From Desulfuromonadales bacterium (GTDB lineage Bacteria; Desulfobacterota; JAENJC01), in assembly GCA_919902985.1 (NCBI GenBank), contig CAKKSC010000043.1, forward strand, positions 1 to 45,378: DNA of 45,378 bases. The letters run 5' to 3'. Shown piece after piece: positions 1 to 45,378 of this stretch. Under the pieces are notes generated by a model. That model had not been told where the DNA came from. It made no database searches and was given only the letters and a program-made list of their open reading frames with translations. Each line of letters begins with the position of its first letter. Position 1 is the stretch's first letter. The position numbers and the translations under genes are program-made.

Positions 1-1700
1 ACTTCAGCAACATAAACGGCTCCGGCAGTCCCCTTGGCTCCGGCCGGTGGAGCTTCTATCAGGGCAAGACTGTATTCCAGGCTTCGAGCCACTACAACCC
101 GCCGGCGGGCAGTTTTTACTGGCCCGGCACTTCGGGAGACCCTACAGCCATCTGGCCGAGGCAAAGCCGTTCAAGCCTGCCTTCGGGCAACCAGGGAAGC
201 TGCCTTAATTGCCACACGCCGCACGGGATAAAAGAGGGAGGGACATCCATGGCCTTTGATACGAGTGCGGTGCCGACCTCTCCGACGAACATGCACCTTT
301 CCGCGAACAACGTATCGGTGAGTTCTAACTACGTCATCCCGCGCCAGTTGATATCGTGGGAGGAGGCGCTCTGCGAGAGGTGCCACGATGCGAGCGGCCC
401 GTCCACGAAGAACATACAGGATGAGATAAACAAGAGGGCTCTTTCGGGTGGGAGCGGCCACCCAGTGGATGACACGACGCTTGCCGGCAGACATACGGCC
501 TCGGAGAATACTGAGGTAACGACAAAGCATGTTGAATGTTACGACTGCCACAACCCGCATGTCGTAAAGGCCCCGACAGGGGTCAAGGGGGATGGGGACG
601 GCGGCAGGGTAAAGGGCATGAAGTTTGTTGACATAGGCGGGACTGTCCGGGACCCTGCCACGGGCTACCGACAGCCCTATGTTTACGAGGTCTGCTTCAG
701 GTGCCATGGAAATACGTGGAACCAGGTATTCAACGGCAATGTCTATCCTGCGCAGACCACAAGTCGGCCTGATGGCAGGAGCAACAAGAGGCTGGAATTC
801 GACCCGAACGCCACTGACGCCACTTACGGTCCTCCTCAGGCGTTTAACAGCGCCTACCACCCGGTGGCGTCGCCTGGAAAAAACACCTCGCTTGCGCTCT
901 GCATGCAGTTGCAGTCTGCCTTCGGTCTCAACTGTTCGAGCGCGGCAACGGCCAAGACTTCGTTGCAGAACCTTACCATCAACTGCACTGACTGCCACAA
1001 CACGAACGCCGCGGGCGGAGTGAGCGGGCCCATCACAGAGTCGAACCTGAGGACAACGGACGTGTCGTCGAATTATGCAGGGACAAACCCTGTTGGTCCG
1101 CACGGCTCGCAGATAGCGACCCCTGCGTTGAACTTCTATTCCGGAGTCTCTGATAACGGCGACAGGAGTATATTGAGGGACTACTATTTCACCGGCACGC
1201 TGCCGACCACGAGCAGGTCTTTTAACGCGCCTACGAGCACAACGGAGTTCCAGAACAGGTTCAAGCTCTGCTTCAACTGCCATGACTGGAACACGTTCTA
1301 TGGCAACAACGACAACACGAATTTTTACAGGGGCGGCGGCGGGATGGGAATGGGGCCCTCCAACCTTCATTCGTATCATTTGAACGGGGACGGAGGCGGC
1401 ATGATGTGGGCAACTACCTATGAGGCCTGCATGGTCTGCCATTACAATGTCCACAGCAACGTACAGGCCACCAACACCAACTATACCGGCGGGGGCACAC
1501 AGCCGCCAGATGGAGATTCGCACCTTATAAACTTTGCGCCAAGCGTGGTTACCGCCAATGGCTATTCAAAGCCTGCATGGTATTATTCCGGTGGGAACAT
1601 GAGTTGCAACCTGTTTTGTCACGGGGTGAGTATGGTCTACACATACAGCTGCAGCCATGCTATTACCAACGGGACTACCGATACATGCAACGACAATTGA
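1..1700 (+). CDS. Multihaem c-type cytochrome, 5' end outside window
   Basis: The frame is open from base 3, so the ATG at 249 is not the real start. Eight haem-binding motifs are visible: CLNCH (201-215), CERCH (372-386), CYDCH (537-551), CFRCH (693-707), CTDCH (984-998), CFNCH (1269-1283), CMVCH (1428-1442) and a last one, CNLFCH (1605-1622), with three residues between the cysteines instead of two. The motifs are widely spaced by Asn/Gly/Ser/Thr-rich sequence, as in large exported multihaem cytochromes of metal reducers and Nitrospirota. It probably acts as a periplasmic or surface electron carrier; the partner is unknown. The stop is at 1698-1700, and a beta-propeller gene follows 14 bases later, so the two are likely co-transcribed. 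No signal peptide can be judged because the start is missing. Confidence 0.93.
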   Translation, partial: FSNINGSGSPLGSGRWSFYQGKTVFQASSHYNPPAGSFYWPGTSGDPTAIWPRQSRSSLPSGNQGSCLNCHTPHGIKEGGTSMAFDTSAVPTSPTNMHLSANNVSVSSNYVIPRQLISWEEALCERCHDASGPSTKNIQDEINKRALSGGSGHPVDDTTLAGRHTASENTEVTTKHVECYDCHNPHVVKAPTGVKGDGDGGRVKGMKFVDIGGTVRDPATGYRQPYVYEVCFRCHGNTWNQVFNGNVYPAQTTSRPDGRSNKRLEFDPNATDATYGPPQAFNSAYHPVASPGKNTSLALCMQLQSAFGLNCSSAATAKTSLQNLTINCTDCHNTNAAGGVSGPITESNLRTTDVSSNYAGTNPVGPHGSQIATPALNFYSGVSDNGDRSILRDYYFTGTLPTTSRSFNAPTSTTEFQNRFKLCFNCHDWNTFYGNNDNTNFYRGGGGMGMGPSNLHSYHLNGDGGGMMWATTYEACMVCHYNVHSNVQATNTNYTGGGTQPPDGDSHLINFAPSVVTANGYSKPAWYYSGGNMSCNLFCHGVSMVYTYSCSHAITNGTTDTCNDN

Positions 1701-1714
1701 GGTATCTCGATTTT

Positions 1715-2689
1715 ATGAAATTTACCGTTTACCCTGTTATAGTGCTTCTATCTCTTTTACAGGCCCCGGTTTTCGCGGCCGGTGCGGCGGGATATCACCT
1801 CTATGTGGCCCGTTTCTCTGACGGCGACATCACTGTCATTGACAGCGCCACACATAAGGCGATTGGGAAGATAGTGATGGGCTTCGGCTCAAACCCCGCC
1901 GAGGTCATCCAGTCCCCTGATAAAAAACTGCTCTACGTGAGCAACCGCGGACTTGACGAGATAGCCGTTATTGACGTGAAATCAGGGAAGGTCACCGCAA
2001 GGATAAAGACAGGCATACACCCCAATTTCACGAAGATTACCCCTGACGGAAGATACCTTGTCGTAGCCAACAACCAGGATAATCACGCTACAGTTATAGA
2101 CCTTTCCACAAACGCTGCTGTCGGAAGGCCGAGCGAGGGCCTGGGGGCCTCCGGGGTCGCCATAACCGATGACAGCAGGTATGCGTACATCACTTCTATA
2201 TACGATGATGACATATCCGTTATCGACCTTGGAAATATGGAAAGGGTGCGCATAGTAAAGGTGCGCGGCGCTATGGCCATTGTGATACCTCACGGAAGCC
2301 GCTTCGCCTACCTGTGCAGCAACCGCAACAGCATTTCCGTTCTCGATATCTCCGCCAACGAGGTCGTGGGAAGCATCCCTGTAGGGGATACCCCCAACTA
2401 TATCACCCTTTCTTCGGACGGCGCCCGCGCCTTCGTCACCAACGCCATGTCCAATACCCTTTCGGTCATTGACCTTGCTAAACGGGCCGTCATAAAGGAG
2501 ATCGCCGTCGGGCGTGAACCGACCTCATCGGCGCTTTCGCCGGACGGCAAGTACCTGTTCGTAAATAATCACAGTGATGGAGGTACGGACGGAAGCATTT
2601 CAGTTATAGATGTGAACTCTTTAACAGAGATAGAACGGTTTAAATTCGTGAGAAACCCGCGGGCCCTGGCCGTTCTTCCGGCAAAATAA
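1715..2689 (+). CDS. Exported YVTN-family beta-propeller protein
   Basis: 324 residues from the ATG at 1715, chosen because it gives a clean signal peptide (MKFTVYPVIVLLSLL..., cleavage after PVFA); the frame is open further upstream into the cytochrome gene but without a signal. The mature part is made of about seven repeats of roughly 42 residues containing V-I-D (ITVIDSATHK, IAVIDVKSGK, ATVIDLSTNA, ISVIDLGN, ISVLDISAN, LSVIDLAKR, ISVIDVNSL), each with a preceding Y-V/A-x-N blade strand. This is the YVTN/NHL-like propeller architecture, usually a periplasmic binding or surface protein. It follows the multihaem cytochrome by 14 bases, suggesting a shared operon and a scaffold role near the electron-transfer protein. 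A weak GAGGT lies about 12 bases upstream. The substrate is unknown. Confidence 0.88.
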   Translation: MKFTVYPVIVLLSLLQAPVFAAGAAGYHLYVARFSDGDITVIDSATHKAIGKIVMGFGSNPAEVIQSPDKKLLYVSNRGLDEIAVIDVKSGKVTARIKTGIHPNFTKITPDGRYLVVANNQDNHATVIDLSTNAAVGRPSEGLGASGVAITDDSRYAYITSIYDDDISVIDLGNMERVRIVKVRGAMAIVIPHGSRFAYLCSNRNSISVLDISANEVVGSIPVGDTPNYITLSSDGARAFVTNAMSNTLSVIDLAKRAVIKEIAVGREPTSSALSPDGKYLFVNNHSDGGTDGSISVIDVNSLTEIERFKFVRNPRALAVLPAK

Positions 2690-2788
2690 TCGTATTAAAA
2701 AGGAAGAGGATATAAGAAGCATTGGTATCGGTCTTCTGCCTTCAAAGATGGCTGCCGAAGTCGTGGTAATAATTCACAATTAAGTTGC

Positions 2789-2816
2789 TTGACAGGTAAT
2801 ACAGATGTGGTAAAGT
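2789..2816 (+). promoter_or_regulatory. Candidate sigma-70 promoter
   Basis: TTGACA at 2789-2794, a 16-base spacer and TAAAGT at 2811-2816 (four of six matches to the -10 consensus). It lies about 100 bases before the lipoprotein gene at 2915, in an otherwise gene-free 225-base gap. Judged by eye only. Confidence 0.45.
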
Positions 2817-2914
2817 TTCATCGAAACCCCCGAGGTTTTTGCAAAAGTCCGAAATTACTATAAACAGGTCATTAGACCATTTGAATTGAATTTAAAAAAT
2901 AAAAGGAGGCAGGT

Positions 2915-4864
2915 ATGAACATCCAGAAAGTAACAAGGTTTTTGGCAATAGCTCTATCAGCGGCTGCTCTCGCAGGTTACGGCTGTGGTAGAGATGGTGG
3001 CGGTGGAGGAGCAACAACGACTGGAACAACAACGACTGGAACGACAATAACAGGCGCTACACAGGCAACCTCTGCAACTGGTTCCGGCACCCAGTCCGCT
3101 GGTGTTGGCTCAAACAGCGGGCAGACCCTCAGTAATCTGGCTGCAGTTGGTGGCTCATGCCCCGGCTGCGCGCCGCAGTATAGATCACCACTTGCGGGAA
3201 AGGACAAGAGATTTAACAAGCTCCATGCCGCGGAAGTAAAGGCAATGAGAGTGCCTCAGATGAAGAAGGCAGCCTTTCTTAAAAAGGCAAAGGCCTTTGC
3301 AGCAGGCAAGAAGGCCTCTATACCAATATCACTCCCCGCTGAACCATGTACAGATGGAGGAACGGTTGCCATAAGCGGATCTGTTGACGACGTAACATAT
3401 GCATATACAATGACCATGACCTTTGTCAACTGCCGTGACATGGACACAGAGTCTTCAGGCACGATAACCAATAGCGGGACCTTTTCTGCTACTACCGGCG
3501 GGGATACCTTCACTATGAAACTTGGAGATGCCGATGGTGTTATCGAGGCAACAGATTTCAAGGTTAGAGAGTTTACGAATAACTACACCAACCTGTTCGC
3601 AGCGTATACCGCTGACATGACAATGACTGGAAGCGGTGATCCAACGCTGGATGCTCAGAATAATGTTACAGGGTACACCTTTACCTTTACCGGCAATGGC
3701 AAAGAGGAATACACTGACTTTATAGATACCTATACCCTTGAGTTTACAAACCTTATCTTTAGCTCAACCTCAACAGGGTTATTGACGACAGTAGCCTCAG
3801 GGAGCGACACAATAAACGGCACGTTCAAAGAAAGCTGGACAGAAGGGGCAACAGCCAATAGTGTGGCCTTGACCTTTGGCGATGCAGATACAGCGGCAGA
3901 GGTCACAACCAATACAACCCCTGACTTTACCATTGCATGGGAGACGGATTGGGCGACATATTATAAATTCAGCGTGGATGGACAGGTTGCTACGGATTAT
4001 ACAACACCGAGTGATGCCGACTGCCTTGACGGGACTTTCCTGATTGACACAACCACACCAATCAACGAGAATCTGTCAACAGGTCTTACAACAGCCGGAC
4101 AGATGACAATAAATACCAACACGACTGTCACATTTAATGCCGATGGGACCGTAACTGTGACAGTGAGCGGTCAAACCCCTGTGTCTTATACTTCTCAGAA
4201 CGCACTGGAAGCGGTCTGCCCCATTGAGGATATGGAACAGGATACCAGCTCAGAGCAGACGTTTGATAATACAACAACAACTACTACGACTACATCTGGA
4301 ACTACCCTGTTGGCAACATTGAGCTGGACAGGCACAGGCTGTCCTACAACCGGCTGCACCAGCGATATGGACTTGCACCTCGCCCATTATGCTACTGCAC
4401 CAACATCAACAACCGCCGTAACTGACTGGGAGATATATTTTTCCAATGATGACCCGTCAACTGTATTGCCTAACGATGATACAAGCACACCGATTGTTAC
4501 GAACGCGACCGGGGACACGGTCGGAGGATTCGAGGGCAATCTTGACTACGATGATACAGAAGGTGATGGACCTGAGCACATAACTATTGAATCTCTTCCA
4601 ACCGGTTACTATGTACTATACGTTGACTCGTATAGCCTGGATCAAGATACAGGCGCAACAGTTACCGTATCCCTGAATATAGGCGGAAATCTTTATACCT
4701 TCCCAACCCATGCCTTCTCAAGCACAGCAACCACAAGTTACAGGGTTGTGGATATAAGTGTTGATTCCTCTGGGACAGTAACCCTGCTTACGCCTGACAC
4801 CACAAATTTCCCGGCGCTATATTATCCTGCGCCAGGGGCAAGACCGGCCAAAGCGAGACGTTAA
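2915..4864 (+). CDS. Large Thr-rich lipoprotein with C-terminal DMDLH domain
   Basis: 649 residues; the start is fixed by AGGAGG at 2904-2909. The N-terminus is a lipoprotein-type signal ending in AGYGC (residues 20-24), followed by a Gly run and a Thr-rich linker of TTTG/TTGT repeats. Residues about 90-420 form a beta-rich region with paired cysteines and no family I recognise. Around residues 465-625 a segment with DMDLHLAHY, then an acidic GNLDYDDTEGDGPE stretch and a YYVLYVDSY strand resembles the YfaP/DUF2135 type of extracellular beta-sandwich domain. The C-terminus is basic and Pro/Ala-rich. It is probably a surface lipoprotein. A strong terminator follows, so it is likely monocistronic, driven by the promoter near 2789. 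The function is not known. Confidence 0.85.
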   Translation: MNIQKVTRFLAIALSAAALAGYGCGRDGGGGGATTTGTTTTGTTITGATQATSATGSGTQSAGVGSNSGQTLSNLAAVGGSCPGCAPQYRSPLAGKDKRFNKLHAAEVKAMRVPQMKKAAFLKKAKAFAAGKKASIPISLPAEPCTDGGTVAISGSVDDVTYAYTMTMTFVNCRDMDTESSGTITNSGTFSATTGGDTFTMKLGDADGVIEATDFKVREFTNNYTNLFAAYTADMTMTGSGDPTLDAQNNVTGYTFTFTGNGKEEYTDFIDTYTLEFTNLIFSSTSTGLLTTVASGSDTINGTFKESWTEGATANSVALTFGDADTAAEVTTNTTPDFTIAWETDWATYYKFSVDGQVATDYTTPSDADCLDGTFLIDTTTPINENLSTGLTTAGQMTINTNTTVTFNADGTVTVTVSGQTPVSYTSQNALEAVCPIEDMEQDTSSEQTFDNTTTTTTTTSGTTLLATLSWTGTGCPTTGCTSDMDLHLAHYATAPTSTTAVTDWEIYFSNDDPSTVLPNDDTSTPIVTNATGDTVGGFEGNLDYDDTEGDGPEHITIESLPTGYYVLYVDSYSLDQDTGATVTVSLNIGGNLYTFPTHAFSSTATTSYRVVDISVDSSGTVTLLTPDTTNFPALYYPAPGARPAKARR

Positions 4865-4885
4865 TAGAGTAAATAGTTTTCATTC

Positions 4886-4917
4886 AGGGGCGTCTTCGGA
4901 CGCCCCTTTCTTTTTGT
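4886..4917 (+). terminator. Rho-independent terminator with UUCG loop
   Basis: Nine-base stem AGGGGCGTC/GACGCCCCT (4886-4894 with 4899-4907) closed by a TTCG tetraloop and followed by a T-rich run. It ends the lipoprotein transcript. Confidence 0.93.
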
Positions 4918-4942
4918 AATCGGGATGATATAATCAGGCCAT

Positions 4943-5734
4943 ATGAGAAAGTCCGAATCCGTCTTTAGAAAATCTCTTTTCCTGTTCGTAATAATGCTTA
5001 TAATCTCAGTTTCCTCATCCTCAGCCTTAACGGCCCCGGAGTTTTCTTTACATGGCGAGGATGATAAGGTTTACAGGCTTGAGGATTTTAAGGGCAAGCC
5101 CCTCATCCTCTTTTTCTTCTCCTTTTCCTGCGGCCACTGCGAAAGGGCAATGCCTGGAATCAAAGAACTATATGAAAACTCTAACGGAAGATATAATATC
5201 CTTGGAGTTGTATACGGCGCTCCGAAAGAGGGTATGAAAGATAAAATAATAGAAACCGGAACAGAGTTCCCTGTTGCCAAAGGAACGAGGAAAATCAGGG
5301 AGGATTATAAGGTCGGCGGCACCCCGTATATATGGGTCATAGGTGCTGATGGGACACTGAAAGAGAGATTTGTTGGGGAGAGAGGGGCAGAGATGCTAAA
5401 AGAGGGAGTGAAGGAGGAGTCAAGAGTCGGCCTGTTTGAACTCTCTTCAGACCCAAAAGGTCATGAAGGCAAAGATATTGAAACAGGCGGCCTCTTGATC
5501 CAGACATCTCCTTCTTATTTCCCAAAACCAGTATTTATGATTACCAACGGCACAGATAAGGTCCGGGTGTCTCCCTGGCTTCCGCTGGAAGTCGCACCTT
5601 CGCCAAAGGGCTTAAAGAAACATAGGAAAAAAGTCATGAGCGACTTTTTGGACAAATATGTTATTATCTCAGGAAAGGTTGTATTGGAAGACAGGAAACC
5701 TTTTATCGAGGTGAAGGATGCGAAAACAGAATAG
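4943..5734 (+). CDS. TlpA-like thioredoxin fused to a C-terminal OB-like domain
   Basis: 263 residues. A hydrophobic signal (residues 10-30) is followed by a TlpA/AhpC-type thioredoxin fold: an [13 protein letters not shown] strand, the [14 protein letters not shown] motif, the redox pair CGHC at residues 63-66 and a cis-Pro GGTPY. The C-terminal third (from about residue 170) is an extra domain ending in a pattern ([12 protein letters not shown]...PFIEV) typical of small OB-fold domains. It probably acts as a periplasmic thiol reductant or isomerase; the window also has another TlpA (35999) and CcdA (43323) that could feed it electrons. There is no clear Shine-Dalgarno; TATAAT at 4929-4934 sits eight bases before the ATG. 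It overlaps the next gene by 17 bases. Confidence 0.85.
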
Positions 5735-7856
5735 AAGCCGTGGGTCATGGGTTATGGGTTATGGGTTATGGGTAATTAAACCCATCACCTGTCACCTATC
5801 ACCTGTCGCCAGACTTTTCACGTCTCACGTCTTACGTCTCACGTTCCTTACACTTTGCACTTTGCATTTTGCAATTTGCAGCTCTGCCTCCGCTGCCCCG
5901 CACATAACCAGAGGTAAGCCTGAGCCACCTTCAAAGGTCGGGAAGCATCTTTCGGAGCGGATGAAGGCGAAGATGTTTGCCCCTATGCTGGCCAACGCGA
6001 CTACAGGCACTGTAAAGGTGCTGTTTCTGAAGGTTGATTTCCCCGCAGACACGGATATATCTACTACTGGTGACGGGACATGGGCTGACCCTGCCTATGC
6101 CAATAGCGGCAAATCAGATTTTTGGATAAACAATAACAAGATTGGTTTCGAAAATTACTACAATGAGGTTTCTTTTGGCCAACTTACGTTACAGGTTGAT
6201 GTCTTCCCTTCCGCACCGGGGACTGCCTATCGTCTGAGCAATCCCATGGTGAGTTATGGCAACGAATCTGGTACGGCGTTAGGAAACCTTATTTCTGAAA
6301 GCATAACCAAGGCAGATACTGATATCGACTTCAGTCAGTACCAGGCTGTCCTCATTGTCCATGCCGGTCCGGGAGAAGAGACGGACACCGCCTCAAATAC
6401 GTCTAATGACTTATGGTCTCTTTATTGGTCACAATCAACGACTATCGTCACTGCGGATGGCAAGGCATTCAGCGAGGCCATCATCATGCCCCAGACAGGG
6501 ACACAGGACGGCGGCACCGTTGATCCGCTCGGCATATATGTCCATGAGTTCGGCCACTGGCTCGGCCTTCCTGACCTCTATTATACTGACTCTTTTCCGC
6601 CCTATCTCTGGGACGGTGTGGGGAAATGGAGCCTGATGGGGGACGGGATATATCTTGGCTCTCCTCAAGGGAGTTCTCCAGCTCACCTTGATGCATGGTG
6701 CAAGACATATCTGGGGTGGGTAACACCTGATACGATGTCAACGTTTGTCAATTCCGCTAATCCTGGTGACCCTGGCGCTGCTTTATTAGCTCCTGTTGAG
6801 ACGAACAAACGGATCATCAAGCTCCCTGCAAGCACAACTACTCCGTCCCAGTATTTTCTGCTTGAAAACAGACAGAAGACACTTTTTGATTCGGACCTTC
6901 CAGGGAGCGGACTTCTTGTATGGCTGATAGATGAAGCCGTCATAAATGGCAATATGGCAGACAATTCCGTTAACAATAATCCTTTAAGGCCTGGAGTTAA
7001 GCTCATAGAGGCAGATGGGAATAACGATCTGATGAGCTATGGCGGTGATTACGGCGGCCCCGGCGATCCGTTCCCGGGAACTTCCAACAATATCTTATTT
7101 ACCCCATACACCAATCCTGCATCAACTCCAAATTTAGGTTTTGCCTGGCTATACCTTAAATATATAGCTGTTTCAGGTTCCAATATAAGCACAACCATAG
7201 GATTTGCCCCTGCCCCCCCTGTCCTTACGGTATCTGCCAACTCCAGCGCACTCCTGACCTGGAATGTTGTCAGCGATGCAACGTCATACAGGCTTTATAA
7301 AAACGCTGGTCTACAACCCATTGCTGAAACGAATCAAACACAATACACCGACGGTAACGCTGTAAACGGAGATAAATACTCCATTACGGCTATAGATAGC
7401 AGCGGATACGAAAGCGCTAAGTCAGCTTCAGCTACTGTTGTTTTTAGCAGTGGTGGCGGTAGTGTAGGCGGCGGATGTTTTATTGCAACGGCTGCATACG
7501 GTTCATATGAGGCGCCTTACGTTAAGATATTAAGGGAGTTCAGGGACAACTACCTCTTAAAGAGTTTTGAGCTTCGAGTTTTGAGTTTCGAGTTTGATGT
7601 CCCAAACATTTTAGGAAGGACATTTGTAAAGGCCTACTACAGGATAAGCCCGCCGATAGCTGATTTTATAAGGGAAAGCGAGGTCCTGAAATTCCTTGTG
7701 CGGATTGTCCTTCTGCCGCTGATAGGGATGGCGGCGTTTCTGGTGAAGGCCACCTTTTTGCAGAAATGTGTCGCTTTCGGTGTATTGATAATTGGACAGA
7801 CATTTATTGTCCACAGATTACACAGACCGCTCAGAGTAACTCAGATAGAAGGCTAA
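5718..7856 (+). CDS. M6-family zinc metalloprotease with CFI-box C-terminus
   Basis: 712 residues; the start is supported by GAGGTGAAGG just upstream. The first 60 residues, including the signal peptide core, are encoded by tandem heptamers (5744-5879). The catalytic domain carries [13 protein letters not shown] with zinc ligands H276, H280 and the following aspartate, plus the WSLMGDG motif of M6 (immune inhibitor A-like) peptidases. Then come a fibronectin III-like domain (about 495-575), a Gly linker and a C-terminal [10 protein letters not shown] segment with [10 protein letters not shown], the conserved tail known from NCBI as the CFI-box type. A 12-residue stretch made of GAGTTTY heptamers is inserted within that tail. 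It is probably secreted and is a plausible client of the type II system at 24471-35280 (inference). Confidence 0.92.
5744..5879 (+). repeat. Four consecutive heptamer families
   Basis: Four different imperfect tandem heptamer blocks in one stretch: GTTATGG x4 (5744-5771), RTCACCT x3 (5784-5804), TCACGTC x4 (5818-5845) and ACTTTGC-like x4 (5852-5879). All are translated as the N-terminus of the M6 protease; the last block encodes the hydrophobic signal core. Confidence 0.9.
7562..7596 (+). repeat. GAGTTTY heptamer tract inside a gene
   Basis: Five tandem heptamers GAGTTTT, GAGCTTC, GAGTTTT, GAGTTTC, GAGTTTG. They lie between the YLL and the ILGRTFV parts of the conserved CFI-box tail, where related proteins have only a few residues, so this looks like an in-frame insertion. 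Confidence 0.85.
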
Positions 7857-7870
7857 ACTGTCTATGATTC

Positions 7871-7920
7871 GTAGGAACAGGTCTTTAGACCTGTTAACAT
7901 GGCTAAAGCCATGTTTCTAC
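7871..7920. repeat. BIME: two head-to-head 25-bp REPs
   Basis: Left REP (7871-7895) starts with GTAG and forms a hairpin on ACAGGTC/GACCTGT; right REP (7896-7920) is the second type, in opposite orientation, with ACATGGC/GCCATGT and ending CTAC. The two abut with no spacer. The same 50-bp arrangement recurs at 42938 and 44037. It sits just before the Shine-Dalgarno of the cyclase gene and could act as an attenuating or stabilising hairpin. Confidence 0.9.
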
Positions 7921-7939
7921 TATAAAATAAGGTGCAGTT

Positions 7940-10183
7940 GTGATCTCCTTCAAAAGGAAAAAACTTGTTTTTGGCGCTGTAATCGCCCTTATCACCGCTC
8001 TCATGGTCAATATGGTTTTCTACTACGGCCTTTTTGATGAGCTGGAGTTGAAGGCCTTCGACTTACGGGAAAAGTACTTCAGCGGGAGTAGACGCCCTGC
8101 TGATGAGATTGCAGTGATACTGGTGGACGAGGCATCCCTCCGGGCAATGAATCCAGTTGTGGGAAGGTGGCCGTGGCCAAGGTCATTACATGCAGACGTT
8201 GTGGACTTCCTGGCGATGAGCGGTGCGAAGGCCGTTTTGTTCGATATACTGTTTACTGAAAACGAGAGGGTCTTTGGAACACCCAAGGGTGTCCTGGCGC
8301 CAAGTGATGAGAGGCTTGTGGAGTCTACAGCCTCGGCAGGCAATGTATACCATGCCGCTCAGATAGTGATAGACGAGGAGGATGAATACAATAAGAGCCT
8401 CCTGAACAGGCCAATACCGAAAGATTTTTCCGGGCGCTTCTCGGTGGAGCTAAAAGGAGCTCCTCTTAGCGGGCACAACAACTACTACCTTCCCTTTAAG
8501 GAGCTTTACACAGCTTCAAAGGGGACAGGAATCGTGGAGTTCCTGCCGGACTCAGACGGGGTATACAGGAGGACCAAGCTCTTCCGGCATTACCGGGGTA
8601 GCTTTTATCCTGTCCTCCCTATGTCGCCTCTGCTGGATATTATTAAACCAGATTCCATCAGACAAGAAGGAGATAGAATCGTTTTCGGCGTTCAGGAGGG
8701 CAGCCAAGCGGGTTTGCCCCTCCAACCCAAAACTCAAAACTCAGAACTCAGAACTCTTGAGGTTCCTCTTCAGAAAGACGGCTCATACCTAATAAAAATG
8801 TACGGGGACTTCAAGCCTTATTCCATGAGTGGTGTCCTTGCCTCTATACAGAAGATAAAGATGGGGGAGCTGGAGGGGCTGCCTGTAGGCCCTGATGAGT
8901 TTAGGGACAAGGTTGTATTTATTGGGGGAAGCGCCGTAGGTATTGAGGACCTGAAGCCGACCTCAATGGGAAGCAACACCCCCGGCGTTTACCTCCATGC
9001 CTCGGTATACAGTAATATCATTCAGGGCAGCTTCTTGAGATATACAGGCCCTCTCATGACGTTATTATCAATTCTGGCACTCTCCATTACTGTGACCGTT
9101 GCAATATTGTGGAGCCGGAATATAATATATTATCAGTTAGGAGTGCCGTTCCTCCTGGCATTTGTGTATATATCGGCATCCTTCTGGTGGTTCAGGCATA
9201 ATATAGTGTTCGATATAGTCGCGCCAACGATCTCAATTGTCATTTCGTGGATGGGTTCTTTTGCGTACCTGAGTATCACAGAGGGTAAGGACAAGAGGAA
9301 GATAAAGAAGATGCTTTCCCAGTATGTGTCGCCCTCGATACTTTCCACGCTGATCGACAAGTCTCCTGAGGATGTGTTAAAGGCTGAGGTTGGAACGAGG
9401 GAGACTTTGACGATCCTATTTTCAGATATAAGAGGGTTTACCTCCATATCCGAACAGTTTGAGGCCGAGAAAGTTGTAGATATCCTGAATGGTTATCTCT
9501 CAGGGATGGTGGATGTAATTTTTATGCATGAGGGAACTCTGGATAAGTTCATCGGAGATGCAATCATGGCATTTTGGGGCGCTCCTATAAGAGTGAGAGA
9601 CCATGGAATGAGGGCTGTAGAGACCGCCATTGATATGATACGTCAGCTCGAGGTATATAACGAGGGGCTTAAGGCAAAGGGGATGTCGCCGCTCTCTATA
9701 GGTATAGGCATAAATACCGGAGATGTTATTTTAGGCAATATCGGTTCCGAGAAAAAACTTGACTACACTGTAATAGGTGATAATGTTAATCTCGCTTCCA
9801 GGATGGAAGGGCTTACAAAGGAGTATGGCTGCCCCGTCCTCATCACTGAATCTACCTATAAAGAGGTTCATGATATGATACATTGCAGGGTTGTGGATAT
9901 TGTGAGAGTAAAAGGAAAAACAAAGGGGATCAAGATATTTGAACCACTGATTGCAATAAAGGGTGGGGAAGGATTATTTGAAAGAGTTATCTCTCTCTCC
10001 GAAGAAGGTTTTGATTATTACCTGAACCGGGACTGGGAAAGGGCTAAAGAAAAGTATTCAGAGCTCCTTTTGGTTAAACCTGACGACAAGGTGGGCAGGA
10101 TCTTTATTGAGAGATGTGAAGAATATAAGGTTAACGAGGCGCCGGAAGACTGGGATGGAGTTTATACGATGATGAGGAAATAG
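7940..10183 (+). CDS. CHASE2-domain class III adenylate/guanylate cyclase
   Basis: 747 residues starting with GTG, supported by AAGGTG at 7929-7934. One N-terminal membrane helix (residues 8-28) leads to an extracytoplasmic CHASE2 sensor (about 30-365), then two or three membrane helices (about 370-445) and a class III nucleotide cyclase domain (about 490-670). Metal-binding aspartates are in FSDIRGFTS and DKFIGDAIMAFWGAP; GDNVNLASRME carries the transition-state Asn/Arg. The C-terminus has a short TPR-like helical tail. It should make cAMP (or cGMP) in response to an external signal. A four-unit heptamer tract (8729-8756) adds a PKTQNSELRT stretch inside the sensor. Heptamers follow directly after the stop. 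Confidence 0.95.
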   Translation: MISFKRKKLVFGAVIALITALMVNMVFYYGLFDELELKAFDLREKYFSGSRRPADEIAVILVDEASLRAMNPVVGRWPWPRSLHADVVDFLAMSGAKAVLFDILFTENERVFGTPKGVLAPSDERLVESTASAGNVYHAAQIVIDEEDEYNKSLLNRPIPKDFSGRFSVELKGAPLSGHNNYYLPFKELYTASKGTGIVEFLPDSDGVYRRTKLFRHYRGSFYPVLPMSPLLDIIKPDSIRQEGDRIVFGVQEGSQAGLPLQPKTQNSELRTLEVPLQKDGSYLIKMYGDFKPYSMSGVLASIQKIKMGELEGLPVGPDEFRDKVVFIGGSAVGIEDLKPTSMGSNTPGVYLHASVYSNIIQGSFLRYTGPLMTLLSILALSITVTVAILWSRNIIYYQLGVPFLLAFVYISASFWWFRHNIVFDIVAPTISIVISWMGSFAYLSITEGKDKRKIKKMLSQYVSPSILSTLIDKSPEDVLKAEVGTRETLTILFSDIRGFTSISEQFEAEKVVDILNGYLSGMVDVIFMHEGTLDKFIGDAIMAFWGAPIRVRDHGMRAVETAIDMIRQLEVYNEGLKAKGMSPLSIGIGINTGDVILGNIGSEKKLDYTVIGDNVNLASRMEGLTKEYGCPVLITESTYKEVHDMIHCRVVDIVRVKGKTKGIKIFEPLIAIKGGEGLFERVISLSEEGFDYYLNRDWERAKEKYSELLLVKPDDKVGRIFIERCEEYKVNEAPEDWDGVYTMMRK
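8729..8756 (-). repeat. Heptamer tract inside the CHASE2 sensor
   Basis: AAAACTC, AAAACTC, AGAACTC, AGAACTC: the reverse complement of the GAGTTTY family seen at 7562 and 42005. It is in frame within the cyclase gene and encodes a polar linker-like segment. Confidence 0.85.
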
Positions 10184-10186
10184 AGT

Positions 10187-10214
10187 GCAAAATGCAAAAT
10201 GCAAAGTGAAAAAT
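10187..10214 (+). repeat. GCAAAAT heptamer tract
   Basis: GCAAAAT x2, GCAAAGT, GAAAAAT, starting three bases after the cyclase stop. It is the reverse complement of the ATTTTGC family that encodes several signal peptides here, and it supplies the GTG start of the broken gene at 10206. Confidence 0.85.
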
Positions 10215-10580
10215 GAGCTTTCAGACAGATTTCTAAATTTTGCGGTAAATGTGATTAAGCTAACTCAATGAATCGATAAAACATATGCAGGTAATCACAT
10301 CGGTGGGCAGTTAATGCGTTCGGCAACATCATCTGGGGCAAATTATGAAGAAGCGTGCGGAGCTGAAAGCCGTGCCGATTTTGTTCATAAGATGCAGATT
10401 GTGTTGAAAGAATTAAGAGAAACAGTATATTGGCTAAGATTGCTTGAAAAATCAGCAATAGTTCATAGTGATAAAATAAAATGGTTTCATCAAGAGTCAA
10501 AAGAGCTTTGCAAGATTGCAGCAAGATCAGTAGTTACTGCAAAGAATAATGCTCGTAAAAAGGAGGTTTCCAATGAGTAA
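10206..10580 (+). pseudogene. Four-helix-bundle (S23/IVS-type) protein, in-frame stop
   Basis: Reading from GTG at 10206 gives KNELSDRFLNFAVNVIK..., then an in-frame TGA at 10269-10271, then a continuous frame through YAGNHIGGQLMRSATSSGANYEEACGAESRADF (positions 10284-10382) to the stop at 10578. The motif set (GGQLMRSATSSGANYEEA, then VLKELRETVYWLRLL) is that of the small four-helix-bundle proteins once called 23S rRNA intervening-sequence proteins. The stop falls near the end of helix 1. Either the gene is dead, or an 88-residue form starts at the ATG at 10314. The stop overlaps the Shine-Dalgarno and start region of the next gene, so it may still be translated in coupling with it. Confidence 0.8.
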
Positions 10581-11085
10581 AATGTTGTCTCCAAATAAGA
10601 TTGTTTTGCATTTTGCAATTTGCATTTTGCAATTTGCAATGCTCACCCTTGCGGGTTGGGCGCAAGCTGCCGATCTTTATGTCCAGAGCGTAAAGGCGCC
10701 CATCCTGTCGGCTCCTTCCCTCGGCTCTCCGAAGGCAGCAGTGGCGACAAAGGGGGAATCACTTAAAGAGATTGAAAAGAAGGGGGACTGGTACAAAGTC
10801 AAATATAAAAATACTGCAGGATGGGTATCAAGACTCCTGGTCGGGGGTAAACCCCCAGCCAGGAAGGTCTCTATCCTTGAGGAAACTGAAGAACACGTCG
10901 AGAAAGGGGCCAGAAAAAGGGCATCGGCGTTTACTACCGCTGCGGCAGCAAGGGGGCTGGCGGAGGAGCGGGCAAGGCTCAGCGACAAGTTTAAGGTGGA
11001 TTACAACGGTGTGGAAATGATGGAGGCCATAAGGATCACCGATGAAGAGGCCTCAAGGTTTATCCAGGAGGGGGTGGGGAGATGA
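10573..11085 (+). CDS. Exported SH3-domain protein
   Basis: 170 residues; the start is the ATG at 10573, six bases after AGGAGG. The signal peptide core (IVLHFAICILQFAMLTLA) is largely written in TTTTGCA/ATTTGCA heptamers. Residues about 33-95 are a bacterial SH3 domain: LYVQSVKAPILSAPSLGS, a KKGDWYKVKY strand and TAGWVSRLLV. The rest is helical and charged, ending in EEASRFIQEGVGR. Such proteins bind cell-wall peptides or serve as periplasmic adaptors. The stop overlaps the start of the M48 protease (ATGA), so the two are translationally coupled and probably work together. Confidence 0.88.
   Translation: MSKMLSPNKIVLHFAICILQFAMLTLAGWAQAADLYVQSVKAPILSAPSLGSPKAAVATKGESLKEIEKKGDWYKVKYKNTAGWVSRLLVGGKPPARKVSILEETEEHVEKGARKRASAFTTAAAARGLAEERARLSDKFKVDYNGVEMMEAIRITDEEASRFIQEGVGR
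10604..10638 (+). repeat. TTTTGCA heptamers encoding a signal peptide
   Basis: Five units: TTTTGCA, TTTTGCA, ATTTGCA, TTTTGCA, ATTTGCA. They encode the hydrophobic core of the SH3 protein's signal peptide. Confidence 0.9.
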
Positions 11086-11948
11086 AAAAAAATGAAAATT
11101 GCACATTGAAAATTGCAAATTTTAAAATTATTCTTTTTGCATTTTGCATTTTGCATTTTGCACTTTGTAATATTGTTTTCGCCTCTGACGATTTCAGAAA
11201 GAGAGCTCCTCAGAGAGAAGAGACATTTTCAACTGAAGACGATGTAAAGGCTGAAGTGGTATTTGGGAGGGAGCTTGGCGCAAGGATTTTAGGACGCTAT
11301 TCGCTTTATGACGATAAGAACCTGACCAGATACCTGAACATGGTCGGAAAGGGGATAGCTCAAAATGCCGGCAGACCTGAGATAGAGTTCAGGTTTGCGG
11401 TTCTGGAAACCGATATGGTTAATGCCTTCGCAGCTCCAGGCGGATATATTTTCATAACAAAAGGGGCATTGAAGATGATGGATGATGAAGCAGAGCTGGC
11501 TGCTGTTCTGGCCCATGAGGTTGCCCATGTCACGGAAAAACATATAGTAAAGGAATTGAGCATCAAGGCAACTGACGATTCTGCAACTTCTGGCCTTGCA
11601 AGGGTTTTAGGAGGAGGCACTGATACCATGCGAGCGGTATTTACGCAGATGGTAGACAAGGCGGTGGAGATACTCTTTGAAAAAGGGTTGAAGAGACAGG
11701 ATGAGATGGACTCCGACCGGATAGCGATGATATTTACGGCAGATGCAGGTTACGACCCGACTGCCCTTTCAAGATATCTCAAAAAGATATCTTCTGCTGA
11801 AAAAGACACAAAACTTCTGACCGGGACCCATCCCACATTTGAGGAGCGGATAAAAGGCCTTAAGATGGTCCTTGCTGAAAACCTTTTGACCGATAAGAAA
11901 CAACCGATCGTTAAGGAGAGGTTTAATGAGAATGTCAGGATTAAGTAG
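11082..11948 (+). CDS. M48-family periplasmic zinc metalloprotease
   Basis: 288 residues. The signal peptide (FKIILFAFCILHFALCN) is encoded mainly by five ATTTTGC heptamers. The peptidase domain has the zinc site HEVAH at residues 145-149, the preceding AFAAPGGYIFITKGAL strand typical of BepA/YfgC and LoiP relatives, and the distal ligand region DEMDSDRIAM. The C-terminus has the THPTFEERIKGL motif common to this family. It likely degrades misassembled outer-membrane or periplasmic proteins. It overlaps the SH3 gene by four bases and the barrel gene by 23, placing it in a compact operon with an outer-membrane protein. Confidence 0.93.
   Translation: MKKNENCTLKIANFKIILFAFCILHFALCNIVFASDDFRKRAPQREETFSTEDDVKAEVVFGRELGARILGRYSLYDDKNLTRYLNMVGKGIAQNAGRPEIEFRFAVLETDMVNAFAAPGGYIFITKGALKMMDDEAELAAVLAHEVAHVTEKHIVKELSIKATDDSATSGLARVLGGGTDTMRAVFTQMVDKAVEILFEKGLKRQDEMDSDRIAMIFTADAGYDPTALSRYLKKISSAEKDTKLLTGTHPTFEERIKGLKMVLAENLLTDKKQPIVKERFNENVRIK
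11134..11168 (+). repeat. ATTTTGC heptamers encoding a signal peptide
   Basis: TTTTTGC, ATTTTGC x3, ACTTTGT. About 30 bases upstream, units of the complementary type (GCACATT, GAAAATT, GCAAATT) run in the opposite sense, so the two blocks could pair. Confidence 0.88.
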
Positions 11949-13284
11949 AAGATTAATTATCAATTATCAATTGCCCATTGGTTCATTGCTCATTGCTCAT
12001 TGCTCATTGCTCATTGCTATATTTGCCGTTCCGGCTTTCGCTGATGAATACCACTACAACAATATCCTTATCGGCGACAGGGCCGCCGGCATGGCTGGGG
12101 CATACACAGCCATTTCAGACGACCCTTCCGGCCTATATTACAACCCTGCCGGCATCGTATTCGCCCCTGGCAGGAGCTTCTCGGCCAGTGTCAACGCCTA
12201 TCAATATTCAAAGAAGACCTATAAGGACGTACTGGGCGGCAATGGGTGGGACCGTGTATCTTCAAACCTCCTGCCTAATTACTTTGGCGTTATCCAACCT
12301 CTCGGTGCAGGGAAGATTGGCTTCTCCTATGCAGTACCGGATACGAGACAGGAGAACCAGGCACAGACATTCTACAACCTCCCAGGTGTAGATCCTGTAA
12401 CCCAGCAGCCAATAACCATTACACGCTATGTAATAAATATGAATGATACCGATTATACATACAATTTTGGCCCGTCATATGCCCTGAAAATAAACGATAA
12501 CCTGTCGGTTGGGGCCACTGCCTATATGCAATACAGGGACAGGCAACTCATAAGCAACCACTTTGTCGCCGTAGACGATAACCTGTCTGTAGCGGGCGAT
12601 GAAAGGTACCAGTGGCGAAACGTCTATAACTCTACTACAGAGTGGGGAGTAAAACCGATCATTGGAGTGATGTGGACACCGACGGAAAAGGTATCGCTTG
12701 GCTTCACTGGCTCAAAAAGCATTATGTTTGAAAGCAAGAGACGTATACAGAACACTCTGCGGGACCTGGACTACGGAAGCAACCTCCCTGACTATGAGGT
12801 ATGGGAATCTAAAGGCAACAGGGAGTTCCCCCTGACAGCCAGCTTCGGGGCAGCCTACTTCCCCTCGGAGAGTCTCCTTCTCTCTGCCGATATCAGCTAT
12901 TACACCGCAGCATCTTACACCTTGAACTTCAAGAACATATCATCAGGCGCCACCGCAGCATTATACACTCCTCAATCTGAGACCGTTAATGCGGCTATTG
13001 GCGCAGAGTATTATCCCAGCGCAAGGATAGCGCTAAGGAGTGGATTGTTTACAAACATGGCGAATACTCCGATGCTGACTACAAGAGATGCAAACGAGCC
13101 GGAACATATAGATATGTATGGAGCAAGCCTGAGCATAAGCCATTTTACTCGTTCTTCGTCTCTGACCTTTGGCGGCAGCTACTCTTATGGGACAGGTAAA
13201 TCGCATATATTCGGTGATACTTCAATACAGAATGTAGAGATGCAGAACATAACGGCATTTCTCTCCGCTGCATTCAGCTATTGA
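11926..13284 (+). CDS. FadL/OmpP1-like outer-membrane beta-barrel
   Basis: 452 residues from the ATG at 11926, supported by TTAAGGAGAGG. The signal peptide contains HCSLLIA repeats because its core is encoded by five CATTGCT heptamers (11984-12018). The mature N-terminus, IGDRAAGMAGAYTAISDD, then SGLYYNPAGIVF, is the plug-region signature of the FadL/OmpP1 and related hydrocarbon-transport barrels. The rest has alternating beta-strands (FGVIQPLGAGKIGFSYAV, LSVGATAYMQYRD, VSLGFTGSKS) and ends in an aromatic residue (AFSY), as expected for BAM-assembled barrels. It is probably a pore for a hydrophobic substrate. It follows the M48 protease in the same operon. Confidence 0.88.
   Translation: MRMSGLSRRLIINYQLPIGSLLIAHCSLLIAIFAVPAFADEYHYNNILIGDRAAGMAGAYTAISDDPSGLYYNPAGIVFAPGRSFSASVNAYQYSKKTYKDVLGGNGWDRVSSNLLPNYFGVIQPLGAGKIGFSYAVPDTRQENQAQTFYNLPGVDPVTQQPITITRYVINMNDTDYTYNFGPSYALKINDNLSVGATAYMQYRDRQLISNHFVAVDDNLSVAGDERYQWRNVYNSTTEWGVKPIIGVMWTPTEKVSLGFTGSKSIMFESKRRIQNTLRDLDYGSNLPDYEVWESKGNREFPLTASFGAAYFPSESLLLSADISYYTAASYTLNFKNISSGATAALYTPQSETVNAAIGAEYYPSARIALRSGLFTNMANTPMLTTRDANEPEHIDMYGASLSISHFTRSSSLTFGGSYSYGTGKSHIFGDTSIQNVEMQNITAFLSAAFSY
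11984..12018 (+). repeat. CATTGCT perfect heptamer tract
   Basis: Five perfect copies of CATTGCT, preceded by AATTATC x2 and degenerate units from 11955. Three units translate to HCSLLIA, a hydrophobic heptapeptide. This is the least diverged tract in the window, so possibly the youngest. Confidence 0.93.
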
Positions 13285-13342
13285 TTCTTTTCTCTGTATC
13301 TCTGCGCCTCCGCGGTGGAGTAAGATTTTTAACGACTTTATC
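13281..13342 (-). repeat. Dispersed CTCTGCG-type repeat, copy 1
   Basis: The reverse complement (GATAAAGTCGTTAAAAATC... then GGAGGCGCAGAG) matches 21400-21462 over about 60 bases with scattered differences. It lies between the barrel gene and the response regulator. A related but looser pair is at 44543-44640. Confidence 0.75.
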
Positions 13343-13368
13343 AACATCTGAGGAAAGGTGAACTCTTT

Positions 13369-14088
13369 ATGAATAAGAAAACCATCCTCTTGATAGAAGA
13401 CGACCAGGACCTTTTAAACCTAACGTCTGAAGTTATGAAAGACCATTTCAATGTAATCCCCGCGCTGAACGGAAGCCAGGCATGGGATCGCCTGAATAAA
13501 GAGAAGATTGACTGTATAGTAAGTGATCTTGCATTGCCTGACATTGATGGTGTTGATCTCTTGAGAAAGTTAAGGGATGCCAATTTTGATACCCCTGTAA
13601 TTATAGTAACCGGTAAATCATCTCTATATTATGCCGAAAAGTGTGCAGACCTGGGTGTATGCGGATATATCAATAAACCATACGATATCAACTACCTTAT
13701 AAAGAGGATAAACTCCGCTATAAACCCTGAAGAAATTAATGTATCTGAATCCTCCGAAAACAATTTTCATCCAAAGGTAAAAAAATGTGTAAAGTACATT
13801 AATTTACATTTTGCCCAGCCGATAAACAAGAATTCTATCTCGGAAAAATTAGATATATCACCAGACTATCTGCGAAAGCTATTCCATAAGGATATTGGAG
13901 TCCCCTTCCTCAGCTATTTAAACCGCGTCAGGATAGAAGAGGCAAAGAAGATGCTTTCAAGCTCCTCGCTTTCCCTGGCTGAAATTATTGACAAGGTGGG
14001 GTTTGGAACAATGCAGCACTTTTTTAAACAGTTTAAGAGGCATACAGGGATTACACCTGATGAATATAGAAAAAGAGGTAAACTGTAA
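13369..14088 (+). CDS. Response regulator with AraC-type DNA-binding domain
   Basis: 239 residues; AGGAAAGGTG upstream supports the ATG. Residues 1-120 are a receiver domain: acidic pair ED/D near 10-12, phospho-acceptor D53 in IVSDLALPD, a conserved T in IIVTGKSS and K in NKPYD. Residues 135-239 form the double helix-turn-helix of AraC/XylS, with ISEKLDISPDYLRKLFHKDIG and the FGTMQHFFKQFKRHTGITPDEYR signature. It is a transcription regulator controlled by phosphorylation. No histidine kinase is in the window, so it is an orphan here. Possible targets are the palindromic promoter immediately downstream or the lipoprotein gene at 14374 (inference). Confidence 0.95.
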   Translation: MNKKTILLIEDDQDLLNLTSEVMKDHFNVIPALNGSQAWDRLNKEKIDCIVSDLALPDIDGVDLLRKLRDANFDTPVIIVTGKSSLYYAEKCADLGVCGYINKPYDINYLIKRINSAINPEEINVSESSENNFHPKVKKCVKYINLHFAQPINKNSISEKLDISPDYLRKLFHKDIGVPFLSYLNRVRIEEAKKMLSSSSLSLAEIIDKVGFGTMQHFFKQFKRHTGITPDEYRKRGKL

Positions 14089-14110
14089 TGATCACAGAAC
14101 CACCTTTTCA

Positions 14111-14174
14111 ACCTGATTTGTTTAATATATTACCGCTTTTGTTGATTGACATTCTCAACAAATCAGGTTAAATT
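14111..14174 (+). promoter_or_regulatory. Promoter embedded in a 12-bp inverted repeat
   Basis: ACCTGATTTGTT (14111-14122) and its exact inverse AACAAATCAGGT (14157-14168) flank TTGACA at 14146-14151; a 17-base spacer leads to TAAATT at 14169-14174. The right arm fills most of the promoter spacer, so a dimeric regulator bound to the repeat would control it. The arms could also form a terminator-like stem for the regulator gene, but there is no T run. It lies about 200 bases before the lipoprotein gene at 14374. Confidence 0.5.
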
Positions 14175-14373
14175 TCGATCGCTTCGAGTAAGGTGGTTGT
14201 CTTTGCTATCTTAAATCAAAGTAATTTATTTTAAAATAATGTTTATGAAAGGGGGTGAAGATAGCATAAATGAACATCTTTGGCGTCGCTCTTTTATTAG
14301 GCCTTATGTAAAATTATTGTTGGCGCAGCCGGTAGTAAATTTTTCAATAAATAAATTTTAAGGAGGTTCGAAA

Positions 14374-16173
14374 ATGTCAAGAAACAAGTATCTAAGCGCT
14401 TTTCTTCTTGCAGCATCTGTATCAGTTGGGATCTGGGGTTGCGCACAGGCGCCATCCGATCTGAATGTAACACAAGCGATTGCCAATAACCCGGTCACTG
14501 TCTTCGGCAAGGTAATAGACAGCCAGACCCGTCAGGGGATAGGCGCTGCAACGGTCTATATCAAGGTAAACGGCAACTGGCAGTCAACCACAACCACCGC
14601 AAGCACGATTATCGGGGATACATTGGGCTCAGGAGACTCTACGACAGGTGACTACACGTTTTCCGGTCTGCCGGTCAATACTACCATGCCTATAATTGTA
14701 CAATCTCCAACTACAGGCGGATATCTCCAGAGGACAGGAACTATCACAACAAATGATTACAGCGGCAGTAGCGATGGTGTGAACAGCCAGATATCACAGG
14801 ACCTTGGACAGATGGCGATGGAAAAGGGTATAGTCGCAACAGTGTACGTTGTTGATGCAAATACCGGCAGCTATGTAATAAAGTCTGACAGCAGCGCCCT
14901 CCCTGTTTATCTTGGAATGGGCGGTAATGGTTCTGTTGAAGATGTCATGGCAGCGCGGGACACAACTGACACGAATAAATACACCATAACCATCCCACAG
15001 ACGGGCTCCTCAACTCTGACCGTCCCTGCTCTTGATACAACCGCAGACGGGGTCTATGATTATCAGACCGGTGCCACTACAATTACCGCATCCGGCGCCG
15101 TTGTTTCCGGCGTAGGCACACTGACTACTACAATAGCCCTTGCCCCGATCACCAACGGCACGGCCCTTGGCCCGGTAGCAAGCAACATCAGAAACGTAGG
15201 CGCGAATTCCGGCGGAACTCCAATGAACGTCATCGGGAAGAGCGATCCTGTAAAGTTACTCTTCAACATGCCTGTTGCGCTTCCGACCACTACAACAGAC
15301 GGCGTGACTATGACCTTTACGGATAACTTCAAGACCCTCACTGCTGCTGCGGTTGTTACCGAAGTAACAGTAACTGCGGCATTAAGTTCCGGGAACACCC
15401 TCCTTACCATAACACCAAGTGCTGCACTGACAGAGGGACAGACCTATACAATGAATGGGACAGTTACGAGCAAGCAGACCGGAGTGGTTGATACGGTCTA
15501 CAGCCTTGGCACAACCACCGTTACAGTCACCCAGACAGGTACCGGCACCATCGGTAGCACGCCAACCGTTACAGTTGATAACTTCAACCACTGGACAAAC
15601 GGCAAACCGATAACAGCTCTTTCTGGAACAGTAACAACAAACGCAACCACTACAGTAACCGGAACTGGGACTGCATTTACTACCGAATTGGTTGTCGGAA
15701 ATTCAGTTATAATAGGCACGGATGCAACTGTATATACAGTTGCAACTATACCTACTGCGACATCTTTTACAACGACTGTTGCAGTGCCTGCACAGACAAC
15801 CGTCACTGTATTAGCTGGGCCTGCTCTGGCTAACGGAAATGCAAGACTTGTTTTCCCTGAGCCTGTATGGGGCACAGTCAGACTCATCAGCTCCACAACC
15901 GGGACCACTACAACTATAAGCAACGGGACCCCAGTTGCACTCACAGGACAGACCGTTGCCTATGTGATAAAGGCGTTGTCAACAGATGCCTTTAACACCG
16001 ACGGCGGAAACGTAAGCGGAGCGATCTATCCCTTTGATATGACTGCTGCCGGTATGCTTGGTACGGTTGCCGACTCTACGACCGCAACACCTCGTTCGTT
16101 GTTGCTCGGGATTGATGCATACGATGCTGACGGAAACACCATGAGGACCGAAGCGTCCTATTCAGTTCAATAA
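14374..16173 (+). CDS. Thr-rich surface lipoprotein with Ig-like domains
   Basis: 599 residues; AGGAGG lies just upstream. A lipoprotein signal ends in IWGCAQ (cysteine near residue 23). Residues about 40-125 form a carboxypeptidase-regulatory-like/CNA-B-type beta-sandwich (VFGKVIDSQTRQGIGAATVYI, then GDYTFSGLPVNTTMPI). The region around 285-385 (VKLLFNMPVALPTTTTDGVTMTF, LTEGQTYTMNGTV) looks like a bacterial Ig-like Big_5/SbsA domain. The remainder is Thr/Val-rich beta sequence. It is probably exposed at the cell surface. Its upstream gap holds a candidate promoter and a possible regulator site; a strong terminator follows. The ligand is unknown. Confidence 0.85.
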   Translation: MSRNKYLSAFLLAASVSVGIWGCAQAPSDLNVTQAIANNPVTVFGKVIDSQTRQGIGAATVYIKVNGNWQSTTTTASTIIGDTLGSGDSTTGDYTFSGLPVNTTMPIIVQSPTTGGYLQRTGTITTNDYSGSSDGVNSQISQDLGQMAMEKGIVATVYVVDANTGSYVIKSDSSALPVYLGMGGNGSVEDVMAARDTTDTNKYTITIPQTGSSTLTVPALDTTADGVYDYQTGATTITASGAVVSGVGTLTTTIALAPITNGTALGPVASNIRNVGANSGGTPMNVIGKSDPVKLLFNMPVALPTTTTDGVTMTFTDNFKTLTAAAVVTEVTVTAALSSGNTLLTITPSAALTEGQTYTMNGTVTSKQTGVVDTVYSLGTTTVTVTQTGTGTIGSTPTVTVDNFNHWTNGKPITALSGTVTTNATTTVTGTGTAFTTELVVGNSVIIGTDATVYTVATIPTATSFTTTVAVPAQTTVTVLAGPALANGNARLVFPEPVWGTVRLISSTTGTTTTISNGTPVALTGQTVAYVIKALSTDAFNTDGGNVSGAIYPFDMTAAGMLGTVADSTTATPRSLLLGIDAYDADGNTMRTEASYSVQ

Positions 16174-16210
16174 CAGGATTTCTGCTTAGGCAGAGTTCAG
16201 ATTATCTTAA

Positions 16211-16245
16211 AGCCCCGTGGGTTTCCCCCACGGGGCTTTTTTTTT
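16211..16245 (+). terminator. Rho-independent terminator
   Basis: Eleven-base stem AGCCCCGTGGG/CCCACGGGGCT (16211-16221 with 16227-16237), a five-base loop and a run of nine T. It ends the lipoprotein transcript and separates it from the accessory patch. Confidence 0.95.
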
Positions 16246-16274
16246 GCTGATAATCAGTTTATCTGTTAATGAAT

Positions 16275-16354
16275 AACACGGCTGAAGCCGTGTTTCTACA
16301 GCAACACTTCTACGCTTTTTTTGGGGTTCGTAGCAACAGATCTTTATACCTGTT
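16275..16354. repeat. REP pair at left edge of accessory patch
   Basis: Second-type REP in minus orientation (16275-16299, ACACGGC/GCCGTGT hairpin, ending CTAC) and first-type REP in plus orientation (16330-16354, starting GTAG), separated by 30 T-rich bases. The GTAG feet face each other, the opposite arrangement to the compact 50-bp copies. The right REP runs into TATAATCCGCC, which is also found after the REP at 19196. Confidence 0.88.
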
Positions 16355-16383
16355 ATAATCCGCCAATGAAGAAAAAATCCTCT
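16352..16383 (+). repeat. 32-bp direct repeat, mate at 17487-17518
   Basis: Identical 32 bases at 16352-16383 and 17487-17518, beginning GTTATAATCCGCC and including an ATG followed by codons for KKKSS. At 17487 they are the true start of the transposase-like gene; at 16352 the same start is cut off by a stop after six codons. The 1.1 kb between them holds the DUF2283 and toxin-antitoxin genes. Confidence 0.93.
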
Positions 16384-16405
16384 TGATAACGAAAGAGGCC
16401 ATACG

Positions 16406-16771
16406 GTGGCGGTAAAGAGGTGTTTCTTTACGGATAAAGAGCGTCTGATGATGGTAACCTATAGAGAAATGGGAAAAGATGTTAAGCTTATAACAGTACA
16501 TTCTTTAAAGGATGATCATAAAGAAAACCGTATAAGGGCGGGGAGATGGAGGAAGATATGGAGCAGTGAACTGAAAGTTAATTATGACGAGGAAGAAGAT
16601 ATACTTTATATTGCCGAAGAGGGATTTGAAGAGGAGGTTGTAGAGATATATCCCGGCGTAAATGTTGAGCTTGATGCCGACGGAAGAATGATCGGGATAG
16701 AGATAATGCGGGCCTCCGAGATACTAAGGAACGTAATCCTTCTAATTGAAAAAAAGGCAATGGCGGCATAA
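16406..16771 (+). CDS. DUF2283 protein fused to an unidentified N-terminal remnant
   Basis: 121 residues from a GTG start. From about residue 55 the sequence (LKVNYDEEEDILYI, GVNVELDADGRMIGIEIMRAS) is a typical DUF2283 domain, usually a free-standing protein of about 70 residues. The first 50 residues (FFTDKERLMMVTYREMGKD, then ENRIRAGRWRKI) look like the C-terminal end of a separate small protein of the kind often encoded just before DUF2283 genes (DUF4258-like; inference). An ATG in another frame at 16558 would give a DUF2283 start if one base were removed, so the fusion may be the product of a frameshift. The region shows other decay, so function is doubtful. Confidence 0.6.
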   Translation: MAVKRCFFTDKERLMMVTYREMGKDVKLITVHSLKDDHKENRIRAGRWRKIWSSELKVNYDEEEDILYIAEEGFEEEVVEIYPGVNVELDADGRMIGIEIMRASEILRNVILLIEKKAMAA

Positions 16772-16819
16772 AGCATTTTTTCCTCTTGCATAACCTGCGC
16801 CATTGACGTATAATTAGTC

Positions 16820-17142
16820 ATGATTATTATTGAGACCCCTATATTCACTCGACGAATCCAGACAATTCTATCCGACGAGGAATATCGCCTATTGCAGACT
16901 CATTTGATCAACAAGCCGGATGTCGGCAAGATCATTCCCGGTAGTGGCGGGTTAAGAAAGCTTAGATGGTCTGCGGGAGGACATGGGAAGAGTGGAGGGA
17001 GTATTGACGGGTCATATATTACTGGTTTGTAGCGAAGGACGTTATTCTTCTGCTTTTTAGCTATCCTAAGAATGAGCAGGACGATTTAACACAGAAACAA
17101 CTTAAACAATTGAAAAAGATCATTGAAGGAGAATACTTATGA
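16820..17142 (+). pseudogene. RelE/HigB-like toxin, frameshifted
   Basis: Starting at ATG 16820 the first frame gives MIIIETPIFTRRIQTILSDE, then GKIIPGSGGLRKLRWSAGG, the hallmark N-terminal half of a RelE/ParE-superfamily HigB-type toxin, and stops at 17032. The missing C-terminal half is present in the next frame from 17008: RVIYYWFVAKDVILLLFSYP, then NEQDDLTQKQLKQLKK, ending TGA at 17140-17142. The frame changes between about 16994 and 17008. Restoring it would give a full-length toxin of about 107 residues. The end overlaps the antitoxin start by ATGA, as in intact systems. The toxin is probably inactive, unless the shift is a sequencing error. Confidence 0.88.
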
Positions 17143-17450
17143 GAAAAGAGTTATTTGATGAATTGCTTGAAAGTGTAAAGCAGGGCGCGGCGATCATAAA
17201 AGGGACAATGAAGCCATCGCGTACTGCTAAATTTCCTGAATCCGAGGTGAGGGAGATACGCGACCACTATGGACTATCTCAGGATAAATTCGCTTCGCTC
17301 ATGGGTATAAGTGTGGCAACGCTCCGCAATTGGGAACAGGGGCGTCGCAAACCCGAAGGCCCGGCTCGTGTTTTATTAATGGTTGCGGCCAAGCACCCTG
17401 AAGCATTACTCGATCTTGCAGATAGAAGAAGAATTAGAAAAGCGGCCTAA
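17139..17450 (+). CDS. NadS/HigA-like XRE-family antitoxin
   Basis: 103 residues; AAGGAGAA lies just upstream and the start overlaps the toxin stop. The N-terminal segment, ELFDELLESVKQGAAIIKG, followed by a Cro/C1-type helix-turn-helix (VREIRDHYGLSQDKFASLMG, SVATLRNWEQGRRKPEGPAR), is the pattern of NadS/HigA antitoxins encoded downstream of RelE-type toxins. It would bind the operon promoter and, in an intact system, neutralise the toxin. Here the toxin is frameshifted and the antitoxin is intact, a common stage of decay of such pairs. Confidence 0.92.
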   Translation: MRKELFDELLESVKQGAAIIKGTMKPSRTAKFPESEVREIRDHYGLSQDKFASLMGISVATLRNWEQGRRKPEGPARVLLMVAAKHPEALLDLADRRRIRKAA

Positions 17451-17500
17451 CAAGCCGCTCCACATTGACGTGCAAGTGAGCTTGTCGTTATAATCCGCCA

Positions 17501-17970
17501 ATGAAGAAAAAATCCTCTCCAAGGCTCAAGTCCTTTTCATATAACGGTTCTTTTGCATACAGCTTGACACATTATGCACTCATAAGCGGAATGGCCACCT
17601 GAATTCAGCAGAGTTGATCTCCGTGATTCTCAGGAGATTGAAAGAATCAGCCAGTAGATATTGTTTTTATGTGATTGCCTACACATTTATGCCGGACCAC
17701 CTGCATATCCTCGTTAGAGGAGAGGAAGGCTCAGATCTTAAAAGGTTTGGTCGGCATTTTAAGCAGACGAGCGGATACGATTTTAAAAAGCGGCATGGAG
17801 AACCATTGTGGCATCTTAGTTATTATGACCATATCCTTAGAAAGGACGAGGATATCATAGCAACGGCAAGATATATCCTTGAAAATCCTGTGAGAAAAGG
17901 CCTTGTAAAAGAATTTCGTGATTATCCATTTTCAGGGTCGTTTGAATATGATGTCGCAGAAATGCTTTGA
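17501..17970 (+). pseudogene. REP-associated tyrosine transposase (RAYT), frameshifted
   Basis: Starting at ATG 17501 the first frame reads MKKKSSPRLKSFSYNGSFAY, the usual RAYT beginning, and stops near 17601. The next frame continues from about 17569 with TLCTHKRNGHLNSAELISVI, then AYTFMPDHLHILV (the HUH-like histidine pair), KQTSGYDFKK, LSYYDHILRKDEDII with the likely catalytic tyrosine, and ENPVRKGLV. The shift falls between about 17564 and 17580. Y1 transposases of this class recognise GTAG-footed REP hairpins, which is exactly what flanks it: the TGA stop shares its last base with the REP at 17970. The frameshift may have inactivated it; a shorter product from TTG at 17614 would keep both motifs. 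Confidence 0.88.
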
Positions 17971-18039
17971 ACACGGCCAAAGCTGTGTTTCTACATTTTT
18001 TTGTTTTTGATTTTGTAGAAACAGGTCTTCAGACCTGTT
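17970..18039. repeat. REP pair immediately after the RAYT gene
   Basis: Second-type REP in minus orientation (17970-17994) and first-type REP in plus orientation (18015-18039) with a 20-base T-rich spacer. It has the same arrangement as 16275-16354. Confidence 0.9.
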
Positions 18040-18046
18040 ATTAAAA

Positions 18047-18134
18047 CGGCAATTAAATATATCAATTCAATCTCCTCCCCCTCCCCTTACTCCCCTCCCG
18101 CCAGGGGAGGGGAGTTTTATATGTTTAATTGCCG
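18047..18134. repeat. 88-bp palindromic element
   Basis: Eleven-base terminal inverted repeats CGGCAATTAAA (18047-18057) and TTTAATTGCCG (18124-18134) enclose a second palindrome of CTCCCC and GGGGAG runs. The GC-rich core resembles that at 24284-24335. It looks MITE-like; no coding capacity. Confidence 0.8.
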
Positions 18135-18157
18135 ACGTAATAATCCAGATTCATATC

Positions 18158-18199
18158 TGTGGTGAGCCTGTCGAACCACAAAAGAGATCGTTTTGCAAA
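18158..18199 (-). repeat. Fragment of the TGAGCCTC element
   Basis: The reverse complement begins TTTGCAAAACGATC and continues through TTTTGTGGTTCGACAGG, matching the left part of the elements at 19021 and 21212 without their ends. It sits directly upstream of the -35 box of the antitoxin promoter. Confidence 0.75.
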
Positions 18200-18227
18200 T
18201 TGACTTCCGCTTTTTTGTGGCTATAAT
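18200..18227 (+). promoter_or_regulatory. Sigma-70 promoter of the phd-vapC pair
   Basis: TTGACT (18200-18205), a 16-base spacer and a perfect TATAAT (18222-18227). The likely transcript start is just before AGGAGGA (18234-18240) and the antitoxin ATG at 18247. Confidence 0.75.
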
Positions 18228-18246
18228 GGCTACAGGAGGAGTCTAT

Positions 18247-18531
18247 ATGGAAATGGTAGGAGTAAAAGAACTGAAAGATCATTTGTCTCATTATCTTGAC
18301 CTTACAAAAAAGGGTGACAATATCATTGTAACCGACAGGGGAACCCCGATTGCCATCCTTCACAGTCTGGACAATATTGAAAAAGAGGCAGGGTTTGAAG
18401 AAAGGCTTGCCGCACTGGCGAAACAGGGAAAAATAAGACTTCCGCTTAAAAATGCCAAGTTTACGCCATTTCGCCCCATAAAGGCAAAGGGGAAGCCTGC
18501 GTCGGAGATCATAATTGAGGAGAGAAGATGA
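18247..18531 (+). CDS. Phd/YefM-family antitoxin
   Basis: 94 residues from the ATG at 18247, set by AGGAGGA six bases upstream; longer readings have no ribosome site. The N-terminal domain, MVGVKELKDHLSHYLDLTKKGDN, then IIVTDRGTPIAILHS, is the Phd/YefM fold that binds DNA and represses its own operon. The C-terminal part is the disordered toxin-binding arm. It is followed by a PIN-domain toxin with an ATGA overlap, so this is a phd-vapC type II toxin-antitoxin pair with its own promoter at 18200. Confidence 0.93.
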   Translation: MEMVGVKELKDHLSHYLDLTKKGDNIIVTDRGTPIAILHSLDNIEKEAGFEERLAALAKQGKIRLPLKNAKFTPFRPIKAKGKPASEIIIEERR

Positions 18532-18986
18532 TCTATATGGACAGTAGCGCCCTGGTAAAAAAATATCTTGAAGAGAAGGGCAGCGAAAAGATCAAATCCC
18601 TTTTAGAGGGAAATGTTGCGATCACTTCCAAGCTTGCTTATCCTGAACTACTGTCGGCTTTTACAAGAAAGCACAGAAGCAAGGATATATCGGGAACAGA
18701 CTATCGGCGAGCACTAAACGACTTGGAAAGCGACTGGACAGCCATGTTGATTATAGATTTTCAGGATGAGCTGTTCCCTATTATAAAAAGGACGTTCGAA
18801 AAGTATCCTTTAAAAGGTGCCGACAGCGTTCATCTCTCATCTGCTCTCTGGCTGGAAGAAAAGAGCAAGCAGGACATCGTTTTTGTTGCATCGGATGTAA
18901 ATCTGCTTAAAGCTGCAAAGGCAGAAAAGCTAAAGACGTTGAATCCACAAGACGATGTCCCTACAGCAACATTTCAACACGGCTGA
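18528..18986 (+). CDS. VapC-like PIN-domain toxin
   Basis: 152 residues. The four acidic residues of a PIN ribonuclease are all present: D5 (MIYMDSSALVKKY), E40 (AYPELLSAF), D99 (KGADSVHLSSA) and D123 (VFVASDVNLLKAA). It should cleave RNA with Mg2+ and be held in check by the upstream antitoxin. It appears intact. Its last three codons and stop (TGA 18984-18986) lie inside a REP element that begins at 18976, so the 3' end of the gene has been formed or replaced by the repeat. Confidence 0.93.
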   Translation: MIYMDSSALVKKYLEEKGSEKIKSLLEGNVAITSKLAYPELLSAFTRKHRSKDISGTDYRRALNDLESDWTAMLIIDFQDELFPIIKRTFEKYPLKGADSVHLSSALWLEEKSKQDIVFVASDVNLLKAAKAEKLKTLNPQDDVPTATFQHG

Positions 18987-19000
18987 AGCCGCGTTTCTAC
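18976..19000 (-). repeat. Second-type REP overlapping the vapC stop
   Basis: It starts AACACGGCTGAAGCC and ends in TTTCTAC; on the minus strand it has the GTAG foot and hairpin. It provides the stop codon of the PIN toxin. Confidence 0.88.
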
Positions 19001-19020
19001 GGTTTTTGTTTTTATAATAG

Positions 19021-19177
19021 TGAGCCTCTTGCAAAACTATCTTTTGTGGTTCGACAAGCTCACCACGAACGGCCTGTCGTGAGCTCCGTCGAACGGGGAA
19101 AAGTCAATGATTTTAACCCTGCCACCGTTCACCCTGAGCTTGTCGAAGGGTAATTTCGGACTTTTGTAAGAGGCTCA
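19021..19177. mobile_element. MITE-like element, 157 bp
   Basis: Ends are inverted repeats TGAGCCTCTTGCAAAA and TTTTGTAAGAGGCTCA. Inside are two further palindromic arms, GGTTCGACAAGCTCACCACG and CACCCTGAGCTTGTCGAAGG. No coding capacity. A second, shorter copy is at 21212-21344. Non-autonomous; the mobilising enzyme is not seen. Confidence 0.82.
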
Positions 19178-19195
19178 TAGTGTTTATTGAATCTT

Positions 19196-19220
19196 GTAGA
19201 AACAGGTCTTTAGACCTGTT
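19196..19220 (+). repeat. First-type REP at right edge of patch
   Basis: GTAGAAACAGGTC, then GACCTGTT, followed by ATAATCCGC as at 16354. It marks the right boundary of the module patch, about 65 bases before the next gene. Confidence 0.9.
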
Positions 19221-19285
19221 ATAATCCGCTCCATGGATACTTAATGTCTGCACTACAATCAATTCGTTATGGAGGAAATGTTTTA

Positions 19286-20437
19286 ATGGGAAAGAGTGCA
19301 TGTTTTAAATTATTCCGGTCAATATCTATCGCTGTACTCGTTTTAACGGCAGTTGGAGCCCCCTTATCTATGGCCTCGGAAAAACCATCAGATGGGGCCA
19401 AAAAGGTCAGGTGGGCGTGGAGAAAGAACTTCAGCAATGCCAGGCTCGGGAATCTTGCCATGGCATGGAACGGCGCCCGCATAGTCTTCTCAGTCACAGA
19501 AACGGTCCCCGGCACTGCCAAGGGGGATGTGATCGTAGGGGTTGACAATGACGGGAAGGTCATAAGAGACTGGCGCATCAGCGATAAGAAGATAAAAAAG
19601 ATTTCTATTAACGGCGAAGGGAAGAGGCTGTTAGTGGAACTGGATGACGGCGCTCTCCTCTTCTATGAAGACTGGGAGAAGGAAAAGGGGCCGGTTAAGA
19701 TAAAGGGACCTGCTTCCGGCGCTGTTCTGTCCCCTAAGGGAGATTATATCCTTACCGGCCTTTCCCAAAAGGGAGGGAAACCAAAGGTACTTTCTACCAG
19801 CGGAGACCTTCTGTGGTCGCCGGAAACCCCGGTATCGGATGGATGGAAGGCCATATTCCCGTTCTTTAATAACGAAAACAGGGTCCTTCTGGTCTCAAAG
19901 GACGGCGAGGCGTTGCTGAACGAAAAAGAAAAGACAGTCTGGAAGGCTAAGGTTAAAGGGACCCCCATAGCCCTTGCATCTTCCTACCTTGAAGGAGATG
20001 TAACAGCAGTATTAAGCAATGCTGAGATACAGTTCATTAACGGAAAGGGCGCAGTAACCGGGACAGCTCCGTTCCCCGGCAATATGGGCTCTCTCAGTTG
20101 TTCTGATACCGGCAATATCTGCGCAGCCTCCGCCAATAATTCAGAAGGTCAGCTTATCTCGGTTTATACATCGGACGGAAAGAAACTGTGGGGAGCTACC
20201 CTGAAAAGCACTGCTAAATCAGGCCCGGCAGTATTTGTTGCGGCCCACGGAGAGACAGTTATAGCGGGGATTGAGGAGAACGGAGGCTGGTCCCTCCGCG
20301 CATGGGACAAGAATGGGAATGTGGCATGGACTGCGCCGGTTGAAGGGGGCCTGGCGGATTTCAAGGTGTCATGGAACGGCAAGAGGATAGCTGCCCTCAC
20401 TATGGATGGCCGCACCGCATTTTTTGACCTGAAGTAG
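19286..20437 (+). CDS. Exported beta-propeller (WD40/PQQ-like) protein
   Basis: 383 residues. The ATG at 19286 is chosen because GGAGG at 19271 precedes it and the product starts with a good signal peptide (LFRSISIAVLVLTAVGAPLSM, cleaved near MASE). The mature protein repeats short strands with W and GKR/DGK turns (VVGVDNDGK-like, SGAVLSPKGDYILTG, LLWSPETPV, LFYEDWEK, LSTSGDLLW, VYTSDGKKLWGA, AWDKNGNVAWTAPVEGG), as in PQQ/WD40-like beta-propellers. No active-site motif is apparent, so a binding or scaffolding role in the periplasm is likeliest. It is followed four bases later by a beta-barrel gene, suggesting a two-gene operon. Confidence 0.8.
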   Translation: MGKSACFKLFRSISIAVLVLTAVGAPLSMASEKPSDGAKKVRWAWRKNFSNARLGNLAMAWNGARIVFSVTETVPGTAKGDVIVGVDNDGKVIRDWRISDKKIKKISINGEGKRLLVELDDGALLFYEDWEKEKGPVKIKGPASGAVLSPKGDYILTGLSQKGGKPKVLSTSGDLLWSPETPVSDGWKAIFPFFNNENRVLLVSKDGEALLNEKEKTVWKAKVKGTPIALASSYLEGDVTAVLSNAEIQFINGKGAVTGTAPFPGNMGSLSCSDTGNICAASANNSEGQLISVYTSDGKKLWGATLKSTAKSGPAVFVAAHGETVIAGIEENGGWSLRAWDKNGNVAWTAPVEGGLADFKVSWNGKRIAALTMDGRTAFFDLK

Positions 20438-20441
20438 GGCA

Positions 20442-21185
20442 ATGACAGCTATCATCATAAAACGGACAGCATTGACCCTTATTTTTTTGATATCCCTGTT
20501 TCAAGTAGCGTGGGGGGAAGGGGCTGATAAGAGATGGTCAATTGAGCCCGCCGTGAGCATCGGTGGAGTTTACGAATTCGTAGAGGACGCTTCCCTTTAT
20601 ACAGGGGGAAAGATAACTGTCAGATACGCTTCGGAGAGGGTGGTTTTTAAGGGGCTTTACCGCCTTGACGACTATCAGATGACCTATTACGCGAGCCCCA
20701 TGAACTCGGTCTATGCCCTTATTACTTCCGGTGTCCCTGCAGGACCACTCTTACAGAAGGTAAAGGTCCCTGAAAGGAAGGAGGATGTGGGCCTGCTCCT
20801 TGGCCGTAGATTCGGGGACGGACTTTATTTGCTGGCAGGCGGAAGGCAGATAACTTTAAGGAACGATTTCTCGACCATGATGTTTGCAGGTCCCGCCCTG
20901 GATGCTGAAGGCTCATGGAGCTGGGGAGACAGGGAGGTTAAGATAGGGTTGGATGGTATATGGGGAACATCCTCCCGCGTTGAAAACCACATGAAGGAAT
21001 ATGTTGTCTACGAAGGAGTGGAAACAGCTTCCTTCTATGGCATCCCCTGGTATTCAGTTGGCTGGCGCGCATCGATAGGAAATAGACAGTGGACGCGGCT
21101 TTCCCTTGGGTATGAAGGGACTTTGATGACCTTCAAACATACTTATCGTTATTATCACGGCCTGGCGCTAAGCGCTGATTTTTAG
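20442..21185 (+). CDS. Putative outer-membrane beta-barrel
   Basis: 247 residues. N-terminal signal peptide (IIKRTALTLIFLISLFQVAWG). The mature part is a run of amphipathic strands (WSIEPAVSIGGVYEFV, GGKITVRYASERVVFKGLYRL, VGLLLGRRFGDGLYLLAGG, WSVGWRASIG-type patterns, WTRLSLGYEGTLMTF) ending in ADF with a terminal phenylalanine, the classical BAM recognition signal. It likely has 10-12 strands. Coupled to the beta-propeller gene by a four-base gap, it may anchor that protein. No specific family recognised. Confidence 0.7.
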   Translation: MTAIIIKRTALTLIFLISLFQVAWGEGADKRWSIEPAVSIGGVYEFVEDASLYTGGKITVRYASERVVFKGLYRLDDYQMTYYASPMNSVYALITSGVPAGPLLQKVKVPERKEDVGLLLGRRFGDGLYLLAGGRQITLRNDFSTMMFAGPALDAEGSWSWGDREVKIGLDGIWGTSSRVENHMKEYVVYEGVETASFYGIPWYSVGWRASIGNRQWTRLSLGYEGTLMTFKHTYRYYHGLALSADF

Positions 21186-21211
21186 CAGTTCACTCTGCGA
21201 TTAGAATCACT

Positions 21212-21344
21212 TGAGCCTCTTGCAAAACTATCTTTTGTGGTTCGACAGGCTTACCACGAACGAATAAAGTTCAATAATTTCAATCCAACCCCGTTCACCC
21301 TGAGCTTGTCGAAGGGTATTTTGGGGACTTTTGCAAGAGGCTCA
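21212..21344. mobile_element. MITE-like element, 133 bp
   Basis: Same ends as 19021-19177 (TGAGCCTCTTGCAAAA and TTTTGCAAGAGGCTCA, a perfect 16-base inverted pair) and the same internal arms, with a deletion in the middle. It fills much of the 365-base gap before the lipoprotein at 21551. Confidence 0.85.
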
Positions 21345-21399
21345 CTTGTATTCCGTACAAACTATGGTATACTTAGAAAACGATTTACGAACCAATTTT

Positions 21400-21512
21400 G
21401 ATAAAGTCGTAAAAACTCTTTTTCTCACCGCCGGGGCGCAGAGGCACAGAGACAAGATCAATAATTTCAATGTCGTTAACTCAGCGTCTCCGCCTCTCTG
21501 CGGTTAATTTTT
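21400..21512. repeat. Dispersed CTCTGCG-type repeat, copy 2
   Basis: The left part (21400-21462) matches the reverse complement of 13281-13342. The right part (about 21479-21512, CAGCGTCTCCGCCTCTCTGC) is roughly the inverse of the left arm (GGCGCAGAGGCACAGAGA), so the whole can fold. With the MITE it accounts for nearly all of the gap 21186-21550; no gene is seen there. Confidence 0.7.
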
Positions 21513-21550
21513 ACTTTTTACGAATGAGTCAATATTAACGGAGGTGTAAA

Positions 21551-24097
21551 ATGAACAGTTTTACTAAAAGAGGCAGTTGGTCGGTTGTTCTGAGTTTGTT
21601 GTTGATGGCGTCCGCCATTCTCAGCGGGTGCAGTGGTAAAAGTAGCGATGACGCCCCTGCTACTACTACTACTACTACTACCAACAATAACCCCACCGGC
21701 GGAAGCGGTACGGCGCTGCAGATGGCTGAGAAATTGAGCGTTGTTGACGCCAAGTCGACAACAGGTGGCGTTGCTCCGCTCAGGATCCCAAGATACCTTG
21801 CGCCAAGCACTGTCACGGCTGCGGGCACGGATTATGCCAGCGACGAAACGCAGGTCTGGACGTATGAACGCTCCGAAGAGGCGTTCGGCACTATCAATGA
21901 GATACTCTGCATGATAGGGCAGACCCAGTATGATGCGATGGTCAACAAGGGAACCTACAAGGCGATGGTTGACAAGAACCAGTGTTCAACAAAGAATGAC
22001 AGCGCACAGGCCGCTGGGCAGGAATCAACAAACCAGTCCTCCGGCTCCACGGCGCCTGATTATGAGACATGGGTCGTAAACTCCTACAGGGAAACCGACA
22101 CATCGCCCCAGATTATAAGGGCATGGATTACTGAAGAAGGCGGAGGCGGTGGCGGTCCAGGCGGCGGAGGTGAGCCGGGAAAAACAATCCATGCCAAGGT
22201 CACAGTCACCGAGTCTGTAAGCGCAACCAACCCTTACGGCATCTTCACCATGAACTTCAGCGCATATCCGCTTATAGTCGGCAAGACGATGACAACAAGT
22301 GACATCATGTTCAAGGGCATCCTGAAGGCTGAAAAGGATGCGACATCAGGCAAGGTGCTGCTGAAGTTCGCAATGAAGGGCGGGTTTAAAAATGAGACAG
22401 GTGTAGAGTTAATGTCAATGGACGAGCAGACGGTCCTTGACAGGTCGGCCGACGGCTCAACAGGCAGCGGCACAGTATCCCATTCATTTACCAATAACCA
22501 GATGAATGAATCCGATATCGCTAAGTTCGACATTGCCTTTAACGATGCGAATTTCTACAGGAGGGATGCAAACAATACCGCATCCACAGTCTGTCTCGAC
22601 AGGAAAAGCTATAATGAAAGCGCCTGGAGGTACGGTCTCTATGATTCAGCCGGTAAGAGGGTAAACCGTAACTCCGGCTTCCCCATCAAGTATAATGATG
22701 GGACAAAAGACTACTTCGGCTGGGCCGGATACTATGGCCTGTGGCTCCCCGACAATGTTACGATTGTCGATGGGTCAACCGTCAAGAAGCAGGTCTTTTC
22801 ATCCTCAGGGCCGCCAACAGAGACGGATTACACCCTCATCAAAAAGGGCGGCAAACTAAAAAAGCATACCCAAAAGATATTGACCCTGGCTGATGTAAAG
22901 AATATACCTCTCGATTATAATGAGATGAGTCAAACAGGCCCCGGTATTAATTACCGTGTGATATGGAACGGTTCTGCCTTCAACAAAGTTGCACAACAGG
23001 GCGACCAGACCACAAACTGGATGTGGGCGGATATTACACCGGCTCCGTTAGACTTAACTAACCTACAGTGGGGCGAACTCAACTTCTGGTCCCAGTCTTT
23101 GGGCGGACAGGTAAGGGTAAAGCTTGACGGGTGTTCCTTCAATAATACAACATTCAAGACCTCTTGCTCAGCCGGAGCTACCACCGTTGTTGTCTTCTAT
23201 GCTGAGGATATTGTTTATCCCGGCGACACGACTGTTCCGGTTTCACTCCGTTGTTATGACAACTGCCCCAAATACGATGCCACTTCAGGGGTTGTCGGCG
23301 GCGGCTGGGGCGGCGGCGATCCAAATGCTATCACAGTATACAATTATACGTTTGATGCCACTGCTTCCGGCATGGTACTCAAGGACACAGACACCACCCC
23401 TCATGAGCTTATAATGACAAAGACAAGCACTGAGAATCAGTGGGGCTTCATGAGCGGACCTATGTTTGATCCTTCACCGTCTAACCTCGATGCACTTGAC
23501 TGCAACTGGGATGGAGACAACAATACTTCAACTAATCCACAAACCTGTGGTTGGAAGACATGGAGCGTCCTCCCTGAGTTCTACACGTGGGAGACGGGGT
23601 TGAATAACTGGAACCAGTTCACTGCATTGAAGGATGCCAACGGGGTCGTAAAATTTGAAGCGCCTCTCCAGGTGACATACACTCATGCGCAGGCTGATAT
23701 TAATGCAAGAGATCACAAATACAACGGCGCCAAGTTCTACCTAGAATACGCAGGGTTCGGAGACCTGCACGGGATACCGGGCGTCTGTGTGGACGGCGAT
23801 GACGGCGTGCCTATTGACTGCGCCCAGGGCGGAAGCGGGAAGTTCGTCAGGTGGGTGCCGGAGTTCATGATACCGGAGGGCAGTGATGTAACTAACGGAA
23901 CCACCGCAACATACTACATCAAACCGTTGGAAGTGGAACGGAGGATGAAGAAGACCACCTCCGACACCGACTGTTCCGCCAACCTTACCCTTACCAGCTA
24001 CACATTGCCTGACGTATCTCTGTGGGAAGACCCGGCCATCGGTGAGATCCCGACTGTAACAAACGCACCTGCCGTGGTCGGCGGCGTGGTACAGTAG
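21551..24097 (+). CDS. Very large lipoprotein of unknown function
   Basis: 848 residues; GGAGGTG upstream fixes the ATG. The lipobox ILSGC (residues 24-28) is followed by a Thr/Asn tract. Residues about 60-150 are helical with a Cys pair (ILCMIGQTQYDAMVNKGTYK, then KNQC); a GEGGG-type Gly linker lies near 195-210; the rest is beta-rich with several scattered cysteines (CLDRKSYNES, LDGCSFNN, SLRCYDNCP, LDCNWDGD, CGWKTW) that may form disulfides. I recognise no catalytic motif. Repeated WGF/WAGYYGLW aromatic patches suggest an extended, surface-exposed fold. It appears to be transcribed alone: repeats precede it and a strong terminator follows. Confidence 0.8.
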   Translation: MNSFTKRGSWSVVLSLLLMASAILSGCSGKSSDDAPATTTTTTTNNNPTGGSGTALQMAEKLSVVDAKSTTGGVAPLRIPRYLAPSTVTAAGTDYASDETQVWTYERSEEAFGTINEILCMIGQTQYDAMVNKGTYKAMVDKNQCSTKNDSAQAAGQESTNQSSGSTAPDYETWVVNSYRETDTSPQIIRAWITEEGGGGGGPGGGGEPGKTIHAKVTVTESVSATNPYGIFTMNFSAYPLIVGKTMTTSDIMFKGILKAEKDATSGKVLLKFAMKGGFKNETGVELMSMDEQTVLDRSADGSTGSGTVSHSFTNNQMNESDIAKFDIAFNDANFYRRDANNTASTVCLDRKSYNESAWRYGLYDSAGKRVNRNSGFPIKYNDGTKDYFGWAGYYGLWLPDNVTIVDGSTVKKQVFSSSGPPTETDYTLIKKGGKLKKHTQKILTLADVKNIPLDYNEMSQTGPGINYRVIWNGSAFNKVAQQGDQTTNWMWADITPAPLDLTNLQWGELNFWSQSLGGQVRVKLDGCSFNNTTFKTSCSAGATTVVVFYAEDIVYPGDTTVPVSLRCYDNCPKYDATSGVVGGGWGGGDPNAITVYNYTFDATASGMVLKDTDTTPHELIMTKTSTENQWGFMSGPMFDPSPSNLDALDCNWDGDNNTSTNPQTCGWKTWSVLPEFYTWETGLNNWNQFTALKDANGVVKFEAPLQVTYTHAQADINARDHKYNGAKFYLEYAGFGDLHGIPGVCVDGDDGVPIDCAQGGSGKFVRWVPEFMIPEGSDVTNGTTATYYIKPLEVERRMKKTTSDTDCSANLTLTSYTLPDVSLWEDPAIGEIPTVTNAPAVVGGVVQ

Positions 24098-24106
24098 ATT
24101 CATTAT

Positions 24107-24166
24107 GGGGACAGTCCCGGTTCTACGGCGGAATAAGGTCCCGCCCGTAAACATGGGACAGTCCCC
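24107..24166 (+). repeat. 60-bp GGGGACAGTCCC element, copy 1
   Basis: It starts GGGGACAGTCCCGGTTCTAC and ends TGGGACAGTCCCC. A 60-base inverted copy lies at 35577-35636 inside a gene, and half a copy at 39947-39958. Confidence 0.85.
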
Positions 24167-24178
24167 TCTGCGTAATTC

Positions 24179-24208
24179 AAGGCGGGGCATTTGCCCCGCC
24201 TTTTTTTT
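24179..24208 (+). terminator. Rho-independent terminator
   Basis: Stem AAGGCGGGGC/GCCCCGCCTT around 24179-24202 with a short ATTT-type loop and a run of T. It ends the lipoprotein at 21551. Confidence 0.9.
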
Positions 24209-24224
24209 CCTCTGATCTCCCCTC

Positions 24225-24335
24225 TCCCTTGACGGGAGAGGGTCAGGGTGAGGGTGAAAGATCACCAAGCTGGTTCCCCCTCCCCTCAATCCCCTCCCCA
24301 CGGGGCATAAATCCCGCCAGGGGAGGGGAGATATT
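24225..24335. repeat. Two GC-rich dispersed palindromes
   Basis: 24225-24262 (CTCTCCCTTGACGGGAGAGG then GTCAGGGTGAGGG) resembles 41530-41570; 24284-24335 (CCCCTCCCC...CCGCCAGGGGAGGGGAG) resembles the core of 18047-18134. With the 60-bp element and terminator they occupy most of the 373-base gap before gspC; no gene is seen. Confidence 0.75.
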
Positions 24336-24352
24336 CAATGAGCCTGTAAACA

Positions 24353-24381
24353 TTGACATACTCACAATATTTTGATATTTT
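24353..24381 (+). promoter_or_regulatory. Candidate promoter of the gsp operon
   Basis: TTGACA (24353-24358), 17 bases, TATTTT (24376-24381; four of six matches). It lies 90 bases before gspC, downstream of a terminator, and is the only reasonable promoter seen for the twelve-gene cluster. Confidence 0.5.
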
Positions 24382-24470
24382 GACGCATCCTGCATTACAA
24401 CGTCTTGAATCTATACAGGAATAACTCCGGCATTTCGGCCGGCACCAATAAATTAGAGGTTCTTTGAACA

Positions 24471-25244
24471 ATGACTTACAAGGTGTTAGAGAGCGGAATC
24501 AAGACTTCTTTTTTGATCCTTACTGCCTTCATTGCGGCTGACATGATAAATGTCTTTACTGAAGGAGCATTACAGACCCTTCCCTCTTTTACTGCGCCAA
24601 AAAAAATGATAAGGCAGGAGTCGGTTTTACCTGCTTCTCTTCCGGAGACATCTGGGGAGGGGACTTCGTATGTTCCAGAGGGGTTGCCTGTCCTGAAGCT
24701 TATTGGCACCATTATCGGCGCTCATCCTTATGCCGTGATCTTTGACCCGGCAGGCAACAAACAGTACCTTTACAGAATGAAGGATGATATCGGCAACGGC
24801 TGGCTTATCCACATCATAGATAAAAACAGGATAGTTTTAAGAAAAGGCGGCACCGAAGAAGTCCTTGAGGTGAAATTCATAGAGGGAGGCGAGGCAGCAC
24901 AGGGTTTGAAGCCGGCCTCCGCAAAAACAGGACTCCGACTTGATCCAAGGGATGTGGAGGGGGCGCTTTCAGACATGAACACAGTGATGACTCAGGCCAG
25001 GGTAACGCCTAATATTGATGGGGGGAAGACCACCGGGTACAAAATATTCAATATCGCCCCAGGCAGCATATACACCAAGCTCGGGATACAGAATAACGAT
25101 ATAGTGGAAAGGGTCAACGGCGTAGAGATAAACAACCCTGATACGCTTTACAAACTGTTCCAGCAGATAAAAAGCGAAAGAAAGATAACCCTGGATTTCA
25201 ATAGAGGCGGGAGGAGGGAGAGTGTTGCGATCGAAATTCGTTAA
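24471..25244 (+). CDS. gspC: Type II secretion protein GspC with PDZ domain
   Basis: 257 residues. A membrane helix (about 11-28) anchors it in the inner membrane. Residues about 70-140 (LPVLKLIGTIIGAHPYAVIF, YRMKDDIGNGW, IDKNRIVLRKGG) match the periplasmic HR domain that touches GspD. The C-terminus (TGYKIFNIAPGSIYTKLGIQ, NNDIVERVNGVEINNP, LDFNRGGRRESVAIEIR) is a PDZ domain. GspC links the inner-membrane platform to the secretin and takes part in client recognition. GAGGT upstream supports the ATG. It is first in the operon; gspD starts 23 bases before its stop. Confidence 0.93.
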   Translation: MTYKVLESGIKTSFLILTAFIAADMINVFTEGALQTLPSFTAPKKMIRQESVLPASLPETSGEGTSYVPEGLPVLKLIGTIIGAHPYAVIFDPAGNKQYLYRMKDDIGNGWLIHIIDKNRIVLRKGGTEEVLEVKFIEGGEAAQGLKPASAKTGLRLDPRDVEGALSDMNTVMTQARVTPNIDGGKTTGYKIFNIAPGSIYTKLGIQNNDIVERVNGVEINNPDTLYKLFQQIKSERKITLDFNRGGRRESVAIEIR

Positions 25245-26913
25245 GTCAAATTTCAAATTTCAAATTACAAATTTCAAATTGGTGCTCTTCGCATTTTGCA
25301 TTTTACATTTTGCACTTTGCATTCCATCCTTTTCCGAAACAAACCCTCCCAAGGCCGTTAAGGTGGATTTCAAGGAGGTGGAGCTTCCTGTATTCATACG
25401 TCTTGTGAGTGATGTAACAGGAAAGAACTTTACATTCGACGAAAAGGTGACTGGAAAAGTTACTGTCATTTCTCCGAAAGAGGTCTCTGTAGATGAGCTT
25501 TATCAGCTCTTTATCTCGGTTTTACAGTTTAAAGGTTTCACCACAGTCCCTTCAGACAACGTTACACAGATAATTCCACTGAGCGATGCAAAGCAGAACT
25601 GGACTCAGGTACTCACAGAAGAAAAAGGAGAAGGCTTTGTGACAAGGCTTATGCCCCTTGCATACCTTAACGCAAATGAAGGAGTCCGCGTGCTGACCCC
25701 TTTGATCTCACGAAACGGGGTCATAAATGCATACATCCAGACAAACACCATCATCCTGACCGACACAGCCATGAACGCTGAAAGGCTTGTAGCCCTTCTT
25801 ACCGCCCTTGATAAGGAGGCCCCGCCGGGGAAAGGGAAGATCAACGTATACCCTCTGGAAAACGCAGAGGCGGAAGATGTCTCAAAAACGCTGACAGCAT
25901 TGTTCTCAAGGCTTCAACCCGGCCAGCAGCCGGGGGGGAGCATGGGGCTTACCGGTCCTGTAAATATTTCAGCAGACAAGGCCACAAACTCCCTGGTGAT
26001 AACGTCTGCCCCGGAGGACTATGACTCCGTCAGGGAGGTCATAGGAAAGCTCGACCTGAGGCGCAGGCAGGTATATGTGGAAGCGGCCATTATGGAGATA
26101 TCCCTTTCAAAGATGAAGGAGATGGGGGTTGAGTTCAGGGCGACCGAACTGCCTGAAGCCGGAAAGATAACCGGTTTCGGAGGTACCAACTTTGGCGGCA
26201 TGGGCGCTGCTGTCTCAGGGCCTGCCGGAATGGCCGACCTGTCAGGAATGGCAGCCGGTGTGGTGCAGGGGACGATTACTTTCAGAGGCACCGAGTATAT
26301 GAACGTAGGCGCTCTTGTGAGGGCATTGCAGACAGGAGGGGACGTCAACGTCCTGTCAACGCCGCATCTCCTGACTACCGACAACCAGAAGGCTGAGATA
26401 GTTGTTGGTGAAAACGTCCCGTTTGTCACAGGACAGAGCCAGACAGCAGGGGGGAACGTCCTTACCACCATAGAGAGAAAGGACATAGGTATAACCCTTA
26501 GACTCACCCCGAGGGTCAGCGAAGGGGAGTTCGTCAAGCTGGACATATATCAGGAGATATCTTCCCTCACGGATTCTGCCGTTTTTGATCCAAACAAGGT
26601 CGGGCCTGTTGTAAATAAAAGATATGCCAGCACAACAGTAGTGGCAAAGGATGGCGAGACTATAGCCATAGGAGGCCTGCTCCGCGACAACGAGGTGAAG
26701 ATCGTGAGAAAGGTCCCTCTCCTGGGAGATATCCCCATACTCGGGTGGCTGTTCCGGTACCAGAGGAAGCAGGTGGAGAAGACCAACCTCCTGATATTCA
26801 TAACTCCCACCATAGTAAAGGGTAATGCCTTGAACGACATAACAGCAAAGAAGAAAAACGAAATGGACAAGTCAAAAGAAGAGATGGACGGGAAGAAAAA
26901 AAGTGAAAAGTGA
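25222..26913 (+). CDS. gspD: Type II secretion secretin GspD
   Basis: 563 residues from a GTG preceded by GGAGGGAG. The signal peptide core (LVLFAFCILHFALCI) is encoded by heptamers. N-terminal N0 domain (about 45-115), then N1/N2 repeats (TRLMPLAYLNANEGVRVL, NVYPLENAEAEDVSKTL), then the secretin barrel: VYVEAAIMEIS, VNVLSTPHLLTTDNQKAEIVVGENVPF, RLTPRVSEGEFVKLDIYQEIS and VPLLGDIPILGWLF, all hallmark GspD motifs. It is somewhat shorter than the 650-700 residues of enterobacterial GspD, so it may have one N domain fewer. The tail is lysine-rich. It forms the outer-membrane channel. Confidence 0.97.
   Translation: MLRSKFVKSNFKFQITNFKLVLFAFCILHFALCIPSFSETNPPKAVKVDFKEVELPVFIRLVSDVTGKNFTFDEKVTGKVTVISPKEVSVDELYQLFISVLQFKGFTTVPSDNVTQIIPLSDAKQNWTQVLTEEKGEGFVTRLMPLAYLNANEGVRVLTPLISRNGVINAYIQTNTIILTDTAMNAERLVALLTALDKEAPPGKGKINVYPLENAEAEDVSKTLTALFSRLQPGQQPGGSMGLTGPVNISADKATNSLVITSAPEDYDSVREVIGKLDLRRRQVYVEAAIMEISLSKMKEMGVEFRATELPEAGKITGFGGTNFGGMGAAVSGPAGMADLSGMAAGVVQGTITFRGTEYMNVGALVRALQTGGDVNVLSTPHLLTTDNQKAEIVVGENVPFVTGQSQTAGGNVLTTIERKDIGITLRLTPRVSEGEFVKLDIYQEISSLTDSAVFDPNKVGPVVNKRYASTTVVAKDGETIAIGGLLRDNEVKIVRKVPLLGDIPILGWLFRYQRKQVEKTNLLIFITPTIVKGNALNDITAKKKNEMDKSKEEMDGKKKSEK
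25247..25318 (+). repeat. Two heptamer tracts in the gspD signal region
   Basis: CAAATTT-type x5 (25247-25281) followed by GCATTTT-type x4 (25291-25318). Both are translated: the first gives FKFQITNFK, the second the hydrophobic signal core. Confidence 0.88.
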
Positions 26914-26941
26914 GAGGTGAGGAGTAACGTTTTTTTAAACT

Positions 26942-28444
26942 ATGGAACTATCAGATATAGACAGCAGCCTTATAAGACACCTCCCATTTTCTTACGCCAA
27001 GAGGTTTTTCCTTTTACCTGTAAGAAAGGAGGATGGCGCAGTTATCGTCGCCTCATCCCGTCCTGATGAGTTCCAGCCTATTGACGACCTGAGGCACCTG
27101 CTGAACTCCCCTGTCAGGCCTGTATTCATGGAAGAGAAGGCCCTGCTTGACCTGATAAACAGGGTTTATCACGAGGCAGCCAACAGCGAAGAAGGGACAA
27201 TGGTGATTGAGGATGCCTCAGAGGTCGAAGAGACGAGGGACCTCCTCGAATCAGACGACGAGGCCCCTGTGGTCCGGCTTGTAAATGCCCTCCTCTCTAA
27301 AGGCCTGCAGAAGAGGGCCAGCGACATACATTTCGAGCCGTTCGAGAAGGATGCGAGGGTCAGGCTCAGGGTTGACGGGATACTGCACGACATCCAGACG
27401 ATACAAAAGGGGCTCTATCCATCCGTGGTGTCGAGGGTGAAGGTCATAGCAGGGATGAACGTTGCGGAGAAGAGACTCCCGCAGGACGGAGGGATACGGG
27501 TCAGGATAGCAGGCAAGGACGTTGATATAAGGGCCTCAACAATACCCACATCTTCAGGGGAGAGGGTGGTACTCAGGCTCCTTGACAGGGAACGGGTGCT
27601 GATAGGACTGGAAGATCTTGGTCTGCAAGCTGAAATGCTTGATGGTTATGGAAGGATGCTGGCCAAGTCCCACGGGATCATCCTCATCACCGGGCCGACC
27701 GGGAGCGGGAAGACCACGACCCTTTACGCATCCCTTGCATCAATAAACTCATCGGAGAAAAATGTCCTTACAGTAGAGGACCCTATAGAATACCAGTTGA
27801 AAGGGATCGGTCAGATGCAGGTGAACCCCAAGGTGGGACTGACCTTTGCAAAAGGGCTCAGACATATCCTTAGACAGGACCCCGACATAATCATGGTTGG
27901 CGAGATAAGGGACAGGGAGACGGCGGAGATGGCAATTCAGTCAGCCCTTACAGGGCATCTTGTCCTCTCAACGCTTCACACCAACGACTCTGCAAGCGCT
28001 GTTACAAGGCTTGTGGACATGGGAATAGAGCCTTTTCTCGTTTCTTCGTCCCTCATAGCGGTCATGGCCCAGAGGCTTGTCAGGGTATTATGCCCAAGTT
28101 GTAAGGAGGCTTATGAACCGACTGAAGATGAACTGGCGCTGTTAGGAATCACCCCCCCCTTCCCCCCCTTAATAAGGGGGGGCGCAGGGGGGGTGGTCTT
28201 TTACAAAAAGGCCGGCTGTAGTGAGTGTCTTGGCACAGGGTATCTCGGCAGGAAAGGTATCTACGAACTCCTTGAGGTAGACGACGACATCCGCAAGGTC
28301 ATTCTCAATGGAGGCGATTCCATGACCATCAGGACAGAGGCCGATAAAAAAGGGATGAAGGGGATGATGGCAGACGGAGCCGATAAGATCATGCGGGGGA
28401 TAACATCGGTTGAAGAGGTGTTGAGGGTAACGCAGGAGGAGTGA
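26942..28444 (+). CDS. gspE: Type II secretion ATPase GspE
   Basis: 500 residues. N-terminal N1E domain, then the catalytic core: Walker A GPTGSGKTTTL near residues 251-261, Asp box and Walker B (ILRQDPDIIMVGEIRDRETA), His box (GHLVLSTLHTND), and the zinc-binding tetracysteine motif CPSC...CSEC near 383-425. It hydrolyses ATP to drive pseudopilus assembly at the inner membrane. Between the two cysteine pairs there is an extra stretch (TPPFPPLIRGGAGGV) encoded by a dispersed palindrome at 28152-28193; the frame is kept. The start is the ATG at 26942 with little ribosome-site evidence. Confidence 0.97.
   Translation: MELSDIDSSLIRHLPFSYAKRFFLLPVRKEDGAVIVASSRPDEFQPIDDLRHLLNSPVRPVFMEEKALLDLINRVYHEAANSEEGTMVIEDASEVEETRDLLESDDEAPVVRLVNALLSKGLQKRASDIHFEPFEKDARVRLRVDGILHDIQTIQKGLYPSVVSRVKVIAGMNVAEKRLPQDGGIRVRIAGKDVDIRASTIPTSSGERVVLRLLDRERVLIGLEDLGLQAEMLDGYGRMLAKSHGIILITGPTGSGKTTTLYASLASINSSEKNVLTVEDPIEYQLKGIGQMQVNPKVGLTFAKGLRHILRQDPDIIMVGEIRDRETAEMAIQSALTGHLVLSTLHTNDSASAVTRLVDMGIEPFLVSSSLIAVMAQRLVRVLCPSCKEAYEPTEDELALLGITPPFPPLIRGGAGGVVFYKKAGCSECLGTGYLGRKGIYELLEVDDDIRKVILNGGDSMTIRTEADKKGMKGMMADGADKIMRGITSVEEVLRVTQEE
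28152..28193. repeat. C/G-run palindrome inserted in gspE
   Basis: Runs of C around a CTTAATAAG centre then runs of G. The same element type is at 41274-41322 inside the YHS gene. It encodes a PPFPPLIRGGAGG-type stretch in the zinc-finger loop of GspE, absent from usual GspE proteins. Confidence 0.88.
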
Positions 28445-28536
28445 AAGGCAGTTAAGAGTTAAGACTTAAATGCGAAGCAAATAATGTTTCTACTGAGCCT
28501 TTTGCATATCACTATTCACTGTTTACCGGTTTAATT

Positions 28537-29754
28537 ATGCCTTTATACAAATACACAGGTCTTAGTCCGGCAGGGAAGACGGTATCCGGCGTCATAGATG
28601 CCGAGGACCCGACAAACGCGAGGCTTTCCCTTAAAGGGAAAGAGATTTTCCTTACCGGACCTCTCACTGAAAGCTATAAAGAGCAGGCAACCATAAGCGG
28701 AAGATTGAGATGGGAAGGCAGAACGGGGTTGAAGGAGTTATCCTCCTTTACCTATCAGCTCAAGGTATTGCTTGCTTCCGGCCTCCCAATGGTTGACGCG
28801 CTCACTGTACTCGTAGATGAAGAAAAAAACAACAGGCTCAAGGCGGTCCTGGCCTCTGTCAGGGATGGGGTAAAAGAAGGAAAAAGCGTTGCGGCAGCTT
28901 TATCTCTCCATCCCGATGTCTTCAACGACCTCTATATTAACATGGTGGCTGCAGGAGATGCGGGTGGAATGCTGGAGGATGCCCTGGGGCACCTCTCAGG
29001 GCATCTGGGAATGCAGGAGAAGGTATCTGCAAGGGTACGGGCGGCCATGACATACCCGATCTTCATGGCCCTGATAGGCTTAATTATACTCTTTTATTTA
29101 TTAACGTCTGTTGTCCCGAAGGTCGTTACAGTGTTTCAGGATGTAGGGAAGGCCCTGCCAATCCCGACCCTTTTACTTATTGGAGTATCAGGATTCCTTT
29201 CAGATTACTGGCCTGTAGTCCTGTTGGTGTTGGCAGCAATCTCGTATGCAGGTTACAGATTTTCAAAGACCGATAAAGGAAGAGAAGTGATTGAAAAGTT
29301 CTTTGACAGCCTCCCTTTTATAGGAGGGACCCTTCACTCCATGTACATGGCCCGCTTTGGCCGTACAATGGAGGCCCTGTTAAAGGGCGGGGTATCCCTT
29401 TCAAGGGCGCTGGAAATAACCGCGAAGGCGGCAGGACATACTGAGATGAAGAAGGCGTTGTCCCTGGCTGAAAAGGCTATCCTTGAGGGAAAGAGCCTTA
29501 ATCAGTCCCTCAGGGGGTCGGAGCTTTTTCCGCAGAGCGTTATCAGCCTTATTAGTGTCGGGGAGGCTGGCGGAAACCTTGAGGACATCTTTGCAAGGAT
29601 AGGAGATGCCAAGGAGAAGGAGCTGGACAGCAGTCTTGACACTCTCCTGACCCTCCTGGAGCCAATGATGATACTGATTATGGGGTTTGTGATCGGGTTT
29701 ATTGTACTGGCGATACTGTTGCCGATATTTGAAATGAGCCAGATGACTTTTTAA
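28537..29754 (+). CDS. gspF: Type II secretion platform protein GspF
   Basis: 405 residues. N-terminal MPLYKYTGLSPAGKTVSGVID is the standard GspF/PilC opening. It has two homologous cytoplasmic domains (about 70-170 and 270-375) with GLPMVDALTVLVDEE and GVSLSRALEITAKAA motifs, and membrane helices near 170-195, 220-240 and 378-400. It is the polytopic inner-membrane core that binds GspE and GspL. The 92-base gap before it contains short repeat debris (ATGTTTCTAC like a REP end, TGAGCCTTTTGCA like a MITE end). There is no strong ribosome site before the ATG. Confidence 0.95.
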   Translation: MPLYKYTGLSPAGKTVSGVIDAEDPTNARLSLKGKEIFLTGPLTESYKEQATISGRLRWEGRTGLKELSSFTYQLKVLLASGLPMVDALTVLVDEEKNNRLKAVLASVRDGVKEGKSVAAALSLHPDVFNDLYINMVAAGDAGGMLEDALGHLSGHLGMQEKVSARVRAAMTYPIFMALIGLIILFYLLTSVVPKVVTVFQDVGKALPIPTLLLIGVSGFLSDYWPVVLLVLAAISYAGYRFSKTDKGREVIEKFFDSLPFIGGTLHSMYMARFGRTMEALLKGGVSLSRALEITAKAAGHTEMKKALSLAEKAILEGKSLNQSLRGSELFPQSVISLISVGEAGGNLEDIFARIGDAKEKELDSSLDTLLTLLEPMMILIMGFVIGFIVLAILLPIFEMSQMTF

Positions 29755-29767
29755 GCGGAGGCTATAA

Positions 29768-30232
29768 TTGATAATAAAAACAAATAAGAAAAACGATTCA
29801 CGGTTCACGGTTCACGGTTCACGTGGTTTCACCCTCATCGAGGTCATGGTTGTAGTCGTTATCCTTGGTATCCTGGCGGCGATTATAGTTCCGAGGATAA
29901 TGGGAAGACCTGAGGAGGCGAAGAGGACAAAGGCCGCTGTTGATATTAAGGGCGTTGAACAGGCCCTTAACCTCTACAAGCTCGACAATGGCATGTATCC
30001 GAACACCGAGCAGGGTCTTGAGGCCCTTGTTAATAAACCGGAAACAGCGCCTGTTCCAAACAAGTGGAAGGAAGGCGGCTATCTTTCCAAGGTCCCTTTG
30101 GACCCCTGGGGAAGGCCATACCAGTATCTTTCGCCTGGTGATCATGGCGACTTTGACCTCTACTCTCATGGAGCAGACGGAGAACCAGGCGGGGAAGGAA
30201 AGGATGCAGATGTGGAGAGCTGGAATCTTTAA
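29768..30232 (+). CDS. gspG: Major pseudopilin GspG
   Basis: 154 residues with a TTG start, chosen because GGAGGC lies five bases upstream. The leader (20 residues, basic) contains FTVHGSR, encoded by TTCACGG heptamers, and ends at the prepilin site RG|FTLIEVMVVVVILGILAA. The rest matches GspG: MGRPEEAKRTKAAVDIKGVE, LDNGMYPNTEQGLEALV, and the Ca-binding C-terminal loop (PGDHGDFDLYSHGADGEPGG). It forms the main pseudopilus fibre. The prepilin peptidase (GspO/PilD) is not in this window. Confidence 0.97.
   Translation: MIIKTNKKNDSRFTVHGSRGFTLIEVMVVVVILGILAAIIVPRIMGRPEEAKRTKAAVDIKGVEQALNLYKLDNGMYPNTEQGLEALVNKPETAPVPNKWKEGGYLSKVPLDPWGRPYQYLSPGDHGDFDLYSHGADGEPGGEGKDADVESWNL
29797..29824 (+). repeat. 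TTCACGG heptamers in the gspG leader
   Basis: TTCACGG x3 then TTCACGT. It encodes the residues just before the prepilin cleavage site. The same family is at 36534 and 41106. Confidence 0.9.
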
Positions 30233-30746
30233 ATCAACGAGGAGCAAGGAGTTAGGAGTAAGAAGTAAGAACTTAAACTCCTTGCCCCTCGCCCCTTGCT
30301 CCTTGCTTGAAAAGGGTTTCACATTAATCGAGCTTCTTGTTACCCTCTCAATCCTTTCAATCACCCTTTCTTTTGTTATCCCAAGGATCATGGGGAGGGA
30401 AGAGGCTGAACTGAAGAGCGCTGCGAGGAAGCTGTTATACACGGTAAGGAGGTTTTCGGACGAGGCAGTCTTCAAAAAGGAAAGACGGGTGCTTAACGTG
30501 GATATAGATAATAACGAGTATAGAAAAGGAGATGACGGCAAGAGGACTCAACTCCCTTCAGGGATATCTATAGACCATCTCCAGATTGGAAAGGAAGAGA
30601 TAAAAAAGGGGACGGCCTCCATAACCATCTTCCCGTCCGGTTTCAGGGATGAGGCAATGATACATCTGACAGGGAAAGAAAAAGGTAAAGGATATACCGT
30701 TGTCATTCCGGCCCTGGGGGAAAGATTTGAGATACGTGAAGACTAA
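30210..30746 (+). CDS. gspH: Minor pseudopilin GspH
   Basis: 178 residues from ATG 30210 (ATG 30204 is also possible), behind AAGGAAAGG inside the end of gspG. The leader is unusually long (about 34 residues) and is made of inverted heptamer blocks: GAGCAAG-type units, then CTTGCTC-type units (about 30240-30308). The prepilin motif is KG|FTLIELLVTLSILSITLS, followed by a GspH-like body (SAARKLLYTVRRFSDEAVF, NVDIDNNEYR). A minor pseudopilin at the fibre tip. Confidence 0.88.
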   Translation: MWRAGIFKSTRSKELGVRSKNLNSLPLAPCSLLEKGFTLIELLVTLSILSITLSFVIPRIMGREEAELKSAARKLLYTVRRFSDEAVFKKERRVLNVDIDNNEYRKGDDGKRTQLPSGISIDHLQIGKEEIKKGTASITIFPSGFRDEAMIHLTGKEKGKGYTVVIPALGERFEIRED

Positions 30747-31107
30747 AGGTTTTACCCTCTTAGAGGTCATCGTATCCATGGCAGTAATAGCAACTGCGCT
30801 AGTGGCCCTTCTTTCTTTACAGGGCCGCTCAATAGGGATGATGGAGTCTGCCGAGAAGATGGAAGGGGCAAGGCTGCTTTCCGAGAGGCTTATGGGTGAG
30901 GGGGAGCTGAAAGGTGTCCCAAACGGCGAAAAAATAGGAACAGAAGGGCCTTACAACTGGAGAATAAGTGAGATAAAGATAACTCCTGAGGTTATGCCGG
31001 AAGGGGTAAAGGCCCTTCCTGGAAGGCAGTTGTCCCTTGAGGTCTCATGGGAAGAAGGGAAGAGAAAGGAAAGGCTGAACCTTGCGGAATATATATATGA
31101 AAGATAG
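30736..31107 (+). CDS. gspI: Minor pseudopilin GspI
   Basis: 123 residues from GTG 30736, which gives the short leader MKTKG before the prepilin sequence FTLLEVIVSMAVIATALVAL; no heptamers here. The body shows the GspI pattern AEKMEGARLLSERLMGE and YNWRISEIKI, ending in a mixed-charge tail. It overlaps gspH by 11 bases and gspJ by 11. With GspJ and GspK it forms the tip complex that starts pseudopilus assembly. Confidence 0.9.
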   Translation: MKTKGFTLLEVIVSMAVIATALVALLSLQGRSIGMMESAEKMEGARLLSERLMGEGELKGVPNGEKIGTEGPYNWRISEIKITPEVMPEGVKALPGRQLSLEVSWEEGKRKERLNLAEYIYER

Positions 31108-31738
31108 AAGAGAACAGATAGAAGATGGGAAGATGAGAAGATGGGAGGTTGCGCACCCTCTCACCCTCTCACCCTCTCATCCGCTTAACTTCTCAACGTC
31201 TCGTGGCGGTTTTACCCTGATAGAGGTGCTCGTATCTGTTACCATCTTTGCCATAGTTATGTCGATCCTCTACAGCGCCTTTTCCACTTCATCTGCCAAT
31301 GCAAAGATTGTCGAGGGAATGGCTGATGACCTTTCCTCCCTCAGTGGGGCGCTGGATACTTTCAGCCATGAAGTAAGGGGAGCATATTTGATTTCAGATT
31401 CCTCTATGGAAGGTTTCTCAGGCAAAAAAGAGGGTATTACATTCACTACCACTACCCCTTATGTGAGAGATGGGGAGCCAACGGTTCAGTTGGTTTCGTA
31501 TATATTTGAAGAAGACAGTCTGATAAGAAGAGCCCTACGTCCCGGCTCCCAAAAAGAGGTGAAGGGTGAATATCTTCTCTTGGATGGGGTTAAAGACCCT
31601 GCGTTTTCCTTTTTTGACGGGAAGGGATGGATTGACGCCTGGCCTTATGGGAATAAGCTGCCTGCCGGGGTCAGGGTCGTTTTTTCGTATAAGGAACGGA
31701 ATGTGGAAAATGTGATACCTGTGTGGAGCAGGATGTGA
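31097..31738 (+). CDS. gspJ: Minor pseudopilin GspJ
   Basis: 213 residues from ATG 31097 (TTG 31082 is the alternative). The leader is long and contains two low-complexity blocks, a GATGGGA-type purine block and CACCCTCT octamers (31154-31180). The prepilin site is GG|FTLIEVLVSVTIFAIVMS, then the GspJ body: LSGALDTFSHEVRGAYLISDSS and LIRRALRPGS. The stop overlaps the next start (TGATG). Tip pseudopilin. Confidence 0.9.
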   Translation: MKDRREQIEDGKMRRWEVAHPLTLSPSHPLNFSTSRGGFTLIEVLVSVTIFAIVMSILYSAFSTSSANAKIVEGMADDLSSLSGALDTFSHEVRGAYLISDSSMEGFSGKKEGITFTTTTPYVRDGEPTVQLVSYIFEEDSLIRRALRPGSQKEVKGEYLLLDGVKDPAFSFFDGKGWIDAWPYGNKLPAGVRVVFSYKERNVENVIPVWSRM

Positions 31739-33099
31739 TGGGAAGCAAAGGGTTTATCATAGAGGTTGGGATTTATGAAGTAAAGGGAGCGCTTTTCTCC
31801 TCCTTCCTTGGCAGGACAAGGATAGAGAGGATGGAGTCTGTTCCCATCAAAGATGGGGAGACAGCAGCGGCTGTAGAAAAGATTCTTGCCGCCTTTCCAT
31901 CTGATCCGGCCATAACCTTAATCCTGCCTGGTCATCTCTTTATGGTAAGAACAGTCCCACTCCCGTTTACAGATAGAAAAAGGATCAGGAAGGCCTTGCC
32001 ATATGAAATGGACGGTCTTCTCCCCTTCCCTGTTGAAGAGTTGCTTATAGACAGTCTTTCATCCACACCTTCAGAAACTGGAAGCAGGGTAATGGCTATA
32101 GCAGTTCCAGCAAAGCTCCTTCAACACTATTTAAGCCTCTTCCCTGAGGGAAGAAAGCCGTCAATAGCCATCCCTGACTTCGTATCCCTCCTCTCACTCG
32201 GCATAAGCAAAAAAGGAGAGGATGGAGTATACGGCATCGTGGAAATGGAAGAGGGAAAAACAAGCATGGTCCTTATTCAGAATGGCAGACCTGTTTTGGC
32301 GAGGTCAATTGCATCGACTGACGGTTTTCCCTCCGTTCATGAAACTATCCGTACCACAATAAAGGGAATTGTAGATGTAGGACAAAAGGTCAGTAGGCTT
32401 TATATCGCCGGATCAGGCGCAACCAATGATTTCCCTCCAATAGACGGAGTAGGGCAGATAGTTCCACTCCCTCCCATAATAAAAGACATATCCTTGAAGG
32501 AAAAACCTTCGTTTGTTACAGTCGCAGGTGGTGCAAGAGCGGCAATTGAATTCCCATGGTTCAATATGCTGGGTTTGAGTTCTGAAGCAGAGAGGGTTGA
32601 GAAAGCCTTAAAGAGCTTGTCTATTGGCGCAGCCATCCTGCTTATTATGGGAACAGGCGACCTGTATCTGCACTCCAGAACAGAGTCCCAAAGGCATTCA
32701 TCATTAAAGGCCGAGTCAAGGAAGGTATTTCTGTCTGTCATGCCTGATGTGAAAAAGGTGGTAAAGGAAGATGCCCAGATGAAGGATGCCCTGAATAAGG
32801 AGAGGGGGACTTTGGAAGTCCTTACCGGCAAGCCCGCTCCTTCATACCTTGCTTCCATAAAGGGTATAGAAAAGATTGTCTTAGATCATCATGAGGTAAG
32901 GGTAAGGGAGGCGTCTTTTGAGAGTTTTGGTGTAACCATTCAAGGGGATGGAAGCAGTATCGACGCAGAGGGATTAAAAAAGATCTTTTCCGGGATCGAG
33001 GGAGCCAGTGAAGCCCGGGTAGAGGAGTTGACGCAGGGAGTTGAGCCAAACAGCTACAGGTTCAGGATCAGAATTGATTTGGCAGGAAGAGGGAAGTAA
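31738..33099 (+). CDS. gspL: GspL, cytoplasmic-membrane linker
   Basis: 453 residues from ATG 31738, which overlaps the gspJ stop. The N-terminal part is an actin-like PilM/GspL domain (GFIIEVGIYEVKGALFSSFL, VRTVPLPFTDRKRIRKALPYEM, SLGISKKGEDGVYGIVEME). A membrane helix near 296-312 (SIGAAILLIMGTGDLYL) leads to a periplasmic part (KVFLSVMPDVKKVVKEDAQM, a pattern shared with GspL) and a ferredoxin-like C-terminus. It tethers GspE to the membrane. Its place beside gspM supports GspL rather than PilM. Confidence 0.88.
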   Translation: MGSKGFIIEVGIYEVKGALFSSFLGRTRIERMESVPIKDGETAAAVEKILAAFPSDPAITLILPGHLFMVRTVPLPFTDRKRIRKALPYEMDGLLPFPVEELLIDSLSSTPSETGSRVMAIAVPAKLLQHYLSLFPEGRKPSIAIPDFVSLLSLGISKKGEDGVYGIVEMEEGKTSMVLIQNGRPVLARSIASTDGFPSVHETIRTTIKGIVDVGQKVSRLYIAGSGATNDFPPIDGVGQIVPLPPIIKDISLKEKPSFVTVAGGARAAIEFPWFNMLGLSSEAERVEKALKSLSIGAAILLIMGTGDLYLHSRTESQRHSSLKAESRKVFLSVMPDVKKVVKEDAQMKDALNKERGTLEVLTGKPAPSYLASIKGIEKIVLDHHEVRVREASFESFGVTIQGDGSSIDAEGLKKIFSGIEGASEARVEELTQGVEPNSYRFRIRIDLAGRGK

Positions 33100-33100
33100 T

Positions 33101-33628
33101 ATGTGGTCTGTTAAAAATTTATCCGACAGAGAAAGACGCTTTTTTCTCCCTGCCGTTGTTGGCGCGGTATTCGTCTCCATATTCCTGTTTGTGGATTTTC
33201 CATTTTATAGAAACATCGTAGAATTCAAGAAAAAGACAGGGGAAGAAGAGAAGAGGCTCAAATCCCTGATATCTATGGGACAGGAATATCTATCTGTAAG
33301 AAACCAGGTAGATGACATTAAAGAACGGGCATTCAAAGGTGAGGGGGCATCCCTATCAGGGATAGACTCTGACGTAAATAAGGCCGGCCTCAAAAAGAAG
33401 CTCTCCTCCTTGAAGCCGACTACAACTCCTGTTACCGATTTAATAAAGAGGACAAGGGCCGAACTCTACTTTGAAAAGGTCTCCATTTCTGAAGTCTCAA
33501 GACTTCTAACTACCATAGAAGCAGACTGGCATCCTGTTGTCGTTGAAAAGGTTTCTATCAAGGCCACATACGAAAACCCCTCTCTCTTCAATCTCACGTT
33601 GCTTGTGAATACGGTAGAAAAGGATTGA
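33101..33628 (+). CDS. gspM: GspM-like secretion protein
   Basis: 175 residues. The short cytoplasmic N-terminus with LSDRERRFFLPAVVGAVFVS is the typical GspM opening followed by one membrane helix (about 15-35), a coiled coil (EFKKKTGEEEKRLKSLIS) and a small periplasmic ferredoxin-like domain (FEKVSISEVSRLLTTIEA, VVVEKVSIKATYEN). GspM pairs with GspL. GGAAGAGGGAAG upstream supports the start; the stop overlaps gspK. The sequence is diverged, so the call rests partly on position. Confidence 0.82.
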   Translation: MWSVKNLSDRERRFFLPAVVGAVFVSIFLFVDFPFYRNIVEFKKKTGEEEKRLKSLISMGQEYLSVRNQVDDIKERAFKGEGASLSGIDSDVNKAGLKKKLSSLKPTTTPVTDLIKRTRAELYFEKVSISEVSRLLTTIEADWHPVVVEKVSIKATYENPSLFNLTLLVNTVEKD

Positions 33629-34644
33629 ATGCCGTGAGGAGTCGGAAGCAAAAACCGGAAGATAAGAGGCTGGGAAGATGGGAAGGTGGGCAATTTCTCA
33701 ATCTCTCAACTTCTCAGCTTCCTAACTTCTCATCGGCACGTCTCACGGCTTACGTCTCACGTCTCACGGGTTCTGAAAAAGGCATGGCCCTGCTCATGAC
33801 CATCCTTATAGTTGTTCTCCTCTCCCTTCTCATTATGGATATTAACGAGAGAAGCTACCTCGCCCTTACGAGGGCAAAAAACAGCGTGAACTCCCTGAAC
33901 GCCTCTTATATAATGAGGTCAGGTGTCAGTGCAGCCATGGGTTTTCTCGAATTAGACTCGAAAGGGAGCGCCGTTGACACCCTTACGGAGGAATGGGCAC
34001 AGGAGATAACGCGCTTTCCTGTTGGTGACGGTACTGTCTCCGTTCATATCATTGACGAGGCCTCAAAATTTAATATAAACACCCTTGTAAACCCCCAGGG
34101 AGGGATAAATGAAAAGGCGGTCGAAAGGTTTGGAAGGCTGTTAACGATAGCAGAACTTGAAGAGGGCCTTTCAAGGAGGGTCGCCGAATGGCTGCAGAAA
34201 AACAGGGAAGAGATTTCCTATTCGTTCACTGACATCTCTGAACTTCTTCTTGTCCCCGATTTTACCATTGATACCTTCAAAAAAATCGAGAGGTATATTA
34301 CCGTATACACTGATCGCAGAAACGAATTTAATATTAATATAAATACTGTCGGCAGAGAGGTTTTAACCGCGTTGTCCCCCAGTTTGAATGAGACGCTCGT
34401 TGAAGCTATACTTGAATATAGAAAGGAGCACCCTTTCAAGGTTGAACATGCCGGTGATCTAAGTCAGGTGACCGGCTTGAGCGACGCAACACTCAGGACA
34501 ACCTTTTCTGATGTCCTGGATGTAAAGAGCTCTGATTTTACTGTTCAGGTCGAGGCGAATGTGTCTGATACCCTAAGGAAGGGGATGGCGGCTGTTAAAA
34601 GGGGTGGCGATAAGGTAAAGCTGGCTGTATGGAAGGAAGAGTGA
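33625..34644 (+). CDS. gspK: Minor pseudopilin GspK, placed after gspM
   Basis: 339 residues from TTG 33625 (GTG 33634 is an alternative). About 50 leader residues precede the pseudopilin helix EKG|MALLMTILIVVLLSLLIM; they are encoded by low-complexity blocks (GGAAGAT-type, TTCTCAA-type, then TCACGTC heptamers near 33736-33770). The body matches GspK: INERSYLALTRAKNSVNSLNA, then FNINTLVNPQGG and FNININTVGREVLTALSPSL with the helix-hairpin-helix-like part. It caps the pseudopilus. In most operons gspK lies between gspJ and gspL; here it follows gspM. Confidence 0.92.
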   Translation: MNAVRSRKQKPEDKRLGRWEGGQFLNLSTSQLPNFSSARLTAYVSRLTGSEKGMALLMTILIVVLLSLLIMDINERSYLALTRAKNSVNSLNASYIMRSGVSAAMGFLELDSKGSAVDTLTEEWAQEITRFPVGDGTVSVHIIDEASKFNINTLVNPQGGINEKAVERFGRLLTIAELEEGLSRRVAEWLQKNREEISYSFTDISELLLVPDFTIDTFKKIERYITVYTDRRNEFNININTVGREVLTALSPSLNETLVEAILEYRKEHPFKVEHAGDLSQVTGLSDATLRTTFSDVLDVKSSDFTVQVEANVSDTLRKGMAAVKRGGDKVKLAVWKEE

Positions 34645-35280
34645 ATGATAAACAGACTTATTAAAATTACCGGCTGGTTCACTCTGTGGCTCCTCTTCTT
34701 TTGGGTCTTCCTATTTATCGGCTTCCCGGAAGATACTGCGAGAGACTGGCTGGCTGAAAGACTCGGGAAAGAGATCAATGCCAGGGTCTCAATAGAGGAA
34801 CTCCGCATGGATTGGAACCTCGATGTTAAGATCAAGGGCATATCAATAATCAGGGAGCAACCGGCAGTGGGTAGTCAGGAGCCTTCAGCCCTCAGCCTTC
34901 AGCCCTCAGCCTTTAATGTTTTGTTTACCTCCCTGGATATCAGGCCAAAGGCGCTCAGTCTGATAAGACTAAAACCTGCTCTGGGCTTCAGCGCAAGCAC
35001 ACATTCAAATGGAAATATCTCAGGTTCCTATAACCCCGCTGAGATATCCATCTCGTTCAAAGATATTTCGTTCAAGGATATAAGCATTTCCACCCTCCCG
35101 GTTCCATCCGGGACAACGGCCTCCGGCTCTGGAAGGTTTAAACTCATAAAGGGGAAAGGGAAAGTAGAGATCGAGGTGGAAGGTGTCCCTGGAGGCAAAC
35201 AAAAACTAACAACCACTGGAGGCGAATCTCCCGGATTGGACGGGAAGCTGAAGATTACGGTTTCCCTGCCGAAGCTGTAG
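34645..35280 (+). CDS. gspN: GspN-like secretion protein
   Basis: 211 residues, starting right after the gspK stop. It has one N-terminal membrane helix (WFTLWLLFFWVFLFIGFP), a LAERLGKEINARVSIEELRM segment and a beta-rich periplasmic part (LGFSASTHSNGNISGSYNPA, GRFKLIKGKGKVEIEVEG, GLDGKLKITVSLPKL), consistent with the type II secretion N family. A heptamer tract (34882-34909) adds PSALSLQPSAF in frame between the first and second strands. It ends the operon. Confidence 0.8.
   Translation: MINRLIKITGWFTLWLLFFWVFLFIGFPEDTARDWLAERLGKEINARVSIEELRMDWNLDVKIKGISIIREQPAVGSQEPSALSLQPSAFNVLFTSLDIRPKALSLIRLKPALGFSASTHSNGNISGSYNPAEISISFKDISFKDISISTLPVPSGTTASGSGRFKLIKGKGKVEIEVEGVPGGKQKLTTTGGESPGLDGKLKITVSLPKL
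34882..34909 (+). repeat. CCTTCAG/CCCTCAG heptamers inside gspN
   Basis: CCTTCAG, CCCTCAG, CCTTCAG, CCCTCAG in tandem, encoding a Ser/Pro/Leu-rich stretch in the periplasmic domain. Confidence 0.88.
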
Positions 35281-35303
35281 GCCCAGGGAACCATAGAATT
35301 GAC

Positions 35304-35333
35304 TTGACAACCCCTGCCTCATTGTTTTACTAT
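35304..35333 (+). promoter_or_regulatory. Candidate promoter for the Cys-rich protein gene
   Basis: TTGACA (35304-35309), an 18-base spacer and TACTAT (35328-35333). The predicted start of transcription is within a few bases of the ATG at 35344, and no Shine-Dalgarno is visible, so the message may be leaderless. Confidence 0.5.
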
Positions 35334-35343
35334 CTATAAAATT

Positions 35344-35832
35344 ATGAATCTCAGGAAACTATCCTCTTTACTCCTCATATCCCTGATATTGAACCTCAAC
35401 ATGGTGGTTCCGGCAGTGTCCTATGCTGCTGCTGAAGAGACATGCTCCTGCCATTTGAGCAACGCAGATCGTCAGTGCCATTGCGAAGAAGGATGCAAGA
35501 GCTGCGGGATGCATAAAAGCAGTGGTCAGTGGTCAGGGGTCAGAGGTCAGCTAAAGGCTGAAGACTCAAAGGAAGAGGGGACTGTCCCAGATTTACGGGC
35601 GAAGCAAAGCGAAGCAGTAGAATCGGGACTGTCCCCGGTATTGAAAGGAAGGACATGCAGCACATCTCCTCAAGGTGATAGTTCTATATTGCCTGTTTCG
35701 GCAATTCCTTTCATGGTTCCAGTTTTTTGCAATGCTGTTCCAATGCTGCAGGTATCAAACCTGTCACTTCAATCAGAAAATACTCTTCACGTAATTTCCA
35801 TAGCTCCTTCCGAAAAGCCGCCAGCGGCCTAA
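35344..35832 (+). CDS. Exported Cys/His-rich small protein
   Basis: 162 residues. A signal peptide (LLLISLILNLNMVVPAVSYA) is followed by a dense Cys/His cluster: ETCSCH, then DRQCHCEEGCKSCGMH (about residues 35-58), suited to binding a metal ion. After it come AGTGGTC heptamers (35521-35548) and a whole 60-bp repeat element (35577-35636), both in frame, then a hydrophobic patch and a Pro-Pro end (SEKPPAA). The protein at 44105 has the same plan: signal, CxC-x-H clusters, variable middle, PPS-type end. The two may be paralogues working with CcdA/TlpA or copper-type metals (inference). No database family recalled. Confidence 0.75.
   Translation: MNLRKLSSLLLISLILNLNMVVPAVSYAAAEETCSCHLSNADRQCHCEEGCKSCGMHKSSGQWSGVRGQLKAEDSKEEGTVPDLRAKQSEAVESGLSPVLKGRTCSTSPQGDSSILPVSAIPFMVPVFCNAVPMLQVSNLSLQSENTLHVISIAPSEKPPAA
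35577..35636 (-). repeat. 60-bp GGGGACAGTCCC element, copy 2, inside a gene
   Basis: Inverted copy of 24107-24166, with GGGGACTGTCCC at both ends (the right end inverted). It is 60 bases, a multiple of three, and is read through as VPDLRAKQSEAVESGLSPV. Confidence 0.85.
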
Positions 35833-35998
35833 CACATCCCACATCTTCAATCATTTAAGTCATTCAACACTGATTAACACTGATTTTTTTATGATTTTCA
35901 CTGATGAGATTTACTATCTTTATCCGTGTAAATCATGCTCTATCTGTGCAACTCTGTGTAAAAAACATCTTTTATTGTTAGCCTTTATGGAGGTTTTG

Positions 35999-36496
35999 AT
36001 GAAATCCGTAACAACAGCCCTTATCCTTGTGGCTGTTATGCTACATCCGCTCTGTTCCTATTCTGCTGAGATTGGAGGAAAGGCCCCTGCCTTCAGCCTG
36101 AAGGATATAAAAGGGAACACCGTAACCCTCGAAAGCCTGAAGGGGAAGGTGGTTTTCCTGGACTTCTGGGCATCGTGGTGCGGCCCCTGCAAGGAGGAGC
36201 TTCCCGAACTCGAACTCCTTTACAAAAAATACGGTAAGGATGGCTTTGAGGTAGTTGGTATCAGCGTTGACAAGTCAGAATCAAATGTCGTCGAATTTCT
36301 GAAGAAGAGGCCCATCTCTTTTACTATTCTAACCAATATCAAGGGTGATGTAGCAGAGGCATACGGTCTGCCGGGTATGCCTACAGGTTATATCATAGGG
36401 AAGGACGGCGTAATCCAGCACAGGCACGCTGGATTTGCCAGGGCATTCCTGCCTGTATATGAGAAGGAGATAGCTGAACTGCTTAAAAAGCCGTAA
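35999..36496 (+). CDS. TlpA/ResA-family thiol-disulfide oxidoreductase
   Basis: 165 residues from the ATG at 35999, set by GGAGG six bases upstream; a longer reading from 35891 runs through low-complexity sequence. Signal peptide (ALILVAVMLHPLCSYSA), then the TlpA fold: APAFSLKDIKGNTVTLESLKGK, VVFLDFWASWCGPC with redox cysteines C61 and C64, and cis-Pro GMPTGYIIGKDG. It reduces disulfides in the periplasm, for example in apocytochromes, taking electrons from a CcdA-type protein; one is at 43323. It is followed by DUF4266 and DUF3570 genes, a neighbourhood I recall from other Proteobacteria. Confidence 0.93.
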   Translation: MKSVTTALILVAVMLHPLCSYSAEIGGKAPAFSLKDIKGNTVTLESLKGKVVFLDFWASWCGPCKEELPELELLYKKYGKDGFEVVGISVDKSESNVVEFLKKRPISFTILTNIKGDVAEAYGLPGMPTGYIIGKDGVIQHRHAGFARAFLPVYEKEIAELLKKP

Positions 36497-36582
36497 AACG
36501 TTATTCGTAAACCGTAAACTGTAAAAAGAGAACGGTTCACGATTCACGGTTCACGGTTCACGATTCACGGTTTACGATTCAC
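36491..36582. repeat. Inverted heptamer blocks before the DUF4266 gene
   Basis: Left block of CCGTAAA-type units (36491-36525), right block of seven GGTTCAC/GATTCAC units (36534-36582). The left units are complementary to GGTTTAC-type units of the right block, so a stem is possible. The block ends exactly at the GGAGG ribosome site (36583). Confidence 0.88.
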
Positions 36583-36592
36583 GGAGGTTACG

Positions 36593-36814
36593 ATGAAACT
36601 TTGGTTACTTGTAGTAATGCTGTTGTCTCTGTTTTTCACAGGCTGCGCATCCCTTGAACGAGTACAGCCGTGGGAAAGGGAGACACTGGCCGATCCCATA
36701 ATGCAGCTTGAACCGGACCCCTCGGAGGCAGCCTTTGATGAGCACATGTTGAGTACCAGGGAAGGGAGCGCTGGAGGATACGGCGCTGCAGGGGGAGGTT
36801 GCGGATGCAACTAA
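36593..36814 (+). CDS. DUF4266 small lipoprotein
   Basis: 73 residues; GGAGG at 36583 supports the ATG. Lipobox FTGC with the lipidated cysteine at residue 18. The mature part, VQPWERETLADPIMQLEPDP, then AFDEHMLSTREGSAGGYGAA and the end GGGCGCN, is the DUF4266 pattern. It nearly always precedes a DUF3570 gene, as here, with a 10-base overlap. The clustered Gly/Cys end may bind a metal or form a disulfide. It probably assists the DUF3570 barrel at the outer membrane; the true role is unknown. Confidence 0.92.
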   Translation: MKLWLLVVMLLSLFFTGCASLERVQPWERETLADPIMQLEPDPSEAAFDEHMLSTREGSAGGYGAAGGGCGCN

Positions 36815-37995
36815 TTAAACCGTTTAAACGGCTTAAACAGTTCAAACCGCTTGAGCTATTTTTTACGGCCTTTATGCTTTGCATTTCGCACTTTGCAATT
36901 TGCACTGACTTCGTCGGGGCCGAAGACCGCTTCAGCATCAAATACCAGCATTATGAGGACGACAAGAGCATCTACTACAAGGACACCAAGGGAGCTTCAT
37001 CAGACCGGTGGCTGGTAGCAATTGCCAAGACAATAACAGAGAAGACTTCTTTGGCCTTGAATTACGGTGTAGACGCCATATCTTCCGCATCATGGAAGGT
37101 GGACGGTGTGACATCGGCCACCAGGAGGGCAGGGGAAGAAACCAGATACAGCGGTGCCCTTGGAGTAAACCAGATCATAGGCAAGGCGACCTTATCGGCC
37201 GGGGTGGGTGTGAGCAGAGAGGACAACTACAACTCAGATTACATCTACGCAACCATAGCCCAGGACTTAAACAAAAGGAATTCAACTGTGGCACTTTCGG
37301 TTTCAAGGGCATGGGACGACATCTATTCCACAAAGATCGGAGAGTCAAGGGCGTTCCCCAGGTCTAAGGATACGTCCACCGTAGGCCTTAGTTTTACCCA
37401 GACCATTACCCCCTGGACCATCGCAGCCATAGGGCATGAGTACACCATGGCCGAAGGATATCAGGCCCATCCTGAGAATGTGGTCTACCTGACTAACGCG
37501 AGCTATACGGACGAGGCTCACCCGGAGACCCGTTACAGGAATGCGAGTGTACTGAGGATAAACCAGTATCTTCCATGGAGCGGGGCCATACATGCGGACT
37601 ACCGCTACTACCACGATTCCTGGGGGCTTGGTTCCAACACCATCGGCCTCAAATACTACCAATACCTTTACGATGACCTTGTCCTACGGTTAAGAGGGCG
37701 ATTCTATACCCAGGGGGCGGCAGACTTTTATTCCAAGGACCCTTCCGTCCCTGACAGCTACCCTACGATAGACGGAAAGCTGAGAAAGTTTGACTCATTG
37801 ATGTACGGCGTCAAGCTTATTTATAACGCAACGAAGGTAGCCAGAAAAGCAGGCATGAATGTGGGGGAAAAGATAAATCTGGACCTCAAGTGGGATGGAT
37901 ACCAGCAGGCCGATGCCATAACGTCAGCCACCAGTAGAAGCGGCGACGGTTTAAAGGCCGACATAGTCCAAGTAGGCCTTGGAATGGAATTTTAG
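36805..37995 (+). CDS. DUF3570 outer-membrane beta-barrel
   Basis: 396 residues from ATG 36805 (GGGAGG upstream). The signal peptide (LELFFTAFMLCISHFAICTD) is encoded by GCACTTT-type heptamers. The mature protein has the DUF3570 pattern: DRFSIKYQHYEDDKSIYY, TEKTSLALNYGVDAISSASW, DVTSATR-type GVTSATRRAGEETRYSG, VALSVSRAWDDIYST and a C-terminal DAITSATSRSGDG with a terminal phenylalanine strand (VQVGLGMEF-like). It is predicted to be a large outer-membrane barrel. In other bacteria DUF4266/DUF3570 genes sit near ApbE flavin transferase and thioredoxin genes; only the thioredoxin is present here. Confidence 0.92.
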   Translation: MQLIKPFKRLKQFKPLELFFTAFMLCISHFAICTDFVGAEDRFSIKYQHYEDDKSIYYKDTKGASSDRWLVAIAKTITEKTSLALNYGVDAISSASWKVDGVTSATRRAGEETRYSGALGVNQIIGKATLSAGVGVSREDNYNSDYIYATIAQDLNKRNSTVALSVSRAWDDIYSTKIGESRAFPRSKDTSTVGLSFTQTITPWTIAAIGHEYTMAEGYQAHPENVVYLTNASYTDEAHPETRYRNASVLRINQYLPWSGAIHADYRYYHDSWGLGSNTIGLKYYQYLYDDLVLRLRGRFYTQGAADFYSKDPSVPDSYPTIDGKLRKFDSLMYGVKLIYNATKVARKAGMNVGEKINLDLKWDGYQQADAITSATSRSGDGLKADIVQVGLGMEF

Positions 37996-38003
37996 GAGGC
38001 GGA

Positions 38004-38456
38004 ATGAGATTCAATAGTCAGAAGTCAGGAGTCATAAGTCAGAAGCAAAGGGTCTTCACCTTTAGCCTCTTGCTTTTTATCGGTTGCGGAAGCAGCGTCA
38101 CAGGCACCAACACAGCCCTTGATGTCGCGCATAAAGATGGCCCGGACTGCATCCAGAGCGGATGCCATCCAGGATTCGGTGCAGGTGGGACGGTATTCAC
38201 AAGTATAAGCAGCGAAACCCCGGCCAGCGGGATAACTGTAAAGGCACAGTCAATTTCAACTGGGGAATTGATAACCCTTGGGACCAGTGACAGCTTGGGC
38301 AACTTTCATTATCATGAAGAAATCAGTAGTGGGTATTACAACATGGCTGTGGGTAGCAAGCCATGGAGCAGGGCGCACAGCATGCCGGAATATGCCGGGT
38401 GTAACAGGTGCCACAAGTCGTCGCCGGCAGGCGGCGCCACTGGAAACTTAAACTAG
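38004..38456 (+). CDS. Small dihaem lipoprotein cytochrome with a CX4CH site
   Basis: 150 residues; AGGAGG before the ATG. The N-terminus is encoded by AGTCAGA heptamers (38016-38043) and leads to a lipobox FIGC (Cys28). Haem sites: CIQSGCH at 49-55, with four residues between the cysteines, and CNRCH at 133-137. Between them is a small beta-sandwich (TPASGITVKAQSISTGELI, LGNFHYHEEISSG), a carboxypeptidase-regulatory-like insert also seen in the cytochrome at 39996. CX4CH sites are known from Geobacter-type cytochromes. Likely anchored to the outer membrane as an electron carrier next to the DUF3570 barrel. Confidence 0.9.
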   Translation: MRFNSQKSGVISQKQRVFTFSLLLFIGCGSSVTGTNTALDVAHKDGPDCIQSGCHPGFGAGGTVFTSISSETPASGITVKAQSISTGELITLGTSDSLGNFHYHEEISSGYYNMAVGSKPWSRAHSMPEYAGCNRCHKSSPAGGATGNLN

Positions 38457-38473
38457 GGAAAAGGAGAATATAA

Positions 38474-39940
38474 ATGAGCAAAAAAAACAATCTATACCTG
38501 TTATTGTTTTGTGTCGGTCTTGCAGCCTATGGCTGTGGAGCCAGCGGCACAAGCACAACTGAAACATTAAACAGCAATGATCAACAGACAAACACTGTTT
38601 TAAATGGAGTTATGCTGACAAACAGCATGCAGGGACAGTCCGTAGGACTCGTAGATGCGGATGGAGACGGGACTGCAGATAAAGTCGTAGGGGCGCCTTA
38701 TGCAGCCGTTTCCTCTCAGACCGGAGCTGTGATCGTTTATAAAGGGTCTTCGTCCGGTTTTTCTGCGGAACCAGCGTCACTTTTGACAGGTGATAACAAT
38801 TTCGGGTCTTCAATTGTCAAGCTTGAAAAAGGCAGTAGCGACACTTCGGAGAAGTTCGCTGTCGGAGCCATAAACGGTGACGGTATAGATGTCTCTCTTT
38901 GCGGCTCTGTTGCCGTATACCAGGCAGGCAGCAGTGGACCTCAGTTTTTGGTAAAGCTGTCAGGAGAAGGGCCTATGGATAAGTTTGGTTATTCCCTGGC
39001 CTCCGGCGATTTTAATGGCGACGGCAAAACCGATATTGCCATAGGCGCGCCATACCATAACCCTGCTCCCTCCCTTTACAGGCAGGGGGCCGTTTATATT
39101 TATCTGGGCCCTGATTTTGGGACAAAGATTGCATTACGCGCATCATCCGCGAACAAAGGTCTTGCCCGGGCAGTGGCAGCAGGCGATATTAATGGTGATG
39201 GAATTGCAGATCTTATAATATCCGCAAGCGGGAAGGTACTGGGTTTCTATGGAGGGACTTCTTTTGCCCCTACTATAGGTTCTCCTGACGTCACTATAAG
39301 CAGCTCTGCATCCGGCTTTGGAAAGTCAATAGCCGTTATCGGGGACATTGACGCTGATGGTAAGGGTGAAATCGCCATTGGAGCGCCGAATGCCGTTATT
39401 ACCCTCAGTAGCGTAAGCAGTCGGGATACAGGAAGCGTCCATATCATAAAAGGAGGAACAGGTATCAGAAGCATCAGTAATGCTGATACGTCAACAGATA
39501 AAATAGTCCGCGTTGACGGTGGCGCCCTTTTCGACAGGTTCGGTTCCTCCATCGTTCCTGTCGGCGATGTGGATGGTGACGGCAAGCCTGATTTTGCTGT
39601 TGGATCAACAATGGCAGACGTCAATGCAAACGACCTCAGCGGGAAGGTTTATCTTTTTAAAGGGAAGGACATAAGCGCCGGCACAACCCTTGCCAATTCG
39701 ACCTCATTCAGCGGGACCATAAAAGACCAGGCTTACGGGACCTTTCTTTCATCCACAGGTGACGGCAAATTACTTATTGGAGCGCCTAACTCAAATATGA
39801 ATACGGGCGGAGTCATTGTGGTTGACCTGGCCACAGGGGAAGTTGTAGCTGATGGCGGCACCGGTGGTACTGGCGGTGGCGGCGATGGACACGACCATGA
39901 CCATGATCATGCCCCTGTATTTGAAACCGATACGGAATAA
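38474..39940 (+). CDS. FG-GAP/integrin-alpha-like lipoprotein with His-rich tail
   Basis: 488 residues; AAGGAGA upstream. The signal ends in LAAYGC. The body has five Ca-binding FG-GAP repeats: DADGDGTADKVVGAP, DFNGDGKTDIAIGAP, DINGDGIADLIIS, DIDADGKGEIAIGAP and DVDGDGKPDFAVGS, with paired FG strands (FGSSIVKL, FGYSLASG, FGKSIAVIG, FGSSIVPVG), giving a seven-bladed propeller. The C-terminus is GGTGGGGDGHDHDHDHAPVF, a histidine/aspartate tail likely to bind a transition metal. Surface lipoprotein of unknown partner, between two cytochrome genes, so possibly a scaffold for them. Confidence 0.92.
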   Translation: MSKKNNLYLLLFCVGLAAYGCGASGTSTTETLNSNDQQTNTVLNGVMLTNSMQGQSVGLVDADGDGTADKVVGAPYAAVSSQTGAVIVYKGSSSGFSAEPASLLTGDNNFGSSIVKLEKGSSDTSEKFAVGAINGDGIDVSLCGSVAVYQAGSSGPQFLVKLSGEGPMDKFGYSLASGDFNGDGKTDIAIGAPYHNPAPSLYRQGAVYIYLGPDFGTKIALRASSANKGLARAVAAGDINGDGIADLIISASGKVLGFYGGTSFAPTIGSPDVTISSSASGFGKSIAVIGDIDADGKGEIAIGAPNAVITLSSVSSRDTGSVHIIKGGTGIRSISNADTSTDKIVRVDGGALFDRFGSSIVPVGDVDGDGKPDFAVGSTMADVNANDLSGKVYLFKGKDISAGTTLANSTSFSGTIKDQAYGTFLSSTGDGKLLIGAPNSNMNTGGVIVVDLATGEVVADGGTGGTGGGGDGHDHDHDHAPVFETDTE

Positions 39941-39995
39941 ATTAATGGGGACTGTCCTCGGTAAAAAGTAGACTAAATCAAGGAGGCACAAACTA

Positions 39996-41042
39996 ATGTA
40001 TAGAAATATTTATATAGCTGTAATGCTTTTATCACCCTTTCTCTTTTTAAATAGCGCCAGAGCCGGATCTTACGATTCTACCAATTTTACGTCAGCAGGC
40101 AGGGCCTTTCAACCTGTCCCCACCGGCCATATACCAGGCAAAGACAATGGCGTAGGTATAGGCACCCACGGTGTCGGCGAGGACTGTGGTATATGCCACA
40201 GAGAGACAAATTCAACAACGCCTGGAAAGGCAAGCAAATACCTTTTTACGATGGCAGGAACACTTTATGAGGACAAGGGTTCGACAAGACCATTGAAAGG
40301 CGGAGAGGTAATACTGCAGGATATCAATGGGAAGGTGATAAGCATGACTTCAAATGAGGTTGGCAACTTCTGGACATATGAGCCTATCGGCAGCAACCCT
40401 CAAGGTGTCAATGGCTACTCAAGCACCCCTCCGGGATATATTCCACTCTACACAACTGATGCCCCAGCGCCAGCTACAGATACTAGGACCTGGCAGTACA
40501 AGACATGGGTGAAAAACGGGGACCACGTGATACCTATGGTAACTGTAGCTCCTGTAGGCGGGGGATCTGACGGCACTTCGAGGATGGGGTGCTCCATGCA
40601 TCACTCGCCAATGGGAACAAGGGGAGGCCTATGGGCATCAACAAAAGGCACCCTTCCGTCTTATCCTGAATCAGGGCTCAGCTTTAAAAAACACATACTG
40701 CCGATATTCATGAGCAAGTGCGTCTCTTGTCATATGCCTGGAGCCGCAGCAACAAGGATAGTGACAAAATCGGACATAGAGAGCCCAAGCACCAGGGTTG
40801 ATTTTAGCGGGGGCCTTGATCTGACCTCTTACAACGGCTCAACAGTAGCGACAACGGACGGCATAACTCCAGCAACAAAGAAAGGTGTAAAGGATGTGGT
40901 GAACAAGCTGCTTAGCACAAATCTGATAAGCAATAATAATTCTTCAATGCTAACTCACGCCGGAGGCGGGTTCTGGAGCGAAACCGACGCTGATTATAAG
41001 GCTATAAAACAGTGGATCGAGGAAGGCGCTAAGGATAATTAA
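39996..41042 (+). CDS. c-type cytochrome with a degenerate second haem site
   Basis: 348 residues; AGGAGG upstream. Signal peptide with a SARAG cleavage region. Haem sites: CGICH (64-68) and CVSCH (242-246). At residues 199-203 a third site reads CSMHH, where the second cysteine is replaced by histidine; in the sibling at 38004 the equivalent place is a true CNRCH. Between the first two is the same beta-sandwich insert (GTLYEDKGSTRPLKGGEVIL, SNEVGNFWTYEPIG). The C-terminal part (LDLTSYNGSTVATTDGI, DADYKAIKQWIEEGA) resembles planctomycete-type cytochrome C domains. Probably a periplasmic electron carrier. Confidence 0.88.
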   Translation: MYRNIYIAVMLLSPFLFLNSARAGSYDSTNFTSAGRAFQPVPTGHIPGKDNGVGIGTHGVGEDCGICHRETNSTTPGKASKYLFTMAGTLYEDKGSTRPLKGGEVILQDINGKVISMTSNEVGNFWTYEPIGSNPQGVNGYSSTPPGYIPLYTTDAPAPATDTRTWQYKTWVKNGDHVIPMVTVAPVGGGSDGTSRMGCSMHHSPMGTRGGLWASTKGTLPSYPESGLSFKKHILPIFMSKCVSCHMPGAAATRIVTKSDIESPSTRVDFSGGLDLTSYNGSTVATTDGITPATKKGVKDVVNKLLSTNLISNNNSSMLTHAGGGFWSETDADYKAIKQWIEEGAKDN

Positions 41043-41047
41043 AAGAA

Positions 41048-41133
41048 CGTGAGTCGTGAATCTTAAATCGTGAACAGAAAAATATAGAACCCTTTTTCCT
41101 CCTCAGTTTACGGTTCACGGCTAACGGTCCACG
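41048..41133. repeat. Inverted heptamer blocks
   Basis: CGTGAGT, CGTGAAT, CTTAAAT, CGTGAAC (41048-41075) followed by GTTTACG, GTTCACG, GCTAACG, GTCCACG (41106-41133). CGTGAAC and GTTCACG are exact complements, so the blocks can fold into a stem. They fill the gap before the YHS gene. Confidence 0.85.
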
Positions 41134-41141
41134 GATTTTGG

Positions 41142-41483
41142 ATGGCAAAGATAAAGAAAAAGTCCTTAGATAAAGGCAAGAAATCTTTTATTGCCTGGAT
41201 GATGGTTTTAGGTGTATTATTAATATGCTCTTACGCAGCTTTCATGGGGATAATGAGTAAGCCCCGCAAGCACCTCACCCCCCCACATCCCCCCCTTACT
41301 ACGGGGGGGCAAGAGGGGGTAGCAAAGGTGGTTGACCCTGTCTGCGGTATGGAGGTGGCGCCGCCGGCTGAGGGTCATATTGAGTACCGGGCAAAACACT
41401 ATTATTTTTGCAGTATTGTCTGCAAAGAAGAGTTTGAAAAGGAACCGGGAAAATATATAAAACAAACCCCATCCTTACCCTAA
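41142..41483 (+). CDS. Membrane-anchored YHS-domain protein
   Basis: 113 residues. One membrane helix (SFIAWMMVLGVLLICSYAAF) then a linker containing LTPPHPPLTTGGQEGV, encoded by a dispersed C/G palindrome (41274-41322). The C-terminal half is a YHS domain: VVDPVCGMEV, YRAKHYYFCSIVCKEEFEKE, PGKYI, with the three conserved cysteines that bind metal (Cu, Ag or Hg in relatives). It faces the periplasm if the N-terminus is inside. Upstream ribosome-site evidence is weak. It opens a short run of metal-related genes up to 44491. Confidence 0.88.
   Translation: MAKIKKKSLDKGKKSFIAWMMVLGVLLICSYAAFMGIMSKPRKHLTPPHPPLTTGGQEGVAKVVDPVCGMEVAPPAEGHIEYRAKHYYFCSIVCKEEFEKEPGKYIKQTPSLP
41274..41322. repeat. C/G-run palindrome inside the YHS gene
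   Basis: Runs of C, a centre CTTACTACG, runs of G. It is the same family as 28152-28193 in gspE and encodes the PPHPPLTTGGQ linker. Confidence 0.85.
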
Positions 41484-41526
41484 CCCTCTACGCTCAGGGC
41501 ATAAACCCTTGAAAAGGAGGAAATAT

Positions 41527-41604
41527 ATGGTTTCCCTCTCCCTCAGGGAGAGGGTCAGGGTGAGGGTGGGGAGCAATCTATCTGATATGAAAGGAGGTGA
41601 ATAA
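41527..41604 (+). other. 25-codon ORF on a dispersed repeat behind a strong ribosome site
   Basis: AAAAGGAGGAAATAT leads to ATG 41527; the product, starting MVSLSLRERVRVRV, is simply the translation of the CTCTCCCTCAGGGAGAGG palindrome (41530-41570, related to 24225-24262). It ends at TAA 41602, just before the next gene, whose own GGAGGTGA lies at 41593. It may be a start site separated from its gene by insertion of the repeat, or a leader peptide. Low confidence as a gene. Confidence 0.3.
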
Positions 41605-41609
41605 GAAGA

Positions 41610-41918
41610 ATGAAGAAACATATCAAAGTAATATGCACTCTCTTGGTGGCATTGTCCTTTGCCGCGGTAGTATCTGCAGACGATGATATTAAGTATGAAG
41701 GGACCATATCTAATATTAACACAATAGCCAACACCTTTGACCTGAAGACCAGCAGCGGGAACATTTCTCTCTACGTGAGAGTAATGAGCAAGATGAAGAT
41801 CAATGGTGAAAACAAACCGATGTCTGCCATACCATCCGGAAGTGAGGCCAAGTGTACAGCCTTCATGAAGAGTGACAGGCTTACCGTCAAGGAGTGCATC
41901 GTTACACCAAAGCAATAG
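41610..41918 (+). CDS. Small exported OB-like protein
   Basis: 102 residues with a signal peptide (VICTLLVALSFAAVVSA). The mature part is about 80 residues of alternating strands: IKYEGTISNINTIANTFDLK, GNISLYVRVMSKMKINGE, SGSEAKCTAFMKSDRL, ending in VKECIVTPKQ, with two cysteines that may form a disulfide. It resembles DUF5666-type small OB folds (tentative). GGAGGTGA lies about nine bases upstream. A terminator follows at 41937. Confidence 0.78.
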   Translation: MKKHIKVICTLLVALSFAAVVSADDDIKYEGTISNINTIANTFDLKTSSGNISLYVRVMSKMKINGENKPMSAIPSGSEAKCTAFMKSDRLTVKECIVTPKQ

Positions 41919-41936
41919 AATGCATTGGTGAACTCA

Positions 41937-41968
41937 AAGGGGCGTTGCCATAACGCCCCTTATTTTTT
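41937..41968 (+). terminator. Rho-independent terminator
   Basis: Ten-base stem AAGGGGCGTT/AACGCCCCTT (41937-41946 with 41952-41961), a five-base loop and a run of T. Confidence 0.93.
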
Positions 41969-41998
41969 TAGAACAATCTTGGATAATGGCGGTGTGAT

Positions 41999-42886
41999 AT
42001 GAAAGTTTCGAGTTTCGGGTTTCGAGTTCCGAGTTTTATTTTACTTGCATCTTGCATCTTGCATCTTGCATCTAATTCTGCCCATGCCCATCTGCCCATG
42101 GAGACGGAATATGCAGAAACGCTGTCTAAGGACAGTTGGGAGGTAAGGTTCCACGGCGGATATATGGATATGTCCAACGGCGAGAACAACTGGATGAAGG
42201 AGCAGATGTATGAGCTCAGCGTAGGGTATGGCCTTACAAGAGACTTCTCTCTTTATATCCAGCCTACTTACAAAGTGAAAGAGATGAAGATGTCTGGTGG
42301 GGTGATCATGAAAGAAAGCGCCTCTGGGGTCGGAGATACGGATCTCCTTGCAAGATACAGGTTCAGGAAGAAGGACAGAGAGGACGGCTCTTGCCAACAG
42401 GCCATTCTTCTCGGCGTAAAACTCCCCACAGGGGCTTGGAACATAGAAGAAAACGGCACGAGGTTGATGGATATGGTCCAGCCAGGGACAGGTTCCACAG
42501 ATTACAGTGCAGGGTTTGCCGTTACACATAGGAAAGGCAACTTCACACTGGACGGAGATGTCATATATACGATCACTACAGAAAATCAGAAGAACTATAA
42601 GTTCGGGAATCTCCTCAGGTATGACCTGGCCGGACTCTATCAGATAGAAGACCTTTACCTCATGATGGAGTTGAACGGAAGGGTCACCGGGGAGGATGAG
42701 GTAAGCGGCATTGGACAGGACAACACCGGCGGGCATCAGATATTTATAAACCCAGGTGTCAGCTATCATATCCTGCCCAACCTGATGCTGATGCTGTCTG
42801 TCCAGGTTCCGATCTACACCGATATGAACGGTGAGGCACAGAAGACGAACTATCATGCGATGGGAGGATTGCATTGGTACTATTAA
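41999..42886 (+). CDS. Outer-membrane barrel (phenol-MetA-like transporter fold)
   Basis: 295 residues. Almost the whole signal peptide (VSSFGFRVPS, then LLASCILHLAS) is encoded by nine heptamers (42005-42071). The mature part consists of amphipathic strands: SWEVRFHGGYMDMSN, MYELSVGYGLTRDFSLYIQP, GVGDTDLLARYRFR, QAILLGVKLPTGAWN, STDYSAGFAVTHRKGNF, INPGVSYHILPNLMLMLSVQ, with a final aromatic (HWYY). The GVGDTDLLARYRF and LGVKLPTG motifs are typical of the putative outer-membrane transporter group that includes PF13557-like proteins. Located with YHS, HMA and CcdA genes, so a metal-related role is possible (inference). Confidence 0.85.
   Translation: MKVSSFGFRVPSFILLASCILHLASNSAHAHLPMETEYAETLSKDSWEVRFHGGYMDMSNGENNWMKEQMYELSVGYGLTRDFSLYIQPTYKVKEMKMSGGVIMKESASGVGDTDLLARYRFRKKDREDGSCQQAILLGVKLPTGAWNIEENGTRLMDMVQPGTGSTDYSAGFAVTHRKGNFTLDGDVIYTITTENQKNYKFGNLLRYDLAGLYQIEDLYLMMELNGRVTGEDEVSGIGQDNTGGHQIFINPGVSYHILPNLMLMLSVQVPIYTDMNGEAQKTNYHAMGGLHWYY
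42005..42071 (+). repeat. Nine heptamers encoding a signal peptide
   Basis: GTTTCGA, GTTTCGG, GTTTCGA, GTTCCGA (42005-42032), a short break, then four perfect CTTGCAT (42044-42071). Three CTTGCAT units translate to LASCILH. Confidence 0.92.
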
Positions 42887-42937
42887 GGGCAGTTATCAGT
42901 GACCAGTACCCTCAAGGGCATAAAGGGCCAGGAGTCA

Positions 42938-42987
42938 GTAGAAACAGGCCTTCAGGTCTGTTAACATGTCTTAAGCCATATTTCTAC
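42938..42987. repeat. BIME: two head-to-head 25-bp REPs
   Basis: The same 50-bp left-right arrangement as 7871-7920, with a few base changes (ACAGGCCTTCAGGTCTGT stem, then ACATGTC...). It lies ten bases before the HMA gene start; the open frame upstream of that ATG is only the REP translated. Confidence 0.9.
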
Positions 42988-42996
42988 CTCTTTATA

Positions 42997-43314
42997 ATGC
43001 TCACTATTCACTCTTCATTATTAACTTCACCTGCATTCGCAGAGGAAAAGGTTTACAGGATCAATATTGAGGGGATGCACTGCAAGATGTGCGTTTACCG
43101 TGTGACTAAATCATTGAAGAAGCTGAAGCAGGTGAAAGATGTGGAAGTGGACCTGGACGGCGGAACGGCAACTGTAACCCTGTATGATGGCGAAGGCCTG
43201 GCAACCACAGACTTAGAAGAGGCTGTTGAAGACAGTGGGTATAAACCGAATGGGGTGGAAGTTGTAGGGGCGAATGGCCATTCTCCCGATAAAGAAGAGG
43301 AAGTCAGAAAATAG
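42997..43314 (+). CDS. Periplasmic heavy-metal-associated (HMA) protein
   Basis: 105 residues from ATG 42997, giving a short signal peptide (LTIHSSLLTSPAFA); the longer frame runs back through a REP. The body is a ferredoxin-like HMA domain with GMHCKMCVYRV (Cys29 and Cys32), LKQVKDVEVDLDGGTATVTL and LEEAVEDSGY, the MerP/CopZ type that binds one Cu(I) or Hg(II) between two cysteines. Location in the periplasm points to a MerP-like or copper-relay role. No clear ribosome site. CcdA follows eight bases later and is probably in the same operon. Confidence 0.9.
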   Translation: MLTIHSSLLTSPAFAEEKVYRINIEGMHCKMCVYRVTKSLKKLKQVKDVEVDLDGGTATVTLYDGEGLATTDLEEAVEDSGYKPNGVEVVGANGHSPDKEEEVRK

Positions 43315-43322
43315 GAGAAAAT

Positions 43323-44033
43323 ATGGGCGCTGAAAACGTATCATTAATGATCGCCTTTACCGCAGGGATTCTTTCATTTGTCTCCCCTTGCGTCCTGCCG
43401 CTGATACCGTCTTACGTGACTTACATCTCAGGGGTATCGCTTGAAAAATTGACTGTTGGCGACGACAGGGGGGCCAGGTGGGGGACATTCTTTCACTCAC
43501 TCGCCTTTGTGGCAGGGTTCTCTCTTATATTTATAATGCTTGGCGCCTCCGCCACCATGCTGGGGCAGTTTATGGCAAAGAACCAGGTGATCATTAGAAA
43601 GATTGGGGGCGTAATTGTTGTGGGCCTTGGCATTCACTTCACCGGTATTATAAACTTCGGATTTCTTCAACAGTACAAGAAGATGGAGTTTGCAACGAAG
43701 CCGGTCGGCTACCTTGGCTCAATATTGGTCGGGATGGTGTTCGCTGCAGGATGGACCCCTTGCATAGGGCCTATACTGGCTTCCATCCTGCTATACGCGT
43801 CCACCTCCGAGACAATGGGGAAAGGGATAGGTCTACTCGCCGCATATTCCCTTGGTCTGGGGATCCCTTTTATCCTGTCAGCCATAGCAATAAACAGGTT
43901 CTTCAGATTCTTTAACGGGATAAAGAAGTATATGAAGGTAATATCCATTATAAGCGGCATATTCCTTGTCATTATCGGGATACTGATTTATACGAATTAC
44001 CTGACGATTATAGCGCAGTATCTGAGTTGGTAA
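43323..44033 (+). CDS. ccdA: Thiol-disulfide electron transporter CcdA
   Basis: 236 residues; GGAGAAA upstream. Six membrane helices. The conserved cysteine motifs are present: SFVSPCVLPLIPSYVTYISG in helix 1 and AAGWTPCIGPILASIL in helix 4. CcdA moves electrons from cytoplasmic thioredoxin to periplasmic TlpA/ResA-type proteins, which keep apocytochrome and metal-site thiols reduced. Two such TlpA proteins are in the window (4943, 35999), along with many c-type cytochromes that need this step. It is co-directional with the HMA gene, and a REP pair follows three bases after its stop. Confidence 0.96.
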   Translation: MGAENVSLMIAFTAGILSFVSPCVLPLIPSYVTYISGVSLEKLTVGDDRGARWGTFFHSLAFVAGFSLIFIMLGASATMLGQFMAKNQVIIRKIGGVIVVGLGIHFTGIINFGFLQQYKKMEFATKPVGYLGSILVGMVFAAGWTPCIGPILASILLYASTSETMGKGIGLLAAYSLGLGIPFILSAIAINRFFRFFNGIKKYMKVISIISGIFLVIIGILIYTNYLTIIAQYLSW

Positions 44034-44036
44034 TTT

Positions 44037-44086
44037 GTAGAAACAGGCCTTCAGGCCTGTTAACATGTCTTAAGCCATGTTTCTAC
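44037..44086. repeat. BIME: two head-to-head 25-bp REPs
   Basis: Third 50-bp left-right copy, three bases after the ccdA stop and 18 bases before the next ATG. Its translation gives the same RNRPSGLLTCLKP string as the copy at 42938, showing it is repeat, not protein. Confidence 0.92.
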
Positions 44087-44104
44087 TTGGATTGTAAGAA
44101 AATC

Positions 44105-44491
44105 ATGCGATTACATAACTTAAAACATAAAATAGTCTCGATCCTTTTGTTGTTATCAATCTTCAACTTCAACCTCGTCATCCTGCCGGTCCAGGCAGAA
44201 GAAGGTTGTCATTGCGACCATCCACATGGAGAGAACGGGTTTGCCTGTTTCTGCGGGAACTCCATGGAAAAACCGCACTGCGACACAAAAGGTCCAGCCC
44301 TGAGCAAGGGACACTGCGGACTTGATAAGGAGAGCACCGACTTCAGCATTCCGGCCCACGAATATCCCTCCCTTCTTTCAAATGAGGGTGTAGATTTGAG
44401 AATTCATATGTCAATCCTCAAAATGGCGGACGGCGGGGCCATTGATTGCGCCGATCTGCTTCCCATTGAACACCCCCCTTCAACGCTCTAA
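44105..44491 (+). CDS. Exported Cys/His-rich small protein
   Basis: 128 residues from ATG 44105, chosen because the upstream open frame is only translated REP. The signal peptide (IVSILLLLSIFNFNLVILPVQA) is followed by a Cys/His cluster: EGCHCDHPHGENGFACFCG, then KPHCDTKGPALSKGHC. A hydrophobic middle (DLRIHMSILKMADGG, DCADLL) ends in EHPPSTL. It shares its layout with the protein at 35344. The CxC pairs and histidines suggest binding of a soft metal or a labile disulfide that CcdA could reduce. No named family recognised. Confidence 0.75.
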   Translation: MRLHNLKHKIVSILLLLSIFNFNLVILPVQAEEGCHCDHPHGENGFACFCGNSMEKPHCDTKGPALSKGHCGLDKESTDFSIPAHEYPSLLSNEGVDLRIHMSILKMADGGAIDCADLLPIEHPPSTL

Positions 44492-44542
44492 GCTTCATTA
44501 AACATCTCAAGCATTTAATAATTACTGCAAAGTACATTTAAC

Positions 44543-44640
44543 CGCGGAGACACAGAGGTACGGAGAGTTTCTCGTTCCGTTTCTCATTTGTTTTACATTG
44601 TTCACTTCTCTGCGTCTCAGCGGTAAAGCTAAAACTTTTA
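44543..44640. repeat. CTCTGCG-type inverted repeat
   Basis: ACCGCGGAGACACAGAGG near 44543-44560 and CTCTGCGTCTCAGCGGT near 44611-44627 are approximate inverses. It is related to the repeats at 13281 and 21400 and occupies most of the 161-base gap. Confidence 0.7.
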
Positions 44641-44652
44641 ACGGAGGTTTCC

Positions 44653-44841
44653 ATGGCAGACAGATATAAACCAAGGAAGCCCAGGACAAAAGCCTCTAAA
44701 AGGGTTTACGAATTCTGGTGCTTCTATCATAAAAGGTTTTTTGACGAAAGTAAGAAGTTCGGGCATTGCATACCAAAAAAATGCTTTGAGTTCAATCAGG
44801 AGCATTACCTTGAAAGGATGGGGATGCGGCAGGCTGCTTAA
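44653..44841 (+). CDS. Small Cys/His protein, hypothetical
   Basis: 62 residues; GGAGG six bases before the ATG is a good ribosome site. The N-terminus is very basic (YKPRKPRTKASKRVYEF). It contains CFYHKRFFDESKKFGHC and KKCFEFNQEHY, so C-x2-H and H-C-x4-C elements that could hold a zinc ion. No signal peptide, so probably cytoplasmic, perhaps nucleic-acid binding. A GTAG-type hairpin follows. No family recognised; reality is supported by the ribosome site and composition. Confidence 0.65.
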   Translation: MADRYKPRKPRTKASKRVYEFWCFYHKRFFDESKKFGHCIPKKCFEFNQEHYLERMGMRQAA

Positions 44842-44848
44842 AAAGTGC

Positions 44849-44874
44849 AGAGACGCCCTTCAGGGCGTCTCTAC
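44849..44874 (-). repeat. Third type of GTAG-footed hairpin
   Basis: On the minus strand it reads GTAGAGACGCCC, then a GAAG turn and GGCGTCTCT: a long stem with the GTAG foot of REPs but a different stem sequence. It may act as a bidirectional terminator between the two converging genes. Confidence 0.75.
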
Positions 44875-44893
44875 ATATTTACAATGTTTCGTA

Positions 44894-45378
44894 TTAGTGC
44901 CTGAACTTCTTGTGGCACGAGTTGCAGTTGGTAATCAACTCAGCCAGGGCTGTCAAGGCCTTATCCCTGTTTCCTGCCTTTGCCGCATCAGCCAGTTCGT
45001 CAGCCTTCTGGTGGACTGCCTTTCCAAATGAAGTGAAATCAGCCTCTCCAGTCATCTTCTCAACCATGGAACAGCGTTTTTCCTCTTCCGGGTTCCAGCC
45101 GAGCCTGCTCTTTGCAACCTCTGCTGCCTTATTCAGGTCGTTGACTGCCAGGGCAGTAGTAATCTCTGCTACCGTGTCCATGTGCTGACGCATCATCCCC
45201 TTCTGCATGACCTTCATGGGGGCAGGGATCTTCAGCTCCGTCCTGCTGTCCGGCTTTGGGCCACCCTGCTTCTTCATCATCTCCACCATCTCAGGGGGCA
45301 TCTGCTGACCTTCCATCATCTTTCCATGCTCATGCCCCTTTTCCTCGGCAAATACAATCCCTGCCGACAATAATGTAA
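44894..45378 (-). CDS. Cytochrome c'-like protein, 5' end outside window
   Basis: At least 161 residues; the frame stays open to the window edge (…TLLSAG before IVFAEEKG), so the real start is beyond 45378 and the TTG at 45370 is not it. The visible start is the end of a signal peptide (cleavage near VFAEE). A Met/His-rich segment follows (HEHGKMMEGQQMPPEMVEMM), then a helical bundle (DTVAEITTALAVNDLNKAAE, AVHQKADELADAAKAGN) ending in the haem site CNSCHKKFRH four residues from the stop: the layout of class II cytochrome c'. It could bind small ligands or pass electrons; the Met/His part could bind copper. It is the only clear gene on the minus strand. Confidence 0.9.
   Translation of the reverse strand, partial: TLLSAGIVFAEEKGHEHGKMMEGQQMPPEMVEMMKKQGGPKPDSRTELKIPAPMKVMQKGMMRQHMDTVAEITTALAVNDLNKAAEVAKSRLGWNPEEEKRCSMVEKMTGEADFTSFGKAVHQKADELADAAKAGNRDKALTALAELITNCNSCHKKFRH

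Follow-up and report, generated by a model that had tools for sequence, protein, structure and literature searches.

Stacked heptanucleotide arrays form the predicted signal peptide of an M6 metalloprotease and probably belong to a genus-wide population of in-frame inserts

The window analyzed here is a 45,378-nucleotide stretch that makes up contig 43 of a Desulfuromonadales genome of 2.13 Mb in 88 contigs; gene calls and start sites were made in this analysis and are approximate. On its forward strand, positions 5718-7856 encode a secreted M6-family metalloprotease (TIGR03296) with a CFI-box-CTERM domain. The open reading frame (ORF) starts at an ATG at 5718, with GAGGTG just before it, and its 5' end shares 17 bases with the 3' end of an upstream thioredoxin-like gene. 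Four blocks of seven-base tandem units, called with TRF and a lag-7 scan, are stacked in frame at 5741-5880, within a few bases of where a sequence-only reading had placed them (5744-5879), and no array of equal score arose in 370 kb of dinucleotide-model resamples. All four are described on the forward strand. Block 1 (5741-5776; TGGGTYA/GGGTTAT, 4.7 copies) encodes the n-region of the leader and is followed by block 2 (5785-5807; RTCACCT/TCACCTG, or TCACCTR, 3.3 copies), block 3 (5818-5844; TCACGTC, 3.9 copies), which encodes FTSHVLRLT, and block 4 (5848-5880; CACTTTG/CATTTTG/CAATTTG, 4.3 copies), which encodes a predicted hydrophobic core with a hydropathy of 1.93 over 11 residues. The leader, which begins MRKQNRSR, consists almost entirely of these blocks. 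By translation and composition, a predicted signal-peptide coding region spans residues 1-60 (5718-5897, forward strand) and ends in ASAA, immediately ahead of the mature M6 domain; inspection and hydropathy reveal the basic n-region, hydrophobic core and small-residue cleavage site of a Sec signal peptide. We therefore predict that the heptad stretch is the signal peptide of the metalloprotease. No ortholog covering this leader was found in the genomes of two congeners, G001 and G002. A second forward-strand array in the same ORF (GAGTTTY, 7562-7595) lies directly after the CFI box, and its slot holds AATTGCA units in G002 with total length identical.

The sequence-only reading had regarded the four blocks as unrelated to one another. 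That description suits blocks 3 and 4, between which complementarity is absent, but not blocks 1 and 2, which pair in register as the purine-rich 5' arm and pyrimidine-rich 3' arm of an imperfect hairpin. In the DNA fold, six of every seven bases are paired and one is mismatched, around the center ATGGGT-AATTAA-ACCCAT. Compared with its own shuffles, the hairpin of blocks 1 and 2 alone is no stronger (z -0.9), but the whole stretch is stronger (z -4.2). Block 1 contains five GGG tracts, so that a G-quadruplex is possible there; G-runs are absent from blocks 2-4, and the stretch as a whole lacks the G-run in every one of at least four units that defines a GGGNATC-type quadruplex array. Rfam and tRNA scans of the window returned no matches, nor did viral contigs. 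Coding position, hairpin pairing, a dispersed population and the swapping of arrays at fixed slots had not figured in the earlier reading.

Similar arrays occur in many other genes of the window. An AACTCAA array lies in the CHASE2 part of a CHASE2-adenylate cyclase gene (8724-8756), with the same family present in G001 and absent from G002. On the forward strand, TTTTGCA units occupy the 5' leader of an SH3-domain protein (ORF 10549; 10604-10640), AAATTGC and TTTTGCA arrays the leader of an M48 peptidase (ORF 11082; 11096-11167), where G002 has a CAGGGGT array instead, and TCATTGC units the predicted signal peptide of a FadL-like outer-membrane protein (ORF 11926; 11970-12018), a slot filled by two other families in G001 and G002. 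An AGTTTCG/CTTGCAT pair forms the predicted signal peptide of ORF 41999 (42004-42073, forward strand). Arrays also occur in type II secretion (T2SS) genes, likewise read on the forward strand. The GspD secretin leader (25246-25321) takes its n-region and hydrophobic core from TCAAATT and TTTTGCA arrays, which are conserved at equal length in G001. Prepilin leaders carry ACGGTTC in GspG (29793-29823), an AGGAGTA/CCTTGCC pair in GspH (30240-30307; CAGTGGT elements in G001 and G002), the octad pair GAAGATGG/CACCCTCT in GspJ (31121-31202), and octad CAACTTCT plus heptad CACGTCT arrays in GspK (33691-33768). Curated family models of GspG, GspJ and GspK begin at residues 19, 42 and 51, which places the arrays within the part that prepilin peptidase removes. 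The gspI leader has no insert here and two different families in G001 and G002. The octads at 31121-31202 and 33691-33729 share the arm architecture of the heptads, and eight is the second preferred length in the genus.

GspE illustrates a different kind of site, an in-frame loop slot (28150-28197, forward strand). Its occupant in this genome is a CCCCCCCTT palindrome; G001 has ACGTCTC heptads there, and G002 a hairpin of CAGTGGT/ACCGGCC heptads. This loop is variable in general, as judged by alignment with 25 relatives, and within the C-terminal region the confidence of an AlphaFold2 model of the G002 protein is lowest here (residues 408-425). The palindrome found here (CCCCCCCTT...AAGGGGGGG) is pyrimidine-first, an arm order opposite to that of the heptad hairpins, and represents another class of insert.

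We counted arrays over 1.31 Mb, of which this genome contributes 757 kb, G001 326 kb and G002 227 kb. Judged by GspE, the closest named relative is 'Nitrospinae bacterium RIFCSPHIGHO2_02_FULL_39_82' (77% identity), with all others below 60%. Arrays of period 7, 14 or 21 number 166 (72, 69 and 25 in the three genomes), against 29 of period 8 or 16, 4 of period 10, 11 or 13, and 0 in shuffles, and so unit lengths are far from evenly spread over 5-10 bases. A similar preference appears across 80 GspE loci of many phyla, an unselected set totaling 1.24 Mb, with 40 arrays at 7, 14 or 21, one each at 8, 10 and 11, and otherwise nearly all multiples of three. Density differs, with one array per 31 kb in the unselected loci versus one per 5-10 kb in the genus. 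The sequence-only reading had proposed a mechanism that measures seven bases rather than the spread of a repeat; its first half agrees with the strong preference for seven, but its second half does not, as unit families recur within genomes. Nor is the idea of seven bases being measured new. According to the accounts in PMC4679880 and PMC4692102, Mrazek et al. (2007) found heptanucleotides to be the most abundant of 5-11 base units in most prokaryote genomes, and, as the former relates, proposed seven as the length contacted by DNA polymerase.

This proposal leads to the possibility that the arrays arise by replication slippage alone, de novo at chance seeds, with the polymerase or another duplex-holding contact favoring realignment in seven-base steps. 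The dominance of seven across unrelated genomes that share no unit vocabulary, and eight as the next commonest length, would fit. Yet unit families recur within a genome far more often than chance would allow: in the three genomes, 13%, 8% and 24% of pairs of arrays differ by no more than one mismatch, versus about 2% with shuffled units. Same-family orthologs are mostly identical in length, and slippage offers no account of paired purine-first arms or of whole-array swaps at slots. We thus consider pure slippage unlikely. That the length is common across bacteria while the words are not suggests that length comes from something general and the words from copying within a lineage. A common spacer, CAGCAAAGATC, marks such copying but is limited to T2SS contigs. 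The T2SS operon suggested that families spread locally, but the 40 pairs counted within 6 kb do not differ significantly from the 34 expected. In unselected loci, the sharing of units across phyla does not exceed what composition predicts (3 exact versus 4). Unit sharing exceeds chance only in genomes of the phylum that had been picked for sharing another family (14 versus 3.8). The CAGKGGT pattern occurs in 18 of 297 genomes of the phylum and CACGTYT in 5.

Adjoining arrays have a marked polarity. Within the genus, 37 pairs run purine then pyrimidine, none run in reverse, 6 are pyrimidine-pyrimidine and 2 purine-purine, in genes and spacers alike. Because a purine-first order is its own reverse complement, this polarity is valid on both strands. 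It is a strong bias and not a law: among 15 oriented pairs outside the genus, 12 are purine-first and 3 pyrimidine-first, which rules out a universal rule. Arm complementarity averages 0.67, versus 0.51 between arms of different sites, and many pairs are not complementary. One could imagine that these palindromes serve as portable leader peptides: an enzyme would extend each 3' end of a break with purine-rich heptads, and the two ends would then be joined head to head. Such joining would yield the purine-then-pyrimidine order on either strand; in genes that order would encode first an n-region rich in lysine and then a core rich in Phe, Leu and Ala, a ready-made signal peptide, and the lineage would renew its export signals through a side reaction of break repair with a fixed seven-base step. 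We regard this scenario as a long shot.

Comparison of orthologous slots reveals how the arrays change. Nucleotide identity between genes of the three species is about 87%, and yet unique orthologous coding comparisons yield 17 cases with different arrays, 9 with the same family, 2 empty and 11 with other sequence. Of 30 changed coding slots, 24 differ in length by a multiple of three (P=2e-7), and at the gspE, gspH and gspI slots inserts differ or are absent among the three species. An assembly artifact is unlikely, since the inserts are in frame and consistent with their genes in three separate assemblies. Same-family arrays of sister species mostly keep their length, and replacement of the whole array is the main change; because the GspD, GspG and M48 arrays retain their exact length between species, change in unit number is slow relative to replacement. 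Junctions inspected by eye for shared ends displayed neither target-site duplications nor conserved ends, so insertion is deduced from present/absent comparisons.

These exchanges bear on two further explanations. Heptad arrays in 5' coding regions, with a unit that is not a multiple of three and a sense frame that is mostly stop-free (94 of 107 arrays), are what one might expect of phase-variable contingency loci, where gain or loss of heptads would alter the reading frame and so turn exported proteins on and off, as for the heptanucleotide of neuO. But the arrays are short and imperfect, those of GspD, GspG and M48 keep their exact unit number between species, and housekeeping proteins and loops are among the sites, all of which makes phase variation very unlikely. 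Absence of stops is itself uninformative as a sign of selection, random heptamers being 66% stop-free on one strand.

Alternatively, the elements could be mobile REP/MITE-type palindromes moved by a transposase, for example of the Y1 (TnpA/RAYT-like) kind, with the heptads a form of internal wear. Their hairpin form, dispersal and presence or absence at orthologous sites all speak for this, as does the common center of two elements at neighboring junctions in G001; the genome also has seven Y1 transposase matches, one of them a domain within the window (17572-17880). However, there are no ends or loop common to the elements, and we saw no target-site duplications. Many arm pairs join different families, some arrays stand single without a partner, and well-defined REP-like elements of GGGGACAGTCCC type exist separately from the heptads. 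We judge this explanation distinctly improbable. As to REP/RAYT elements, which combine a conserved palindrome, a tetranucleotide tag beside the hairpin and a Y1 transposase, the genome has the transposases, though nothing ties them to the arrays, and a common tag was not seen at junctions inspected by eye. The two G001 elements are long AAAGGTC/CCTTTTA hairpins with differing unit numbers at the gspD/E and gspE/F junctions (locus L137, 7625-7771 and 9264-9439); the gspE/F junction of G002 has no insert. REP-like elements of GGGGACAGTCCC...GGGACTGTCCCC type are present or absent at orthologous sites (L170, 10946-11015; L149, 1686-1758), and long palindromes of AACCACAGAG...CTCTGTGGTT type also occur (L187, 7898-8022).

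Across the three genomes, 165 array sites divide into 47 N-terminal with an upstream start codon, 11 N-terminal without one, 33 internal, 4 near the C-terminus and 70 intergenic, versus 17, 3, 44, 9 and 25% expected for random placement in those classes. About 58% of sites are thus within genes, with a bias to 5' leaders and gene junctions. For period-7 sites, 49 of 124 are N-terminal coding (21% expected, P=1e-6) and 27 of 124 internal (44% expected, P=1e-7). Intergenic arrays often start no more than a few bases from an upstream stop codon, and several hairpins fold better than shuffles, as might be expected of transcription terminators or regulatory RNA hairpins between genes. Such a role is nonetheless hard to reconcile with the majority of sites being within genes and with the many sites in one co-directional T2SS operon. 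Nor are convergent junctions favored: array-bearing intergenic junctions are 45 tandem, 5 divergent and 4 convergent, versus 69, 19 and 12% of intergenic bases. We therefore hold terminators or regulatory hairpins to be most improbable. Within leaders, 22 of 58 with arrays reach a hydropathy of at least 2.0, versus 25% of average gene starts. Since leaders with arrays thus exceed the average in hydrophobicity by a small margin, their use appears to reflect tolerance and not design; tolerance, and not export, would account for most of them, and we reject the signal peptide as the general function of the arrays.

Period, coding position, hairpin geometry, polarity and in-frame replacement can be read from the DNA itself; that the leaders work as export signals is our inference. 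The explanation we favor, and consider probable, is that the signal peptide of the exported M6 metalloprotease arose from heptad-array inserts that were stacked in the 5' end of its gene and belong to a genus-wide population resembling Rickettsia palindromic elements. An element would consist of one or two arrays, each of about four to five seven-base units, often a purine arm and then a pyrimidine arm that form an imperfect hairpin. Elements would enter genes in frame, as Rickettsia palindromic elements do, and would persist where the extra peptide is harmless: in cleaved signal peptides, prepilin leaders, disordered loops and gene junctions. At the same slots they would be gained, lost and replaced by unrelated families over short evolutionary times. 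They would multiply when existing arrays are copied into new sites, for instance during break repair, combined with slippage in seven-base steps.

Why seven is the preferred long repeat unit of bacteria has been a question since 2007, and here it is made comparative. Because the same slot carries different heptads in sister species that are about 87% identical, one can date when arrays were gained or replaced and trace where they came from. In our view the main interest lies in how unlike heptads replace one another in frame at fixed slots and survive as leader peptides. Repeat inserts appear to be used as, or at least to survive as, signal peptides and prepilin leaders, which could be a direct route for non-coding repeats to become export signals. 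Many leaders of this kind may have escaped recognition by gene callers and in protein databases.

Rickettsia palindromic elements, which PMC1950309 mentions, are in-frame palindromic inserts in genes and spacers, tolerated in exposed parts of proteins, and form defined sequence families of about 100-150 bp. The elements described here resemble them as in-frame palindromic inserts in genes whose orthologs lack them (GspE, GspI and other slots). They differ from Rickettsia elements, as those are described, in having no conserved sequence, many unrelated units and variable loops, with only the heptad build and the arm order in common. PARCEL repeats are likewise dyad-symmetric, located inside ORFs, punctate in distribution and found in membrane-targeted proteins, but they constitute a 25-residue repeat domain with one motif, in contrast to the seven-base units and many motifs found here. 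With the heptanucleotide simple sequence repeats (SSRs) of the Mrazek class our arrays share an excess of exactly seven-base tandem units. The expectation that such repeats be mainly non-coding, seven not being a multiple of three, does not hold here, with more sites inside ORFs than outside, and the arrays differ further in being imperfect, in their purine-pyrimidine hairpins, in their frequent position in coding leaders and in the in-frame swapping of units between sister species. Imperfection, hairpin pairing, coding leaders and in-frame unit swapping are absent from the heptanucleotide-SSR descriptions consulted (PMC4679880, PMC4692102). TAACTGA direct repeats of Beggiatoaceae (PMC4679880) and GGGNATC repeats of Xanthomonas and Nostoc (PMC4692102) are abundant short heptad arrays, mostly of 2-6 units, near gene ends or starts. 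In those systems there are one or a few families per genome, mainly intergenic, whereas here there are dozens of families of a single unit length and more than half of the sites are coding. Finally, in neuO of E. coli K1 (PMC13001214) and hmw1A of Haemophilus (PMC8262952) a change in heptanucleotide number switches expression. Those genes also carry heptad arrays at the 5' end or upstream, but the arrays described here are short and degenerate, and their unit number remains stable between species.
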